A DNA stretch of 64,000 bases from Accumulibacter sp. GTDB taxonomy: Bacteria > Pseudomonadota > Gammaproteobacteria > Burkholderiales > Rhodocyclaceae. The notes beneath the pieces are model-generated. The model saw only the letters and a program-made list of their open reading frames with translations, did no database searches and was not told the DNA's origin. Positions within the stretch are counted from its first letter, which is position 1. Each line of letters opens with the position of its first letter. Where the stretch lies: contig JAFLDO010000008.1 in NCBI GenBank assembly GCA_017302455.1, forward strand, positions 1 to 64,000, read 5' to 3'. Positions 1-64,000 of this stretch are shown piece by piece. Made by a program: the position numbers and the translations under genes.

Positions 1-122
1 GGCGCGACGGGCACTCCCTGCATGTCCGCAAAGCCACCGTCGCCGAACCCGATCTGCTGGCCATCTATCGCGCCCTGGGCATCAGCGCCGCACCAGGAGG
101 GACCAGAAAACTCATCAGCTGA
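1..122 (+). CDS. C-terminal end of a transposase-like protein (partial)
   Basis: A reading frame is open from base 3 and stops with TGA at 120-122, giving 39 residues whose start lies outside the window. The residues HVRKATVAEPDLLAIYRALG near the end resemble the tail of IS4/IS1634-type transposases, which often close with a 'VR...PEP...LL..LG' pattern, but this is a weak memory match and not a domain call. It fits the accessory character of the next 5 kb. It could equally be the end of another DNA-associated protein. Confidence 0.35.
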   Translation, partial: RDGHSLHVRKATVAEPDLLAIYRALGISAAPGGTRKLIS

Positions 123-308
123 ATCCGAAATTACGGGCTTGTAGTGCCACTTGAGTTCTTCTTGGCTCGCAACCAATTGATTCAGTTATGGGTTTCGTGG
201 GGCTTGTTAAAGATGGGTTAGGGCGGGGTCGGCCGCATTGCTAGCCGCGAAGCATCGCAGCAATGCCGCATGCGGCAGCAAGTCTGCTGCCCGAGCATGC
301 CGTCTCGC

Positions 309-914
309 TCAGGTTTTGGCTTCGGTCCACGCCTTTGTTGCGCGGCTCACGCTCGTCCGCCTGTGCAATGCCCGACGACAGAATGCTATTGCAGCCAACG
401 CCAAGGCCACCAGCCCCGATCCCGCGGGTTCGGGGACGGTTGTCCGCAGGATCGACGCCCGGAAGCTGACCTCCAACTCGCTGTCTTCTGATCCGGAGCC
501 GCCAAAAAAAGGCGCAGCTGAGAGAACCTCCAAATAGCCGGGTAAGAATGAAGCGTAGAACGGATTGGCGTAGGTTCCGTTCGCCATCGCGAATCCGAAC
601 CCGTTAACGCTCAACAGAGAACCCGTCTCGCCCAGCAAGTTGTCGACAGGGAAGGGGTCGTTGCCGGGGATCGAAGTACCTGCGTCCTGCAGACCCGTGA
701 TGACCACGCCATTGCGCTGGCCTGTGATGTTCAAGATGGTGAAGTAACCAGAGGCGTTTGGCGCGTCATCGGTGGTGAAGGTGCCGCTGGCGGTGACGCC
801 CGCCCCGTCATAGCCCCAATTCCAGACCAGGGCAGCCTGCACTGGCATTTGCGCCGCGGCCAGGGTTAGTGCCAACAAACTGCATCTTGCGGCAGTGCAA
901 AGCCCTCTTCTCAT
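309..914 (-). CDS. PEP-CTERM sorting-signal exported protein
   Basis: A 201-residue exported protein of unknown function. Residues 1-28 form a signal peptide ending in VQA. The body is rich in Gly, Ser, Thr and Asn, as usual for this class. From residue 160 there is a VPEPAGSG motif, a hydrophobic helix and an Arg-Arg pair at 180-181, the tripartite PEP-CTERM signal recognised by exosortase A. The start ATG at 912-914 has a good Shine-Dalgarno (AAGGAG) 8 bases upstream. Unusually, about 20 residues follow the basic cluster, whereas most PEP-CTERM proteins end within a few residues of it. No exosortase gene is in the window. Function beyond export and surface sorting cannot be stated. Confidence 0.8.
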   Translation of the reverse strand: MRRGLCTAARCSLLALTLAAAQMPVQAALVWNWGYDGAGVTASGTFTTDDAPNASGYFTILNITGQRNGVVITGLQDAGTSIPGNDPFPVDNLLGETGSLLSVNGFGFAMANGTYANPFYASFLPGYLEVLSAAPFFGGSGSEDSELEVSFRASILRTTVPEPAGSGLVALALAAIAFCRRALHRRTSVSRATKAWTEAKT

Positions 915-1467
915 CTAGAACTCCTTGTTTGTCCCCGGCACGTGCCGAGAATGAATCGATTACAGCCGGCGGCGTCGCTGTTCAACGATCTCTGACTCGG
1001 GTACCCGGAGCAATCATAGAAGTTGCTCCACCTGTTCGACAGAGTCAGGCGCCCCCGACGATGCTGCCCATGCAGCGTCTATGCCCGTAAAGCAGTATTC
1101 GTGCCTAAGACCATACGCGCATATATATCCGCAACTTACTCATGTTTTCCCTGAGATCTCCGGCCAGGTGTAAGAATTTTCGACTGGGCGGTCAATGCGT
1201 TTGGCGTCCCAACAGTGATCCCAGTGGTTGCGCAAATCGGAATCAACGCCGGCACGCGCAATCTCGGTAGCGCAGCGAGACTTCAACCCAGCGTCCGATC
1301 CTTACAGAATTCCAATGGCCCTTTGCGCATACGCGAGACGACTCAACTTCGATCTCGCCCCTGCCCTCGCATCCTGCCGCATCTTCCTCATGACCTCGTC
1401 GAAGGTGGCCGCAACCGCCTTCGGATCCCGGCACGCGTGCTCGGCGCGTACCTCTCGGCTTCCCGCC
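915..1467. other. Gene-poor stretch between PEP-CTERM gene and phage remnant
   Basis: No gene here is well supported. The first 15 bases hold the ribosome binding site of the PEP-CTERM gene. A minus-strand frame from a TTG at 1484 to a stop at 1302 could encode a 60-residue basic peptide overlapping the end of the DUF6127 gene, as small phage genes often do, but nothing in it is recognisable. The plus-strand frames across 1215-1784 are antisense to the phage genes. Confidence 0.4.
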
Positions 1468-1760
1468 TCACTGCCCCCCGCCAAACACCTTTAACTTCAC
1501 GAACGCCCCCGCCAGCAACGCCAACACCAGCCCGTCACCAGCATCCGGACGATCGTCAACCCCGCCGTCTTCTTCGCCTCGTTGAACGCATCGAGCAGAC
1601 TGCGCAGTTCGCTGATGTCGCGTGCCGCCTCCGGGCCATCGAGCCCGACGTCCGACAGCGCATGCCGCGCGCCTCGCTCCGCCGCCCGCTCCAGGATCGC
1701 CTCGAATTCTTCCTGCGGCACCGTCACCATCTTGCGCCGCTCGACCTGCACTCCTTGCAT
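1468..1760 (-). pseudogene. DUF6127-type small phage-associated membrane protein, frameshifted
   Basis: From the ATG at 1758-1760 the frame encodes an acidic helical region (EEFEAILERAAERGARHAL, LRSLLDAFNEAKKTAG), typical of the small DUF6127 proteins found near phage tail genes. The frame then turns into a Trp/Arg-rich tail and stops at 1497. Moving to the -1 frame at the TG codons near 1522-1528 instead reads LVLALLAGAFVKLKVFGGGQ and stops at 1468. That completes the C-terminal membrane helix expected of the family. A one-base deletion, a sequencing error or programmed slippage would each explain it. It starts 42 bases inside the 3' side of the tail protein gene's end, so the two were one phage transcription unit. 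Confidence 0.6.
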
Positions 1761-1801
1761 GATTGCGTTTCCCGAAATGAATGACACCGCCCTTGTCCCG
1801 A

Positions 1802-3085
1802 TCACGTATCCGGCGTCACCCGAACGATGTTGGTGCCGTCACCTGTCAGGTAGGCTCGTTTGCCCTGCGCAACGACAATGCCCGTCCCCGCGGCGGTCTT
1901 GATCGTCGTCGTGAACGCGCCGGTGTTGTTGCAGAACACCACGCCTTCCCAGTTCGTGGGAATGATCACGTTGCGGTTGCCTGTCAGCGCACCGGTTGTC
2001 GTCAGGTATCTCGCGGCACTGGCATGCCCGCTGATCGTCACGTCCGCCGTGGTCACCGTGACGGAGGTGGTGTCGTTGACCGCACTGTTGCGGCAGCCGG
2101 CCGAACCGTCAAACAACGCCCCGAGAGCCGTAACCTGCCTCAACCAGATGAGGGTGCCAGACTCACTGTAGATCGGGACCCCGCCCTCCAGGAAGCAATG
2201 ACGCACGTGGATTTCTGGCACCCCAGTGACCCCGGACAGTTCATGACGAATGCCCGTGTTCCAGGTCGCCGCACCGCGGATCGTCGAGTTGCGGAAACGC
2301 ACATCCTGCACACCTTTGAGCTGGAACGACCCACCGTAGCCGGTGAGCTGGTACGCGTCGAAGAACACATCGTTGATGACGGTGTCGCAGTACCGGGCGG
2401 CCGCCCCACTGTTCTGAAGCAGGACGGCATAGCCGCTGGTGGCGTAGTAATCGACAATGCAATCCTCGATGAACAGCACCTTCCAAGTGCTACCCACCTG
2501 CTTGAGAAACTTCTGCACGGCCGTGCCGCCATTGTTGAGCATGTCGACGCGACGAATGTGAATCCGGTCTTTGTTGTTGCCGTCGAAGGCGTAGACGCTC
2601 GACAGCGTTCCGCCTTCCACCAGGAAATCCTCGAACCAGTTGTTGCCCGAGCAAACGAACATGTCCGTGGTGTTGTTCTGGAACTGGACGAGCCCCTTGC
2701 TGACGCCCTTGATGCCGACGTAGGACGGGACGGTGATGGCTGAGGACATCGTGTACTTGCCCGGCCAGACGAGAATCACCACCCGCTTGGTGGCGCCTGG
2801 CGCCGGAGTGGCGGCGTTGATGGCAGTGACCGCGGCGCCGAGGCTCGCATACATCCATGGCGACTGACCGACGTGATAGACGCGGCCAGACCCCCAGTCA
2901 GTCGACGACGCGCCGCCGGCCACGGCCGCAAAGGCCAGCGCCCGCTTGTCGGTGTAGCTCGTCACCGACGACGGTCCGCACACCGCCACGTAGAGCGGAA
3001 TGCTACCGATGGTGAAGCCCACCGTATTCCTGGAGACGACACCGGCCACAGTGGCTTCAATGTAGTTTGTCGCGCTGGCCGTCAA
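1802..3085 (-). CDS. Phage tail/tail-spike-like beta-helix protein, 5'-truncated
   Basis: This reads as 427 residues from a TTG at 3083-3085, but the coding frame continues upstream to a stop at 3245-3247. The extra codons (FGLNWFYYGGILLVGGTPT, then NNSAALVL) run straight into TASATNYIEATVAGVV. That block is a common phage tail domain, so the true N-terminus has been lost to a rearrangement. The central 300 residues show short repeated strands with Gly/Asn turns (for example 'VRHCFLEGG', 'RFRNSTIRG'), the pattern of a right-handed beta-helix as in tail spikes and pectate-lyase-like proteins. The C-terminus looks like a phage tail trimerisation or adhesion tip. No other structural phage genes are present, so this is a prophage relic. 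Confidence 0.65.
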   Translation of the reverse strand: MTASATNYIEATVAGVVSRNTVGFTIGSIPLYVAVCGPSSVTSYTDKRALAFAAVAGGASSTDWGSGRVYHVGQSPWMYASLGAAVTAINAATPAPGATKRVVILVWPGKYTMSSAITVPSYVGIKGVSKGLVQFQNNTTDMFVCSGNNWFEDFLVEGGTLSSVYAFDGNNKDRIHIRRVDMLNNGGTAVQKFLKQVGSTWKVLFIEDCIVDYYATSGYAVLLQNSGAAARYCDTVINDVFFDAYQLTGYGGSFQLKGVQDVRFRNSTIRGAATWNTGIRHELSGVTGVPEIHVRHCFLEGGVPIYSESGTLIWLRQVTALGALFDGSAGCRNSAVNDTTSVTVTTADVTISGHASAARYLTTTGALTGNRNVIIPTNWEGVVFCNNTGAFTTTIKTAAGTGIVVAQGKRAYLTGDGTNIVRVTPDT

Positions 3086-3310
3086 GACCAGGGCGGCGGA
3101 ATTGTTGGGGATGGCCGTTGGCGTTCCGCCGACCAGCAGAATGCCGCCGTAGTAGAACCAGTTGAGGCCGAAGCACAGGCTGGCGCGACGGCCGAACAGG
3201 GTCGCCGGGCTGCCGGCATCGAACGGGGCGGGATGACCGGGCAGTCAGCCAAGCGATGGCACGGTGGCTTTGCGCTGCAGCTTGCCCCAGCCGACGAGCG
3301 CGCATTTCAG

Positions 3311-4321
3311 CTAGGTGACGGTGCTCTTGATAGCCACGTAGTACATCAACTGGCGATAGAAAAAGCGCTGCCAGAAGAGCCAGATGAGCAGCCACCAGCT
3401 TTCCTTACGTTCGAGGGCGAAGGCGAGAATGGCGGCGAGATAATCGACGGTGACGAACAGGGCGTAGTAGAAGAGCACGCGCCAGAGGTTGCCCGCCGAG
3501 AACTCTTCCGGATGCTGCCAGTGGTTAACGGCGGCTGATGCCAAGGAACCGATCAGCAAGAGGTCCATGATCGGCGACACCAGCGGGAAGAGAATCTGAA
3601 ACACGATCACGTTCGGCAGGGCGACGAAGCCAAGCGCACCGGATTGCGGGCGGAAAAGTACGTCGCGATGTTTCCGGGCGACCTGCATGGTGCCGTACAT
3701 CCAGCGGTAGCGTTGGCCGATGAACCCACGCACGCTATCGGGCGCTTCCGTGAGGGCGACGGCTTCGTCCTCATAGACCACGTTGTAGCCGAGCTTGCGG
3801 ATCGCGAGCGTGAGGTCCGCGTCCTCGGCGAGGGTTTGGTGATCGAAACCGCCGGCGCGCTCGACGAGTTCGCGACGCCAGGCACCGACGGCGCCGGGGA
3901 CGACGGTGATGCAATTGAGAACGTCGAAGGCGCGGCGGTCGAGATTCTGGCTGGTGATGTATTCGAGGGCCTGCCAACGGGTGAGCAGATTGATGCGGTT
4001 GCCGACCTTGGCGTTTCCGGCAACGGCACCGACCCGCGGGTCTTCAAAGTGTCGGGCGAGTTTACGGACAGTGTCCCTGGCGAAAATGGTGTCGGCGTCG
4101 AGGGCGACGATGACCTCGGCTTGGGTTTGCGCCAGGCCGAAGTTGGGGGCAGCGGGCTTGCCGCCGTTTTCCTTCGTGAAGATGCGTACACGCGGGTCGC
4201 TGCCGAAGGCATCACAGGCGACGCGATACGTCGCATCGCTGGAGCCGTCGTCGACGACGACGATCTGGAAGTCGCGCGGCGGGTCGCAGGCAAGCAGTGA
4301 CGCAATGGTCTGGACGATCAC
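3311..4321 (-). CDS. Family 2 processive glycosyltransferase, membrane-bound, 5'-truncated
   Basis: A GT-A fold family 2 glycosyltransferase of the PgaC / hyaluronan-synthase-like type that would add sugars from a nucleotide donor to a growing exopolysaccharide at the inner membrane. Visible motifs are VVVDDGSSD, the DAD metal site (VALDADT), EDAD, and QRYRW, the Q(R)xxRW signature of processive enzymes. Three or four hydrophobic segments follow at the C-terminus. The listed GTG start is arbitrary: the frame runs upstream through YSPSVTVVVPAFNEEKV, the conserved first strand of the fold, then enters the hairpin element at 4366-4595. The usual N-terminal membrane segment is missing, so the protein is probably non-functional or restarted. 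No polysaccharide genes sit beside it. Confidence 0.75.
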   Translation of the reverse strand: MIVQTIASLLACDPPRDFQIVVVDDGSSDATYRVACDAFGSDPRVRIFTKENGGKPAAPNFGLAQTQAEVIVALDADTIFARDTVRKLARHFEDPRVGAVAGNAKVGNRINLLTRWQALEYITSQNLDRRAFDVLNCITVVPGAVGAWRRELVERAGGFDHQTLAEDADLTLAIRKLGYNVVYEDEAVALTEAPDSVRGFIGQRYRWMYGTMQVARKHRDVLFRPQSGALGFVALPNVIVFQILFPLVSPIMDLLLIGSLASAAVNHWQHPEEFSAGNLWRVLFYYALFVTVDYLAAILAFALERKESWWLLIWLFWQRFFYRQLMYYVAIKSTVT

Positions 4322-4365
4322 CTTTTCCTCGTTGAAAGCGGGGACGACGACGGTGACGGACGGCG

Positions 4366-4595
4366 AATAATCATCCCCCGGCAGAGCCGGGGGCTTTCCG
4401 TCGCTGGCCCCTCAAAGGGGCCTATTCGCGACGGGTGAGAGCGGTTCCTTCGTCTTCTGCAACTGCCATACCAGAACTTGACGGAACCACGATGCCACTA
4501 CCGGCGGTGAACGTCTCAAGAAAGGCCGACTCCCGGAAATGTCAAACTGCTACGGTCACCCCGGCAGAGCCGGGGGTTTTCTCAGGATAATAATC
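4366..4595. mobile_element. Small hairpin-bounded element flanked by 7-bp direct repeats
   Basis: AATAATC occurs at 4366-4372 and again at 4589-4595. Between them lie three strong hairpins: a perfect 8-bp stem CCCCCGGC/GCCGGGGG at 4375-4393, GGCCCC/GGGGCC at 4406-4422, and a second copy of the first hairpin (CCCCGGC AGA GCCGGGG) at 4559-4575. The hairpin near each end plus the flanking direct repeats resemble a non-autonomous mobile element or REP-type unit with a target-site duplication. It sits exactly where the glycosyltransferase gene loses its 5' end. No transposase is encoded. The family is not recognised. Confidence 0.45.
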
Positions 4596-4610
4596 GGCAT
4601 TGAAAACGGC

Positions 4611-4853
4611 ATGCCGTTGCCGCCGGCGCTGGTAGATGGCCAGGCGTGCTTGGAGTGTTCCAACCTGCGGGGTGGCGTCTGCGTAGTCGCCAGGCCGGGC
4701 GGTGCGGTGTCGGCGGTTCGAGGGTATCGGCCGTCGTTGGTAGATGTGCCGATTCGCTGCGCGGGCTACTCACCGAATGCCAGCGACACCGAACAACGAC
4801 CCGGGCGCGAACGCTGGCCCGGATTGACCAACGACGCGCGAGGGGCGAAATAA
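4611..4853 (+). CDS. Hypothetical small Cys-containing protein
   Basis: About 80 residues from the ATG at 4611; the frame is also open back to an ATG at 4539, but that lies inside the hairpin element. A CLECSNLRGGVC cluster near residue 13 and a later Cys in VPIRCAGYSP suggest a small zinc-binding fold. The end reads QRPGRERWPGL. I recall similar short Cys-rich proteins from phage and plasmid regions, but no function is known to me. The stop TAA overlaps an ATG (TAATG) of a 14-codon frame that ends at 4897. The opposite strand is also open here, so an antisense artefact cannot be excluded. Confidence 0.4.
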   Translation: MPLPPALVDGQACLECSNLRGGVCVVARPGGAVSAVRGYRPSLVDVPIRCAGYSPNASDTEQRPGRERWPGLTNDARGAK

Positions 4854-4953
4854 TGGCGAAGCGCAAGCAAGAATGTCTCATCCGCGGGCCGGCATAGACG
4901 ATCCGGCTGCCTGACCTAACACTTGGGCTGGATTGGGATCCCGGAGGCCCCGG

Positions 4954-5066
4954 CGCCGTTTTTGTAACGGCCAGAAAACCGCACTGCGCGGCCAAAAAAT
5001 ACGGCCCGATACGGTTTTCGGAAGCGTGCGCGCCGTTTTTTTAACCGAGGAAAACCGCGCAGCGCA
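4954..5066. repeat. Pair of imperfect direct repeats
   Basis: The stretch CGCCGTTTTTGTAACGG followed by CAGAAAACCGCACTGCGCG (4954-4990) recurs as CGCCGTTTTTTTAACCG followed by AGGAAAACCGCGCAGCGCA (5031-5066). Each unit is about 36 bases with roughly 80% identity by eye. Nothing else in the window resembles it. Role unknown. Confidence 0.5.
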
Positions 5067-5337
5067 CAATGCCGAGGGCAACCCCCAGCAGGAAGCGCGC
5101 CACACCTTGCGCATCCTGACTGTCGGCGGGCATCAGTCCCTTCTGGCGCAGAAATTGCTGACGCTGCACTGCGCAATGCCAGAAGCAAGCCTTCCCGGAC
5201 GGCGCTCAGGCGGGTTTCGCTGGTGCAGTTGGGGGCATGGCCCGGGCGCCGATCGTTCGCTGTAGCGCGATGCTGCAAGCCTGCGGGGGGCGTCCGCGTC
5301 GAGGTGGCGGACAGATCGGATCGGCCTTGCCTGCATT

Positions 5338-5354
5338 TCCGTGACAGTCACGGA
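5338..5354. promoter_or_regulatory. Perfect 17-bp palindrome, possible operator
   Basis: TCCGTGAC-A-GTCACGGA is a perfect inverted repeat with a one-base centre, lying 131 bases from tRNA-Ser. The size and symmetry suit a dimeric regulator or a recombinase site, but no adjacent gene has an obvious link to it. Confidence 0.35.
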
Positions 5355-5484
5355 GTCATCAAGCTGACGCTTCGTTGTCTCACGACACGCCACACAAGCG
5401 CATCAGAATTGATGGTATGCATGATGGGATTCCCATTAGCATAAACCTGAAACCCTTGCTGCTACTGGCTTTGCTGGTCATTCA

Positions 5485-5575
5485 TGGCGGAGAGAGCGGG
5501 ATTCGAACCCGCGGTGGGATGTTATCCCACACACGCTTTCCAGGCGTGCGACTTAAACCACTCATCCATCTCTCC
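5485..5575 (-). tRNA. tRNA-Ser (anticodon GGA)
   Basis: On the minus strand the acceptor stem GGAGAGA (5569-5575) pairs with TCTCTCC (5489-5495), followed by a G discriminator and an encoded CCA (5485-5487). The long variable arm (GTGTGGGATAACATCCCAC region) is diagnostic of a class II serine tRNA. The GGTTCGAATCCC T-arm is present. The anticodon GGA lies at 5539-5541 in the loop CTGGAAA and reads UCC/UCU codons. tRNA-Ser genes are frequent integration sites, which fits the phage debris to the left. Confidence 0.95.
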
Positions 5576-5714
5576 AGAAGACCGCGAATTCTAGCAGAAG
5601 GAGGGCCGAACACCAAACCTGGAGATGCGGGGAAGACAACGGACGGTTGCCTGGACCCTACGCGGCTTGTCGCTCCGGCCAGTGCTATCATTCGTGATTT
5701 TTCTGCGTCCGCTG

Positions 5715-6338
5715 ATGAGTCTTTACACCTTGAAGCCTCGTTTTCAGGCTTTGCTGCGCCCTTCGGTACGGACCCTGCACGGCTTCGGTGTGACGGCCAA
5801 TCAGGTCACGGTCGCCGCCTGCGCCGCATCCGTGGGACTCGGAGCGACTCTCGCAGCGGCCGCCCAGTCCGCTCACCTGAGCTGGTTTCTGCTGCTGCCG
5901 ATCGGCTTGCTCTTGCGTATGGCATTGAATGCGATCGACGGGATGCTTGCCCGTGAGTTCGCTCAGTCTTCGACCCTCGGTGCTTACCTCAATGAGCTGT
6001 GCGATATGGTATCCGACGCGGCGCTCTACCTGCCCTTTGCCTTGCTACCCGATCAGAGCCCTGCCCTGACCATCCTCGTCATCCTTCTCGCGAATCTCGC
6101 GGAGATGGCAGGCGTACTCCGGATCCCGCCGACGAGCACGCGTCGTAACGACGGGCCGATGGGCAAGAGCGACCGCGCACTGGTTTTCGGCGTGCTGGGG
6201 CTTCTCGTCGGTATGGGCGTCGCTGCCGCGCCGTGGTTGTCCTGGGTGTTGGCGATCGTGGCCCTGCTGCTGGTCAGCACCGTCGCGAACCGGGTCAGGC
6301 GAGGCATCGCCGACGACGGCGACCGGTTGCGCGGTTAA
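5715..6338 (+). CDS. ynbA: CDP-alcohol phosphatidyltransferase family protein (YnbA-like)
   Basis: A 207-residue multi-pass membrane enzyme of the CDP-alcohol phosphotransferase family, which transfers a phosphatidyl-type group from a CDP-lipid to an alcohol. The ATG at 5715 is chosen because MSLYTLKPRFQALLRP matches the start of E. coli YnbA as I remember it; an upstream in-frame ATG at 5625 adds unlike sequence. The signature DGxxARx8GxxxDxxxD is present as NAIDGMLAR...LGAYLNELCDMVSD, with Asn in place of the first and third Asp. I recall the same NAxDG and LNE in E. coli YnbA, so this seems to be a family trait and not damage. The stop directly abuts the next gene's GTG, the first junction of a four-gene ynb operon. 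Confidence 0.85.
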   Translation: MSLYTLKPRFQALLRPSVRTLHGFGVTANQVTVAACAASVGLGATLAAAAQSAHLSWFLLLPIGLLLRMALNAIDGMLAREFAQSSTLGAYLNELCDMVSDAALYLPFALLPDQSPALTILVILLANLAEMAGVLRIPPTSTRRNDGPMGKSDRALVFGVLGLLVGMGVAAAPWLSWVLAIVALLLVSTVANRVRRGIADDGDRLRG

Positions 6339-8114
6339 GTGATACACGTGGAGAAGACTGGCATGCGCGTCGCCCAGGAAAAGCATTTCATCACCCACGA
6401 CGGCAGCACGCTGTTCTACCGCTACTGGCCGCCGGCCGCGTCGCAGACGACCGAGCCGCGGGCCGTCGTGCTGTTGCACCGTGGTCACGAGCACTCGGGG
6501 CGCCTCCAGCATGTCGTGGACGAACTCGCGCTCGCTGAGGTCGCGATGTTCGCCTGGGATGCGCGCGGTCACGGTCGCTCGCCCGGGCCGCGTGGCGACA
6601 GCCCGAGCTTTGCCGCCCTCGTCAGGGACGTCGACTGTTTCGTCCGCCACATCGGCAACACCCACGGCATCGCAGTCACCAACCTTGCGATCATTGGCCA
6701 GAGCGTTGGCGCCGTCCTGGCGGCGACCTGGGTGCACGATTTCGCACCCCGGATCCGCTGCCTGGTGCTGACCGCCCCGGCTTTCAAGGTGAAGCTTTAT
6801 GTTCCACTGGCGCGCCCAGGGCTGGCATTGATCAGGCGGCTGTTCGGCAACTTCTTCATCACCTCGTACGTGAAGGCGAAGTTCCTGACACACGATCCCG
6901 AACGCGTCCGTTCGTATGACGAGGACCCACTGGTCACCCGGTCCATCTCGGCACGCGTGCTGCTAGGCCTCTATGACGCCGCCGACCGGGTGGTCGCGGA
7001 CGCCCAGGCAATTCGCCTGCCGCTGCAACTGCTGATTTCGGAGAAGGACTGGGTCGTCCAGCGCAAGCCGCAGGATGATTTCTTCGAGCGTCTGGGCTCG
7101 CCGATAAAGGAGCGTCACGTCCTTCCCGGGTTTCTCCACGACACGCTCGGCGAGCGCGATCGAAAGCTCGCGATCGACACGATTCGCGGCTTCATCGAAC
7201 GGATGTTCCGCGCTCCGCCGCCGAGGGAATCGCTGCTGCAGGCGCACCGCAGCGGCTATACACGTGACGAGGAGGTTCGTCTCCGCGAGCCGCTGCCGAC
7301 CGTCTCGCTGCGCCGGGTCAACTTCGCGCTGACCCGCCTGAGCATGCGCACCCTGGGCCGTCTGTCCGAAGGCATCCGAACTGGTTTGGCCACGGGATTC
7401 GATTCCGGCAGCAGCCTCGACCATGTGTACCGCAATGAGGCGCGCGGCGCATTTCTCATCGGCAAGCTGATCGACCGAGGCTACCTCGATGCGATCGGCT
7501 GGCGCGGGATTCGCGTGCGCCGGCTACACCTCATGCAGGCGATCGTCCGCGCGGCGAAGGAACTCCGGACTACCGGGCTGGCGCTGTGCGTTGCCGACAT
7601 CGCTGCCGGCTACGGACGCTACGTGCTCGACGCGGTGGATCAACTGCCGGAACGGCCGACATCGATCGTGCTGCGCGACTACAGCGAGCTGAACGTGGCG
7701 CACGGGCGGGCCCTGATCGCCGAGAGGCAACTTGGCGACGTCGCGCGCTTCGAAACCGGCGACGCCTTCGACGAAGAGGCGTTGGCCGCGTTGACTCCGA
7801 AACCGACCCTGGCGATCGTCTCCGGTCTCTACGAGCTGTTCTCCGACAACGAACTGGTGGCGCGGTCGCTCCGGGGCCTGGCGCGAGCTGTCGACACGGG
7901 GGGTTACCTGATCTATACGGGCCAGCCATGGCACCCGCAAATCGAAATGATCGCCCGCACACTGACCAGCCACCGTCAGCAGCAGGCCTGGGTGATGCGT
8001 CGCCGCACACAGGCCGAACTCGACGAGCTGGTCGGCGTCGCGGGATTCGTGAAGATCGACGAGTGGATCGACGACTGGGGAATGTTCACGGTCTCACTGG
8101 CGCACCGGGCCTGA
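6339..8114 (+). CDS. ynbC: Bifunctional alpha/beta hydrolase / SAM-dependent methyltransferase (YnbC-like)
   Basis: A 591-residue two-domain protein. Residues 10-290 form a serine hydrolase of the monoacylglycerol-lipase type, with nucleophile Ser122 in GQSVGA and a late His in the GFLHDTL segment. Residues about 340-590 form a class I methyltransferase with the SAM-binding loop VADIAAGYGRYVLD near residue 418. The length and domain order match E. coli YnbC. It starts with a GTG immediately after the ynbA stop; an ATG at 6363 is an alternative that trims only eight residues. Substrates are unknown. Between a CDP-alcohol transferase and a lipid phosphatase, it probably trims and methylates a lipid head group or acyl chain. 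Confidence 0.85.
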   Translation: MIHVEKTGMRVAQEKHFITHDGSTLFYRYWPPAASQTTEPRAVVLLHRGHEHSGRLQHVVDELALAEVAMFAWDARGHGRSPGPRGDSPSFAALVRDVDCFVRHIGNTHGIAVTNLAIIGQSVGAVLAATWVHDFAPRIRCLVLTAPAFKVKLYVPLARPGLALIRRLFGNFFITSYVKAKFLTHDPERVRSYDEDPLVTRSISARVLLGLYDAADRVVADAQAIRLPLQLLISEKDWVVQRKPQDDFFERLGSPIKERHVLPGFLHDTLGERDRKLAIDTIRGFIERMFRAPPPRESLLQAHRSGYTRDEEVRLREPLPTVSLRRVNFALTRLSMRTLGRLSEGIRTGLATGFDSGSSLDHVYRNEARGAFLIGKLIDRGYLDAIGWRGIRVRRLHLMQAIVRAAKELRTTGLALCVADIAAGYGRYVLDAVDQLPERPTSIVLRDYSELNVAHGRALIAERQLGDVARFETGDAFDEEALAALTPKPTLAIVSGLYELFSDNELVARSLRGLARAVDTGGYLIYTGQPWHPQIEMIARTLTSHRQQQAWVMRRRTQAELDELVGVAGFVKIDEWIDDWGMFTVSLAHRA

Positions 8115-8146
8115 CTTTGCGTGGCGCCGATCAGGCGATTGCCAGT

Positions 8147-9517
8147 GTGAGTGAAGCCCGCCCCTGGCGACGGGCGATCGTCTGGTTGCTCGTCCTCGGG
8201 CCGTTCTTCTTCGCCAGCTATGGCTTCGCGACCTGGGTGACAGCCCAGCGCTCGGACGTCGGATTCATCGTCTTCGCCTGGGAGCGGCAGATTCCGCTGC
8301 TGCCCTGGACGATCGTGCCCTACTGGCTGGTCGACCTGCTCTATGGCCTGTCGCTGCTGCTCTGTGCGACACGGCGTCAACTCGACACGCATGCCGCGCG
8401 CCTGCTCGTAACACAGTTGCTCGCTGTCAGCGCGTTTCTCGTCTTTCCGCTGCGTTGCACTTTCCAGCGCGGCGACGTGCAAGGCAGCTTTGGCTGGATG
8501 TTCGACGTACTGATGAGCTTCGACCAACCCTACAACCAGGCGCCATCGCTCCACATTGCCCTGCTCGTGGTTCTGCTCGAACCGTACCTGCGGGCCGTCC
8601 CAAGGGCGTGGCATACCTTGGTCTATGCTGCCGCCTTGCTGATCGGCGTATCGGTACTGACGACCTGGCAACACCACTTCGTCGACATCCCGACGGGCTT
8701 TTGGTTGGGCTGCTTCGCGGTCTGGCTGTTCCCGACCGACCGGCCCCCGCCGCTGTGGCGCGCCATACTGACGAGCAGCCGTAAGCGCCGCCGGCTCGCC
8801 GCCGGCTACGCCGCCGGGTCACTGGGTATCGGCCTGCTCGCGACGAGCGCCGGCGGCGCCTGGCTGTGGCTGCTCTGGGCAGCGGGCGCGCTGGCTCTGG
8901 TAGCGCTGATCTATCTGGTTCTCGACGCCGAAGCGTTCGAGAAGCGGGCTGACGGGTCGATGCCAGGCGCGGTGCGCTGCCTGCTCGGACCCTATCTGCT
9001 CGCTGCCTGGCTGAACTCGCGCTGGTGGACGCGCCGGCTCCCCGCAGCAAGTCCCGTGTCCGCCGGGATCCTCCTCGGACGGCTACCCGGCGAGGCCGAG
9101 CTGCGCCGCCACGGCGTGGTGGCGATTGTCGACCTCTGCGCCGAATTACCCTGCCCAACGCCCGGCGTACGGCACACGGTGGTGCCGCTGCTCGATTTGG
9201 TCCCGCCGGGCCTGGCGCAGCTCGAACGGGCATCGGCAGCCATCGACGATGCCCGCCAGATCGGCCAGGTCCTCGTCTGTTGTGCGCTGGGTTTCGCCCG
9301 CAGTGCGCTGGCGGTCGCTGCCTGGCTGCTGCGCACGGGTGCTGCCAACTCACCGGCCGAAGCGGTCGCGCAAGTACAGCGGGCACGGCCGTCGGTAGTT
9401 CTTGGCCGCGACGAGATCGATCTCCTCAGCCGATGGCAGGAACACCGACTCCCGGCGTCACAGTTTTCTGCAGCGGATGGCCAACCACCCTCCGTCGGTG
9501 CTGGACGTGAGCACTGA
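8147..9517 (+). CDS. ynbD: PAP2 / dual-specificity phosphatase fusion membrane protein (YnbD-like)
   Basis: About 456 residues from GTG 8147 (a TTG at 8117 is an alternative). The first half has several membrane helices and PAP2-type motifs: APSLHIAL and the histidine motif TTWQHHFVDIPTGFWLG, as in inositol-phosphorylceramide synthase-like and lipid phosphatases. The C-terminal 150 residues are a cytoplasmic dual-specificity phosphatase with a CX5R active site in VCCALGFARS. The residue before the catalytic Cys is another Cys instead of the usual His. The architecture equals E. coli YnbD. It overlaps ynbB by 41 bases, so the two are translationally coupled. Expected role: dephosphorylation of a lipid phosphate intermediate in the same pathway. 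Confidence 0.82.
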   Translation: MSEARPWRRAIVWLLVLGPFFFASYGFATWVTAQRSDVGFIVFAWERQIPLLPWTIVPYWLVDLLYGLSLLLCATRRQLDTHAARLLVTQLLAVSAFLVFPLRCTFQRGDVQGSFGWMFDVLMSFDQPYNQAPSLHIALLVVLLEPYLRAVPRAWHTLVYAAALLIGVSVLTTWQHHFVDIPTGFWLGCFAVWLFPTDRPPPLWRAILTSSRKRRRLAAGYAAGSLGIGLLATSAGGAWLWLLWAAGALALVALIYLVLDAEAFEKRADGSMPGAVRCLLGPYLLAAWLNSRWWTRRLPAASPVSAGILLGRLPGEAELRRHGVVAIVDLCAELPCPTPGVRHTVVPLLDLVPPGLAQLERASAAIDDARQIGQVLVCCALGFARSALAVAAWLLRTGAANSPAEAVAQVQRARPSVVLGRDEIDLLSRWQEHRLPASQFSAADGQPPSVGAGREH

Positions 9518-10445
9518 GGCCTGGCGACTGGTCGCCGGCATCGCCGCGGTACTGACTCTGGCCTCATTGTCCGGACAGGTGCTCAGGATCGTCGTCGCCA
9601 GAAGCGAGCCGCATGCGTTGATCGACAACCTGAACAAGCGAATCAATTCCTGGTGGGTGATCGCCATCATCGTCGGCCTGGCCCTGCTCGGTGGAAGCGG
9701 CGGCGTGACGCTGTTGTTTGCCCTGGCGTCGCTGGCGGCGCTGCGTGAGTTTGTCACCACAGAAGTACCGGCGAGATGCCCGCGCGCGCTCTTGCTGAGC
9801 GCTTGCCTGATCATCGTGCCCTTGCAATACCTGCTGGTCTGGCACGGAAGTTACCTGGCCTACACGACCTTCATCCCGTCGCTTGTCTTCGTCGGGCTGC
9901 CGCTGCTCGGGCAGCTATCGGGGAATGCCGAAGAGTTCCTGAGCCGCACCCGTACGCTGCGGCATGGACTCCTCCTCTGCGTGTTTTGCGTGTCACACGT
10001 TCCCGCCTTGCTCACGCTGCACGTCGGTGGCGATCCAGCGCGCGCCGGCTGGCTACTGGTCTTCCTGCTGCTCATCGCGCAGATCAGCGATGTGCTCCAA
10101 TACCTGTGGGGAAAGCTCGCCGGTCAGTACCCGATCGCGCCGAAACTGTCACCTTCGAAAACTGTCGAGGGAACGGTCGGCGGCATCGCGAGCGCCAGCA
10201 TGCTCGGCGCCGGACTGTCTTCGCTGACGCCCTTCACGACGGTGGAGGCCGCTCTGATCTCGCTGCTCATCACGCTGCTCGGCTTCGCCGGCGGGCTGGC
10301 GATGTCGGCGGTCAAACGCCGCCGTGGCATCAAGGACTGGGGCAAGCTGATTCCCGGCCATGGCGGCGTGCTTGACCGGCTCGACTCGCTGATCCTGCCG
10401 GCACCGGTCTTCTACTACGTGCTTCGCTATGGCTGGGCCGACTGA
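9477..10445 (+). CDS. ynbB: CDP-diacylglycerol synthase paralogue (YnbB-like)
   Basis: A 322-residue multi-pass inner-membrane protein of the phosphatidate cytidylyltransferase family (CTP + phosphatidate to CDP-diacylglycerol). The C-terminal signature SAVKRRRGIKDWGKLIPGHG followed by GVLDRLDS is intact. A true cdsA is present elsewhere in the window (20598-21434), so this is the dedicated second copy of the ynb operon, likely supplying CDP-lipid to YnbA. The ATG at 9477 is preferred over an upstream in-frame ATG at 9402, which would add unrelated residues inside ynbD. The gene ends 10 bases from the convergent NTF2-like gene. Confidence 0.85.
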   Translation: MANHPPSVLDVSTEAWRLVAGIAAVLTLASLSGQVLRIVVARSEPHALIDNLNKRINSWWVIAIIVGLALLGGSGGVTLLFALASLAALREFVTTEVPARCPRALLLSACLIIVPLQYLLVWHGSYLAYTTFIPSLVFVGLPLLGQLSGNAEEFLSRTRTLRHGLLLCVFCVSHVPALLTLHVGGDPARAGWLLVFLLLIAQISDVLQYLWGKLAGQYPIAPKLSPSKTVEGTVGGIASASMLGAGLSSLTPFTTVEAALISLLITLLGFAGGLAMSAVKRRRGIKDWGKLIPGHGGVLDRLDSLILPAPVFYYVLRYGWAD

Positions 10446-10455
10446 CCCGACATGC

Positions 10456-11061
10456 CTACCGGCGCTGCCGCCGACCGAGCAGCCACCCAAGCAGCAGGCC
10501 GAGCAAGGCAGCACCACCACCCGCGTACCAGATGGCCGCCTTCGCTTCGGCAAGCAGCGAATTGGTGAACACGTTCGACGAGAGGTGCATCGACACCACT
10601 TTCCACTGGCCGTCGATCTTCGCCGACGTCGAGGTCCAGTTGGAGCTCAAACGGAATGGCCCCCTGGCAACCGGAAAGAATTCGTCTTCCATCGTCCCGT
10701 CGGCGACCGCGACCTCGCCATTGCCGAAAAAACGCGCGTGGTCACCCAGCTTGGCGGTGGTCACGTAGCGGTCCAGGATGCGCTGCTCGCCTTTGACCAT
10801 CCGCTGATAGTAGGCCCGGATCTCGTCATGCCCGCGCGAGACCTCGCCATTGAGCCAGGTGACAGTCGCCTGCGGATGCATCTGGGCGACCATTCGATCG
10901 ACATCCTGGGCGTTGATGCTGGCTTCCATCTCCCGGAAAAGCTTGATCAAAGCCTGACGGTCGGCAGCGTAGGGGTCTGCGTCGGCGGCAAGAGCGAGGG
11001 CCGGCGCCAGGAAAACGAAGAAGAGGAAGAAGGGGCACAGCAGCTTGCGTATCGACCACAT
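10456..11061 (-). CDS. NTF2/SnoaL-like exported protein with C-terminal membrane anchor
   Basis: About 201 residues. Residues 1-24 are a signal peptide (LLCPFFLFFVFLAPALALA). Residues 30-155 look like an NTF2-like fold of the SgcJ/EcaC or ketosteroid-isomerase-like type (DRQALIKLFREMEASINAQD, followed by mixed strands ending DGQWKVVSMHLS). The last 25 residues are a membrane helix followed by GRRQRR, so the domain should sit on the periplasmic face. The ATG at 11061 is chosen for its GGAG seven bases upstream; an in-frame ATG at 11076 and longer frames lack one. It is convergent with the ynb operon and not obviously part of it. Ligand or enzymatic role unknown. Confidence 0.65.
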   Translation of the reverse strand: MWSIRKLLCPFFLFFVFLAPALALAADADPYAADRQALIKLFREMEASINAQDVDRMVAQMHPQATVTWLNGEVSRGHDEIRAYYQRMVKGEQRILDRYVTTAKLGDHARFFGNGEVAVADGTMEDEFFPVARGPFRLSSNWTSTSAKIDGQWKVVSMHLSSNVFTNSLLAEAKAAIWYAGGGAALLGLLLGWLLGRRQRR

Positions 11062-11171
11062 GGGATCTCCATTCATCCAGCACCGGCGAAAGCCGGATTC
11101 TAGCCTGCCATGGCGCCGATGAATACCGTGGCGAGGGAGGGAAATCATTGGCGAGTTGCCCGCCAGCGGAC

Positions 11172-11990
11172 CTAGCCCCCCGCCACTCGGGATGGCGAAG
11201 CTTCGGTCTGGCGTCTTCTGACCGTCTCGAAAAGGCACACCGCCGCTGCCGCAGCGACGTTCAGCGACTCGCTCGGCCCCGGCATCGGAATCCGTACCTG
11301 CAGGCGGGTCAAGGCCGCCACCGCTGGCCTGACGCCGAGCCCCTCGCTTCCGAAGACCCAGGCCACGGGCCCCGCGAGATCCGCGCCGTAGAGGCTCGTC
11401 GATGCGCCGAGGAGCGTTGCCACGGGCTGCCCGCGATAGGCGGACAGAAAGGCCGGCAGATCACAGTGTTCGAGAACGTCGAGCTGGAAGTGTGCGCCCA
11501 TCGCTGCGCGCAGCGTCTTCGGTGCCCAGGCCTGCGCGCAATCCGGCGACAGCAGAATCTGGCGAAAGCCGGCCGCCGCCGCACTGCGCAGAATCGAACC
11601 GACATTGCCCGGATCCTGAACACCGTCGAGCACGACGGTGTCCGCCTGCATGTCCGGTGCGGGTCCCTGCAGCGGCCGCGGACGGTCGATGATCGCCATG
11701 ATGCCGCTTGGCGTCTCGACCACCGCCAGTTCGGCGAACAGGACATCGCCAAGGACCGTTATCGTCACACCGACCTGGCCGCTCTCCAGGTAGCTGGCGA
11801 TTTCCGGCCGGCCGGTACCACTGTCACTGACGACGATCTCGATGGGAATCCCGCAATGCCGGCTATAGGCATCGATCAGGTGCATGCCGTCGAGGACGGC
11901 CAGGCCGGTCCGGCGCCGCTCCCTGCCACTCTGCAAGAGCTTCTTGAGTACTTTGTAGTGCGGATTGTCGCGCGAGACGATCCGTCTCAT
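11172..11990 (-). CDS. TrmH/SpoU family RNA 2'-O-ribose methyltransferase
   Basis: A 272-residue SPOUT methyltransferase that uses SAM to methylate a ribose 2'-OH in tRNA or rRNA. Motif 1 is [20 protein letters not shown], motif 2 VFGSEGLGV and motif 3 [18 protein letters not shown], together forming the trefoil-knot SAM site. The N-terminal 95 residues are a substrate-binding domain of the SpoU_sub_bind type starting [17 protein letters not shown], close to RlmB/TsnR-like proteins. The target nucleotide cannot be read from sequence. The start overlaps the stop of rnhB by four bases, putting it at the distal end of the lpx operon, an order common in Rhodocyclaceae. Confidence 0.88.
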
Positions 11991-12583
11991 CGTTGCAACA
12001 GACGGGCCACCGGTGCGTAACTCCGGCGATGGTGCGGACTCACACCGTGCTCTTCGAGCGCCCGCAGGTGAAACGCCGTCGGATAACCCATGTGCCGATC
12101 GAATCCATACTGCGGATACGTCGCGTGCAGTTCGCGCATGCCCGCGTCGCGACTCGTCTTGGCCAGGATCGATGCGGCGGCAATGCTGGCGATCCTGCCG
12201 TCACCGCCGACGATGGCCTCGGCGCTGCAGGGCAGTTGCGGGCAGTGCTGGCCGTCAACGAGCGCATGCACCGGCCAGGCGCCATGTCCGCCAGCGAGGG
12301 CTGCGACGGCGCGCTGCATGGCCAGCAAGCTGGCCTGCAGGATGTTGATCCGGTCGATCTCCTCGACGCTCGCTGCCGCCACAGCCCAGGCCAGTGCCCG
12401 GGCACGGATCGCCTCGGCCAAGACCTCGCGCCGCCGGGCGGAAAGCTTCTTGGAATCGTTGAGGCCGGCGATCGGCCGCGACGGATCGAGAATCACCGCG
12501 GCGGCCACGACGGGTCCGGCCAGCGGACCGCGACCGGCTTCGTCGATCCCGCAGACCAGACCTTCAGGCGTTAACAGCGACAC
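11987..12583 (-). CDS. rnhB: Ribonuclease HII
   Basis: A 198-residue type 2 RNase H that removes ribonucleotides from DNA and RNA from RNA/DNA hybrids. The [14 protein letters not shown] motif gives catalytic Asp14 and Glu15. Further acidic residues appear in VDGQHCP and in the KTSRDAGM segment, together with the conserved LNDSKKLS motif. The GTG at 12583 gives the family's normal length (E. coli 198 residues); the frame is open further upstream but that sequence is an out-of-frame reading of lpxB. The start lies 20 bases inside the 3' end of lpxB, so translation is coupled. Confidence 0.95.
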
Positions 12584-13748
12584 TGGCGGAGACTGTCGAC
12601 GAGAGTTGGCCGAGAACCGCCGCCGCCGCTTTCTCGGCGGCATTCTGCCGCAGCTTGAGGTGCATCTCGCGGAACACTGCCCGGAGTCGTTCGCACACCG
12701 CTTTGTCGGCGTAGAGGTTGAGAACTGCCTGGGCGATGTTCTCGGGCGTCGCGTCATCCTGGATGAATTCCGGAACGACAAAGCGCCCGCAGAGAATATT
12801 CGGCAGGCTGTAGTAGGGGAGATAGCCGCCGATGCGTTGCATCAGCCAATAAGAAACCGGCGACATCTTGTATACCATGACCATCGGCCGCTTGAGCAGC
12901 GCCGCCTCGAGCGTCGCGGTCCCGCTTGCCACGAGCACGACATCGGCAACCATCATCGCCTGATGTGCGTGGCCGAACAGCAAGCGAATCGGCAGCTCAG
13001 GCACCTCGCACCGATGCAGCGCCGCCTCGAACAACAGGCGCGTCTCACGCGTCGCCATCGGCGCGAGAAAAACGGCGTCCGGGATCGCCTGATGAATCCG
13101 GCGGGCCGTCTCGATGAAGGCATCGGCCATGTACTTGAGTTCACCCTGGCGACTTCCCGGCAACAGTGCAAAAACCGGCTCCTGCGGCGACAGGCCAAGC
13201 AGCGCCCGGGCATCGTCGCGCCCATCCGCGAGCGGCAACATGTCAGCCAGCGGATGGCCGACGTAGCTCACCGGAATGCCGTGCCGCTCGTATAGCGCCG
13301 GCTCGAAGGGAAAGAGGGCGAGAACGCGCGAAGCGGCAGCGCCGATCTTGTGGATGCGTCCACCCCGCCACGCCCATATCGATGGGCTGACGTAATGGAT
13401 GGTGGAGATGCCGCGCTTCCTGAGCGTCTTCTCGAGACTCAGATTGAAATCCGGCGCGTCGACCCCGATGAACACGTCGGGCGGATCGGCAAGCAGCCGG
13501 CGCGACAGTTGGCGGCGGATGGCGGCGATTTCGCGAAAGCGGCCGAGAACCTCGGCATAGCCGCGGACCGCCAGGGTCTCGAGCGGGTACCAGGCATCGA
13601 AACCCATGCCAAGCATTTTCGGACCACCCACACCAAAAAAAACGGCGTTCGGCAGCTTCGCCCTGAGCGCCTGGATCAGCTGGCTGGCCAGGAGGTCGCC
13701 CGATGCCTCCCCGGCAACCAGGGCGATCCGGACGGCCAAAGCCGTCAT
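12564..13748 (-). CDS. lpxB: Lipid-A-disaccharide synthase
   Basis: A 394-residue GT19 glycosyltransferase joining UDP-2,3-diacylglucosamine and lipid X to form the lipid A disaccharide on the cytoplasmic face of the inner membrane. The N-terminal [12 protein letters not shown], the [10 protein letters not shown] motif, [11 protein letters not shown] and LLPGSRQGE are all characteristic and intact. Length is normal. The ATG overlaps the lpxA stop (ATGA), the usual lpxA-lpxB coupling. Confidence 0.97.
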
Positions 13749-14515
13749 CGGATGATGCCGCGCTTCGACACTGCCAGGAAATCGATGAGCGGCTGAATCT
13801 CCGGATGCGTAGCGACCTCCTGCTCGAGCTTGGCACGGGCCTCCTCGAGCATCAGGCCCGACTTGTAGAGCGTGCGGTAGGCCCGCTTGAGCGCGAGCAG
13901 CGCCTGCGGAGAGAAGCCGCGGCGTTTCAGTCCCTCAGCGTTGATTCCATAGGGACCGGCAGTGTTTCCGGCGGCCATCACGTACGGGGGAATATCCTGC
14001 AAGACCACCGTCCCGGCAGCGGTCATGGTGTGAGTCCCGATGCGACAGAACTGGTGCACCCCGGTGAAGCCACCCAGGATCGCCCAGTCGTCAACGTGAA
14101 CGTGACCGGCCAATTGCGCGTTGTTGGCAAACACCGTGCGGTTGCCAATCTGGCAATCATGCGCGATATGCACATACGCCATGATCCAGTTGTCGTCGCC
14201 GATGCGCGTGGTTCCAGCATCCTGCGCGGTGCCGATGTTGAAGGTGCAGAACTCGCGAATGGTGTTGCGGTCACCGATATCGAGGCGGGTCGGCTCACCA
14301 CCGTACTTCTTGTCCTGCGGCGCCTCGCCGAGCGAACAGAACTGAAAGATCCGGTTATCGCAACCAATCCGGGTGCGTCCGGTGATCACCACATGCGGAC
14401 CGATCGTTGTGTTGTCCCCGATCTCCACATGCTCGCCGATGATCGAATAGGCACCGACCTGAACACTCGCGCCGAGCTGCGCGCCCGAATGGATGATTGC
14501 ACTCTGATGAATCAT
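13745..14515 (-). CDS. lpxA: UDP-N-acetylglucosamine O-acyltransferase
   Basis: A 256-residue enzyme for the first step of lipid A synthesis, moving an R-3-hydroxyacyl chain from ACP to the 3-OH of UDP-GlcNAc. The first 180 residues are hexapeptide repeats of a left-handed beta helix. The segment YVHIAHDCQIGN contains the catalytic-region His. The C-terminal 70 residues (GINAEGLKRRGFSPQALLAL) are the usual helical domain. It lies 19 bases after fabZ and overlaps lpxB. The locus normally also holds lpxD, which catalyses the third step; that gene is not here. Confidence 0.97.
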   Translation of the reverse strand: MIHQSAIIHSGAQLGASVQVGAYSIIGEHVEIGDNTTIGPHVVITGRTRIGCDNRIFQFCSLGEAPQDKKYGGEPTRLDIGDRNTIREFCTFNIGTAQDAGTTRIGDDNWIMAYVHIAHDCQIGNRTVFANNAQLAGHVHVDDWAILGGFTGVHQFCRIGTHTMTAAGTVVLQDIPPYVMAAGNTAGPYGINAEGLKRRGFSPQALLALKRAYRTLYKSGLMLEEARAKLEQEVATHPEIQPLIDFLAVSKRGIIR

Positions 14516-14534
14516 GGCCGCAGCACCCCGAAAT

Positions 14535-14972
14535 TCAGCCGATGTTGCTCTTGGCGCACATCATGTCGGCTTCGGCTACGGTCTCGCCATCGACCGAGGC
14601 GACCGTCGCGAACTTCCAGATATTGCGAAACTGGCGCTGGATCCGGACATGCAGGTGCAACTGATCGCCTGCAGTCACCGTCTTCTTGAAGCGTGCCTTG
14701 TCGATTCCGACGAAGTAGAACAGCGAAGTGGGGTCAGGCTTTTCGCCAAGCGTCCTGAACGCGAGGATCCCGCAAGCCTGTGCCAGCGCCTCCATGATCA
14801 ACACGCCCGGCATCACCGGGTGATGCGGGAAATGTCCGACGAAGAAGGGCTCGTTGATCGTCACATTCTTGTAGGCATGGATGGCCTTCCCCGGCTCGCA
14901 ATCGACTACCCTGTCTACCAGGAGGAAGGGGTAGCGATGGGGCAGATGCTCCAGGACTTCGTGGATATCCAT
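14535..14972 (-). CDS. fabZ: 3-hydroxyacyl-[acyl-carrier-protein] dehydratase
   Basis: A 145-residue hot-dog fold enzyme of type II fatty acid synthesis that dehydrates 3-hydroxyacyl-ACP. It competes with LpxA and LpxD for hydroxyacyl-ACP, which explains its place in the lpx cluster. The active site is in [19 protein letters not shown] (His47 and Glu61 by my count). The ATG at 14970-14972 gives the standard length and the family N-terminus [20 protein letters not shown]; the longer open frame upstream is not conserved. A possible lpxD scrap ends five bases before this start. Confidence 0.96.
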
Positions 14973-14977
14973 TGCGT

Positions 14978-15061
14978 TCAAGCTGTTGTCTCCATACGTT
15001 CGAGTTTCTTGTCGGGTTCGGCAACGCGCCCTGCCAGCTTCGTCTGGCGATCGGCCCGTTC
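14978..15061 (-). pseudogene. lpxD: Possible C-terminal remnant of lpxD
   Basis: Between skp and fabZ, where lpxD normally lies, there are only 217 bases. A minus-strand frame covering the last 28 codons reads [14 protein letters not shown] and ends ...METTA, TGA, five bases before the fabZ ATG. The C-terminal coiled tail of betaproteobacterial LpxD typically runs L..R(V/I)..LE..L, and the stop-to-fabZ spacing is what an intact lpxD would give. No other part of LpxD is recognisable. The match is short and could be chance. Confidence 0.35.
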
Positions 15062-15189
15062 CGACTGACACCGGTACCGGCCACGACATGCGAGTCGGCG
15101 CCTCAAGGCAATTGGCCGGCGACGACCGCTACACCACAACCGGTGAGTCGGTATCGTGACACATGCGATCCGGGGGATCTGGCGACGGC

Positions 15190-15708
15190 TTACTTAGCGT
15201 CCTTGGAGTCGGAAAGCGCTTTGACGACCTTGTCGGTGATGTCCAATCTCGGGCTGACCCAGACGACATCCTGAACGATCAGATCGTACTTCTCGCTCTC
15301 GGCGAGTTGCTTGATCGCTTTGTTGGCCTTCTCGATGATCGCCGCGTTCTCTTCGTTCTGGCGCAGATTCAGGTCCTCGCGAAACTCGCGCTGCTTGCGC
15401 TGAAACTCCCGCGACAACTCGGCGAGGTCCTTCTCCTTGGCGCGGCGATCCGCCTCGGCCATCGTCAGGCCACTTTTCTCGAGCGTTTCCTGCAAACCCT
15501 GAACCTGCTTGGCGAGACGCTGCAAATCCTGGTCGCGTTTGGCGAATTCCTGCTCTATCTTCTTGGCAGCGCGTACGGCCGCCGGCGCATCGCGAAACAG
15601 ACGTTGGGTGTTGACGTACCCGATCTTCAGTGGTTCTACCGCCGACGCGTAAGACAGCTGCAGCGAGCCTATCAACGCCACCAGCAGCGCGGCAATCGTC
15701 TTCTTCAA
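15190..15708 (-). CDS. skp: Periplasmic chaperone Skp/OmpH
   Basis: A 172-residue periplasmic chaperone that holds unfolded outer-membrane proteins on their way to BamA. Residues 1-23 form a signal peptide ending SYASA. The mature part starts with the conserved LKIGYVNTQRLF strand. It continues into a long charged coiled coil (QRLAKQVQGLQETLEKSG and EFQRKQREFREDLN) and returns to a strand YDLIVQDVVWVSPRLDITD. It lies 15 bases after bamA, the normal order. Length is typical. Confidence 0.95.
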   Translation of the reverse strand: MKKTIAALLVALIGSLQLSYASAVEPLKIGYVNTQRLFRDAPAAVRAAKKIEQEFAKRDQDLQRLAKQVQGLQETLEKSGLTMAEADRRAKEKDLAELSREFQRKQREFREDLNLRQNEENAAIIEKANKAIKQLAESEKYDLIVQDVVWVSPRLDITDKVVKALSDSKDAK

Positions 15709-15723
15709 GCTAATTCTCCTGAA

Positions 15724-18024
15724 TCAAAAGGTGGTACCCAACTGGAACTGAAACTTCTGAAGTTTATCATTACTTTGCTCGTTGAGCGGCTGACCGTAGC
15801 TGAACTTCAATGGTCCCAGCGGCGAAATCCAGGCCGCCGCCAGGCCTGCCGAGTAGCGCAAGCCTTCCTTGGAGTAGGTATACGACGGCACGGCGTTGTT
15901 GTCGGTGAAGACGTTGCCGGCGTCGAAGAACGGGCCGATACGAAACGCCTTGTCCATCCCGGGAATCGGCATCAGGATTTCGGCATTGAACACGGCCTTG
16001 CGCGTACCGCCGAGTCGCGTATCCGGATTCGTGATCTCCACCGGGCCGAGACTGGCAGTGTCGTAACCACGCACCGAATTGACACCACCGGCGAAGAAGT
16101 TCTTGTAGAACGGCAAGGTCTGACCCTGCAAACCATTCGCATACCCGAACTCGGCATTGAGCATCAGAACCACGTCCTTGGCGAGCGAAAAGAACTGTTG
16201 ATTCTGGTAGGTCAGTCGGTAAAACGTCAGATCCGCACCCGGGATCGCCCACTCCAGGCCTGCCCGCTGGATGCCGCCACTGGTCGTGTAGATCGAACTG
16301 TTCCGGGTATCCCTCGTCCACCCGACGGTGGCCGGCACGGTGATGTTCGAGTCGCCGTGCTCGGCCTGGAACTTGATGTACTGGACCGGTGTGACTCCCG
16401 GTGTGATCGGAGTGATGTCGATCGTCGTCTGATCGACCGCGAGTCCAACGCTGAGGGTGTCCTTCTCGTCAATCGGGAAACCAAAGCGGATTCCACCGCC
16501 CGTTGAGTGTGACTGGAACGCGTAGCCGAGCGAGGTCGGATTGAGCTTGCGGTCGTAGAGGTCGAAGCCCTGGCTGATGCCGTCAACGGTGAAATAGGGG
16601 TTGGTATAGTTGATCCCGAGGGTACGGTTCAACTTGCCCGTATTGACCTGCAGGGACAGAAACTTGCCGCTGCCGAAGATGTTGGACTGCGAAATGGAGC
16701 CCGAAAGGATGACTTTCTCCGCACTCGAGTAGCCGGCACCAATCGAGATGTTACCGGTCGATTTTTCGGTCACGTTGACATTGACATCGACCAGATCGAT
16801 GGTTCCAGGAACCGGCGGGGTCTCCACGTTCACCTCGGCAAAGTAGCCGGTGCGGTCGATCCGCTCGCGTGAAGCCGAGACGCGCTCGGCGTCGTACCAG
16901 GCGCCTTCCATCTGGCGCATCTCCTGACGAATGACTTCGTCACGCGTCTTGGTGTTGCCGGTGATGTTGACCCGCCGAACGTAAGCTCGCTTGCCAGGAT
17001 CGACGAAGATCGTGAAGGCCACCTGACGCTTTTCCTTGTCGAGTTCCGGGGCGGCATTGACGTTGGCGAACGCGTAACCCTGGGCACCCAGCTTGTCGGC
17101 GATGGCCTTCGTGCTCTCGTTGAGCTTCTCGCGCGAGAAAACGTCGCCCGCCTTGATCTTGACAGCCTTCCTGAACTCCTCCTCGGACAGAATCAGTTCA
17201 CCTGCCAGCTTCACCGACGAAACCATGAAGCGTTCGCCCTCGTTGATACTGACCGTGATGTAGATGTCCTTCTTGTCGGGGCTGATCGACACCTGCGTCG
17301 ATTCGACACTGAACTCGAGATAGCCGCGATCCAGGTAGTACGAGCGCAGCGTTTCCAGGTCGGCCGAGAGCTTCTGCTTCGAATACTGGTCACTCTTGGT
17401 ATACCAGCTGATCCAGTTGGGCGTGCGAAGCTGCATCACGCCAACCAGTTCCTTTTCCTTGAATGCCTGCGCGCCGACGATATTGATCTGCTTGATCCGC
17501 GCCGCCTCGCCTTCGTCGATGTTGAAGTTGATCGCCACACGGTTACGATCGAGCGGCGTGATCGTCGTGGTAATCGCCACCGCGTACCGTCCGCGCGCCA
17601 GATACTGGCGCTTCAACTCCTGCTCCGCCTTCTCGAGCGTAGCGCGGTCGAAGGTGCGCGACGCCGCGATGCCCACTTCCTTGAGCCCCTTGAGCAACTG
17701 GTCCTTGTCGAACTCCTTGAGGCCGACAAAGTCGATCTGTGCTATCGCCGGACGTTCCTCGAGCACGACGATCAGCACGCTGCCGTCGACTTCGATCCGG
17801 ACATCCTTGAAGAAACCGGTGGCAAAGAGCGCCTTGATGGCCTGTGCCGCCTTCTCGTCAGTCATCGTCTCGCCGACCTTGACCGGAAGGTAACTGAAAA
17901 CCGTGCCGGCCTCGACGCGTTGAATACCTTCGACGCGGATGTCCTTGACGGTGAACGGCTCCATGGCCGTCGCGCCACAGGCAAAAAGGGTGGCCAGCAG
18001 ACCTGCGAGCAGGTTTTTCTTCAT
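15724..18024 (-). CDS. bamA: Outer membrane protein assembly factor BamA
   Basis: A 766-residue Omp85 protein, the essential core of the BAM complex that inserts beta-barrel proteins into the outer membrane. The ATG at 18022-18024 starts a signal peptide MKKNLLAGLLATLFACGATA. Five POTRA domains occupy roughly residues 22-420, beginning FTVKDIRVEGIQRVEAGTVF. The 16-strand barrel follows, with the conserved NSVRGYD loop and a C-terminal FQFQLGTTF ending in Phe as the beta-signal. Upstream in-frame codons belong to another frame of rseP. It starts four bases after rseP. Confidence 0.97.
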   Translation of the reverse strand: MKKNLLAGLLATLFACGATAMEPFTVKDIRVEGIQRVEAGTVFSYLPVKVGETMTDEKAAQAIKALFATGFFKDVRIEVDGSVLIVVLEERPAIAQIDFVGLKEFDKDQLLKGLKEVGIAASRTFDRATLEKAEQELKRQYLARGRYAVAITTTITPLDRNRVAINFNIDEGEAARIKQINIVGAQAFKEKELVGVMQLRTPNWISWYTKSDQYSKQKLSADLETLRSYYLDRGYLEFSVESTQVSISPDKKDIYITVSINEGERFMVSSVKLAGELILSEEEFRKAVKIKAGDVFSREKLNESTKAIADKLGAQGYAFANVNAAPELDKEKRQVAFTIFVDPGKRAYVRRVNITGNTKTRDEVIRQEMRQMEGAWYDAERVSASRERIDRTGYFAEVNVETPPVPGTIDLVDVNVNVTEKSTGNISIGAGYSSAEKVILSGSISQSNIFGSGKFLSLQVNTGKLNRTLGINYTNPYFTVDGISQGFDLYDRKLNPTSLGYAFQSHSTGGGIRFGFPIDEKDTLSVGLAVDQTTIDITPITPGVTPVQYIKFQAEHGDSNITVPATVGWTRDTRNSSIYTTSGGIQRAGLEWAIPGADLTFYRLTYQNQQFFSLAKDVVLMLNAEFGYANGLQGQTLPFYKNFFAGGVNSVRGYDTASLGPVEITNPDTRLGGTRKAVFNAEILMPIPGMDKAFRIGPFFDAGNVFTDNNAVPSYTYSKEGLRYSAGLAAAWISPLGPLKFSYGQPLNEQSNDKLQKFQFQLGTTF

Positions 18025-18028
18025 ATCC

Positions 18029-19396
18029 TCAGCCGGAAAACAATCGATTGATGTCGTTGTAGAAGGCAAACGCCATGAGCATGAGCAGGAGAGCCAGGCC
18101 GATCTGCTGGCCAATTTCCATCGCCTTTTCGGAAACCGGGCCGCGCTTGATGATTTCGGCCAGATAATACAACAAATGCCCCCCATCCAGAATCGGGATC
18201 GGCAGCAGATTGAGAACACCCAGGCTGATGCTGACCAGGGCGAGAAACTTGAGGTAGTAGTCGATCCCCAGCCTTGCCGACTGGCCGGCGTAGTCGGCAA
18301 TGGTCACCGGCCCGCTGATGTTCCGCCACGAGACTTCGCCGGTGATCATCTTGCCGATCATCAGCAGCGTGAACGTCGACTTGTCCCAGGTTTCCGCGAC
18401 CGCCTTGCCCAGGGCCGAAAACGGCCCATAGCTGACGGTAACCACCAGCTCCGCCCGCGACAACCCGCCGTCACTGACCGCCGCACCGATTCGGCCGATC
18501 TCTCGACCGCGCTCGTCCACAGCCATTGGCGTCACCGTCGTCAGAATCCGCTCGCCGCCACGCAGAACGTCCAGGACAAGGGCCTTCCCGGGCGATTGAC
18601 GGACGCTGTGTACGACATCGGCCCAACTGCCGATAGGCTGATCGTCAATGGCCAGAATCTCGTCCCCGGGCTGCAGATCGGCAGCGGCCGCGGCGCTGTT
18701 CGCGTTCACCTTGCCCAGAATGGGGGGCAAGCGTGGCCGGAACAGGGCAAGTCCGAGCCGGTCCAGCGCATCGCCCTCCCACCCGGCGAGCCGGACCGAC
18801 GACACATCAAGGCGGCGGATTGCTATCTCGTGGTGTGGGTTGACCACCTCGAGGTCAACCTCGTCGCGCTCCGCGGCCCGCTGCAGCACAACCCAGCGCA
18901 TCTCCTGCCAGGTCTGAACCGCCTCGCCAGCCACCTTGAGCACCAGCTCGCCATTCTCCAGCCCCGCGGCGGCGGCAGGACTCGCCGCGACCGGCACGCC
19001 GAGAATGGGCTTGAACTCCTCGGTACCGTGCCAGAACAGCCCCCAGTAGACGACGATGGCCAGCAGGAAATTGGCCAGCGGTCCGGCTGCGACGATCGCC
19101 ATCCGGCGCTGGACTGGCTGCCGGTTGAAGCTGCGAGCCAAGTCGCTCGCCGGTACCTCGCCCTCACGCTCGTCGAGCATCTTGACGTAACCGCCTAGCG
19201 GAAAAGCGCCGATCGCCCACTCGGTGTCATCCTTGCCGAACCGCTTGGCCCAGAGCGGCCGGCCAAAGCCGACCGAAAAGCGCAAGACCTTGACGCCCAC
19301 CCAACGCGCGGCCAGATAGTGACCGAACTCGTGGACGACAACCAGAACCCCCAGCACGACGGCAAATGCGGCGAGGTAATAGAGAAAATTGCTCAC
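18029..19396 (-). CDS. rseP: Site-2 protease RseP (sigma-E regulator protease)
   Basis: A 455-residue inner-membrane zinc metalloprotease that cleaves anti-sigma factor RseA within the membrane after DegS, and clears signal peptides. HEFGH near residue 22 gives the zinc ligands, and [14 protein letters not shown] near the C-terminus holds the conserved LDG aspartate. Two PDZ domains lie between them ([16 protein letters not shown] in the second). The GTG at 19396 overlaps the dxr stop by four bases and gives the family N-terminus. The position before bamA links envelope stress proteolysis with outer-membrane assembly. Confidence 0.96.
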
Positions 19397-20598
19397 TGCC
19401 GCGCCACCTGCACAAGCCACTGCTCGGCGGCCTCGCGGGCCAGCCGGTCTGCCGTCAGGACCTCGGACAACGAGCCGAGCGCCTTGCCCGCCGGCAGGCC
19501 GTCCATGACGCCGGCAATGACGCGGGGAATCGCCGGGAAGCCGATTCTGCCGTCGAGAAAAGCCTGTACGGCAACTTCGTTGGCGGCATTCAGCGTCGTC
19601 GGTGCGCTGCCACCGTCACGCAGCGCCCGATACGCCAAAGCCAGGCACGGAAGGCGGCCGAGGTCCGGCCGTTCGAAATGCAGTGACCCGATCGTGCACA
19701 GATCCAGAGGCGCGACCCCGGCGGCAATCCGCCGCGGATAGGCGAGAGCATGCGCAATCGGCGTACGCATGTCCGGGTTGCCGAGTTCGGCGATCACCGA
19801 GCCATCGGCGTACTGAACGAGCGAGTGAATGACGCTCTCCGGGTGGATGACCACCTGAATTCGCTCGGCGGGAATGTTGAACAGCCAGTGTGCCTCGATG
19901 ACTTCGAGCCCCTTGTTCATCATGGTCGACGAATCGACCGAGATTTTTCGGCCCATGACCCAGTTGGGGTGGGCGCAGGCCTGTTCGGGGGTGACCGACT
20001 CGAGATCGGCCGGCGCCATGGTGCGAAACGGACCGCCAGAGGCGGTGAGAAACAAGCCAAGCACGCCGCTTTCGGCCGGATCCCCGGAGTAGCCGCTTGG
20101 CAGCGATTGAAAGATGGCGTTGTGTTCGCTGTCGATCGGCAACAGCGTCGCCCCATTCTCGCGCACGGCGCGCATGAAAACCGAGCCGGCCATGACCAGC
20201 GCTTCCTTGTTCGCCAGCAGAATCTTCTTGCCGGCCACGGCAGCAGCCAGAGTGGGCGGCAAGCCCGCCGCGCCGACGATCGCCGCCATCACCGAATCGA
20301 CCTCCGGTAGTTGTGCCATACGCACCAGCGCCTCGGCGCCGTGCGTCACCTCGGTCGGGCATCCGGCGCCCGCCAAGCGCGCGGCGAGATCGGCAGCCAA
20401 GCGGGCGTCGCCGACGACGGCATGCTGCGGCTGGAACTCGACGCACTGCTCGAAGAGGCGATCCACCTGTCGATGCGCGCAGAGAGCGACGACGCGATAA
20501 CGATGCCGGTGCCGGCGAACGACATCGAGCGTACTGACTCCGATCGAGCCGGTGGACCCCAGGATGGTGAGTTGCTGCACAGCCGCGGGGCAAGACAT
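19393..20598 (-). CDS. dxr: 1-deoxy-D-xylulose 5-phosphate reductoisomerase
   Basis: A 401-residue enzyme of the MEP isoprenoid pathway that converts DXP to MEP with NADPH. The Rossmann motif [16 protein letters not shown] is at residues 12-27. The metal and substrate region includes DSEHNAIFQ and the [20 protein letters not shown] signature. Length is normal. It overlaps cdsA by one base (TGATG-type junction) and rseP by four. It feeds isoprenoids to UppS two genes upstream in the same unit. Confidence 0.97.
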
Positions 20599-21434
20599 CA
20601 GCGTAGCGTCAGCAGCCAGACCAGAGCCACCAGCGGCAGCGTCGATGTCAGACTGTCGATGCGGTCAAGGACGCCACCATGCCCCGGCAACACGTTGCTG
20701 CTGTCCTTGAGCCCCGCTTGACGCTTGAGCAGCGACTCAAACAGATCGCCGAGGATGCTGATCGCTGTCAGCACGACAAGAATCACCAGCAGCAACACAA
20801 GGTTGCCGGACAACGCCGCAGGCAGCTTCGACGACAGGAAAAATCCGTAGATCAGGACCATCACACCGCCGCCGACGGCGCCCTCCCAGGTCTTGCCGGG
20901 GCTGATGGCGGGGGCCAGTTTGTGCTTGCCGAGGCTGCGGCCGGCGAAATAGGCGCCAATGTCGGCCAGCCAGACGACGGTCATGATGGCCAGCAAGGCC
21001 AGCGGACCGGCCTGCCGGAGTTGCACCAACGCCAGCCAGGCCGGCAGGATCAGCACGACGCCGGTCGCCAGGCCGAGAGCAGGGTTGGACAGGGGCCAGC
21101 GGCGGTTGAGCCAGAGCGGCACCACGACCAGCCAGAAACCAGCAGCTGGCAGGTACAGCCAGGCACCAAGATGCCATGCCTCCTCCACGAAACCCTCGGC
21201 AAGACCAAGGGCGGCCGGCTGCACGGCAGCAAGGACTCCGCAAACCGCGGCGAGCAGCGCGCCGAGCAGAATCCGCGTCGGCGCTCCCAGTTGCATCAAC
21301 GCGCCCCACTCCCACGCGGCGACGGCAGCCACCGCCGTGACGAACATCAACCAGCCGATCGGGGGGAGGAAAAAGAGCGCGCAGAAGAAGGCGGCAAACA
21401 GAACGGCCGCGGTGATCACCCGCGTCCTAAGCAT
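20598..21434 (-). CDS. cdsA: Phosphatidate cytidylyltransferase
   Basis: A 278-residue multi-pass membrane enzyme making CDP-diacylglycerol for all phospholipids. The family signature appears as [19 protein letters not shown] followed by GVLDRIDSL, and the [12 protein letters not shown] motif is present. It is the housekeeping copy, in contrast to the ynbB paralogue at 9477-10445. It overlaps uppS by eight bases and dxr by one. Confidence 0.96.
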
Positions 21435-22221
21435 CTAGGCGCGTGCCGGTCGGTGGTGACGCCACTGGCGAAGTCGCCGTCACCTGTTCGCTGGTCCGCC
21501 CGAAACGCCGTTCGCGTTGCTGATACGACTGCAAGGCCGCATCAAAAGCTTTCGAGTCGAACTCGGGCCACAGGACGTCGGTGAAGTAGATCTCTGAATA
21601 GGCGAGCTGCCAAAGCAGGAAGTTGCTGATCCGCTGCTCCCCGCCGGTGCGGATGAAGAGATCCGGCTCAGGCGCATAGTGCATCGCCAAGTGCGGGGCG
21701 AGATCGCTCTCGGTCAGCTCGCCACGCCTTTCCGGTTCGCTGGTCAACAGGCGGTTTACCGCCTGCAGGATGTCCCAGCGTCCACCGTAGTTCGCTGCAA
21801 CCGTCAGGACCAATCGCGTGTTGGTAGCCGTCCGTTGCTCGGACACGTCGATAAGTGCCCGCAGGTCAGGCTCGAAACGTGACAGATCGCCAATGACCCG
21901 CAGGCGAACGCCGTTACGATCGAGCTTGGTGACTTCTTCCCTGAGAGCGCGCACGAAGAGTTGCATGAGCAGGGAAACCTCTTCTTCGGGGCGACGCCAG
22001 TTCTCCGAACTGAACGCAAACAGCGTCAGGTACTCGATGCCTCGCTCCAGACAGGCCCGGACTGTTGCCCGCACGGTTTCGACACCACGGCGATGTCCGG
22101 CAAAGCGCGGCAACAAGCGTTTCCTGGCCCAGCGTCCGTTACCGTCCATGATGATCGCGACGTGCCGCGGCACCACCGATGTCGCGGGAATATCGCGAGT
22201 TGAACTGGCAAAGCGCGCCAT
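21427..22221 (-). CDS. uppS: Undecaprenyl diphosphate synthase (di-trans,poly-cis)
   Basis: A 264-residue cis-prenyltransferase that extends farnesyl-PP to undecaprenyl-PP, the carrier for peptidoglycan and polysaccharides. The catalytic Asp26 lies in [22 protein letters not shown] and the diphosphate-binding [20 protein letters not shown] are intact. The last 25 residues (after FGRTSEQ) are a Pro/Thr-rich tail beyond the catalytic core. It follows frr by 23 bases. Confidence 0.96.
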
Positions 22222-22244
22222 GGTGATATCTCTTCGGACGGCGG

Positions 22245-22805
22245 CTAGATGGCCATCAACTCGGTTTCCTTGTGGCTGAGCTGCTTGTCGATTTCCACTA
22301 CGTAGCGGTCAGTGAGCTTCTGGATTTCGTCCTGGGCGCGATGCTCTTCATCCTCCGAACACGCCTTGTTCTTCAACATTTCCTTGAGCGTCGCGTTGGC
22401 ATCCCGCCGGAGATTGCGCACCGCCACCTTGGCGCCTTCGGCTTCCGCTCTTACCACCTTGATCAGATCGCGGCGCCTCGCCTCGGTCAGGGGTGGCATC
22501 GGCACACGAATCAACTCCCCCTGTGAAGCAGGGTTGAGGCCCAGATCACAGTCACGAATGGCCTTCTCGACCTTCCCTGCCATTCCCTTTTCCCAGGGTT
22601 GAACGCCAAGGGTGCGGGCATCGATCAGGGTCACGTTGGCCACCGTATTGATGGGTACCAGCGACCCGTAGTACTCGACCTGCACATGGTCGAGCAGACC
22701 CGTGTGAGCGCGACCCGTTCGCACTTTCGCCAAATCCGTCCTGAGGGCCTCAAGGGACTTTTCCATTTTCCGCTCAGTGGTCTTCTTCAAATCTGCTAGG
22801 GACAT
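22245..22805 (-). CDS. frr: Ribosome recycling factor
   Basis: A 186-residue factor that, with EF-G, splits post-termination ribosomes. The start [20 protein letters not shown] and [20 protein letters not shown] are typical, as is the C-terminal [19 protein letters not shown]. The ATG at 22805 is preferred over an in-frame upstream codon at 22823 because it gives the standard length. It sits 11 bases after pyrH, the conserved tsf-pyrH-frr order. Confidence 0.97.
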
Positions 22806-22816
22806 GTCGATCTCCG

Positions 22817-23539
22817 TCAGCAAGACACCAGAGTGCCTTCATTCTCGCCCATCGTGACCCGCTTCAACGCGCCCTGCTTGAAGATGGAGAAGACGTTGAT
22901 TGGCAACTTCTGATCACGACACAGGGCAAAGGCAGTGGCGTCCATTATCGCCAGGTTCTGGGCGATCACCTCGTCGAAGGTGATCCGGTCGTAGCGCACG
23001 GCATGCGGATCCTTCTTGGGATCGGCGGAGTAGATACCGTCGACCTTGGTCGCCTTGAGAACGATTTCAGCACCGATCTCGGCACCGCGCAAGGCGGCGG
23101 CCGTATCGGTCGTAAAGAACGGGTTGCCGGTGCCGGCAGCAAAGATGACCGTCCGCCCCTGCTCCAGGTAGCGGATGGCTTTGCCGCGTATGTACGGCTC
23201 GACGACCTGTTCGATGTTGAGGGCCGACTGCACGCGAGAAACCATTCCGGCAGCCCGCATTGCATCATGCAACGCCAGCCCGTTCATCACCGTCGCCAGC
23301 ATGCCGATGTAGTCGGCCTGCGCGCGATCCATGCCGGTCGCGGCAGGCGCAACACCCCGAAAGATGTTGCCGCCGCCAATGACGACGCCAACCTGGACAC
23401 CCATATCGACAACCACCTTGATCTCGTCGACGATTCCCGAGATGGTCTGCCGGTTGATTCCGTAGGCGTCGCCCCCCATCAGGGCTTCACCGGAGAGCTT
23501 GAGCAGAATGCGTTTGTATCGGGGTGCGTTCGCGCACAT
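22817..23539 (-). CDS. pyrH: UMP kinase
   Basis: A 240-residue hexameric amino-acid-kinase-fold enzyme phosphorylating UMP to UDP. Visible blocks are [24 protein letters not shown] and [20 protein letters not shown]. The ATG at 23537-23539 gives the normal length. It lies 61 bases after tsf and 11 before frr. Confidence 0.97.
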
Positions 23540-23600
23540 CGGCGTCGGGCTCCTTGGCTTGGGCGTGGGACAGTTCTCGATCTCGGTTGTCGCTCGTTGA

Positions 23601-24497
23601 CTACTTCTGCGCTGCAGCCGCCGCCTGCGCAGCCACCTCGGCGGCGAAGTCGTTCGACCGCTTCGCGATGCCTTCGCCAACGACGAAGAGCGTGAAACCG
23701 GCTACTGACGCCGCTTTGCTCTTGAGCAACTGGGCAATGGTCTGCTTGCCGTCTTCCGCCTTGACGAAGACCTGACCAAGCAGCGTCACTTCGTTGAGGA
23801 ACTTCTGTACCGAGCCTTCGACGATCTTCTCGATCATTGCCTCCGGCTTGCCGGCTTCCCTGGCCTTCTCCGTGGCAACGCGGCGTTCGCTGTCGATCAG
23901 TTCGGCGGCCACACCCGAGGCATCCAGCGCCTTTGGCTTGGTCGCCGCAACATGCATGGCAAGATCGCGTCCCAGTTGATCATCGCCGCCAGAGCAATCG
24001 ACCACGACACCAATCTTGGCGCCACCGTGAACATAGGCAGCAAGCTTGCCAGTGGCCTGCATGCGGACAAAGCGGCGAATTGCCAGATTCTCGCCGATCT
24101 TGCCGACGAGCGCGGTACGCGTCGATTCGACCGTCCCACCCGCCATCGGCAAGGCGGCCAGCGCCGTGACGTCGACGGGGTCATGGGCAGCGACCAGCGC
24201 AGCGCAATCGCTGGCCAGCTTCAGGAAGTCATCGTTCTTGGCGACGAAATCCGTTTCGCAATTGATTTCAACGATCGCGCCAACTTTGCCGTCGTTCGCC
24301 ATATGTACGGCGACGACCCCTTCCGCCGTGATTCGACTCGCTGCCTTGCTGGCCTTGGAACCCAGCTTGACGCGCAGAATCTCCTCGGCCTTGCCGATAT
24401 CGCCAGCTGACTCGGTCAGTGCGCGCTTGCACTCCATCATCGGCGCGTCGGTTCTCTCGCGCAGCTCTTTCACCATGCTTGCGGTAATTTCCGCCAT
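23601..24497 (-). CDS. tsf: Translation elongation factor Ts
   Basis: A 298-residue nucleotide exchange factor for EF-Tu. The N-terminal UBA-like module [20 protein letters not shown] is followed by the signature [17 protein letters not shown], a coiled region and the C-terminal module ending [11 protein letters not shown]. The ATG at 24497 gives the conserved N-terminus; the open frame further upstream crosses the rpsB-tsf hairpin and is not conserved. Confidence 0.97.
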
Positions 24498-24514
24498 TTC
24501 ATTCTCCACTTGCG

Positions 24515-24541
24515 GGCGCGGTCGGCCGTGCCGGCCGCGCC
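24515..24541 (-). terminator. Strong hairpin between rpsB and tsf
   Basis: On the minus strand GGCGCGGCCGGC, a three-base loop and GCCGACCGCGCC form a 12-bp stem with one mismatch, 18 bases before the tsf ATG. No T-run follows, so it is not a classical intrinsic terminator. It is better seen as an attenuator or RNA-processing element that could lower tsf expression relative to rpsB, as has been described for this junction in E. coli. Confidence 0.45.
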
Positions 24542-24609
24542 TCTCCAAACACGTTCAAGACAACCGGCCGGTACGTGCTGCCGCAACCTCCAGCCCGGGC
24601 TGCCGGCGA

Positions 24610-25353
24610 TCAATCGTCGGCAGCTTCCTCGATGAACTCGTCGCCCGACACCGCGTCGAGGATCTCCTCGACGAACTGGCTGCGACCTTCAAGCACCGCA
24701 TCGGCTACGCCCCGGGCGTAGAGCCGGATCGCTCGCGACGAGTCGTCGTTGCCGGGGATGACGTAGTCGACACCCTTAGGCGAATGGTTGGTATCGACCA
24801 CGGCGACGACCGGAATTCCCAACTTGTTGGCTTCCGTGATGGCTATCTTGTGGTAGCCGACGTCGATCACGAACAGCGCGTCAGGCAGCGAGACCATATC
24901 CTTGATGCCACCGATCGACTTCTGCATCTTGTCGAGTTCGCGCGTCATCATCAGCGCTTCCTTCTTGCCGAGACGAGCCAGGGAGCCGTCGTCGGACATC
25001 GCTTCCATGTCCTTGATGCGCTTGATCGACTGCTTGATCGTCTTGAAGTTCGTCAGCATGCCGCCGAGCCAACGCTGTTCGACGTACGGGGAAGCGCAAC
25101 GGGTAGCCTCTTCAGCCATGATTTCCCGTGCCTGCCGCTTGGTTGAGACGAAGAGGATGCTGCCCTTGTTGGCAGACAGCCGGCGAACGAAGGTCATCGC
25201 CTCGTTGTACTTGGCAAGGGTCTGCTCAAGGTTGACGATGTGAATCTTGTTGCGGGCGCCAAAAATATAGGGCGCCATCTTGGGGTTCCAGAAGCGTGTC
25301 TGGTGGCCGAAATGCACCCCGGCCTCGAGCATCTGACGCATGGTTGTAGACAT
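24610..25353 (-). CDS. rpsB: 30S ribosomal protein S2
   Basis: A 247-residue small-subunit protein. [19 protein letters not shown], the [12 protein letters not shown] block and [20 protein letters not shown] are universal S2 features. The ATG at 25351-25353 is the family start; the longer frame upstream is leader RNA. The end is acidic (ISGD-type tail EEAADD). It is the first gene of the minus-strand superoperon; the roughly 330-base divergent region towards map must carry its promoter and leader. Confidence 0.97.
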
Positions 25354-25682
25354 TTTCACTCTCACTATCAGGGTTGGACCACCATCCGCCCACCTACAGC
25401 CGGCCGTCATGGCCGACACCCTTGAACAGGCGGATGTGCGTATTTGGGCGAGCCTCCTCGGCGTACCCGGCGCGCCAGATGGAGGCGCGCTTTCATTTAT
25501 CGCTGGCGCAGACCAGCAAAAGTCGGCGATAGTACCATCAAGAGCCGCGCCATTTCAATTCGCGGCGAATTGCCGAGCTCGTCTGCACCTGTCGCGGGGA
25601 GGCGACCGACCACCGGTCAAATTGCCTAAGCGGTGCGCTTCCATTATCCTTGCTGGTCCTCACCCGGCGCCGAGCGCAATCC

Positions 25683-26483
25683 ATGAGCATCTCCATCAAG
25701 ACCCCTCACGAAATCGAGAAAATGCGTGTCGCTGGCCGCCTCACGGCCGAGGTGCTCGACTACATCGCGCCTCACGTGACATCTGGAATCACCACCGGTG
25801 AGCTGGACCGTCTTTGCCACGAATACATCGTTGGTATCCAGGGCTGCATTCCGGCACCGCTGAACTACGCGCCGCCAGGCTACAAGCCCTACCCGAAGTC
25901 GATCTGCGCCTCCGTGAACCACCAGGTCTGCCATGGCGTACCCGGTGACCGGCAGCTCAAGAACGGGGACATCGTCAATCTCGATGTGACGGTCATCAGC
26001 GACGGCTACCACGGCGACAGCAGCCGCATGTTTCAGGTCGGCGACACCTCGGTGCAGGCTCGACGACTCTGCGAAGTGACTTTCGAGTGCCTCTGGCTCG
26101 GCATCGCGCAGGTCAGGGCCGGAGCGCATCTCGGCGACGTCGGTCACGCCATTCAGCAGCATGCGGAGAAGTCCGGCTACTCGGTGGTCCGCGAGTTCTG
26201 CGGCCACGGCATCGGCGCAAGCTTCCACGAAGAACCACAGGTGCTTCATTATGGCCGTCCCAACACCGGTATCCGTCTGGAAGCCGGCATGATCTTCACC
26301 ATCGAGCCAATGATCAATGCCGGCAAGGCGGCGATCCGAACCATGGCCGACGGCTGGACGATCGTCACCAAGGATCACAGCCTCTCGGCGCAATGGGAAC
26401 ACACGATTCTGGTCACCGAGTCCGGCCATGAAGTGCTCACCGTCTCGGAGGGCAGCCGCCGTCAACCAGACTGGATCGGGTAG
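25683..26483 (+). CDS. map: Methionine aminopeptidase type I
   Basis: A 266-residue cytoplasmic metallopeptidase removing the initiator Met. All five metal ligands are visible by my count: Asp101 (NLDVTV), Asp112 (HGDSSR), His175 (CGHGIG), Glu208 (TIEPM) and Glu239 (WEHT). The ATG at 25683 is preferred over one at 25650 for length. It is divergent from rpsB, and glnD starts six bases after it. Confidence 0.97.
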   Translation: MSISIKTPHEIEKMRVAGRLTAEVLDYIAPHVTSGITTGELDRLCHEYIVGIQGCIPAPLNYAPPGYKPYPKSICASVNHQVCHGVPGDRQLKNGDIVNLDVTVISDGYHGDSSRMFQVGDTSVQARRLCEVTFECLWLGIAQVRAGAHLGDVGHAIQQHAEKSGYSVVREFCGHGIGASFHEEPQVLHYGRPNTGIRLEAGMIFTIEPMINAGKAAIRTMADGWTIVTKDHSLSAQWEHTILVTESGHEVLTVSEGSRRQPDWIG

Positions 26484-26489
26484 TCGCGC

Positions 26490-29078
26490 ATGGCTTCGGT
26501 TGCCGTCGTTAGTGAACCACTGGTCGGCCGCTGCCGATCACGCCTGCGGGACGCCCAGAAGAGCATCCGCGAGCGCTTTCTGGCCGAGGGCGATGCACCG
26601 TGCCTGTTGCACGAACGCTGCCAACTGATCGACGCGGTCCTCGGCGACCTGTGGCGCGAACTGGACTTGCCGACGTCATTGGCGCTGGTCGCTGTCGGCG
26701 GTTATGGGCGCGGCGAACTCTATCCGGCATCGGACGTGGACCTGATGCTGCTGCTGCCCGGCCCGCCTGACGAGGCACTGACAGCGCAGCTCGAGGCGGT
26801 CGTCACCGTCTTCTACGACATCGGACTGGAGGTCGCGCCGAGCGTGCGCACGATCGACGAGTGTTCGCAGGCAGCAAGCGGTGATCTGACTGTTCAAACC
26901 GCGCTGCTCGAAGCCCGCCTGCTCGCTGGAAACGCCAGGCTGTTCGAGGATCTTTCGGCGGAACTGGCCCGAATCCTCGACCCGCACGCCTTCTTCGAAG
27001 CGAAGAAGAAAGAGCAGGAGGAGCGCTACCTGCGCTATTACGGCTCGCCGTACAGCCTGGAGCCCAATTGCAAGGAGGCTCCCGGCGGCCTGCGCGACCT
27101 GCAGACAATCCTCTGGATCGCCCGTGCAGCAGGCTATGGGGAAACCTGGCAAGCGCTGGCGCAGCACGGATTCATCACCCGGGAGGAGGAACAGCAACTC
27201 CAGCGCAGCGTGAGTTTCCTGCAGCAGTTGCGAACCCGCCTGCACATTCATGTCGGCAGGCGTGAGGATCGCCTCCTCTTTGACTACCAGAGTGCGCTTG
27301 CCGAGCAGTGGGGCTACAAGGCGACGGCAACCCGGCGGGCCAGCGAACTGTTGATGCAGCAGTATTACCGCACGGCCAAGGAAGTCACGCAGATCAACAC
27401 GATCCTGCTGCTGAACATCGGCGCCGCCATCTCGCCGCTGCCCGACCAGCCGCCGCAAGCCATCAATGAACACTTCCAGAATACGCACGACCTGCTGGAT
27501 GTCGTCGACGAAGGGGTTTTCGCGAGAGAGCCCGGGGTCATCCTGGAGGCTTTTCTCGTCATGCAACAGCATCCCGAGTTGCAGGGGATGACGGCACGCA
27601 CCCTGCGCGCGCTGTGGCACGCACGCACCCTGATCGATGATGGTTTCCGCCGTGACCCCGACAATCGTGCCCGCTTCCTGCAAATCCTCCAGCAACCGCG
27701 TGGCGTGCTGCATGAACTCCAGCGTATGAACCAGTTCGGCGTTCTTGGCCGCTATCTACCCAAGTTCGGCAAGATCGTCGGCCAGATGCAGCACGACCTG
27801 TTTCATGTCTATACGGTCGACCAGCATACTCTGCAGGTCCTGCGTAACCTGCGTCGTTTTCTCGCCGACGAGTTCACCCACGAGTACCCGCTGTGCAGCG
27901 AACTGATCAGAGACTTTCCCCGCGCCTGGGTCCTCTACGTCGCCGCCCTTTTCCACGACATTGCCAAGGGACGAGGCGGTGATCATTCGGAACTCGGTGC
28001 CATCGACGCCGCCGCGTTCTGTGCCGATCATGGCCTCGACGCGGAGGACAGCGAACTGGTCGTTTGGCTCGTCCAGCGGCATCTGCTGATGTCGATGGTC
28101 GCGCAGAAGCAGGACTTTGCCGACCCCGACGTCCTCGGTGGCTTTGCCACGATGGCCAAGGACGAGCGGCACCTGACCGCGCTCTATCTGTTCACGGTCG
28201 CCGACATTCGTGGCACCAGCCCGAAGGTCTGGAACACCTGGAAAGGACAGCTCCTCGAGCAGCTTTTCCGGAGCACGTGCCGAACATTGCTCGCCGGCGG
28301 TCACGTACCGGTGCGCCAGGGACTGATCGAGGAGCGGCAGCAGGAAGCGCTGCGCCTGCTGCGCTATTTCGCCCTCCCCGAGGCAGTGCATCAGCGCTTG
28401 TGGAAGCAACTCGATACCGTCTACTTCCTGCGCCATTCCGCGGAGGAAATCGCCTGGCATACGCGCGCGCTGCACTATCGGCCCGGCGTCGAGAAGCCGG
28501 TGGTCAAGGCGCGCGTCAACCCGCAGGGCGAAGGGCTCGAGGTGATGATCTACACCCGCGACCAGCGCGACCTGTTCGCACGCGTGGTGGGGTTTTTCGG
28601 TCGTGCCGGCTACACCATCGTCGATGCCAAGATCCACACCACGCGGCATGGCTACGCGCTGGACAGCTTCATGCTTCTCGACCTCAGCGACCGCGACAGT
28701 GACCGCGCCATGATCACCTACATCGAGCACGAGCTGAGCACCCGCCTCAGTCGCCAGAGCCCACCCGAGGCGCCGGCCAGCGGACGCATCTCGCGCCAGG
28801 TCAAGCACTTCCCGATTCAGCCCGTAGTCACCATCGAACCTGACGAGAAGGGCTCGCACTACGTGCTGTCGGTCAACGCTGCCGATCGCCCTGGTCTCCT
28901 CTACACGATCGCCATGACGCTGGCAGCGCACGGTGCCAATCTGCATACGGCCAAGATCTCGACGCTTGGCGAACGGGTCGAGGACACCTTCCTGATCAGC
29001 GGCGGCGACCTCGGTCAGGCCGCCAGCCGCATCAGACTGGAGACCGAACTGTTGGATCGCTTGAGCTTGAAGCTCTGA
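26490..29078 (+). CDS. glnD: Bifunctional uridylyltransferase / uridylyl-removing enzyme (PII regulator)
   Basis: An 862-residue nitrogen sensor that uridylylates PII proteins when glutamine is low and deuridylylates them when it is high. The nucleotidyltransferase motif [10 protein letters not shown]...SDVDLM is near residue 70. The HD hydrolase motif [18 protein letters not shown] is near 487. Two ACT glutamine-sensing domains occupy about 690-765 and 795-862 (VRVN-type [20 protein letters not shown] and [20 protein letters not shown]). Length matches the family. It forms a two-gene unit with map. Confidence 0.97.
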
Positions 29079-29598
29079 CGCTGTCGTCGCACGGTGCGCG
29101 GATCATGACCGGCCGCGCGTGGCGAGCGGCACCAGAGCGGGAGGCAGCGACGCCTCGAACCGACCGCAAGCTGGGTGTCGGCTTTTTTTACACCGAAGCA
29201 CCCGCCACGCCACCCTGAATCGGGGCGGCGCCGACAACTCATTGCTTTAGCGAGCTGTTTTGTTCTTCCATGTTTCTGGTATAGAATTTGCTATTAGAGT
29301 GGGAAAGCGTGATTTGGCGAACGGTTTATTGCTGGCAGTCGTTTCAGTTCTGCGATTGGAGCGTGACGTAGTCCGCATACGAGCCGCGATGTCGGCGCTA
29401 GGATACGTCGGTTGGGTCTGCGCTTGATCTTGCCGGCGATAATAGGAGCCTGCGAAGACAGCACTGAAACGAACCGGTTGGCACCTCGGATCAGCCCAGG
29501 CTGGCGAGAAGTGCGATGGTCGTTACCGAAAATTACAGGGCACGCACGTTGGTTTTGCAAAGCGAAAACCGGGGTCGAAACTTTTTGGGAGCAGTACG
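29079..29598. other. Intergenic region between glnD and the HprK-related cluster
   Basis: No gene is seen over 520 bases. The first 110 bases include a terminator-like hairpin. From 29240 to 29300 the sequence is markedly more AT-rich than the rest of the window and includes TATAGAAT at 29280-29287, a candidate -10. If that is the promoter, the exported-protein gene has a leader of about 310 bases. The compositional dip suggests a junction with acquired DNA. Confidence 0.5.
29160..29189 (+). terminator. Weak rho-independent terminator after glnD
   Basis: CCGAC (29160-29164) pairs with GTCGG (29177-29181), followed by C and seven T residues. The stem is only 5 bp with a 12-base loop, so its strength is doubtful. 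Its position about 80 bases after the glnD stop is right. Confidence 0.4.
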
Positions 29599-30102
29599 AT
29601 GAAGAGCACGGAATCAATTGACGAGACGGCGGCCTCGACCGGTCGATCGCTCGCCGACGGTGACGCCGTCAGCCCGAGCCAGACGTCGCTCATGGACCAG
29701 CGGCGTCGGCGCTTGGTTCGCGGCGCAATGGCCGTCGCGCCACTGGTGCTGACCTTGCGCAGCGGGGCGCTAGCGGCCGCCTCATGCACGGGGGTGAAAA
29801 TTGCCAGCGTGAGAGTATCAACCGGCGCGGGTTCCGAACGTAGAGGAGAAATCATGAACCCGCCGACGCCTCTGGCAAATAAGGATGTCTGCGTCGCACC
29901 GGGCGTGCTAGTACAGTGCCCGGCTCCCAGTGTGGAAAAGGTGTTGACTTCCTCGCCTATCAACGCGACGAACTCCGAGGAAATCCTTTTTCGGGACGTC
30001 GCCGGTACTGACTATTGGACGTGCGGAGACCGCCAATTCCAGGGTCAGAACGTAGCCATCCTGAGTTCGGCGTCCGTCGCCTCAATGGGTGTGGCTCCCT
30101 AA
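29599..30102 (+). CDS. Cys-containing exported protein of the HPr-kinase-related cluster
   Basis: A 167-residue protein without a recognised domain. Residues 34-62 look like a twin-arginine or Sec signal: QRRRRLVRGAMAVAPLVLTL, then SGALAAASC, preceded by a Ser/Thr-rich polar leader. The mature part has four Cys (63, 98, 107, 142), enough for two disulphides, and little predicted helix. A GGGAG lies upstream of the ATG. The next gene begins about 53 bases later on the same strand. Its constant neighbourhood with a PqqD-like protein and an HprK-like kinase would make it a candidate substrate or partner of that system, but this is inference from position only. Confidence 0.6.
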   Translation: MKSTESIDETAASTGRSLADGDAVSPSQTSLMDQRRRRLVRGAMAVAPLVLTLRSGALAAASCTGVKIASVRVSTGAGSERRGEIMNPPTPLANKDVCVAPGVLVQCPAPSVEKVLTSSPINATNSEEILFRDVAGTDYWTCGDRQFQGQNVAILSSASVASMGVAP

Positions 30103-30155
30103 CGGCAGCGGTGCCCCAAGCTGGCGCACGTTTGCTCTGAAGCGACTCACACTTG

Positions 30156-30476
30156 ATGAGCGACTCCGGTGAAGGGGCTGAAATCCTCATCTCGACCCCA
30201 GCCGCTGGCTCGCTTCGCTGGCAGCAGTGGGACGAGGTCTACCTCGTTTATCAAGCTTCATCGGCGGAAACGCACGTCTTCAACGATACCACCGCCCTCA
30301 TCCTGAGATGCCTCGAACACGGCCCGCAATCACTGACGGCTGTCAGGAGCTGGACCGAAACCGCGCTTGGCGTCGAGCAGGGGCAGTTGGCTACTGATCA
30401 CTTCGCCTTCGCCGTTGGGCGGCTCGAAGAACTGGGTCTCGTTGACTCCCTGGAACAAGCCCTGGCCACTCAATGA
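30156..30476 (+). CDS. HPr-rel-A system PqqD family protein
   Basis: About 106 residues. The pattern WQQWDEVYLVYQASSAETHV followed by FNDTTALILRCLEHGPQSL is that of PqqD-like peptide-chaperone (RRE-type winged-helix) proteins, which bind leader peptides of modified peptides. In the family defined alongside HprK-related kinase A the PqqD member is encoded directly before the kinase, as here. The stop overlaps the kinase start (ATGA). The peptide it might bind is unknown; the exported Cys protein just upstream is the nearest candidate. Confidence 0.75.
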   Translation: MSDSGEGAEILISTPAAGSLRWQQWDEVYLVYQASSAETHVFNDTTALILRCLEHGPQSLTAVRSWTETALGVEQGQLATDHFAFAVGRLEELGLVDSLEQALATQ

Positions 30477-31390
30477 TCGTCGGTGACCTGAGTCGCCGGG
30501 AACTCGGAAGTCGCCTGGCCGGTACTGGGCTAGGTCTTCGCTTTGGCCCGTTCAACCTGACGATTCGCTCCGACCTCACGTCGTTCGCCTCCCTCGCCCG
30601 TTCCCTTTACGCGCCCTACCCGCTGCCCGAAGCGGGGGAAATGACCGACTTCCACGTCGGGATAAGGCGCCCACGGGGAATGCGCCGCTGGCTTCGCCGC
30701 CAGGCCAGCTTCACGATTGACGGACAATCTCCCTTCGCACCCTATACCGTAGAGCATGCCTTCCCGGCCCTGGAGTGGGGAATCAACTGGTGCGTGGCGA
30801 CGCGTGCGCATCATCTGCTGATGCTCCATTCGGCGGGCGTGGAGCGCAATGGGCGAGCGATCCTCTTCCCCGCCTCGCCTGGCGATGGCAAATCGACCCT
30901 GTGTACCGCCTTGATCCACTCGGGCTGGCGCCTCATGTCCGATGAATTCGGCCTCGTGCGCCCGGAGGACGGGATGTTGCTGCCCCTGCCGCGGCTGATC
31001 CCGCTGAAGAACGAGTCGATCGACGTGATCAGACGGTTCAGGCCGGAAGCCATCATCGGCCCGGCCTTCCTCGAGACGCGCAAGGGCACGGTCGCGCATG
31101 TACGGCCACCGTTGGAGAGCATCCGCAGGATGCACGAACCGGCCCGACCACGCTGGTTCGTTTTCCCGCGCTGGATCGCCAATGCCCCGCTGACCTTGGA
31201 ACCGATGGCGAAAAGCCAGGCGTTCCTGATGGTCGCGACCAATGCGTTCAACTACGAGGTGCTCGATGAAACGGCCTTTCGGCTCGTCGCCGACCTGGTG
31301 GGCAGTTGCGATTGTTACTCGCTGAGCTATTCCGACCTCGACGAGGCGGTCGCCGCGCTCGACGAGCTTTCCCGCGCCACCGATGTCTGA
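30473..31390 (+). CDS. HprK-related kinase A
   Basis: A 305-residue protein related to the C-terminal kinase domain of HPr kinase/phosphorylase. The Walker A loop is FPASPGDGKSTLC at about residues 132-144. A following MSDEFGLVRPEDG segment resembles the HprK Asp-containing motif after the P-loop. The N-terminal 100 residues are specific to this subfamily. True HprK phosphorylates Ser46 of HPr in Firmicutes and some Proteobacteria; this subfamily occurs apart from HPr and its substrate is not known to me. It overlaps the PqqD gene by four bases and the nucleotidyltransferase by eight. Confidence 0.82.
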   Translation: MIVGDLSRRELGSRLAGTGLGLRFGPFNLTIRSDLTSFASLARSLYAPYPLPEAGEMTDFHVGIRRPRGMRRWLRRQASFTIDGQSPFAPYTVEHAFPALEWGINWCVATRAHHLLMLHSAGVERNGRAILFPASPGDGKSTLCTALIHSGWRLMSDEFGLVRPEDGMLLPLPRLIPLKNESIDVIRRFRPEAIIGPAFLETRKGTVAHVRPPLESIRRMHEPARPRWFVFPRWIANAPLTLEPMAKSQAFLMVATNAFNYEVLDETAFRLVADLVGSCDCYSLSYSDLDEAVAALDELSRATDV

Positions 31391-32528
31391 AGTTGTCGAC
31401 CCCACACGGCGCGCGCACAGGCTGCTGCTGGGAGCCCTGAAGGCGCCCGAACAGTTGCCCGCCCTGCCGCCGGCCGACTGGGAGCTGCTCCTGCGCGTCG
31501 CCCGGCGCGTCAGGTTGCTCGGCCGACTGGAGTCTGAGCTCTCCCGCTTGGGCCTGCTCGGCAGCATCCCGACGCGCGCCGCGGCGCATCTGCGGGCCGC
31601 CCGCAACGTCATCGAACATCGGAAGACGCTGGTGTCCTGGGAGGTGAACCGGATCCTCTGGGCGCTCAAGGGTATCGAGGTACCGCTGATCCTGCTCAAA
31701 GGCACAGGCTATCTCCTGGCAGGGCTGCCGCCGGCACGCGGACGCATCTTCGCCGATGTCGATCTGCTGGTGCCGGAGGAGCGGATCGGCGAGGTCGAGG
31801 AAAGGCTCGTCGAGCGCGGCTGGTTCAAGACTCAGATCGACCCCTACGACGACCGTTACTACCGTGTCTGGATGCACGAGATTCCGCCTCTCCGCCATCG
31901 CGAGCGCGGCACCGAGATCGACATCCACCATCGACTCCTGCCCAAGACCAGCCACCTCAGTTCCGATCCCGCACCGCTGTTCGCCGCCTCCCGGCCGCTC
32001 GCCGACCCGCGCCTGCGGGTTCTCGCGCCCGTCGACATGGTGCTCCACTCGCTGGTGCATTTGTTCCTTGAGGGCGATCCTGACGAAGGCCTGCGCCTGC
32101 GCGACCTCGTCGATGTCCATGACCTGCTCGGACACAACGGTCAACAACCCGGCTTCTGGACGGAACTGGCGCAACGCGCGCGCGCGCTGGGTTTCGCGCG
32201 GCCGCTTTTCTACGGGCTGCGCCACGCCCGGCGACTCCTGGGGACGCCAGTTCCCGCCGAGGTCCTGCAGCTACTCGAGGACGCGGGCCCCATCTGGCCG
32301 ATCCGCGTGCTCATGGATCAACTGATCCCGCTGGCGTTGCTGCCCGGGCACCCCGATCATCCCTCCCGACGCGCCGCCTGCAGCCGCTGGCTTCTCTACG
32401 TGCGTGCGCACTGGCTACGGATGCCGCCAGGCCTGTTGGCCCGCCACCTGTCGCACAAGGCATGGCTGCGCTTTCGCGGTGCCCGCAAACGCATCGATCT
32501 GGCCCAACTCGACCTCAAGCAGCAGTAG
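31383..32528 (+). CDS. Nucleotidyltransferase family protein (NTP_transf_5-like)
   Basis: A 381-residue protein. The central segment ILLKGTGYLLAGLPPARGR, then IFADVDLLVPEERI, is the acidic active site of the minimal-nucleotidyltransferase-like group PF14907 (a D-x-D in ADVDLL). A later TEIDIHHRL contributes a third acidic residue. Such proteins occur beside HprK-related kinase A and PqqD genes and beside some lasso-type and asparagine-rich peptide clusters. The nucleotide and acceptor are unknown. It starts eight bases inside the kinase gene and is the last gene of the cluster; the next gene is convergent. Confidence 0.75.
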   Translation: MSEVVDPTRRAHRLLLGALKAPEQLPALPPADWELLLRVARRVRLLGRLESELSRLGLLGSIPTRAAAHLRAARNVIEHRKTLVSWEVNRILWALKGIEVPLILLKGTGYLLAGLPPARGRIFADVDLLVPEERIGEVEERLVERGWFKTQIDPYDDRYYRVWMHEIPPLRHRERGTEIDIHHRLLPKTSHLSSDPAPLFAASRPLADPRLRVLAPVDMVLHSLVHLFLEGDPDEGLRLRDLVDVHDLLGHNGQQPGFWTELAQRARALGFARPLFYGLRHARRLLGTPVPAEVLQLLEDAGPIWPIRVLMDQLIPLALLPGHPDHPSRRAACSRWLLYVRAHWLRMPPGLLARHLSHKAWLRFRGARKRIDLAQLDLKQQ

Positions 32529-32624
32529 CCGAGAGGACCGCCCGGCAGCCGCGGGATACGTACCATACGTACCGGCCGGCATCGGCGAAGCATTTGCCAC
32601 CGGCTGCCAGACGCGAATCCCGGA

Positions 32625-34457
32625 CTATGGCCGACCTTTCGCGGCACTGGAGAGTGGCAAGGCCACGCGAAAACCGAGTAACTGGCTGCGATAGCTGGGC
32701 GAATTGCCGTTGCGGGTGGCTGCCCGCACCGAGGCCGGACCGCTCCAGCCGCCGCCGCGATAGACACGGCGTGCGCAATCGTCGTCGCTGCGTGCCGAGC
32801 CGTCGACCGGGGCGCCGATATAGTTGACCGTCAGGCAGTCCTCGACCCACTCCCAAACGTTCCCGAGCATGTCGTACAGGCCGAAAGCGTTGGGCTTGAA
32901 GCGGCCGACCGGTGCGGTCTCGACGTAGCCGTCGCGGCATTCATGAGCTTCCCACTCGAAACGGCGGGTTTGCTGGCTGTCGGCGTCGTGCACGTTGGCG
33001 TAGTCGCAGGCGAGACCGGGATCGTCGCCCCAGAAGCGTGAGGTCCGCGTGCCGGCGCGCGCGGCGTACTCCCACTCGGACTCGGAAAGCAGCCGGTAGG
33101 GCTTGCCGGTCTTCTTTGCCAGCCAGGCGACATAGGCCCTGGCGTCCAGCCAGCTCACGCAGACCGCCGGGTGCTCGTCGGTCTGCGCGAAGTCGGGGTC
33201 TCGCCAACTGCGGCCGGGCTGATTGACCCACTCCGGGCCGACCCAGATGTAGCACGAGCTTTCGCTCCGATGACCACTGTCCCTGACGAAGACCGCATAC
33301 TGTCCGCGCGTCACTTCATGACGGCCGACGGCAAGCGGGCGCGGGATCGTCACCAGGTGGCGCGGCCGCTCGGCGTCGCCGCTGCCGGTCTCGCGCATCG
33401 ACGCGCCCATCTGGAAGCCTCCTTCGGGAACCACGACCATCTCGGGGCATTCGGGACAATCGCGAAAGAGCTTGCTCGTACCGGCATCGCGATCCACTCC
33501 CATGTGCTCGGGCGACTTCGGCGCCACCAGGCGACGCAAGCGCGCGTCGGCGAGAGACGCGAACTGGCCGCGCGGGTATTTCTCCAGGTAGGCACGAAAG
33601 TCGTCCGGGTTGTCGCTGGCCCGGATGCTGTCCCAGAAACTCAACTCGAAACTCGCCACTTCGCCAAGCCCCGCAGCCGGAGGGCCGACTGCCGCCACGG
33701 CGCCCCCGGCGAAATAGAAATCGCCCTCGAGGCTGCCTTCCATCCAGGGCTCCTGCTGACCGCCGGAATCCCGCTTCACGCCTTTCACAAGGTGCTTCAG
33801 CGTCTGCTCGATCGGCTGGCTGGGAACCTCCATCTGGTTGAGCAGATGCTGCGTGTAGACGCCATGCTCGCCGTCGCCGTCGGCCGCGACGCTTCCGGGT
33901 CGGGTCGCGAACGAGATCAGCGTACCGGACGGCGCCTCGACGCGCGCCAGGCCGCCGGCCGCCGAACGAAAGCGGCGGGTAAAGGGGTTGTTGCGGCAGG
34001 CGTCGAGGAAGATCAGGTTGAGCCGGGTCTTGCTCTCTTCCATGATCTCGAGGACCTGACTGACGTTGAGGCTGTTCAGCGGCACGTCCTCCTCGCCGGC
34101 GATATCGGCATCGATCGTCGGCAGGTAGTTGATGCCTTTCAGTTGCATGCCGTGACCGGCGTAGAAGAAGAGCGCGACGCTCCCTGGCTGCAGGCGGCTG
34201 CGGAACTCGCGCAGCATCGGGGCGATCTGGCGCGTCCGCAGGTCTTCGCGGACGACCACCTCGAAGCCAAGCTTCTCCAGCTTGGCGGCGACGGCGCGCG
34301 CATCGTTGCCGGGATTGCGCAAAGGCGAAGCGCGATACGCCGAGTTGCCGACCACCAGGGCAATCCGCTTCTCGTCGGCGAGCAAGGGCCGGCCGACGAC
34401 CAGCAGCAGGCCGGCGATCAGCGCCACGACCAGACGCAAGACGGGGAGAGAGTTCAT
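32625..34457 (-). CDS. Caspase-like peptidase fused to a formylglycine-generating-enzyme-type domain
   Basis: A 610-residue exported protein. Residues 1-27 are a signal or anchor helix. Residues 30-245 are a C14 caspase-like domain with His102 in FFYAGHGMQ and Cys154 in FLDACRNNPF, both catalytic residues intact. Residues 255-315 form a linker with a DSIRASDNPDDFRAYLEKYP repeat of the type seen between such modules. Residues 340-605 form an FGE-sulfatase domain (SWLDARAYVAWLAKKTGKPY, LSESEWEYAARAGT, GNVWEWVEDC, GGGWSG) that may serve as a binding fold and not an oxidase. Fusions like this are common in Accumulibacter-type genomes. The target is unknown. Confidence 0.85.
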   Translation of the reverse strand: MNSLPVLRLVVALIAGLLLVVGRPLLADEKRIALVVGNSAYRASPLRNPGNDARAVAAKLEKLGFEVVVREDLRTRQIAPMLREFRSRLQPGSVALFFYAGHGMQLKGINYLPTIDADIAGEEDVPLNSLNVSQVLEIMEESKTRLNLIFLDACRNNPFTRRFRSAAGGLARVEAPSGTLISFATRPGSVAADGDGEHGVYTQHLLNQMEVPSQPIEQTLKHLVKGVKRDSGGQQEPWMEGSLEGDFYFAGGAVAAVGPPAAGLGEVASFELSFWDSIRASDNPDDFRAYLEKYPRGQFASLADARLRRLVAPKSPEHMGVDRDAGTSKLFRDCPECPEMVVVPEGGFQMGASMRETGSGDAERPRHLVTIPRPLAVGRHEVTRGQYAVFVRDSGHRSESSCYIWVGPEWVNQPGRSWRDPDFAQTDEHPAVCVSWLDARAYVAWLAKKTGKPYRLLSESEWEYAARAGTRTSRFWGDDPGLACDYANVHDADSQQTRRFEWEAHECRDGYVETAPVGRFKPNAFGLYDMLGNVWEWVEDCLTVNYIGAPVDGSARSDDDCARRVYRGGGWSGPASVRAATRNGNSPSYRSQLLGFRVALPLSSAAKGRP

Positions 34458-34520
34458 CAGGACGGATGTTATTATGAAATTCGCCCGGCGACATCACGCC
34501 GTGCATGCCGAATAGCCACC

Positions 34521-36833
34521 TTGCGTACTCCAGCCGATGCCGCCCCAGCCCACCAGGCGAACGTACCCTGGCGACGGCTGGCGTTCTTTGTTGTCGCCGC
34601 ACAGTGTCTGGCGCTGACGCTGCTCGGCTACATGCTGCTCAACAAGCACCGCAGTCTGCTCGACGAGCTGATGTTGTCGCGCATCGAGATCGAGGCCAGC
34701 GACCTCGAAACCGCCTTGCGCACCGGCGCGATGAGCGGACTGCAGCCGGGCGAGATGTTCCGGCTGGAAGCGATGGTCCAACACCTGAAGGCAGCCGACC
34801 CGGCAATCGCCGCCATCGCGGTGCTCAGCGTCGAGGCGCACACCGCCCGTATCGTCTTCGCCGACGACCCCGGGCAGCTCGGCAAGACGCTGCCCGCCGA
34901 CGAGTGGCAATCCACCTCGGCACATGGTTTCACGCGCCACGACGCCGATGCCGGGCCGCAGATCGAGGTCGCCGTTCGCGATGCCGCCGGAGTTGTCATC
35001 GGCGGCCTGCGCGTGCGCGCCGCCGGCGCGCCGCTGGCCGCCGCCAGCCAGGCCATGGCCAACAGCCTCTGGTACACGATCGCCGCTGCCGTCGGCGCGC
35101 TGACCGTGCTCACACTGGCTGCCCTGGCGCGGCTGCGCGCCGCCGGTAGCGGCGCTGCCCTGCACCGCCGCATCGTCGTGCTGGCGCTGAGCAGCACGCT
35201 TGCCGCCAGCGCCTTCGTCGCCTGGCAGGCCGATCGGCTGTTTGGCGAGCAACTGAAGCCGGCGGTGACGGCCAAGGTGCAGGGCATCGCCAATCTGCTG
35301 GCGAACAAGCTGGAATACGCGGCGGCCCTGGAGATTCCGCTCGACAAGCTGCCAGGGGTCACCGACTACTTCGCTGGCATCATTGCCCGCCACCCGGAGG
35401 TCGCCGCGTTGCGCCTGAGCGACGCGACCGGCGGCGTCCTCGCCGAACACGGCGCTGCCCGCGGCCGCTGGATCACGCGCGCCGTCGGCAACGCCCAAGT
35501 CGCCGCCGCCACCGACGAGCGCTTCGTGGCGCGCCGACTGGGTGAACTGGCCGCCGATGTCGGCATCGTTCTCCTCGTCTCGGGCCTGATCTTCCGCGAA
35601 CTGCTGGCGGCACTGCTCCATCGCCTGCCGCGCAGCGGCGGCGTGCCGACGCTGAGTGCCCTGCAGTCCCTGCGCCTGCCGCTCTTCCTCTTCATCCTCA
35701 GCGAGGAGATGTCGCGCTCCTTTCTGCCGCTTTACCTGCAGTCATTCACCAGTGGCAGCAGCTTCCTCGGCCAGGAGGCGGAGGTCGGCCTGCCGATAAC
35801 CGCCTACATGCTCTGCTTTGCCCTGGCGACGCCCTTCGCCGGCCGCTGGACCGACCGCTGGGGCATTGCCAGAGTGTTCGCGGCCGGCGTCGGCCTGGCC
35901 CTCGCCGGCTTCGCCTGGACGGCTCTCGCTACCGCCTACTGGCAGTTGCTGCCCGCCCGCGCCCTCTGCGCCTGCGGCTACGCCGCCTGCACCATAGCGT
36001 GTCAGCGCCAGTTGATCGCGCTTACCGGACCCGCCGAGAGGGCGCGCGGCCTGGCCTTGTTCGTCGGCGCAGTCGGCATCGCCGCGATCTGCGGATCGGC
36101 ACTTGGCGGTGTTCTCGCGGAGCAGTTCGGATTTCGCCTGGTGTTTGCCCTCTCCGCCTTGCTGACGCTGCTCGCACTCGCCGCCTTCCACTCCGCCCGG
36201 GTGCCGACGATGGCACCAGGCGACGCCGGGCCGCTGCTCGGCCTGGCGGAGGTCCGCAGGCTCTTCGCGGACCGTCGCTTCACCTTCCTGATGCTCGGCG
36301 GTGCGGTTCCCGCCAAGATCGCCCTCGCCGGCTACCTGTTCTATTTGACGCCGCTCGCGCTGCACCAACTCGCTTACAGCCCGGCGGCGATCGGCCGGGC
36401 CGTGATGCTCTATTTCGTTCTCGTCGCGGCGGTCAATCCGCTTGCCTCCTGGTTGGCGGATCACTTCGGCTGGCGCCTGGCGCTGACCGTGGGCGGCGGC
36501 CTTCTGATCGGCCTCGGCGGGCTGGCGGGGGTCGCCGGCTGGCTCCCTGGCGAGGCCGCCGTGTGGACCGGAATCGCCGCCCTGGGTATCGGTACCGGGT
36601 TGGCCGCCGCGCCGATGCAGGCACTGGCCAGCGAGATCGGGGCGCGGGCCGGCGCCACCTCGGTCGCTGTCGTACTGCGTACGGTGGAACGTCTGGGCAG
36701 CGTCATCGGCCCCTTGTGGGCTGGCGCCTGGCTCATCTCAGGGGATTGGCGCGGTGCGATGGCGGCAATCGGCGTTGCCGTCCTGGCCGGCACCCTGCTC
36801 TGCCTCGGCGTGCGCGAAGAGGGAGCCCGATGA
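34521..36833 (+). CDS. MFS transporter with N-terminal periplasmic sensor region
   Basis: About 770 residues from a TTG at 34521; no ATG or GTG fits before the first membrane helix, so this start is uncertain. A helix at about 18-40 precedes an extracytoplasmic region (40-180). Two more helices (about 180-240) precede a second periplasmic stretch resembling a sensor (PAVTAKVQGIANLLANKLEY...GVTDYFAGIIARHPEVAAL). A fourth helix sits near 345-370. A 12-helix MFS permease follows from about 380 to the end (PFAGRWTDRWGIARVF). A transporter fused to receptor-like dCACHE/CHASE-type segments is unusual. The stop overlaps the next ATG (ATGA), making an operon with a solute-binding protein. Confidence 0.75.
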   Translation: MRTPADAAPAHQANVPWRRLAFFVVAAQCLALTLLGYMLLNKHRSLLDELMLSRIEIEASDLETALRTGAMSGLQPGEMFRLEAMVQHLKAADPAIAAIAVLSVEAHTARIVFADDPGQLGKTLPADEWQSTSAHGFTRHDADAGPQIEVAVRDAAGVVIGGLRVRAAGAPLAAASQAMANSLWYTIAAAVGALTVLTLAALARLRAAGSGAALHRRIVVLALSSTLAASAFVAWQADRLFGEQLKPAVTAKVQGIANLLANKLEYAAALEIPLDKLPGVTDYFAGIIARHPEVAALRLSDATGGVLAEHGAARGRWITRAVGNAQVAAATDERFVARRLGELAADVGIVLLVSGLIFRELLAALLHRLPRSGGVPTLSALQSLRLPLFLFILSEEMSRSFLPLYLQSFTSGSSFLGQEAEVGLPITAYMLCFALATPFAGRWTDRWGIARVFAAGVGLALAGFAWTALATAYWQLLPARALCACGYAACTIACQRQLIALTGPAERARGLALFVGAVGIAAICGSALGGVLAEQFGFRLVFALSALLTLLALAAFHSARVPTMAPGDAGPLLGLAEVRRLFADRRFTFLMLGGAVPAKIALAGYLFYLTPLALHQLAYSPAAIGRAVMLYFVLVAAVNPLASWLADHFGWRLALTVGGGLLIGLGGLAGVAGWLPGEAAVWTGIAALGIGTGLAAAPMQALASEIGARAGATSVAVVLRTVERLGSVIGPLWAGAWLISGDWRGAMAAIGVAVLAGTLLCLGVREEGAR

Positions 36834-37852
36834 GCCGCTGGTTGCTCGCCCTGCTTCTCCACGCCGCTGCCGCTGCGAGCGCGGAGCCGCCCTCCTACCA
36901 CGTGATGATGCTGCTCTATCGCGGCTGCGAGGAGGCCTGCCGGGGTTTCCAGGACCATTTCGGACGCCAGCAGGTGCGCGCCCGCTTCACCTTGCGCGAC
37001 GCCGACCAGGACGCGCGGCGCATTCCCGGCTTCGTCGCCGAAGCCCGGCGCCTGCGGCCCGATCTGGTCGTCGCCTGGGGAACGACGGTTGCTCTGGAAA
37101 CCGTTGGCCAGTGGGACGCGGTCGATCGCTCACGCCATATTGCCGACATCCCGGTCGTCTTCATGGCCGTCAGCGATCCGCTGCAAAGCCGACTGGTGCC
37201 GACGCTCGCCGGGTCGGGACGCAATCTGGCGGGGACGCTGTACCTGCTACCGGTCGCCGAGCAGTTGCGGGCGGCGCGCGCGTACCTGGATTTCCGCCGG
37301 ATAGGCTTTCTCTACAACCCCGCAGAAGCCAATTCGCTGAACAGCCTGCAGGACTTGCGCGCGCAAGCGTCGCACTTCGGCTTCAGCCTTGTCGTCGAAA
37401 CGCTGCCCATTGGCGCAAACGGCCAGCCGAGTGCCGGCGACATCCCGGGCCGCATCGCGGCGCTGGCCGCGGCCGGTGTCGATCTGTTGTACTTCTCGCC
37501 CGACAGTTTCCTCAACAGCCAACGCCGGCTCGTCACCGGCGAAGCCCTGGCTCGGCAAATGCCGGTCTTCGCCGCTGCCGAGGCGCCGGTAACCCAGGCC
37601 GACGCGCTGCTCGGCGTGCTCAACCGCTACGACCAGATCGGCCGCTTCACGGCCCGCCTGGCACTGCGCATCCTGCGCGAGGGCGCACCGCCCGGCGAGT
37701 TGCCGATCGAACTGCCACGGCAATTCTCGTACCTGATCAATCTGCGCGTCGCCCACCGCCTGGGCCGCTACCCGCCTCTGCCGCTGCTCGACATTGCCGA
37801 GATCGTCGGCGGCCCGGCATGTACCCGCACGAAAGGAAAAGCATGCGACTGA
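36830..37852 (+). CDS. ABC-type solute-binding protein (ABC_sub_bind, PF04392-like)
   Basis: A 340-residue periplasmic binding protein with signal peptide MSRWLLALLLHAAAAASA. The body shows the two-lobe fold of the PF04392 group (RPDLVVAWGTTVALETVG, DIPVVFMAVSDPLQSRLVPT, RIGFLYNPAEANSLNSLQDL). These are often called tryptophan/tyrosine transporter binding proteins but many are uncharacterised. No ABC permease or ATPase gene is adjacent; the partner is the sensor-MFS protein whose stop overlaps its ATG. It may present ligand to that sensor. Its last codons overlap the formyltransferase start. Confidence 0.8.
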   Translation: MSRWLLALLLHAAAAASAEPPSYHVMMLLYRGCEEACRGFQDHFGRQQVRARFTLRDADQDARRIPGFVAEARRLRPDLVVAWGTTVALETVGQWDAVDRSRHIADIPVVFMAVSDPLQSRLVPTLAGSGRNLAGTLYLLPVAEQLRAARAYLDFRRIGFLYNPAEANSLNSLQDLRAQASHFGFSLVVETLPIGANGQPSAGDIPGRIAALAAAGVDLLYFSPDSFLNSQRRLVTGEALARQMPVFAAAEAPVTQADALLGVLNRYDQIGRFTARLALRILREGAPPGELPIELPRQFSYLINLRVAHRLGRYPPLPLLDIAEIVGGPACTRTKGKACD

Positions 37853-38733
37853 TCGTCTGCGTCAAACGCGACCTGCACGGCTGCGTCTTTCTCAACCGGC
37901 TGTTGCCACGGCTGGCGAACCACCAGGTGCACGTCCTGCTTGCGGACAAGACCCGGCCAGCCGAATGCAGCATTCCGGAGCTGTCGGAGTTGGCCTACCT
38001 CGAACGCGGCCTGCCGCTGCAACGACTGTTCCCGCTGCTCGACCAGATGCCGGCAGCGGCGGCGGAATGGGCGACCTTCGCCGGCCTCGAAAAACGCCAC
38101 GGCCTCAGGTGTGAACGACTTGACGACATCAACGCTCCCGCCACCCTCTCGGCGCTGCAGGCCTTCGCTCCGGATCTGATCATCTCGGCACGCTTCAGCT
38201 ACATTTTCAAGCCAGCGGCGATTGGCACCGCCCGCTTCGGGGTGTTGAACGTCCATCCCGGCGAACTGCCCGCGTATGCCGGTCTTTTTGCACCGATGCG
38301 CACGATTGCCGAGGGCGGCCGGGATCTCGTGTGCTGCCTGCATTTCATCGACGCCGGCATCGACAGCGGGCCCATCATCGACATGCAACGCCTGCCCTAC
38401 CGGAAAGACCTTGGGCTGCTGACCCAGACTGCCGAGATCTATCCACTGGCCATCACCCCGCTGCTCGATCTGATCGACCGGCTGGAACGAGGTACCGGCA
38501 TCCGGGCGGCGGTTCAGGACCGGCGGCAACGCCGCTACTGGCCGGCGCCGAGCGCGGCCGAGGTAGGCGCCTTCCTGGCTGCCGGGCACCGCTTGTGGAC
38601 CGCGCAAGGCTATGACGATCTGCTTGCCCGCTTTCTGCCGAACGGCCAGGGAATTGCCGCACCTGAAGCGGCCGGACGGTTTGGACCCGGGCGATTCGAC
38701 GGAAACCTCGAGGCTCCCCTCCTGCATCGCTGA
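37843..38733 (+). CDS. Formyltransferase-like protein
   Basis: A 296-residue protein of the formyl_trans_N fold (as in Fmt, PurN, ArnA). The active-site triad is present: Asn and His in GVLNVHPGELPAYAG and Asp in FIDAGIDSGPI. These enzymes move a formyl group from 10-formyltetrahydrofolate to an amine; the substrate here is unknown. The ATG at 37843 has GAAAGGA upstream and overlaps the solute-binding protein gene by 10 bases, so it belongs to that operon. There is no typical Fmt C-terminal domain, which argues against a role in initiator-tRNA formylation. Confidence 0.8.
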   Translation: MRLIVCVKRDLHGCVFLNRLLPRLANHQVHVLLADKTRPAECSIPELSELAYLERGLPLQRLFPLLDQMPAAAAEWATFAGLEKRHGLRCERLDDINAPATLSALQAFAPDLIISARFSYIFKPAAIGTARFGVLNVHPGELPAYAGLFAPMRTIAEGGRDLVCCLHFIDAGIDSGPIIDMQRLPYRKDLGLLTQTAEIYPLAITPLLDLIDRLERGTGIRAAVQDRRQRRYWPAPSAAEVGAFLAAGHRLWTAQGYDDLLARFLPNGQGIAAPEAAGRFGPGRFDGNLEAPLLHR

Positions 38734-38766
38734 GCCCAAAATGGGAAAAGCGCCACCGAGGCATTA

Positions 38767-38786
38767 TACTGGGGTTTTATACAGTT
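38767..38786. promoter_or_regulatory. LexA (SOS) box upstream of dnaE2
   Basis: TACTG (38767-38771), ten bases and CAGTT (38782-38786) form the TACTG-N10-CAGTA-type palindrome bound by LexA in proteobacteria, with CTG-N10-CAG intact. It sits only six bases before the dnaE2 GTG and overlaps a TATACT -10-like hexamer, so LexA would block transcription directly. Confidence 0.8.
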
Positions 38787-38792
38787 TTTGCC

Positions 38793-41700
38793 GTGGTTGA
38801 CGCCCTTCCCTTTTACGCCGAACTGCACTGCTGCTCCAACTTCTCCTTCCTGCGCGGGGCGTCACATCCCGAGGAACTGGTCGAGCGCGCACAGGCACTA
38901 GGCTACAGCGCGCTGGCCATCACCGATGAAGCCTCGCTGGCCGGTGTCGTGCGCGCCCACAAGGCGGCCAGGGAACGTGGCCTGCAACTCATCATCGGCG
39001 CCGAGTTTCGTCTCACCGACGCGCGCCAACCGGGTTCCCGGCTGGTACTTCTGGCGCAGAACCGCGCTGGTTATGGCAACCTGTCAGCGCTGATCACGCT
39101 GGCGAGGCGGCGCTCGGCGAAGGGCGAGTACCGCCTGTACCGCAACGACTTCGAAAAGCCCGACCTGGTCGCACTCCGCAGCGGCGCCCTGCCAGACTGC
39201 CTGGCGCTCTGGATAGCGGACGCGGACGCGGACACCGATGCCAGCGCCGAAGAGGGTCGCTGGCTGGCGAGTCGCTTCCCGAACCGTTCATGGCTGGCAG
39301 TCGAACTGCACTCGGGACCCGACGATGCGGCGCGACTGGCAACGCTGCTCGAACTTGCCAAAGCGAGCGGCCTGCCGGCCGTCGCTGCCGGCGACGTGCA
39401 CATGCACCTGCGTGCGCGCCGCCCGCTGCAGGACACGCTGACGGCGATCCGTCTGTACACCACGCTGTTTGCCGCCGGCCACGCGCTCTTTGCCAATGGC
39501 GAGCGCCATCTGCGAACGCGCCTGCGGCTGGCACGGATCTACCCGGCCGAACTGCTCGCCGCAACCCTGCTCGTCGCCGCACGCTGCCATTTCTCGCTCG
39601 ACGAACTGCGCTACGAATACCCCGACGAAATGGTTCCGGACGGCCAGACCCCGGCCACCTTCCTGCGTGCCGAGGTGACCGAGGGGCTGCGCCGGCGCTA
39701 CCCAGACGTCGTGCCGCCCGGCGTACGCGCGCGCGTCGAGCACGAACTCGCACTGATCAACGAACTCGCCTACGAGCCCTACTTTCTGACGGTGTACGAC
39801 ATCGTCAACTTTGCCCGCAGTCGCCATATCCTTTGCCAGGGACGCGGCTCGGCCGCCAATTCGGCGGTGTGTTACTGCCTTGGCATCACCGAAGTCGACC
39901 CGGCGCGTTCGAACCTCCTTTTCGAACGCTTCATCTCCCGGGAGCGTGGCGAGCCGCCCGATATCGACGTCGATTTCGAGCACGAGCGGCGCGAGGAAGT
40001 GATCCAGTACCTTTACGCGAAATACGGACGTGAACGTGCCGCGCTGACGGCAGCGGTCGTCACCTACCGGACGCGCGGCGCCCTGCGCGACGTCGGGCGC
40101 GCGCTCGGCTTTGGCAGCGCCCAGATCGACGCGCTGACCGCTTCGCTGGCCTGGTGGGACAAACGCGACCAACTCCCCGGCCGCCTGCGTGCCGTCGGCC
40201 TCGACCCGGCCGCGCCGCGCGTCGCCAAATGGCTGGCACTGGCCGACGCCCTGCGCGGGTTTCCGCGCCATCTGTCGCAGCATGTTGGTGGCTTCGTGAT
40301 CTCACGCGGCCCGCTCGCCCGTCTGGTGCCGATAGAGAACGCCGCCATGCCGGCGCGCACGGTGATCCAGTGGGACAAGGACGATCTCGACACCCTCGGG
40401 CTGCTGAAGATCGACGTGCTCGCCCTCGGCATGCTCTCGGCGATCCATCGGGCGCTCGACCTCGTCGGCTGCCGTCTGCCGGAGGTTCCCGCCGAAGACC
40501 CGGCGGTCTACGACATGATCTGCGCCGCCGATACGGTCGGTGTCTTCCAGATTGAATCGCGCGCGCAGATGGCCATGCTGCCGCGCCTCAGACCGCGCAA
40601 TTTCTACGATCTGGTGATCGAAGTGGCACTCGTCAGGCCGGGGCCCATCCAGGGCGACATGGTCCATCCCTACCTGCGCCGCCGGCACGGCCGGGAACGC
40701 ATCGAGCCGATGCGTCCGGAGATCGCCGCGGTTCTCGAACGCACCTGCGGCGTGCCGATCTTCCAGGAGCAGGTGATGCAACTGGCCGTCGTCGCTGCCG
40801 GCTTCACTCCCGGCGAGGCCGATCAACTACGCCGCGCAATGGCCGCTTGGCGACGCAAGGGCGGGCTCGGGCCTTTCGAAGAGAAGCTGATCACCGGCAT
40901 GCGTCAACGCGGCCACGACGAAGCCTTCGCCAAGCGCATCTTCGCGCAGATTCAGGGTTTCGGCGAGTATGGCTTCCCGGAGTCGCACGCCGCCTCGTTC
41001 GCCTTGCTGGTCTACGTCTCGGCGTGGCTCAAGCGCCACCATCCTGCCGCCTTCCTCTGCGCCCTGCTCAACAGCCAGCCGCTGGGCTTCTACTCGCTGT
41101 CGCAACTCGTCCAGGATGCCCGCCGGCACGGCGTGGAAGTACGACCGGCGACGGTAAGCGCCAGCGGCTGGAAAGCGCTCCTCGAAAGCGCGGCACCGGC
41201 GATCGCCGCCGGCGGGCCGGCCGTTCGCCTGGGACTGGCCAGCATCGTCGGCCTGTCCCAGGCAACTGCCGTTCGCCTGCTCGAAGCTCGCAAACAAGGG
41301 CCTTTCGCCAACATTGCCGAGCTGGCGGCGCGGGCACGTCTGACGCACCGGGATCTCGATCTGCTCGCCGCTGCCGACGCACTCGCCAGCCTCAGCGGCC
41401 ATCGTCGGCAGGCCGCCTGGGCCGCCGCTGGGGTTGCCGTGCAACTCGACCTGCTCAGCGGCAATGCGCCACCTGAAGATCTTGCCGAACTCGCCATCCC
41501 TTCCGAGGGCGAGGATCTGATCGCCGACTATGCCAGCACCCGGCTCACCCTCGGTCGGCATCCGCTCGCCCTGCTGCGCGAGCGACTAAGCGCGCAGCGC
41601 TTCGTTTCCGCCAGCCAGCTGCAGCGCGCCCCCGACCGCCAGCTGGCGCGCGCCGCCGGCATCGTCACCTGTCGTCAGCGGCCGGGAACGGCCAGCGGCA

Positions 41701-41921
41701 TTGTCTTCGTCACGCTCGAAGATGAAACCGGACTGGCGAATATCGTGGTGCACTCGCGACTCGTCGAAAAACAGCGCCGGGAACTGCTCGGTGCCCGCCT
41801 GCTCGGCGTCCTCGGGCAGGTGCAGCGCGAAGGCGAGGTCGTCCATCTGGTCGCCAAGCGTCTCGTCGATCTCTCGTCGCTACTCGGCCGGCTACCGACG
41901 GCGAGCCGGGATTTTCATTGA
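38793..41921 (+). CDS. dnaE2: Error-prone DNA polymerase DnaE2
   Basis: A 1042-residue C-family polymerase used for damage-induced mutagenic synthesis with ImuA and ImuB. The PHP domain starts with FYAELHCCSNFSFLRGASHP, a DnaE2-type N-terminus. The palm motif PPDIDVDFEHERREEVIQYL with catalytic Asp is near residue 389. Finger motifs and an OB domain (ARAAGIVTCRQRPGTASGIV) follow. Length is normal for DnaE2 and shorter than replicative DnaE. The GTG start lies next to a LexA box. imuA and imuB, which usually precede it, are not here; a formyltransferase-like gene is upstream. Confidence 0.95.
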   Translation: MVDALPFYAELHCCSNFSFLRGASHPEELVERAQALGYSALAITDEASLAGVVRAHKAARERGLQLIIGAEFRLTDARQPGSRLVLLAQNRAGYGNLSALITLARRRSAKGEYRLYRNDFEKPDLVALRSGALPDCLALWIADADADTDASAEEGRWLASRFPNRSWLAVELHSGPDDAARLATLLELAKASGLPAVAAGDVHMHLRARRPLQDTLTAIRLYTTLFAAGHALFANGERHLRTRLRLARIYPAELLAATLLVAARCHFSLDELRYEYPDEMVPDGQTPATFLRAEVTEGLRRRYPDVVPPGVRARVEHELALINELAYEPYFLTVYDIVNFARSRHILCQGRGSAANSAVCYCLGITEVDPARSNLLFERFISRERGEPPDIDVDFEHERREEVIQYLYAKYGRERAALTAAVVTYRTRGALRDVGRALGFGSAQIDALTASLAWWDKRDQLPGRLRAVGLDPAAPRVAKWLALADALRGFPRHLSQHVGGFVISRGPLARLVPIENAAMPARTVIQWDKDDLDTLGLLKIDVLALGMLSAIHRALDLVGCRLPEVPAEDPAVYDMICAADTVGVFQIESRAQMAMLPRLRPRNFYDLVIEVALVRPGPIQGDMVHPYLRRRHGRERIEPMRPEIAAVLERTCGVPIFQEQVMQLAVVAAGFTPGEADQLRRAMAAWRRKGGLGPFEEKLITGMRQRGHDEAFAKRIFAQIQGFGEYGFPESHAASFALLVYVSAWLKRHHPAAFLCALLNSQPLGFYSLSQLVQDARRHGVEVRPATVSASGWKALLESAAPAIAAGGPAVRLGLASIVGLSQATAVRLLEARKQGPFANIAELAARARLTHRDLDLLAAADALASLSGHRRQAAWAAAGVAVQLDLLSGNAPPEDLAELAIPSEGEDLIADYASTRLTLGRHPLALLRERLSAQRFVSASQLQRAPDRQLARAAGIVTCRQRPGTASGIVFVTLEDETGLANIVVHSRLVEKQRRELLGARLLGVLGQVQREGEVVHLVAKRLVDLSSLLGRLPTASRDFH

Positions 41922-41951
41922 GTGCAAGCCGTAAGCGAACGGCAATCCAGC

Positions 41952-43277
41952 TCAGGCAGCACTGGTAACGAGCTCGGCGTAGAGATCGTGCTCGTCCGCG
42001 TCGACGACGCGCACGCGCAGGAAGTCTCCGGGCTCGGCGTCGAAATGATCGTTGATGAAAACCAGACCATCGATCTCCGGCGCGTCGGCCGCCGAACGGG
42101 CAATCGTTCCCTCGTCGTCGACCTCATCGACCAGCACGTTGATTTCACGTCCGATCCTGGCTGCCAGCAATTCTGCAGAAATGTCCTCCTGCAAGGCCAT
42201 CAGCCGCTGCCGGCGCTCCTCGCGGACTTCGTCCGGCAGCGCACCAGGCAGGGCATTGGCTGCCGCACCGGCGACCGGCGAATAGGCGAAACAGCCGACG
42301 CGGTCGAGCCGCGCTTCGGCCAGGAACGCCAGCAATTCCTCGAACTCGGACTCCGTCTCACCCGGGAAACCGGTGATGAAGGTACTGCGGATGGTAATCT
42401 CTGGGCAGATGTCCCGCCACGCCCGCACCCGCTCGAGATTGTTCTCGGCACTCGCCGGACGCTTCATCGCCGCCAGGACGCGCGCACTGGCGTGCTGGAA
42501 AGGCACATCGAGATAGGGCAGCAACCTGCCCTCGGCCATCAGCGGCACCAGCGCATCGACGCTCGGATACGGATAGACGTAGTGCAGGCGTACCCAGATC
42601 CCCAGGTCGCCCAGCGCCTCGCACAGTTCGCGTAGTCGAGTGCGCACTGGACGACCGCCGACAAAGCCGGTCCGGTACTTGAGGTCGACGCCGTAGGCGC
42701 TGGTGTCCTGCGAGATGACCAGCAATTCACGAACGCCCGAATCGGCAAGCGTCCGCGCTTCCTGGAGCACGTCGCCGATCGGTCGGCTGACCAGCGGCCC
42801 GCGCATCGAAGGAATGATGCAGAAGGTGCAACTGTGGTTGCAGCCCTCGGAAATCTTCAGATAGGCGAAATGCGGCGGCGTCAGCTTGATTCCCTGTGGT
42901 GGAACCAGGCTCGTGAACGGGTCGTGTGGCTGCGGCAGATGCGCATGCACGTGTTGCAATACCGCGTCGGTGGCATGCGGACCGGTCACCGCCAGTACCT
43001 GCGGATGCGCCTTGCGGATCAGATCCTCTCGGGAACCCAGGCAGCCGGTGACGATGACCTTGCCGTTTTCGGCCAGAGCCTCGCCGATGGCATCGAGCGA
43101 CTCCTCGACGGCGGCATCGATGAAACCACAGGTGTTGACCAGCACCAGATCGGCACCTTCATACGAAGGCGAAATCAGATAGCCTTCGGCGCGCAACCTG
43201 GTGAGAATCTGCTCCGAGTCGACCAATGCCTTCGGGCAACCCAGCGAAACAAAACCGACGTTCTTCGGCTTGGACAT
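41952..43277 (-). CDS. rimO: Ribosomal protein uS12 methylthiotransferase
   Basis: A 441-residue radical-SAM enzyme that adds a methylthio group to Asp88 of ribosomal protein S12. The N-terminal UPF0004 domain has Cys in [13 protein letters not shown] and LVNTCGF and a further Cys in VTGCL, ligating one Fe-S cluster. The radical SAM motif CxxxCxxC is in [23 protein letters not shown] domain closes the protein ([20 protein letters not shown]). The ATG at 43277 gives the exact E. coli length. It is convergent with dnaE2. Confidence 0.96.
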
Positions 43278-43450
43278 GGCATACCGCTCTCGTGAATAGC
43301 CGGCCAGTATACCGTGGGCCTGCCGGCAGCGGGCGGTCCCGGGAGAACCGGAGAGGCAGGGCGGCAAGCAAGCTGCGGCTGCGACGCCCTTACCGGTTCA
43401 GCCGGCCTCTGCGCGGCTGCCCACCGTCGACGAGCGAGCTGCAGGCGCGG

Positions 43451-43666
43451 TCAACGCGAGCGATCAGCCTTACCCTGGCTCACCAGCCCCAGCAAGAGGA
43501 AGAAGCAGGCGATGACGATGGCGGCAACGCCAGCCTGCAGGAGGGTTCCCACCTGCATGGCACCCAGATAGAAGTTGCCCTGAAGACGTGCCACCGCGGC
43601 GACGACGCAAAGCGCCAGGCCACCGATACCGGCGAGACGTCCCAACAGCAGAAGAAGACTTTCCAT
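43451..43666 (-). CDS. Small two-helix membrane protein of unknown function
   Basis: About 71 residues from the ATG at 43666, with AAAGGGCA upstream. Two hydrophobic helices (LLLLLGRLAGIGGLALCVVA and LLQAGVAAIVIACFFLLLGL) are joined by a short loop QGNFYLGAMQVGT. No family is recognised. It lies between rimO and a divergent DUF2189-like gene, on the rimO strand. Confidence 0.55.
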   Translation of the reverse strand: MESLLLLLGRLAGIGGLALCVVAAVARLQGNFYLGAMQVGTLLQAGVAAIVIACFFLLLGLVSQGKADRSR

Positions 43667-43973
43667 TTCTTGCCCTTTGTGTGGAAAACGAACAGAACCT
43701 GCTGCCGCACCGGCAACAACGGCATCAACCCGGCGCCACGCAACGCTGCCTCGACGAAGCAATGCCCGTGCGCCACCCACCCGATTGTAAGCGAGAGTCG
43801 TCCCGAGTCAAGCACTCGGCCGCACGACGAAGTACCGAGTACAGGCGCACGCACGGGCCGCTCCTTTCGACCGGATCGTTGACAGCGGCTGCCACGCGCC
43901 GCGCAGTCGTGACCAGCCAGCATGTTACGATTTGTATGCGAGTACACGACATCCACCAAGGAGGAAGCCATCC

Positions 43974-44783
43974 ATGAGCGAGAACGATGCCCCAGCCAGC
44001 GAAGACGCCGCCAGCCGCTTCCCGGTCATCCGGCGGGTTGGGTTCAGCGCCGTCGGCGGTTGGTTGCGCGCCGGCTGGCGAGACTTTCGCCTGGCCGGCT
44101 TGGCCAGCATTTTCTACGGCGTGTGTTTTGCCTCCGCCGGATGGCTGATGCAGGCCGTCTTTGCCAAAGCCTATGCGCTCTTCGCCGGGCTCACCACCGG
44201 TTTTCTTCTCCTCGGTCCATTCCTGACCCTCGGACTCTACGACCTGAGTCGTCGCATCGAACGCAAAGAGTTGCCCGAGTTGGCCCCCAGCCTTGCCGCC
44301 TGGCGCCCCAACCTGGCCAATATTGGTCTCTTCGCGGCCTTGCTGGCGGTCGTCCTGCTCGTCTGGGCACGTGCGTCGATCGTTATTTTTGCTCTGTTTT
44401 TCGCAGGAGGCCTACCAACTTTTGCGGATGTCGTACGGACGGTCCTGACCTTCGAACAGGTCGACTTTGCCCTCGTCTACTTCGCCGTCGGTGGTTTCTT
44501 TGCCGCCTTTGTCTTCGCGATCAGCGTGGTTACCGTGCCGCTGATGCTGGACCGCAAGACGGATGCGGTGACCGCGGCAATCGCCAGCCTGCTCGCCTGT
44601 GGCCGCAATCCGGGTCCGATACTGCTGTGGGCTGCCTGTATCGCGATTCTCGCCGCCATCGGCTTTGCGACGGCCTTCGTCGGTCTCGTATTCACCATGC
44701 CGCTGGTCGGGCACGCCACCTGGCACGCCTATCGGGACCTCGTTGCCGCCGACGGCCAGCACGACGAAACAATGCCGCCCTGA
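43974..44783 (+). CDS. DUF2189-like integral membrane protein
   Basis: A 269-residue protein with six predicted membrane helices. The segment AGWRDFRLAGLASIFYGVCF and the later FLLLGPFLTLGLYDLSRRIE match the DUF2189 group, whose function is unknown; it is common in Proteobacteria. A strong AAGGAGG lies nine bases before the ATG at 43974, which decides the start against an in-frame upstream ATG at 43932. The terminal segment FTMPLVGHATWHAYRDLVA is also typical. It is convergent with the solute-binding protein downstream. Confidence 0.8.
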   Translation: MSENDAPASEDAASRFPVIRRVGFSAVGGWLRAGWRDFRLAGLASIFYGVCFASAGWLMQAVFAKAYALFAGLTTGFLLLGPFLTLGLYDLSRRIERKELPELAPSLAAWRPNLANIGLFAALLAVVLLVWARASIVIFALFFAGGLPTFADVVRTVLTFEQVDFALVYFAVGGFFAAFVFAISVVTVPLMLDRKTDAVTAAIASLLACGRNPGPILLWAACIAILAAIGFATAFVGLVFTMPLVGHATWHAYRDLVAADGQHDETMPP

Positions 44784-44797
44784 GCGAAGAGCGCACC

Positions 44798-45652
44798 CTA
44801 CTCCGGCAGGCCGTTCAGGAAATAGACGCTCTCCAGTTTGACTCCCGGCTTGGCGAGATAGCCGAACCAACGGTCATAAATCGTGTAGATTTCACGGCTA
44901 CGACTCAGGCGAGCCAATTCGCGGTTGACCGCCAAACGAAAGTCCGCGTCATTGCGACGCATCATCAGGGCGTAAGGCTCATAGGAGAAGGTCTCCGGGC
45001 CCAGCACCCAGTCGCTCTGGTTGCCGGAGTCGAGAGCCAAGCCAATCAGCAGGGAACGGTCGGAAGCATAGGCGTCCACCTTGCCCTGCACCATCGCCGC
45101 CAGCCCCTGCTGGTGGTCGCTGACCTTGACCAGCTGCGCTCCGACCTGGTGTTGCGTCAGCGCCTCGGCGATCGTTCGCTCGCTGGTGGTACCGGCGGCA
45201 ACGGCAATCCGCTTGCCGGCGAGGTCGTCGAGACGCTTGATGCCGGAAGCCTTGCGGGTCAAGTAGCTGCCGCCATCAACGAAGGTCAGCAGACTGAAAT
45301 CCACCTCTTGCATTCGCGCCAGCGAACTCGTCGTCGACCCGCACTCGAGATCGATCGCACCGGACTTCAGTTTGGCGACACGCGTTTCCGGGGTAACGGG
45401 CACCCACTGTAATTGCAGTTCTTCGAGGCCCAACTGCTTGACGATGGCCGCCGCTACTCGGGTGCACAAGTCCACCGAATAGCCCCAGGGCTGGTTGTCG
45501 TCGCCAGTATAGGAAAACGGGATCGACGCCTCCCGATAGCCGAGGGAAATTGTCCGCGACGCCTTGATCTTGTCCAGGGTGCCTGCCGCCAGGGCAGACA
45601 GGGGAAAACTCAGGGCAGTCGCGACACACAGAAGCCAGCGCTCGAACCGCAT
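44798..45652 (-). CDS. Amino-acid ABC transporter substrate-binding protein (GltI/SBP_bac_3 type)
   Basis: A 284-residue periplasmic binding protein of family SBP_bac_3, likely for glutamate/aspartate or another polar amino acid. The signal peptide is RFERWLLCVATALSFPLSAL, cleaved after AAG-type residues. SLGYREASIPFSYTGDDNQP, KSGAIDLECGSTTSSLARM and GKRIAVAAGTTSERTIAEAL are typical of GltI-like proteins. The ATG at 45652 is preferred to one at 45682 because GGAGG lies six bases upstream of it. No permease or ATPase genes are adjacent, so it is an orphan component. Confidence 0.88.
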   Translation of the reverse strand: MRFERWLLCVATALSFPLSALAAGTLDKIKASRTISLGYREASIPFSYTGDDNQPWGYSVDLCTRVAAAIVKQLGLEELQLQWVPVTPETRVAKLKSGAIDLECGSTTSSLARMQEVDFSLLTFVDGGSYLTRKASGIKRLDDLAGKRIAVAAGTTSERTIAEALTQHQVGAQLVKVSDHQQGLAAMVQGKVDAYASDRSLLIGLALDSGNQSDWVLGPETFSYEPYALMMRRNDADFRLAVNRELARLSRSREIYTIYDRWFGYLAKPGVKLESVYFLNGLPE

Positions 45653-45744
45653 CCACTTCCTCCATAAGCAAGGCTTTTTCATCGGCGGAGATTCTGACAT
45701 CTCGGCAGCAATCTGCAAATCGCCGGTGCACAGACGGCCGCGCA

Positions 45745-46530
45745 CTAGCGCCAGGCGGCCAGGAATTCCTGCCAATGCGGCTTGCCGATCTTCGCGATTT
45801 CAGCGCGCACCAAGGAAATTTCATCTGCATACTCGGCCGCCGACAGCTCGCCGCGCATGAGGCGGAAGCGAACTGACACCAGGTAGGTGTTGAGGACGTC
45901 GGTTTCGCAGTAGTCGCGTATTTCGGCAGTCCGACCGGCCTGCCACGCCTGCCACACCTTGCCACCATCCATGCCCATCTTGCCGGGAAAGCCGATCAGC
46001 TTGGCAAGCTGGTCGAGCGGTACGCTGGCACGTGGCTGATACATGGCCAGCAGGTCCATGAGGTCAAGGTGACGTGTGTGGTAGCGACCGATGTAGTTGT
46101 TCCACTTGAAGTCGCGGCTGTCCGCGTAGTCGCCGTCACCGAGGTCCCAGTAGCGCGGCGCGACGACACCATGCACGAGCCCGCGATAGTGCAGCACCGG
46201 CAGGTCGAACCCGCCACCGTTCCAGGAGACGATCTGCGGCGTGAACTTCTCGACGCCCTCGAAGAACCGTTGAATGATTTCCGCTTCGCCCTGCTCGGGC
46301 TCGGCCAGCGACCAGACACGGAGATCCTTGCCGACCCGTAGCAGGCATGAAATCACCGCTACCCGCTGCAGGTGCAGCGGCAGAAAATCGTGGCCACTCG
46401 ACGCGCGCCGGTGCTGAAAAGCCAGTTCGGCGACCTCGTCGTCGGACAACAGCGGTTCCAGATCGTGCAAGCGACGCAGGCCCGCCACGTCGGGAATGGT
46501 TTCGATGTCGAAGACGAGGACGGGTTTCAT
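45745..46530 (-). CDS. Predicted 3'-5' exonuclease (PolB-type, PF10108)
   Basis: A 261-residue DEDD-type exonuclease like the proofreading domain of family B polymerases. VFDIETIPD carries the first Asp and Glu. SWNGGGFDLPVLHYRG carries the ExoII Asp. The ExoIII region is RDYCETDVLNTYLV with a Tyr-x3-Asp pattern. The rest of a polymerase is absent; such standalone proteins are common in Betaproteobacteria. The ATG at 46530 is chosen by family length. It follows cysM by 7 bases on the same strand. Confidence 0.85.
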   Translation of the reverse strand: MKPVLVFDIETIPDVAGLRRLHDLEPLLSDDEVAELAFQHRRASSGHDFLPLHLQRVAVISCLLRVGKDLRVWSLAEPEQGEAEIIQRFFEGVEKFTPQIVSWNGGGFDLPVLHYRGLVHGVVAPRYWDLGDGDYADSRDFKWNNYIGRYHTRHLDLMDLLAMYQPRASVPLDQLAKLIGFPGKMGMDGGKVWQAWQAGRTAEIRDYCETDVLNTYLVSVRFRLMRGELSAAEYADEISLVRAEIAKIGKPHWQEFLAAWR

Positions 46531-46537
46531 CGCACAA

Positions 46538-47437
46538 TCAGGCCGGATAGACCCCGGTCGACAGGTACCGGTCACCCCGGTCGCAAACGATGCTGACGAT
46601 GGTGGCGTTCTCGAGTTCTGCGGCCAGCCGCAGGGCGACGACCAGCGCACCGCCCGACGAAATGCCAGCGAAAATACCTTCTTCGCGAGCCAGCCGGCGC
46701 GTCATGTGCTCGGCGTCTCCCTGCGCAACAGATTCGATTCGATCGACTCGCCGGCAATCGAAGATCCTGGGCAGGTAGGCCTCCGGCCATTTGCGGATAC
46801 CGGGAATCTGTGACCCCTCTTCGGGCTGGCAACCAACGATACAGACGTTCGGGTTGCGTTCCTTGAGGTAACGTGAAACGCCCATGATCGTGCCGGTGGT
46901 GCCCATACTGCTGACGAAATGCGTGATCGTCCCCGCGGTCTGACGCCACAGCTCCGGACCGGTCCCTTCGTAGTGTGCCAACGGGTTGTCGGGGTTGGCG
47001 AACTGATCGAGAATGATGCCGCGCCCTTCGTTGCGCATCGCCTCGGCGACGTCGCGCGCCAGTTCCATGCTGCCCTCGCGCGGCGTCAATACCAGTTCGG
47101 CACCAAAAGCCTGCATCGTCTGCCGACGTTCCACACTCTGGTTTTCGGGCATGACCAGGATCATCCGGTAACCGCGCAAGGCAGCCGCCATCGCCAGAGC
47201 TATCCCGGTGTTACCGGAAGTCGCCTCGATCAGCGTGTCGCCTGGCTTGATGTCACCGCGCTGCTCGGCGCGTGCAATCATCGACAGTGCCGGTCTATCC
47301 TTCACCGAACCGGCCGGGTTGTTACCCTCGAGCTTGGCCAGCAGCCGATTACCGCGCGCTTCGCCGACGGCACCCGGCAGGCGTTTCAGACGCACCAGAG
47401 GTGTGTCGCCGACGTAGTCTTCGAGCGTCTTATCCAT
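46538..47437 (-). CDS. cysM: O-acetylserine sulfhydrylase B (cysteine synthase B)
   Basis: A 299-residue PLP enzyme forming cysteine from O-acetylserine and sulfide or thiosulfate. The PLP Lys is in [16 protein letters not shown] and the substrate loop is [12 protein letters not shown]. The PLP phosphate loop is [10 protein letters not shown]. It is closer to CysM than CysK by length and the [11 protein letters not shown] block. It overlaps the end of hldD by eight bases. Confidence 0.95.
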
Positions 47438-48434
47438 GGCTGCACAACCACTCGACGTACTGCGCGACGCCTTCGGCGACGCCGGTGAAGGGCGCATCGT
47501 AACCCGCCTTGCGCAGCTTCGAAAGATCGGCCTCGGTGAAACTCTGGTACTTCCCCTTGAGGTCCGCGGGAAACGGAATGTACTCGATCAAGCCCTGCCG
47601 CACCAGTTCGGCAAGCGGCAGCGCCGGCTGACCGACCAGGGCGCGACAGGCATTGACATTGGCCACGGCCAGCTCGTTGAAGCTCTGCGCGCGGCCCGTG
47701 CCGACGTTGAAGATACCCGACTTCTCGGGGTGATCGAGGAAGTGGAGGTTGACGCGCGCCACGTCACCGACAAAAACGAAATCGCGCCGCTGCTCACCGG
47801 CAGCGTACCCATCGCAGCCTTCGAACAACCTCACCTTGCCCTCACGCCGAAACTGATGGTAGTGATGAAAAGCTACCGACGCCATGCGCGCCTTGTGCGA
47901 CTCGCGCGGACCGTAGACATTGAAATAGCGGAATCCGACGACCTGCGAATTGAACGAACCGACTTCCGCGAGTCGTCGCCGGACGATCTGATCAAAAAGG
48001 AACTTCGAATAGCCGTAGACATTCAATGGCGCCTCGTGCTGCCGCTCCTCCGTGAACACGCCGCCGCCACCATAGGTCGCGGCACTCGATGCGTAGAGCA
48101 GGGGCACTTCCTGGTCGAGGCACCAGTCGAGAATCCCCAGCGAGTAGCGATAGTTGTTCTCCATCATGTAACGGCCATCGGCCTCCATGGTGTCGGAGCA
48201 GGCCCCCTGATGCAGGATGGCGTCGAGATCGCCATCGAAGTCGCCGGCGACGAGGCGATCGAGGAATTCACCCTTGTCGATGTAGTCGGCGATGTCGCAG
48301 TCGACGAGATTCTTGAACTTGTCGGCGCGGGTCAGATTGTCGACCGCAATGATCTTGCGCACCCCGCGCTCGTTGAGCGCCTTGACCAGATTAGAGCCAA
48401 TGAAGCCGGACGCGCCGGTAACGATCGTGTACAT
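47430..48434 (-). CDS. hldD: ADP-L-glycero-D-manno-heptose 6-epimerase
   Basis: A 334-residue short-chain-dehydrogenase-fold epimerase that makes the heptose donor for the LPS inner core. The Rossmann loop is [15 protein letters not shown], with the catalytic Tyr in [12 protein letters not shown] and Ser/Thr upstream in SSAATYGGG. The ATG at 48434 has GAGG six bases upstream; a GTG at 48440 adds two residues. It sits after the hldE kinase gene, so two heptose steps are co-transcribed. Confidence 0.96.
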
Positions 48435-48446
48435 GCTCACCTCACT

Positions 48447-49379
48447 TCATTTCAAGGCCGCGGTAAGCTCATCGCGACCAACAACCGCCGTACCGAACCT
48501 GCCAACCACCAGGCCGGCAGCAACGTTCGCCACATGCACGGCCTCTTCCCAACCCGCACCGCCGGCAAGCATCACGGCAAGCGTCGCGATGACGGTATCC
48601 CCGGCACCGGAAACGTCGAAGACCTCTCTCGCCACCGCCAGCTCATGCAGCGCCCCGCCGGCATGGAAAAGCGACATCCCCTCCTCGCTACGCGTCACCA
48701 GCAGTCCGTCCAGCCCGAGACCGGCACGCAGCGCCTCCGCCTTGCGTGCCAGTTCTTCGGGATCCTGCCAGCGACCAACCACCGCGCGCAGTTCCGCCCG
48801 GTTGGGTGTAACGACGGTAGCGCCTGCATACTTCGAGAAATCGTCGCCCTTGGGGTCGACCAGCACGTGCTTGCCGGCATCGCGTGCCAGTCGAATCATC
48901 TCGCCGATATGCGTCAAACCGCCCTTGCCGTAGTCGGAGAGGATCACCGCGTCACAGTCGCCAAGACGCGTTGCGAATTCAAGCAACTTGGCCCGCAGAA
49001 CCTCGTGCGACGGCGAGGTCTCGAAGTCGATCCGCAACAGCTGTTGCTGACGGCCAATCACCCGCAGCTTGACGGTGGTGCTGATCGCCGGGTCAACGTG
49101 CAGATTGACCGCAATGCCGCTCGCTTCCAGCAAGCGCAGCAGGCTCCGCCCGGCTTCGTCGTCGCCGACGACCGACAGCAGACCCACCTGCGCCCCCAGG
49201 GCGGCGACATTGCGGGCGACGTTGGCCGCTCCACCCGGGCGCTCTTCGCTGCGCTCAATCTTGACAATCGGCACCGGGGCCTCGGGCGAAATGCGCGTCA
49301 CGTCGCCAAACCAATAGCGATCGAGCATCACGTCGCCGACAATCAGCAGCCTGGCTGCCGACAGATCAGCAAGCCGCAT
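48447..49379 (-). CDS. rfaE1: D-glycero-beta-D-manno-heptose-7-phosphate kinase (HldE kinase domain only)
   Basis: A 310-residue PfkB-type kinase that phosphorylates heptose-7-phosphate at C1. Signatures are RPGGAANVARNVAALGA near the N-terminus and the PfkB motif DVSGAGDTVIATLAVML. E. coli HldE also carries a cytidylyltransferase domain; here the protein stops after the kinase, so the second activity (rfaE2) must be encoded elsewhere, as in many Betaproteobacteria. The ATG at 49379 gives family length. It lies between lapB and hldD, 12 bases before the latter. Confidence 0.95.
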   Translation of the reverse strand: MRLADLSAARLLIVGDVMLDRYWFGDVTRISPEAPVPIVKIERSEERPGGAANVARNVAALGAQVGLLSVVGDDEAGRSLLRLLEASGIAVNLHVDPAISTTVKLRVIGRQQQLLRIDFETSPSHEVLRAKLLEFATRLGDCDAVILSDYGKGGLTHIGEMIRLARDAGKHVLVDPKGDDFSKYAGATVVTPNRAELRAVVGRWQDPEELARKAEALRAGLGLDGLLVTRSEEGMSLFHAGGALHELAVAREVFDVSGAGDTVIATLAVMLAGGAGWEEAVHVANVAAGLVVGRFGTAVVGRDELTAALK

Positions 49380-49462
49380 AGGCGCCTGCCGCGATCCTGC
49401 AAGCCCTGCTCGGGCGGCGGCCGTGCCCGGTGGCACGCACGCGCAATGGGAACATGAACGTC

Positions 49463-50632
49463 CTAGGGTGTCAGGTCGAATTCTTCGGTACGTTTGGGCG
49501 AATACGTCTCCCAACCGCCGCAAGCCGGACAACGCCAGTAGAACTGGCGCGCCTTGAAGCCGCAATTATCGCACCGATAGCGAGCCAGGCGCCGCGTATA
49601 GCTCTGCACTATCGCTTTCGCCAGGTCCAGATCAGGACGAATCTCCGGAGCGGCAAACAACAAGCGTGCTTCCAGCAACTTGTCGAAACCGAGCAGCGTC
49701 GGGTTACGTTTCAGCTCGTCACGAACGAGGCGGTACGCCGCCTCGGGTCCATCGCCTTCAAGCACCAGTTGAAAGACAACGTCAAGCAGGTCGAGCGAGG
49801 GGTAGCGCTCGAGGTAGCCGCGTAACAGGCGCAGCCCCTCCTCACGCCGATCGAGCTTGCGGAACGCGTCGAGCAGGCGTTGCGCGACCAGCGCGAGGTA
49901 AGTCGGGCCCTGCTGCTCGATCCGCTGCCACGAGTCGATCGCCGCATCGTACTGCTCCTGCTGAAACGCTATGTCACCCTGCAGAAGGCTGGCCCGAACG
50001 CACTTCCGGTTGCGGCCAAGCGCGGTCTGCAGGTGGCTCGCCGCGAGATCGTGACGCGAGCGGATCATCTCGGCGGCGGCCAGTTCGCAATGGTACTCGG
50101 CGATTTCCTTGTGCGACGCGAAATCCGGCAGTTCCGATGCGATGACGATCGCCTTTTCCCAATCCTTCTCCAGTTGATAGATCTCGAGCAGATTGCGCTT
50201 GGCGTCTTCCGCCAGTTCGGACTCGCGCAGCTTGTCGAAGATTTCCTCGGCCCGATCAAGCAACCCAGCCTTCAGAAAATCGTGCCCGAGTTCGGCCAGC
50301 GCTTGCAGTTTCAGATCCTGCTTGAGGTCCTCGCGCTCCAGGAGATTCTGGTGCATCCGGATCGCCCGCTCGGTTTCGCCGCGGCGACGAAAGAGGCTGC
50401 CGAGCGCAAAGTGCAGCTCGATGGTCTCGGGGTCGACCCGGACGGCTTCGACAAAAGCCTCGATCGCGCGATCGGGCTGCTCGTTGAGCAGGAAGTTGAG
50501 CCCTTGAAAGTACGAACGCGGCAAGGCCCGCGACTCCCTCACCAGATGCCGGATGTCGATGCGTGCGGCCGCCCAGCCGAGCCCGAAGAAGAGCGGAAAA
50601 AGCAGCAACTGCCAGTACTCGAATTCAATCAT
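49463..50632 (-). CDS. lapB: LPS assembly protein LapB (YciM)
   Basis: A 389-residue membrane-anchored regulator that couples LpxC proteolysis to LPS demand. The first 20 residues are a membrane anchor followed by a conserved YFQGLNFLLNEQPDRAIEAF. TPR repeats occupy most of the protein. The C-terminal rubredoxin-like metal site has two CxxC pairs (YRCDNCGF and WRCPACGGW). It follows lapA by 19 bases. Length matches E. coli YciM. Confidence 0.96.
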   Translation of the reverse strand: MIEFEYWQLLLFPLFFGLGWAAARIDIRHLVRESRALPRSYFQGLNFLLNEQPDRAIEAFVEAVRVDPETIELHFALGSLFRRRGETERAIRMHQNLLEREDLKQDLKLQALAELGHDFLKAGLLDRAEEIFDKLRESELAEDAKRNLLEIYQLEKDWEKAIVIASELPDFASHKEIAEYHCELAAAEMIRSRHDLAASHLQTALGRNRKCVRASLLQGDIAFQQEQYDAAIDSWQRIEQQGPTYLALVAQRLLDAFRKLDRREEGLRLLRGYLERYPSLDLLDVVFQLVLEGDGPEAAYRLVRDELKRNPTLLGFDKLLEARLLFAAPEIRPDLDLAKAIVQSYTRRLARYRCDNCGFKARQFYWRCPACGGWETYSPKRTEEFDLTP

Positions 50633-50651
50633 GGAATCGGCTTTGTGATGT

Positions 50652-50933
50652 TCAGACCCGGTGGAGCGGGTCGCTGGCCACGCTGGTCCGAGCTTCGTTC
50701 AACTCACGCTGCAGGCGGGCGAGTTCGCGGCGCTGGCCAAGCAGAGTGCTGGGCAGGAAGAGCACGGCGAGGCCGGCGCCGCCAGCAAGAGACGCGAGCA
50801 CGACAATGATCAGGGGCGCGTGCCAAGTGGCATCAAGAAAGACATGCACGCCAACCGGATCGGTGTTCTTGATGGCAAACGCAAAAAGGAGAAGGAACAG
50901 GACGATTCTCGAGGTCCACGACAATCCACGCAT
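50652..50933 (-). CDS. lapA: LapA family membrane protein (DUF1049)
   Basis: A 93-residue protein with two membrane helices and a C-terminal cytoplasmic coiled coil (RRELARLQRELNEAR). This is the usual LapA/YciS architecture, working with LapB in LPS control. The conserved FAIKNTDPVGVHVFLDATWH loop lies between the helices. The ATG at 50933 is chosen over a TTG three bases upstream. It stands between ihfB and lapB, the conserved betaproteobacterial order. Confidence 0.9.
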   Translation of the reverse strand: MRGLSWTSRIVLFLLLFAFAIKNTDPVGVHVFLDATWHAPLIIVVLASLAGGAGLAVLFLPSTLLGQRRELARLQRELNEARTSVASDPLHRV

Positions 50934-50998
50934 CAATCACCTTCCCACAGAAAAACGGGCGGCATGTTGCCGCCCGCAAACCCGTACTCACTGATCAC

Positions 50999-51292
50999 TC
51001 AGATCGATTCCAGGGAGCCGTCCACGCGCTCCCGCAACTCCTTGCCAGCCTTGAAGTGCGGCACCCACTTTTCCGGAACGTTGACCTTCTCCCCCGACTT
51101 CGGGTTACGCCCGACGCGCGGTGGCCTGTAGTTCAAGGCGAAGCTCCCGAAACCGCGGATCTCGATGCGATCGCCGTTTGACAGCGCCTCGGCCATCGCC
51201 TCGAGAATCATCTTGACCGACAGGTCCGCATCCTTGGCGACCAGTTGTGGGAAGCGCTCGGCCAGTTGGGCGATGAGATCCGACTTGGTCAT
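50999..51292 (-). CDS. ihfB: Integration host factor subunit beta
   Basis: A 97-residue HU/IHF fold DNA-bending protein. [17 protein letters not shown] and the DNA-inserting arm with the conserved Pro ([20 protein letters not shown]) are diagnostic of IhfB. It follows rpsA by nine bases, the same arrangement as in E. coli, and would pair with IhfA encoded elsewhere. Confidence 0.97.
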
Positions 51293-51301
51293 CGCTCGAA
51301 C

Positions 51302-53002
51302 CTATTGCGGATTGTTCAGCTTGGCTTTTAGCAACGCCCCGAGGTTGGTCGTGCCCGAGCTGGCACTGCTGCTATCGGCAGAAAACTTCTGCATCGCCTC
51401 CTGCTGCTCGGCCTGCTCCCTGGCCTTGATCGACAGGCTGATCGAACGCGTCTTGCGGTCGATGTTGATGATCATCGCCTCGATCTGGTCGCCTTCCTTG
51501 TAGACCCTGGTGAGGTCGTCGATCCGATCACGCGAGACTTCAGACGCCCGCAGATACGCCTCGATGTCGCCGTCCAGCATCACCACCGCGCCACGCGCGT
51601 CAACCGATTTAACCAATCCACGCACGATGCTGTTCTTGTCGTGCGTGGCAATGTAGCTGGTGTAGGGATCGCCGTCGAGTTGCTTGATACCCAGGGAAAT
51701 CCGCTCCTTGTCGGTGTCGATGGCGAGAACCACGGCATCAACCTCGTCGCCCTTCTTGAAATTGCGAATGGCTTCCTCACCCGGCAGCGACCACGACAGG
51801 TCGGACAGGTGCACCAGGCCGTCGATGCCGCCGGGCAGGCCGATGAACACGCCGAAGTCAGTGATCGACTTGATCGCGCCACGCACCCGGTCGCCCTTCT
51901 TGTAGTTCATCGAGAAGTCGTCCCACGGATTGGCAGCGCACTGCTTCATCCCCAGCGAAATCCGCCGCCGGTCCTCGTCGATCTCGAGGATCATCACCTC
52001 GACTTCGTCGCCCAGCTGAACGACCTTGGACGGATGGACGTTCTTGTTGGTCCAGTCCATCTCGGAGACATGCACCAGTCCTTCGATTCCCTGCTCGATC
52101 TCGACGAAGGCGCCGTAGTCGGTGAGGTTGGTGACCTTGCCGAAAAGACGGGTCGTCGGCGGGTAGCGACGCGAAATGCCAACCCAGGGATCTTCGCCGA
52201 GCTGCTTGAGGCCGAGCGAAACGCGGTTCTTTTCCTGGTCGAACTTGAGGATCTTGGCCTGGACTTCGTCGCCGACCGCGAGAACCTCGGACGGGTGCCG
52301 AACACGACGCCACGCCAGATCGGTGATGTGCAGCAGGCCATCGATGCCGCCGAGATCGACGAAGGCGCCGTAGTCGGTGATGTTCTTGACCACGCCCTTG
52401 ACGATGCTGCCTTCCTTGAGGGCGGCGAGCAGGGCATCGCGCTCTTCGCCGACGCTCGCCTCGAGGACGGCACGCCGCGAGACCACCACGTTGTTACGCT
52501 TGCGGTCGAGCTTGATGACCTTGAATTCGTAGGTCTTGCCTTCGTACGGCGTGGTGTCCTTGACCGGACGCATGTCCACCAGAGAGCCCGGCAGGAAGGC
52601 GCGGACGCTGTTGGTCATTACCGTCAGCCCCCCCTTGACCTTGCCGGTGATCGTGCCGACCACGAGACTACCGTCGTTCAGCGCCTGTTCGAGGGCATTC
52701 CACGCAGCGACCCGCTTGGCACGGTCGCGCGACAGGCGCGTTTCGCCGAAACCGTTCTCGAGTTGCTCGATGGCCACCTGGACGAAGTCACCGACCTTGA
52801 CTTCGAGTTCGCCCTGGTCATTGCGAAATTCCTCAAGTTCGATATAGCTTTCGGACTTGAGGCCGGCATTGACGACGACAAAATTCTGGTCGATGCGCAC
52901 GACTTCTGCGGTGATGACCTCTCCAGGGCGCATTTCCTGACGCCCGAGGCTCTCTTCGAAAAGTTCGGCAAAGCTTTCTTGCATGCTGGGATTGGCTGAC
53001 AT
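51302..53002 (-). CDS. rpsA: 30S ribosomal protein S1
   Basis: A 566-residue protein with six S1 RNA-binding repeats. The [20 protein letters not shown] and [20 protein letters not shown] repeats are clear. The start region [20 protein letters not shown] is typical. The ATG at 53002 has no Shine-Dalgarno (AACTCAACATAT precedes it), as is usual for rpsA. The 183-base leader from cmk contains GC-rich hairpins and is a likely site of S1 autoregulation, as known in E. coli. Confidence 0.97.
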
Positions 53003-53185
53003 ATATGTTGAGTTACCTAACCGCAACGGCTGCGGGGTGAGTTGATAACGATCACCAGTTCCCGACACTCCGGGGACCCCGCTGCGGAGCAGGTCCGCAG
53101 AACCGGCAGGCCGCGGGAGGATCCGCCGCCTGGCCGACGACGACGCGTCGAACTGGTGACACCACTGGCTGACGGCGACTGCCGT

Positions 53186-55153
53186 TCACCCTTTTTTCGG
53201 AACCTTGTTGACCCAGTCGAGCACCTTGGCCACCGCAATTTCGATGGTCAGGTTGGTCGTGTCGAGCAATTCAGCATCCGTACTCTGCTGCATCGGGGCG
53301 ACGCTGCGTTGGCTGTCCCGTTCGTCGCGTTCGCGCAAATCCAGCAAGAGATCTGTAATACTAGCAGCGATTCCTTTGTCGATCAACTGCTTATGGCGTC
53401 TCCTGGCACGCATCTCGACAGTCGCGGTGAGGAAGACCTTGGTCGAGGAATCCGGGAACACCACCGAGCCCATGTCGCGGCCATCGGCTACCAGCCCGGG
53501 CGGGCGGCGGAAGGCACGCTGCCGGAAGAGCAGCGCCGCGCGCACGCCCGGCAAGGCCGCCACTCGCGAGGCACCGGCGGAGATCTTCTCGTTGCGGATG
53601 GCATCACCGACATCCTCGCCGGACAGCCTGATCGCGGTGCCGGCAAACTCGACATCGAGACCGGCGGCGATCGCCGCCACGCCGGCTTCGTCGTCCCAGC
53701 CGACGTCCGCCCGGGCAGCGGCCAGGGCCGTCAGCCGATACAAGGCCCCGGAATCGAGGTAGTGCCAGCCGAGCGCCTCGGCGACACGCGAGGCGATTGT
53801 CCCCTTGCCGGACGCCGAGGTGCCATCGATGGCGATCACCGGCACCGCCTGCGTGACTTCGGCAAAGCGCGCGAAATAGTCGGGGAAGGTCTTCGCCACC
53901 GTCTGCGGATCATTGATGCGCAGCGGCGTCCCCAGGGCCGCCACCGAGAAACACATGGCGATGCGGTGATCGTCGTAGGTGTCGATCACCGCCGGTTGCA
54001 GGGCCCGGCCCGCAAGCGGAGGGGACACGCGAATGAAATCCTCGCCGACATCGACGCGCGCGCCGAGCTTGCGCAACTCGGTCGCCATGGCGGCGATCCG
54101 GTCGGTTTCCTTGACCCGCCAACTCGCGATGTTGCGCAGGCTCGTCGGCCCCTCGGCAAACAGCGCCACGCTGGCCAGGGTCATCGCCGCATCGGGAATG
54201 TGATTGCAGTCGAGATCGATCCCCTGCAAGCTGCCGGCGTCGGGCGCCGAGGCTTCGAGCCAGTTGGCACCGCAAGTGATTCGCGCCCCCATCAGCGCCA
54301 GCGCATCGGCAAAGCGGACGTCGCCCTGCATCGAGTCACGGCCAACGCCTTCGACGCGCAGCGGCCCTCCGCCGATGGCACCCAGGGCGAGAAAATACGA
54401 CGCCGACGAGGCGTCACCTTCCACGTGCAGCACTCCCGGCGAGCGATAGGTGCTACCGGCCGCTACCGTAAAGCGGCGCCAGCCATCGCGCTGGATCTGC
54501 ACACCAAAGCGCGCCATGGTCGCCAGCGTGATTTCCACATAGGGTTTCGAGATCAGTTCGCCGACCACTTCGACCGTCGTCTCGACGCCACGCAGCGGCA
54601 GCGCCATCAACAGTCCGCTCAGGAACTGGCTCGACACGTCGCCACGCACGACGACCGCACGCCCCTCCTCGCCCCGACCCGGCATCGGCGGGCTGATCGC
54701 CAAGGGCGGAAAGCCGGCTTCCCCCAGGTAGCGGATGTCGGCACCGAGTTGCCGCAAACCATCCACCAGGTCGCCAATCGGACGTTCGTGCATGCGCGGC
54801 ACCCCCGACAGCCGGTAGTCACCGCCGGCAAGGGCGAGGACCGCCGTCAGCGGCCGAAAGGCCGTTCCCGCGTTGCCCAGAAACAGGTCGGCGGCACGTA
54901 CGGGAAAAACCCCGCCAACCCCGGTGACGCGAAACACCGTGTCGCCCAGCGGCTCGACGCCAACGCCCAGCGCTCGCAGTGCATCGAGCATGCGCGCCGT
55001 GTCGTCCGCGACCAGCAGGTCGTGAAGCTCGGTTTCGCCGCTCGCCAGAGCGGCCAGCAGCAGCACACGGTTGGAAATGCTCTTCGAGCCGGGCAAGCGC
55101 AACGTGCCGCGCGCCCCGACCAGTTGCGGCAGATCGAGATAGGCTGTGCTCAC
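53186..55153 (-). CDS. aroA-cmk: Fused EPSP synthase / cytidylate kinase (AroA-Cmk)
   Basis: A 655-residue fusion. Residues 1-430 are EPSP synthase (shikimate-3-phosphate + PEP): [36 protein letters not shown], and a C-terminal [17 protein letters not shown]. Residues 435-655 are cytidylate kinase: [20 protein letters not shown] (P-loop), [20 protein letters not shown], and the NMP-binding region. There is no stop or frameshift between them. In most relatives aroA and cmk are adjacent separate genes in this order, so a stop loss fused them. The start overlaps tyrA by four bases. Both active sites look intact. Confidence 0.96.
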
Positions 55154-56052
55154 TCGCTCGCCTTGTTCTCGGCCCAGGCCCGCCGCGCCGCGCGCGCCAC
55201 GTCGAAGGCCGCTTCCAGACCGGCACCGTCGGAACGTTGCAGAGCATCGCGCAGCTCATCGAGCTGCGCGCGGTAGCGGTCGAGTTCGTCGAGCAGCGCC
55301 GTCCGGTTGGCCAGACAGATGTCGCGCCACATCTCCGGATGGCTGGCGGCGATACGCGTGAAGTCGCGAAAACCACTCGCCGCGAAATCGAAAAGGAGAT
55401 CGCGGTTGTCGCGCCGGGTCAGGTCATGCACCAGGGCAAAAGAGAGGAGGTGGGGCAGGTGGCTGACGGCGGCGAAGACGCGATCATGCTCCGCCGGACT
55501 CAGCTCCCTGACCAGAGCGCCGCAGCACTCCCATGCCGCGCGCACGCGCGCCACGCTCGCCACCGCGTTCTCGGGAAGCGGCGTCAGCACCACCTGCTTC
55601 TGGCGATAGAGATCGGCGCGCGCAGCCAGCGCACCGCTGTTCTCGGCACCGGCAATCGGATGTGCCGGCACGAACTGCCCAAGCCGCTCGCCGAAGTGCG
55701 CGCGTGCGGCGGCAACCACGTCTCCCTTGGTGCTGCCGGCGTCGGTGACGACGGTCTGCGGGCCCAGACAGGGGGCGATGCGCGCCATGATCTCGGGGGT
55801 CGTTCCGACGGGCGTGGCAATCAGGACGAGGTCGGCGTTGCCCACCTCCTGGCCGATGTTGAAGCCGGCGCGGTCAAGGATGCCGAGGTCGAGCGCCTGC
55901 GTCAGCGAACCCAGGCGTCTTCCAAAACCGACGACCTCGCCAACCTCCCCGGCGGACTTGAGGGCGAGCGCGAAAGAGCCGCCGATCAGGCCGACGCCAA
56001 AGATGACGATCTTGCCGAACTGCGGGGCCCCGTTCACAGCCGGAGAGCCCAC
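55150..56052 (-). CDS. tyrA: Prephenate dehydrogenase
   Basis: A 300-residue NAD(P)-dependent enzyme converting prephenate to 4-hydroxyphenylpyruvate for tyrosine. The nucleotide site is [18 protein letters not shown]. The catalytic His region is [13 protein letters not shown], with [11 protein letters not shown] further on. It starts with GTG at 56052 and is followed, with overlap, by aroA-cmk. There is no fused chorismate mutase; that activity lies in pheA. Confidence 0.95.
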
Positions 56053-56062
56053 TGCCGGGCGA

Positions 56063-57151
56063 TCACAGGGAACCCCCGAGCGCTTCCAGGAAGCGGGCGT
56101 TCTCTCTCTCCGTGCCGATCGTCACGCGCAGCCACTCGGGCATCCCGTAAGCCGCAATCGGACGCACGATCACCCCATGCCTGAGCAAGCTCTGGTTCAC
56201 CAGCGCCGCCTCGCTCACCCGAAAGGTCACGAAATTGCCGTGCGATGGAATGTGCTGGCAGCCGATCCGCTTCAGCCCGCCGACGATCTGTTCCATTCCC
56301 GCCCGATTCAGGGCATAGCTGCGGGCGACGAATTCATGGTCGTCGAGTGCGGCCGTGGCCGCCGCGAGCGCCATGTTGTTGCAGTTGAAGGGCTGACGAA
56401 CGCGATTCATGAGGTCGGCGATCTCGGCCGACGTCAGCGCATAGCCGACGCGCAGGCCCGCCAGACCGTAGATTTTCGAGAACGTGCGGGTGATCATTAG
56501 ATTCGGCAGGTCGGCGAGCCAGGCAGTCGTATCGACCCGATCACCGGGAGACAGGTATTCGTTGTAGGCCTCGTCGAGGACAACGACGACATCCGACGGT
56601 ACCGACTCGACAAACGCCTTGAGCTGGCCATACGGCGCAAAGCTGCCGGTCGGATTGTTGGGGTTGGCAATCCAGACCAGCCGCGTATCGGGCCGGATCG
56701 CGCCGCGCATCGCCTCCAGGTCATGGCCATAATCCCGTGCCGGAACGGCGATTGGTTCGGCACCGGCCGACAGCGTCGCCAGCGGATAGACGGCAAACGC
56801 ATACTGGGCGAACACGGCCGTGCGACCGGGCGCGAGAAAAACGCGCGCCACCAGATCGAGAACGTCGTTCGAACCATTGCCGAGCACGATGCGCTCCATG
56901 CCGATGCCCGTCCGCTCAGCCAGCGCCTGTTTCAGCAGGAAGTCGTCCGGGTAGCGCGACAAGTCCGCCATCGCCTGTTCCGCAGCGGCCCGCGCTTTCG
57001 GGCTCATGCCGAGCGGATTTTCGTTGGACGCCAGCTTGACGATCTGGTCGACGGCGATGCCCATCTCGCGCGCCAGCTGGGTAATCGGCTTGCCCGGCTG
57101 GTAGGGCGAGATGGCCCGGACGTAGGGTAACGATTGTTCGCAGAGTGCCAT
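56063..57151 (-). CDS. hisC: Histidinol-phosphate / aromatic aminotransferase
   Basis: A 362-residue PLP aminotransferase (fold type I). KLASNENPLGMSPKARAA, ANPNNPTGSF and the PLP Lys block TRTFSKIYGLAGLRVGYAL are intact. In this pheA-tyrA-aroA setting the hisC2-type enzyme probably acts on aromatic keto acids as well as, or instead of, imidazole acetol phosphate; sequence alone does not decide. The ATG at 57151 gives family length. It lies 23 bases after pheA. Confidence 0.93.
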   Translation of the reverse strand: MALCEQSLPYVRAISPYQPGKPITQLAREMGIAVDQIVKLASNENPLGMSPKARAAAEQAMADLSRYPDDFLLKQALAERTGIGMERIVLGNGSNDVLDLVARVFLAPGRTAVFAQYAFAVYPLATLSAGAEPIAVPARDYGHDLEAMRGAIRPDTRLVWIANPNNPTGSFAPYGQLKAFVESVPSDVVVVLDEAYNEYLSPGDRVDTTAWLADLPNLMITRTFSKIYGLAGLRVGYALTSAEIADLMNRVRQPFNCNNMALAAATAALDDHEFVARSYALNRAGMEQIVGGLKRIGCQHIPSHGNFVTFRVSEAALVNQSLLRHGVIVRPIAAYGMPEWLRVTIGTERENARFLEALGGSL

Positions 57152-57174
57152 CGGCAGTCCTCGAAAGTATTGCG

Positions 57175-58266
57175 TTAGTAGGCCGCCATCGGGTAGGAGC
57201 CGAGCAGCTTCAGGTACGGCGCCCGCCGCCCGAGTTCGGCAAGCGCGGCGCGCACAGGCGGATCGTCGCGGTGGCCCTCGACATCGACGAAAAAGACGTA
57301 CTCCCAGAGCGTGTGCCGAGCCGGCCGCGACTCGAGCCGCGTCAACGACACCGCGGCGTCGGAGAAGGGCGACAGCAGCTGGCTCAAGGCGCCGGTCTGG
57401 TTGGCGGCGGACATGATCAGCGACGTCTTGTCGCGCCCCGACGGTCCGGCATCCTGACGACCCAGGACGACGAAACGCGTCGTGTTGTTCGGCTCGTCCT
57501 CGATGTTGCTCGCCAACTGCGGCAGCTGGTAGCGATCGGCCGCCGCCTGCCCGGCGATCGCCGCCGCACCGGCCTCGCCGGCGGCGAGTTGCGCCGCCTG
57601 CGCATTGCTGCCGACCGGTATGCGCTGCGCCTGTGCCAGCGAGCGGTTCAGCCACTCGTGGCATTGCGCCAGCGACTGGGCATGCGAATACACCTTGCGC
57701 ACATCGGCAAGCGACGCTTCGCTGGAGAGCAGGTGCTGATGGATGCGCAGGACCACCTCACCACAGATCTTCAGCGGCGTCGTCAACAACAGGTCGAGCG
57801 TACGTCCGATCGCACCTTCGGTCGAGTTCTCGATCGGCACCACCGCGTAGTCGGCATGCGCGGCCTCGACCTCGCGGAAGACATCGTCAATCGAGATCTG
57901 CGGCATCAGGCGGGCGGCGTGACCGAAGTGCTTGGTCGCCGCACCCTCCGAAAAGGTGCCGAGAGGTCCGAGGAAGGCGATGCCCAGCGGCTGCTCGAGC
58001 GACAGGCACGCCGACATCACTTCGCGGAAGAACCAGGTGATCGTTTCGTTGGCCAGTGGGCCCGGGTTCATTTCCTGGACCCGGTGCAGCACCTGAGCCT
58101 CACGCTCCGGACGGTAAATGAAACCCGCTTCGCCGTGGCGCGCCTTGATCTGGCCAACCTGCTGCGCATACCTGGCACGCTGGTTCAGCAGTTCGAGCAG
58201 ATCACCATCAACTCGGTCGATCTGCTGACGGACGATCGCCAGCTCCTTCTGCAGATCCTCGTTCAT
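57175..58266 (-). CDS. pheA: Bifunctional chorismate mutase / prephenate dehydratase
   Basis: A 363-residue enzyme of phenylalanine synthesis. Residues 1-90 are an AroQ-type chorismate mutase (ELAIVRQQIDRVDGDLLELL). Residues 95-275 are prephenate dehydratase (FLGPLGTFSEGAA; the Thr motif NTTRFVVLG). Residues 280-363 are an ACT domain with the ESRP effector motif (TRLESRPARHTLWEYVFFVD), so phenylalanine feedback control is expected. The ATG at 58266 with GGTGGGAG upstream fits. serC, which usually lies between gyrA and pheA, is missing. Confidence 0.96.
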   Translation of the reverse strand: MNEDLQKELAIVRQQIDRVDGDLLELLNQRARYAQQVGQIKARHGEAGFIYRPEREAQVLHRVQEMNPGPLANETITWFFREVMSACLSLEQPLGIAFLGPLGTFSEGAATKHFGHAARLMPQISIDDVFREVEAAHADYAVVPIENSTEGAIGRTLDLLLTTPLKICGEVVLRIHQHLLSSEASLADVRKVYSHAQSLAQCHEWLNRSLAQAQRIPVGSNAQAAQLAAGEAGAAAIAGQAAADRYQLPQLASNIEDEPNNTTRFVVLGRQDAGPSGRDKTSLIMSAANQTGALSQLLSPFSDAAVSLTRLESRPARHTLWEYVFFVDVEGHRDDPPVRAALAELGRRAPYLKLLGSYPMAAY

Positions 58267-58366
58267 GCTCCCACCCGCAGTCACCAGCCGCCGGTCGACC
58301 ACTCACCACCCAGGACGGCCAAGGAGGCCGGCGCAACAGGGGCGGTCGAAACATGCAGCACGCGCG

Positions 58367-60985
58367 TCACTCCTCGCCCGGATCAGCGTACTGGCCCCCG
58401 GCTGCCGGCTCACCTGGCTGCTCGACCAGATCGGCAATCTCGGCATCGTCTTCGGTCTCGACGATCTTCTCGAGGCCCGCCAGCTTCTCGCCGGCGTCAA
58501 GGGCAATCAGTGTCACGCCCTGCGTGGCGCGACCCAACTCGCGAATCTCACGCACACGAGTGCGGATCAACACGCCACCGGTCGTGATCAGCATGATCTC
58601 GTCCTCATCACGAACCAGGCGAGCGGCCACCACTCTGCCGTTGCGCTCGCTGCCGGCAATGGCGATGACGCCCTGCGTGCCACGCCCCGAATGCCGGAAA
58701 TCCGCGAGCACCGTGCGCTTGCCGAAGCCATTCTCGGTGGCCACCAGGACGGTCTGCTGATCGTTGTCGGCGACCAGCAGCGAGAGAACCTGTTGCTGGT
58801 CCGCCAGCCGCATCCCGCGCACACCGCGCGCCGTGCGTCCCATCGGCCGGACGTCCTCCTCGTCGAACCACACCGCCTTGCCGGCGTCGGAAACCAGGAC
58901 CACGTCCTGCGTACCGTTGGTGATCTCGGCACCGATCAGGACGTCCTCGTCATCGAGGGCGACGGCGATGATGCCGGCCTTGCGCGGATTCGAGAAATCG
59001 GACAGCGGCGTCTTCTTCACCGTCCCTTGTGCCGTGCACATGAAGATGTAGCGATCGTCGGTAAACTCCTTGACCGGCAGGATCGCGCTGATCTTCTCGC
59101 CTTCCTCGAACGGGAACAGGTTCACGATCGGCTTGCCGCGACTGGTTCGCGTCCCTTGCGGCACTTCATAGACCTTCAGCCAGTACACCCGGCCCCGATT
59201 GGTGAAGCAGAGAATGAAATCGTGCGTGTTGGCGACGAACAGGTGATCGACGAAATCATCGGTTTTCATCGCCGCCGCCTGCTTGCCGCGTCCGCCACGC
59301 CGCTGCGCCCGGTAGTCGGCGAGCGGCTGCGATTTGATGTAGCCGGTGTGCGACAGCGTCACGACCATATCGACGGGGGTGATGAAGTCCTCGATACCCA
59401 GGTCCTGGGTGCTGATGACGATCTCCGAACGCCGCTTGTCACCGAACTGGGCACGGATCGCGGTCAGTTCCTCGACGATCATCTCGGTGATCCGCTCCGG
59501 CCGCGCCAGGATATCCATCAGGTCGGCGATGCGCGCCAGGAGTTCGCCGTAATCCGCGACGATCTTGTCGCGTTCGAGACCGGTCAGTCGTTGCAGGCGC
59601 AGTTCGAGGATCGCCTGCGCCTGCGCTTCGGAGAGCAGATAACCGCTCGCCGACAGCCCGTATTCCAGGCCCAGCCCTTGCGGACGCGTGGCGTCGAGCG
59701 CCGCACGCTGCAGCATCTCGGCCACCGTCGGTGACGTCCACAACCGCGACATCAAGCCGCGGCGAGCATCGGCCGGCGTCGGCGACGCCTTGATCAGGGC
59801 GATGATTTCATCGACGTTGTCGAGCGCCACCGCCAGGCCTTCCTGGATGTGTGCCCGTTCGCGCGCCTTGCGCAGTTCGAAAACGGTGCGCCGGGTGAGC
59901 ACTTCGCGTCGGTGCCGCAGGAAACACTCGAGCATCTGCTTGAGGTTCAGGAGCCGTGGCTGGCCGTCGACCAGCGCCACCATGTTCATGCCGAAGGTAT
60001 CCTGGAGCTGCGTCTGCTTGTACAGGCAGTTCAACACCACCTCGGCGACTTCGCCGCGCTTCAGCTCGATGACGACGCGCATGCCCGACTTGTCGGACTC
60101 GTCGCGCAGGTCGGAAATGCCCTCGATCCGCTTCTCGTTGACCAGCTCGCCGATCTTCTCGAGCAGCGTCCGCTTGTTCACCTGGTAGGGCAGTTCGTCG
60201 ATGATGATCGCCTGACGGTTGTTGCCCTTGTCCATGTCCTCGAAATGCGTCCGGCCGCGCATCACCACGCGCCCACGCCCGGTGCGGTAGCCCTCGCGCA
60301 CGCCGGCGACGCCGTAGATGATGCCGGCCGTCGGAAAGTCGGGGCCCGGCACCAGGTCGATCAGTTCGTCGATCGTCACCTCGGCGTTGTTGAGCAGCGC
60401 CAGGCAGGCATCGATGATTTCGCCCAGGTTATGCGGCGGAATGTTGGTCGCCATGCCGACGGCGATGCCCGCCGAGCCGTTGATCAGCAGATTCGGAATG
60501 CGCGCCGGCATGACCAGCGGCTCCTCCTCGGAGCCGTCGTAGTTGGGTCCGAAATCGACCGTTTCCTTGTCGATGTCGGCCAGCAGTTCATGCCCGATAC
60601 GCGCCATCCGCACTTCGGTGTAACGCATCGCCGCGGCGTTGTCGCCGTCGACCGAGCCGAAGTTGCCCTGCCCGTCGACCAGCATGTAGCGCAGCGAGAA
60701 ATTCTGCGCCATGCGCACGATGGTGTCGTAGACGGCCGTGTCGCCATGCGGGTGGTACTTGCCGATGACATCACCGACGATACGGGCCGACTTCTTGTAG
60801 GGCTTGTTCCAGTCGTTCGACAGCTCGTGCATGGCGAAGAGGACGCGCCGATGCACCGGCTTGAGACCGTCGCGGGCGTCCGGCAGAGCCCGCCCGACAA
60901 TGACGCTCATTGCATAATCGAGATACGAGCGCCGCATCTCGTCTTCGAGGCTGACGGGCAGGGTTTCCTTGGCGAAAGCTTCCAT
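58367..60985 (-). CDS. gyrA: DNA gyrase subunit A
   Basis: An 872-residue subunit of the supercoiling topoisomerase. The catalytic Tyr122 is in [11 protein letters not shown]. The quinolone-region segment [15 protein letters not shown] has Thr at the position of E. coli Ser83 and keeps Asp87. The GyrA-box QRRGGRGKQ starts the six-bladed C-terminal DNA-wrapping domain, which ends in an acidic tail. Length is typical. It heads the minus-strand aromatic amino-acid operon. Confidence 0.97.
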
Positions 60986-61270
60986 CTTCTTCCCGCTGAT
61001 GACGCGACTGAGGGGGTAATGTCGGCGTCGTGATCAAGCCCGTGATTCTATCACGCCAGCGCTGCCTCTGGCCTGACGAGTCGCGCATTGGCGCGCATTG
61101 GCGGCGGTCAGACGGCGCGGGGCGCGGGCTGGATCCGTATACGCCAGGAGTCCCAGTGGCGGGCACGGTCGATGCCCTGGGCAGGCTCGCGCGCATCAAT
61201 CGACACGCCGGCAGATACTGCGACCGCGGCGGCGCGGCGCCGGGCGTTTGCGCCGGCCGGGCGGCAGCGA

Positions 61271-62938
61271 TCAGCTAGCGCCGATGGTTTCCCGCAAGGC
61301 GCGCACCTGCGCCAGGCCAGCGGCGTCGTCGAGCCTCGCGAAAGCCGCCTCGGCCAGCGTCAGGACGTCCCGCGCCTCCTCGCGCGCGCCGCCCATCGCC
61401 AGCACCTGCGCCAACAGTTGGCCGATTCCTCCGATGAAATCCGGGCGACCGAGCTGCCGGCTGGTCGCGAAGGCCGCGACGAGGTCGTCGTGGATCCGCT
61501 GCAGGCCGCCACTCTCGTGCTCGCCGCGCTGCAAGCGAAGCGCAGCCATCGAGTAGCGGATGTGCGCGAGGCTGTCGATATCGCCCAAGCGCTCGGCGAC
61601 CGGCAGCCGTTGTTCGTGCAAGGCCAGCGCCTCGTCGAGCTGTCCGCGGGAGGCGAGGATGTCGGCGATCCTGCCCTGGGTCACCGCCTTCGACCGGACG
61701 TCGCCGAGGCGCTCGAAAGCGAGAAGCACTTCTTGGCGAAGGATGCGCAGCGCCTCGTCGAGCTGGCCGCGGGAGGCGAGGATGTCGGCGATCTTGCCCT
61801 GGGTCACCGCCTTCTCCCGGACGTCGCCGAGGCGCTCATAGACGGGCAGCTGTTCTTCGACGCGGATGCGCAGCGCCTCGTCGAGCTGGCCGCGGGAGGC
61901 GAGGATGTCCGCGATGCAGCCCTGGGTCACCGCCTTCGACCGGACGTCGCCGAGGCGCTCATAGACGGGCAGCTCTTCTTCGACGCGGAGGCGCAGCGCC
62001 TCGTCGAGCTGGCCGCGGGAGACGAGAATGTCGGCGATGTAGCCCTGGGTCACCGCCTTCGACCGGACGTCGCCGAGGCGCTCATAGACGGGCAGCTGTT
62101 CTTCGACGCGGAGGCGCATCGCCTCGTCGAGCTGGCCGCAGGAGGCGAGGATGTCGGCGATGCGACCGACGGCGACGGCTGCGCTGCGACGATCGTCAAT
62201 TTCGCGGAACGCCGCCCCTGCGGCCTTGGCGTGTGCCAGAGCGGCCTCCGAGCGGCCGAGCGACTGCTCGATGTCGCTGGCTTCGAGCATCAAATCGGCG
62301 TCCGGTCCGCCCGGCTCGCCAATGCTCCGCAGATAGTCGCCGATCTCGGCCAGGCGTCGTTCGCGCTGCGCGCGCTCGGCGCTGCCGAGGAAGATCGAAC
62401 CACGGTGCACCGCCAGACGCTCCGCTGGCGGGTGCGAGAAATCGAGCACCGCCGCGCGCCACGCCCAGAGGTCCGGGGCTTCGCTGGCGACGGTCGCGAT
62501 GGTGCCGGGGTCGAGCCACAGCACGAGCGTATTGGGGACGTCGGCGGCCAGCGACTCGCGGCGATAGTTGAGCGCATGCAGGGCTTCCGGACCGGCTTGC
62601 CGCAGCCAGGCCTCGACGCCGACGAGGTGGATCGGGTTGTGCTGCGGGCCGATCCGCCGCAACTCGTCGAGCACCACCGACGGCCCGGCGAGCGGCACGA
62701 GATCGACGATTACTGCCGACGGGTGGCGGACGTCGATGCGGTCGATCAGCGCTTGCCGATAGGCGAACGAGAGGCACCCGGCGAAGACCAGTTGAAAGCC
62801 GCCGGCGTGCTCGAGCAGGCGTTGCAGGCGCAGGAAATCGCCGCTGTGGCGACCGTCGAGATCCTCGCCGAAAACCGCCGCCGGCGCGCTCGAACTGGCC
62901 GCTGCCAGAGTCGGCTGTTTAGCTACGGGAGAGTTCAT
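61271..62938 (-). CDS. TPR-repeat protein downstream of an AAA-type ATPase
   Basis: About 555 residues from ATG 62938. The N-terminal 230 residues are an unrecognised alpha/beta region (FQLVFAGCLSFAYRQALIDR; LNYRRESLAADVPNTLVLWL). It resembles the effector-associated or nucleotide-handling regions of NTPase conflict systems, but no domain can be named. Residues about 280-480 hold five TPR-like repeats of exactly 41 residues (each near IADILASRGQLDEALR), nearly identical to each other. A further helical region follows. The start overlaps the end of the ATPase gene by 20 bases, so the two are coupled. A gene-for-function assignment is not possible. Confidence 0.7.
   Translation of the reverse strand: MNSPVAKQPTLAAASSSAPAAVFGEDLDGRHSGDFLRLQRLLEHAGGFQLVFAGCLSFAYRQALIDRIDVRHPSAVIVDLVPLAGPSVVLDELRRIGPQHNPIHLVGVEAWLRQAGPEALHALNYRRESLAADVPNTLVLWLDPGTIATVASEAPDLWAWRAAVLDFSHPPAERLAVHRGSIFLGSAERAQRERRLAEIGDYLRSIGEPGGPDADLMLEASDIEQSLGRSEAALAHAKAAGAAFREIDDRRSAAVAVGRIADILASCGQLDEAMRLRVEEQLPVYERLGDVRSKAVTQGYIADILVSRGQLDEALRLRVEEELPVYERLGDVRSKAVTQGCIADILASRGQLDEALRIRVEEQLPVYERLGDVREKAVTQGKIADILASRGQLDEALRILRQEVLLAFERLGDVRSKAVTQGRIADILASRGQLDEALALHEQRLPVAERLGDIDSLAHIRYSMAALRLQRGEHESGGLQRIHDDLVAAFATSRQLGRPDFIGGIGQLLAQVLAMGGAREEARDVLTLAEAAFARLDDAAGLAQVRALRETIGAS
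61600..62190 (-). repeat. Tandem 123-bp repeats inside the TPR gene
   Basis: The 123-bp unit (41 codons) recurs with marks GTCACCGCC at 61680, 61803, 61926 and 62049. About five copies differ by a few bases each. The near-identity at DNA level implies recent duplication or gene conversion. It is coding sequence and not a CRISPR array. Confidence 0.9.
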
Positions 62939-64000
62939 CGGCCGACAAGGCGAGCCGGGATTGCTCGGCACAGTAGCCGTCGAGCGCCCGCACCGCCGGA
63001 TGCGACTGCCACCAGTAGCTGTTGTATTCGAGTAGGGCGAGATCGTAGAGCAAACGCCGGGTCTGCTCGGTGACCGGCGCGTAGTCGGTGCCGGCCCGGT
63101 CGATCCGGGCGAGCAGCGCGAAGTCGTCGGGCTGCACCAGGCGCCGATACTCGTTGGTCAGCCGCCGCGCCGCGGTAGCCGCCACCTGGCCGCTGATCGG
63201 TCCCTGGTCGATCTCCTGGAAGCAGAGGTTGACGAGCCGTAGCAGGTCGCGCGGATGGCCGCCGGAATGCGCGATGAGCCCGTCCAGGGTCGCCGGGTCG
63301 TCGAAGTTCTCCGCCGGCAGGCGCCTATGGACGAACTCGCGCAGGCGCTGCCAGGCGACGGGTAGCGGCTCGTGCTGGCCCTTCTCGGCCAACTTGACCA
63401 TCGGTAGACGGAAGATGGCGTCGAAATTCTGGCCGACCTGCCCCTGTTCGTTGAGCACGCCGATCGGCGCACAATAGATGCAGTTGCCGCGCTATTGGCG
63501 GGAGCTGGTGGCTGTCGCGGACGAAGAAGTCGTCGGCCCCGTCACCGCGCAGACGATCGGTGCCATCGACGACGAAGATCACTGCGTGCCCTTTGCCGTG
63601 CTTGTCGACCTCGCTTTCGACGAATGACAGGAGCTGGTTGAAACCGCGCGCGAGCACCGAAAAAGAGTTCCTTACACTCTCGCGAATCTCGGTCTTGTAG
63701 GTGGTGTTGCTGCGAATCGCCGCCGTCAGACTGGCGAACAGCTTGCCGACGAACGGCAGCCCGGTTTCTGCCTTGACGCCGGCCTTGACCTCGCCGCTGA
63801 GGCTGGTCGTCAATGCCGTGTTGCGGCTGACCTCGCGAAACCACTCGTGCAGCGGCGTCAGGAAAACCTCGGGGACGGTGATGCCGGCCTGCTCGACGCT
63901 TGCCGCCAGGGCTTCCGCGAGGGCCAGAGCGACGTCGGCGTAAGTCAGGTTGTTGATGTCGAGCGCCTGCAGCGCGTCGATCGAGACAACGAGGAAGCGT
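62919..64000 (-). pseudogene. AAA-type/P-loop ATPase, C-terminal part, frameshifted (partial at window edge)
   Basis: The gene enters from beyond base 64000. The frame reads a Walker-B-like AVIFVVDGTDRLR, then DDFFVRDSHQLPPI. Near 63491 it needs to move one base to continue as CIYCAPIGVLNEQGQVGQNF and a winged C-terminal region (HSGGHPRDLLRLVNLCFQEI; QTRRLLYDLALLEYNSYWWQ), ending at 62919. Family proteins carry these two blocks in one frame (DSxQL...IYxAPI), so a one-base insertion or an assembly error is present. The Walker A is outside the window. The upstream frame would end in Arg-rich junk at 63325. It overlaps the TPR gene by 20 bases. Confidence 0.65.

Follow-up and report, generated by a model that had tools for sequence, protein, structure and literature searches.

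An exported partner with a conserved twin-Arg leader accompanies the HPr-rel-A kinase in a cassette that is exchanged as a whole in Accumulibacter

HprK-like kinases that act on precursor peptides have been described in two settings. The LPP are RiPPs of Bacillota whose clusters, according to the available part of PMC13381572, combine such a kinase with a discrete RRE and an NTP-transferase and were first spotted within polysaccharide loci; their precursors of 35 to 200 aa have a conserved N-terminus, with a YxxPxVLxHQxIxFETxxS leader, and a variable C-terminus, LppK phosphorylates a Ser near the N-terminus of the core, and a SpI-like peptidase and an MsbA-like exporter are further features. 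For paeninodin and pseudomycoidin, the accessible part of PMC9266682 reports that PadeK and PsmK phosphorylate the C-terminal Ser of the precursor, that lasso kinases have a His-Lys-Asp-Asp motif, and that in pseudomycoidin the hexoses on the phospho-Ser, whose attachment is attributed to PsmN, require an annotated nucleotidyltransferase gene. PEP-CTERM/exosortase (EpsH) genes are under PrsK/PrsR/sigma-54 control, and the available part of Haft 2006 (PMC1569441) describes a 17-nt motif 1 that ends in TTTACA and a spacer of 32 to 92 nt to the sigma-54 element. In NCBIfam the "HPr-rel-A system" comprises TIGR04352 (HprK-related kinase A) and TIGR04353 (PqqD family peptide chaperone), model names that are silent on substrate, product and regulation. 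We describe here a locus of Accumulibacter sp. that contains this system, and what the present analysis adds to it is a leader-bearing partner, a promoter, an exosortase link and cassette exchange. The features of the window, by which we mean the whole stretch of 64,000 nucleotides that was analysed, are as follows.

26490..29078, plus strand: glnD, in Accumulibacter the constant 5' neighbour of the cassette site, outside the system
29176..29192, plus strand: motif 1, TGTCGNNNNNTTTTACA, predicted PrsR site (PEP-CTERM promoter class), matched exactly at 8 places in the genome (reversed control 0)
29277..29291, plus strand: motif 2, TGGTATAGAATTTGC, predicted sigma-54 -24(GG)/-12(GC) promoter, overlapping an AT-rich patch
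29599..30102, plus strand: exported partner protein, 167 aa, with a twin-Arg leader to about residue 61, a hypervariable mature part with four Cys and a C-terminal AILSSASVASM motif
29701..29781, plus strand: conserved leader, RRRRLVRGAMAVAPLVLTLRSGALAAA; median identity among 12 partners 85% in the leader vs 20% in the core, computed for class 2 only
30082..30084, plus strand: Ser162, candidate phospho-acceptor, invariant in 12 partners
30153..30476, plus strand: PqqD-like protein (TIGR04353), presumed to bind the leader, with an ATG at 30156 as an alternative start
30473..31390, plus strand: HprK-related kinase A (TIGR04352)
31383..32528, plus strand: nucleotidyltransferase (Pfam PF14907)

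The four genes form a real cassette. A sequence-only reading had proposed four consecutive plus-strand genes, the last three of them a PqqD-like protein, an HprK-like kinase with an intact P-loop and a nucleotidyltransferase joined by overlaps, and all of this was borne out: the open reading frames are where they had been placed, the overlaps measure 4 bases (30473-30476) and 8 bases (31383-31390), the kinase contains PGDGKST, and the three proteins score 69.3 bits with TIGR04353 (NCBIfam cut-off 35), 427.9 bits with TIGR04352 (NCBIfam cut-off 200) and 193.1 bits with PF14907 (gathering cut-off 31.2). With both NCBIfam models adjacent and far above their cut-offs, the kinase and PqqD-like protein are the HPr-rel-A system. 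The first gene likewise encodes an exported protein with an Arg-rich signal, as had been read, with RRRR at residues 35-38 and a hydrophobic stretch; its Cys number exactly four (63, 98, 107 and 142) and are all invariant across 12 aligned partners, the window included. The protein matched no Pfam or NCBIfam family in model searches. The same reading took the substrate and product to be undescribed. We found no paper in the literature on the substrate of the HPr-rel-A system, and to that extent the claim stands, but the kinase and PqqD pair is already a named NCBIfam system and sets of HprK-like kinase, RRE and NTP-transferase are described for Bacillota peptides.

Both enzymes retain likely catalytic residues. 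In the nucleotidyltransferase, D125, D127, D180, H182 and H183 are invariant in 72/72 sequences, and we take the three Asp to be the acidic active site from knowledge of the fold. G137, G139, K140 and T142 of the P-loop are kept in 73/73 kinases, and the kinase alignment shows conservation of H119, the P-loop from G137 to T142, D157, E158, K179, K204 and N260; by our own reading, H119, K140, D157 and E158 are the counterparts of the His-Lys-Asp-Asp motif of lasso kinases. In sequence searches of the PDB, the nucleotidyltransferase had no match up to an E of 1, and the four matches of the kinase, the best with an E of 0.093, were taken as chance.

The cassette shares with the LPP a kinase, a PqqD-like protein and a nucleotidyltransferase as well as a partner with conserved N-terminus and variable C-terminus, and Ser phosphorylation is proposed here too. 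It differs in its twin-Arg leader, in its larger, Cys-bearing mature domains and in a predicted proteobacterial promoter of the PrsR/sigma-54 type. The LPP leader motif is absent from the window protein and not visible in the column counts of 73 leaders. No SpI-like peptidase, MsbA-like exporter, macrolactam synthetase (C) or B2 protease was recognised among the neighbouring ORFs, of at least 60 aa at 24-38 kb and at least 200 aa at 38-46 kb, the main ones to 38.7 kb being scanned with Pfam. With paeninodin and pseudomycoidin the likeness lies in an HprK-like kinase, a C-terminal candidate Ser and the PF14907 gene, which we liken to the nucleotidyltransferase gene of pseudomycoidin. However, the substrate here would be a protein of about 100 aa, and the candidate Ser lies near, not at, the C-terminus; the window protein ends in ...VASMGVAP, unlike precursors of the paeninodin type. 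PEP-CTERM genes have a two-part promoter of the same description in the same genomes, whereas the window partner has a twin-Arg leader instead of the PEP-CTERM tail (Pro-Glu-Pro, TM, basic tail), which is absent from its sequence.

The association of the partner with the kinase extends well beyond the window. An exported partner with one conserved twin-Arg leader was present at 73/73 assessable kinase loci, a PqqD-like ORF at 74/74 (with a home-made profile) and a nucleotidyltransferase gene at 73/74, the single miss, L144, being at a contig end. Matches under the TIGR04352 cut-off were not taken as kinase loci (L152-L156, scoring below 100, were left out), and L143 was excluded from the partner count because its contig starts 567 bases upstream. 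Partners were located by a loose scan for the leader trait, so that the twin-Arg count is partly built in and chance ORFs could be picked up; they were therefore checked by reading and, at 29 named loci, with a profile of the leader. The top match fell at the expected place in 28 of these, with a profile derived from the 73 leaders and at least 10 of the 29 on contigs already among them; four matches were weak (E 0.0013-0.04), and at L174 an unrelated ORF scored 0.039. The remaining locus, L184, gave no match and had no partner within the 8.8 kb examined.

What is invariant at these loci is the leader and not the 167-residue sequence. In the set of relatives, the 167-residue family (E below 1e-10) occurs in 12/35 kinase-positive genomes, its own included, and in the remaining 23 the partner joins the same leader to a different mature part. 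The sequence-only reading had put forward a modification system acting on the Arg-signal protein and had said that this link would fail if the kinase were found mostly without that protein; taken literally, this is what was found for the family, while the presence of the same leader at 73/73 loci strongly supports the link in its wider form. The 167-residue family also gave three weak matches (E 0.005-0.009) outside the kinase locus, in G379, G380 and G385. A profile of the class-1 mature part matched in 34 of the 369 genomes of the class, 30 kinase-positive and four kinase-negative (G080, G084, G099 and G215), and among the matches listed most sit at the kinase locus by position. In the four kinase-negative genomes the match begins only at profile position 15-20; those of G080, G099 and G215, when read, were GYWK-type modules inside larger exported proteins, with no twin-Arg leader in the frames as read (G215 is cut by a contig end, and G080 was read as the last 330 residues). 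The sole match in G015 lies away from its kinase, and G296 has, besides the match at its kinase locus, another from profile position 1 on a different contig, in a 401-aa frame.

Of the 73 leaders, 72 keep the first Arg and all keep the second, 68 have Leu or Phe at the Tat position and 63 share a positionally fixed Pro; this conservation looks tighter than that of a plain Tat signal. By motif, the partner has the twin-Arg and hydrophobic stretch of a Tat substrate, and TatC is encoded in the genome. The general Tat model TIGR01409 did not match the window protein and gave 12.4 bits, below its cut-off of 16.7, for one class-1 partner.

In nearly all partners the part behind the leader is about 70-240 residues long. 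The mature parts sort into classes whose distribution follows the kinase tree with the minimum number of changes, 3, class 1 and classes 2-4 being separated by one branch with support of 100/99; co-inheritance in an operon could produce this match without specificity. Two Ser patterns were defined, both after looking at the sequences. A C-terminal Ser-hydrophobic pattern is present in 31/36 class 2-4 partners vs 1.0 expected by shuffling (it is absent in 2/12 of class 2 and 3/14 of class 3) and in 1/37 class-1 partners (0.84 expected). The pattern C-x-x-S-G-x-x-S-G-N-x-S is found in 26/37 class-1 partners, whose mature parts also keep certain internal residues (C, H, N, PG). The classes as a whole have no Ser column in common, and neither motif is clear in the named partners L168, L170, L172, L173 and L179. 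Two minimal partners consist of little beyond leader and Ser motif: L136 is the leader followed by GSACISCNASLI and L169 the leader followed by DGSGSGGSGNMSSPP, at predicted cleavage sites.

Upstream of the cassette, motif 1 and the sigma-54 element are separated by 84 nt in the window, and the pair, searched with up to 2 mismatches per part and a spacer of 28-99 nt, precedes 57/73 cassettes (0.05 expected from base shuffles), including only 4/10 of class 4. Compared by description, with the published logo aside, it resembles the promoter published for PEP-CTERM genes that are associated with exopolysaccharide. The genome encodes 2 copies of PrsR above cut-off. A sigma-70 promoter scan found nothing. 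An AT-rich patch just upstream of the cassette had been read as a hint of acquired DNA. Such a patch exists, at what we take to be the same place (41.7% GC at 29280-29339, where other 60-base blocks of 28800-33000 have 50-78%), but because it overlaps the predicted sigma-54 element it is better explained by that element and is by itself no sign of acquisition; foreign origin was dropped as its explanation.

We think it fairly probable that the cassette directs a leader-guided modification of a Tat-exported protein, by Ser phosphorylation and perhaps phospho-glycosylation, akin to the HprK-like RiPP kinases of LPP and paeninodin in a new setting. Under PrsR/sigma-54 control, the partner would be produced along with the other three proteins of the cassette. 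The PqqD-like protein would bind the conserved twin-Arg leader in the cytoplasm, in effect as a Tat proof-reading chaperone, and present the partner to the kinase. The Ser that the kinase would phosphorylate belongs to a short conserved motif, which in classes 2-4 lies close to the C-terminus (Ser162 in the window) and in class 1 probably directly after the leader. The PF14907 enzyme may then add a sugar or nucleotide onto the phosphate, after which Tat would export the folded, modified partner, the leader would be removed and the mature protein would function in the extracellular exopolysaccharide matrix. This proposal is supported by the constancy of partner, PqqD-like protein and nucleotidyltransferase, by partner classes that follow the kinase tree, by the minimal partners, the conserved leader before a variable core and the invariant catalytic residues, and by the promoter pair, the presence of PrsR and TatC, the exosortase link (see below) and the precedent of LppK, PadeK, PsmK and PsmN. 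It is weakened by the unshared Ser column, the motif-poor named partners, partnerless L184, the few class-4 promoter pairs and the TIGR01409 scores, and we count against it that one hydrophobic stretch in the leader would be needed for PqqD binding as well as for membrane insertion.

Other readings of the same genes were weighed. The mature part could be cut further, so that the active product is a small secreted peptide bearing phosphate and the large mature domains serve to carry it; the minimal partners, the Ser motif at the core edge and a conserved leader before a variable core, the last as in LPP precursors, speak for this. Such a RiPP pathway seems unlikely given the length of nearly all mature parts, the internal residues kept in class 1 and the variable peptidase content, an S1C-like protease being found in the examined stretch of 17/74 loci and no peptidase gene being constant. 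We regard it as improbable that the kinase is regulatory, phosphorylating HPr or another PTS protein to couple carbon or nitrogen state to exopolysaccharide synthesis while the exported protein is merely co-regulated. Its distant kinship to HprK (a weak match to the HPr kinase/phosphatase model TIGR00679, 10.7 bits against an equivalog cut-off of 240, E 0.22) and the adjacent glnD, in the window and at all genus loci, would fit this, but the partner is present at every assessable locus, glnD in this genus marks a fixed site where cassettes of differing descent are exchanged, and PqqD-like and nucleotidyltransferase genes, for which we know of no role in HPr regulation, constantly adjoin the kinase. 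There is similarly little likelihood that the three enzymes modify something else, such as an exopolysaccharide precursor, and that the partner is just another matrix protein exported by Tat under shared regulation. The exosortase association and the PEP-CTERM-like promoter motifs are as expected for such a protein; a PqqD-type protein in every locus, a leader with its fixed Pro that is apparently tighter than a plain Tat signal, and the constancy of that leader while mature domains vary by class argue against this reading.

An exosortase is encoded in 38/41 kinase-positive vs 79/328 other genomes (Fisher p 4e-18, uncorrected for kinship), and the distance from kinase to exosortase gene is within 30-60 kb in 10/20 genomes compared; we count it as a likeness that LPP clusters were first spotted within polysaccharide loci. 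In Accumulibacter, glnD lies upstream of the cassette in 27/27 genus loci, and at this site three deeply diverged cassette versions alternate between similar flanks. The whole cassette is thus exchanged between close relatives at a fixed site, a conclusion that rests on evidence other than the AT-rich patch.

In summary, at this locus of a wastewater genus an entire modification system is swapped together with its presumed substrate as one allele. It is conceivable, and we suggest this only tentatively, that the product of the cassette is a phospho- or phosphoglyco-protein, hypervariable and exported by Tat into the exopolysaccharide matrix, and that it acts as a strain-specific determinant of surface or floc identity, or one selected by phages or predators, with enzymes and substrate replaced among close relatives as one allelic block, like capsule alleles, and that the modification may link the protein to polysaccharide. 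The cassette gives a previously unexplained enzyme family a testable substrate.

The window contains the four ORFs of the sequence-only reading as it stated them, with genes called by simple ORF rules. The second ORF belongs to TIGR04353 ("HPr-rel-A system PqqD family peptide chaperone") and the third to TIGR04352 ("HprK-related kinase A"), both with NCBIfam scores far over the cut-off, and a Pfam scan places the fourth, the nucleotidyltransferase, in PF14907. The first ORF, the 167-amino-acid exported partner, has no match in Pfam or NCBIfam, and no paper on the substrate of the HPr-rel-A system was found in the open-licence PMC literature. The 11 nearest named kinases, 8 of them in records named Accumulibacter, are 74 to 84% identical to the window kinase, which puts the genome in Candidatus Accumulibacter or a near relative. 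Residues H119, G137, G139, K140, T142, D157, and E158 are invariant across 73 kinases, as are D125, D127, and D180 of the nucleotidyltransferase (72/72).

Of 369 genomes taken from the class, 41 have a TIGR04352 match that exceeds the cut-off, as do 35 of the 61 genomes in a relatives set, each count including the window's own genome; none of 14 control genomes has one. Neighborhoods were fetched for all kinase-positive genomes, giving 74 different loci, the window among them. All 74 have a PqqD-like ORF and 73 the nucleotidyltransferase, the single miss sitting at a contig end. In 69 loci, a pattern scan detected an exported ORF with a twin-Arg signal a short distance upstream, and reading recovered the partner in four of the remaining five (L112, L136, L140, and L141), with an unusual gene order at L112, where it follows the nucleotidyltransferase and precedes PqqD. 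Since the fifth, L143, begins too near the kinase to be assessed, the partner is present in 73 of 73 assessable loci, all found through the twin-Arg trait itself. A leader profile finds the partner in 28 of 29 named loci, including those of Phycisphaerae, Sphingomonas, Neptunomonas, and Dechloromonas, the sole miss being Sphingopyxis L184. Several genomes also encode distant HprK-like proteins under the TIGR04352 cut-off (L152 to L156 and others), and some of their reading frames exceed the family model in length. In 17 of the 74 loci, the fetched stretch holds a gene for an exported protease that is S1C/DegP-like by eye, in several cases no more than about 2 kb from the kinase (at L142, -1889 to -1100 from it); this protease could be an accessory processing enzyme.

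The leader, [STQ]RR[RK][LF][LV][KR]GA..AP..LTL.S...A, is the sole part common to all partners. Of the 73 leaders, 72 have the first Arg, all have the second, and 63 share a Pro at one fixed position. Behind the leader, the 37 class 1 partners typically carry C-x-x-S-G-x-x-S-G-N-x-S, then C.G.[ST]PG[YF]W and H..AA.LNA, as aligned for 12 of the 37. The other classes are class 2 (n = 12, the window type), class 3 (n = 14), and class 4 (n = 10, mixed), and these terminate in a small-x-x-Ser-hydrophobic motif, such as ASVASM, SCWNSI, ACLTSI, or SCNASL. By a pattern defined, like the other motif patterns, post hoc after inspection of the data, this C-terminal motif occurs in 10/12 class 2, 11/14 class 3, and 10/10 class 4 partners (0.42 from shuffling for class 4; 31/36 pooled versus 1.0 from shuffling) and in 1/37 of class 1. 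The 12 class 2 partners share, without exception, the four Cys, Ser162, and the C-terminal AILS. The smallest of the 73 partners, at L136, consists of the leader and GSACISCNASLI alone (about -609 to -378 from the kinase), and its gene is preceded by a PrsR/sigma-54-like promoter pair with 3 mismatches in all. Similarly minimal is the L169 partner, leader plus DGSGSGGSGNMSSPP, whose N terminus is truncated by its Phycisphaerae contig. The GYWK...H..AA.LNA-type C-terminal module of class 1 also closes longer exported proteins at L202 (genome G015), L206 (G099), L209 (G215), and L210 (G080); no twin-Arg leader was noticed in any of these.

Two predicted promoter elements lie upstream of the window partner gene:

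29176-29192: TGTCGGCTTTTTTTACA, motif 1, predicted PrsR site
29277-29291: TGGTATAGAATTTGC, motif 2, predicted sigma-54 element, 84 nt past motif 1

Compared by text description rather than by logo, they resemble the arrangement that a passage in Haft et al. (2006, PMC1569441) gives for PEP-CTERM genes of proteobacteria: a motif of 17 nt that has TTTACA at its end and is attributed to PrsR, a spacer of 32 to 92 nt, and a sigma-54 motif. With up to 2 mismatches per part, the pair precedes 57 of 73 cassettes (class 1, 29/37; class 2, 11/12; class 3, 13/14; class 4, 4/10), where base shuffles predict 0.05, and none was found in reversed sequence. The window's genome has 8 exact motif 1 sites (0 in the reversed control), 3 of which precede ORFs with PEP-CTERM tails by reading, and it encodes TatC and two copies of PrsR over the cut-off. 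An exosortase (PF09721) is found in 38 of the 41 genomes with the kinase over the cut-off versus 79 of 328 others (Fisher p 4e-18, kinship ignored). In 20 of these 41 genomes, chosen by hand from a length-limited list of match positions, kinase and exosortase lie within 60 kb in 10, within 110 kb in 2, farther apart in 3, and on different contigs in 5; among the matches listed, the exosortase of the window's genome is on other contigs (C35 and C65).

The partner classes require 3 changes on the kinase tree (73 loci), which is the minimum, and a single branch (support, 100/99) divides class 1 from classes 2 to 4. This match shows linked inheritance; specificity is not thereby proven. In class 2, median identity is 85% for the leader and 20% for the partner core, with 79% for GlnD, 76% for the nucleotidyltransferase, 74% for the kinase, and 51% for PqqD.

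The window cassette adjoins glnD. Within the genus, 27 of 28 genomes have the kinase over the cut-off (the exception is G390), and glnD is immediately upstream in all 27 (12 class 2, 14 class 3, and 1 class 1). On the glnD tree the classes require 7 changes where 2 would suffice, and branches with good support make 5 (class 3) and 6 (class 2) unavoidable. The glnD genes of G372 (class 1 cassette) and G376 (class 2) cluster with that of the window. Because glnD itself may have recombined, the number of exchange events is only approximate. The direct comparison of the flanks of genomes G377 (class 2) and G380 (class 3) is independent of this tree: their GlnD proteins are 98% identical and the flanking DNA 93% (5') and 91% (3'), yet blastn finds no similarity between the cassettes, whose proteins share 37% (kinase), 40% (nucleotidyltransferase), and 24% (PqqD) of aligned residues. 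On its 3' side, the window cassette is followed by:

32625-34457, minus strand: protein with caspase (Peptidase_C14) and formylglycine-generating-enzyme-like (FGE-sulfatase) domains, adjoining the cassette
33171-36833, plus strand: long ORF with an MFS domain, its first part overlapping the antisense caspase gene

By eye, the real start of the MFS ORF is probably near 34.5 kb. A tblastn search (E 1e-20) of the sequence fetched around the other 26 Accumulibacter cassettes yielded no relative of the caspase/FGE-sulfatase protein, so the window appears to differ from them in its 3' flank.

Passages in PMC9266682 describe a His-Lys-Asp-Asp motif common to lasso peptide kinases, which would correspond to H119/K140/D157/E158 of the cassette kinase. 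For the lasso peptides paeninodin and pseudomycoidin, they give a C-terminal Ser as the target of the HprK-like kinase, while the HprK-like kinases of linear polyphosphorylated peptides (LPP), as described in part of PMC13381572, phosphorylate Ser near the core N terminus. The conserved Ser of the two partner types found here occupies similar positions. LPP precursors likewise have a conserved N terminus and a variable C terminus, and LPP clusters were first spotted within polysaccharide loci, according to the same text (PMC13381572). From the conserved catalytic residues, the Ser placement, and the LPP and lasso precedents, we infer that the HprK-related kinase would carry out a leader-guided phosphorylation of the partner Ser before export by a putative Tat route. 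Transfer of a sugar or nucleotide onto the partner is a possible further step, likewise preceding export; passages in both sources credit hexose addition to phospho-Ser to PsmN (PMC9266682, PMC13381572). The L136 partner is a convenient substrate for bench tests. Together with that of L169, it suggests that the leader and the Ser motif are the essential parts of these partners and that the larger domains are cargo.
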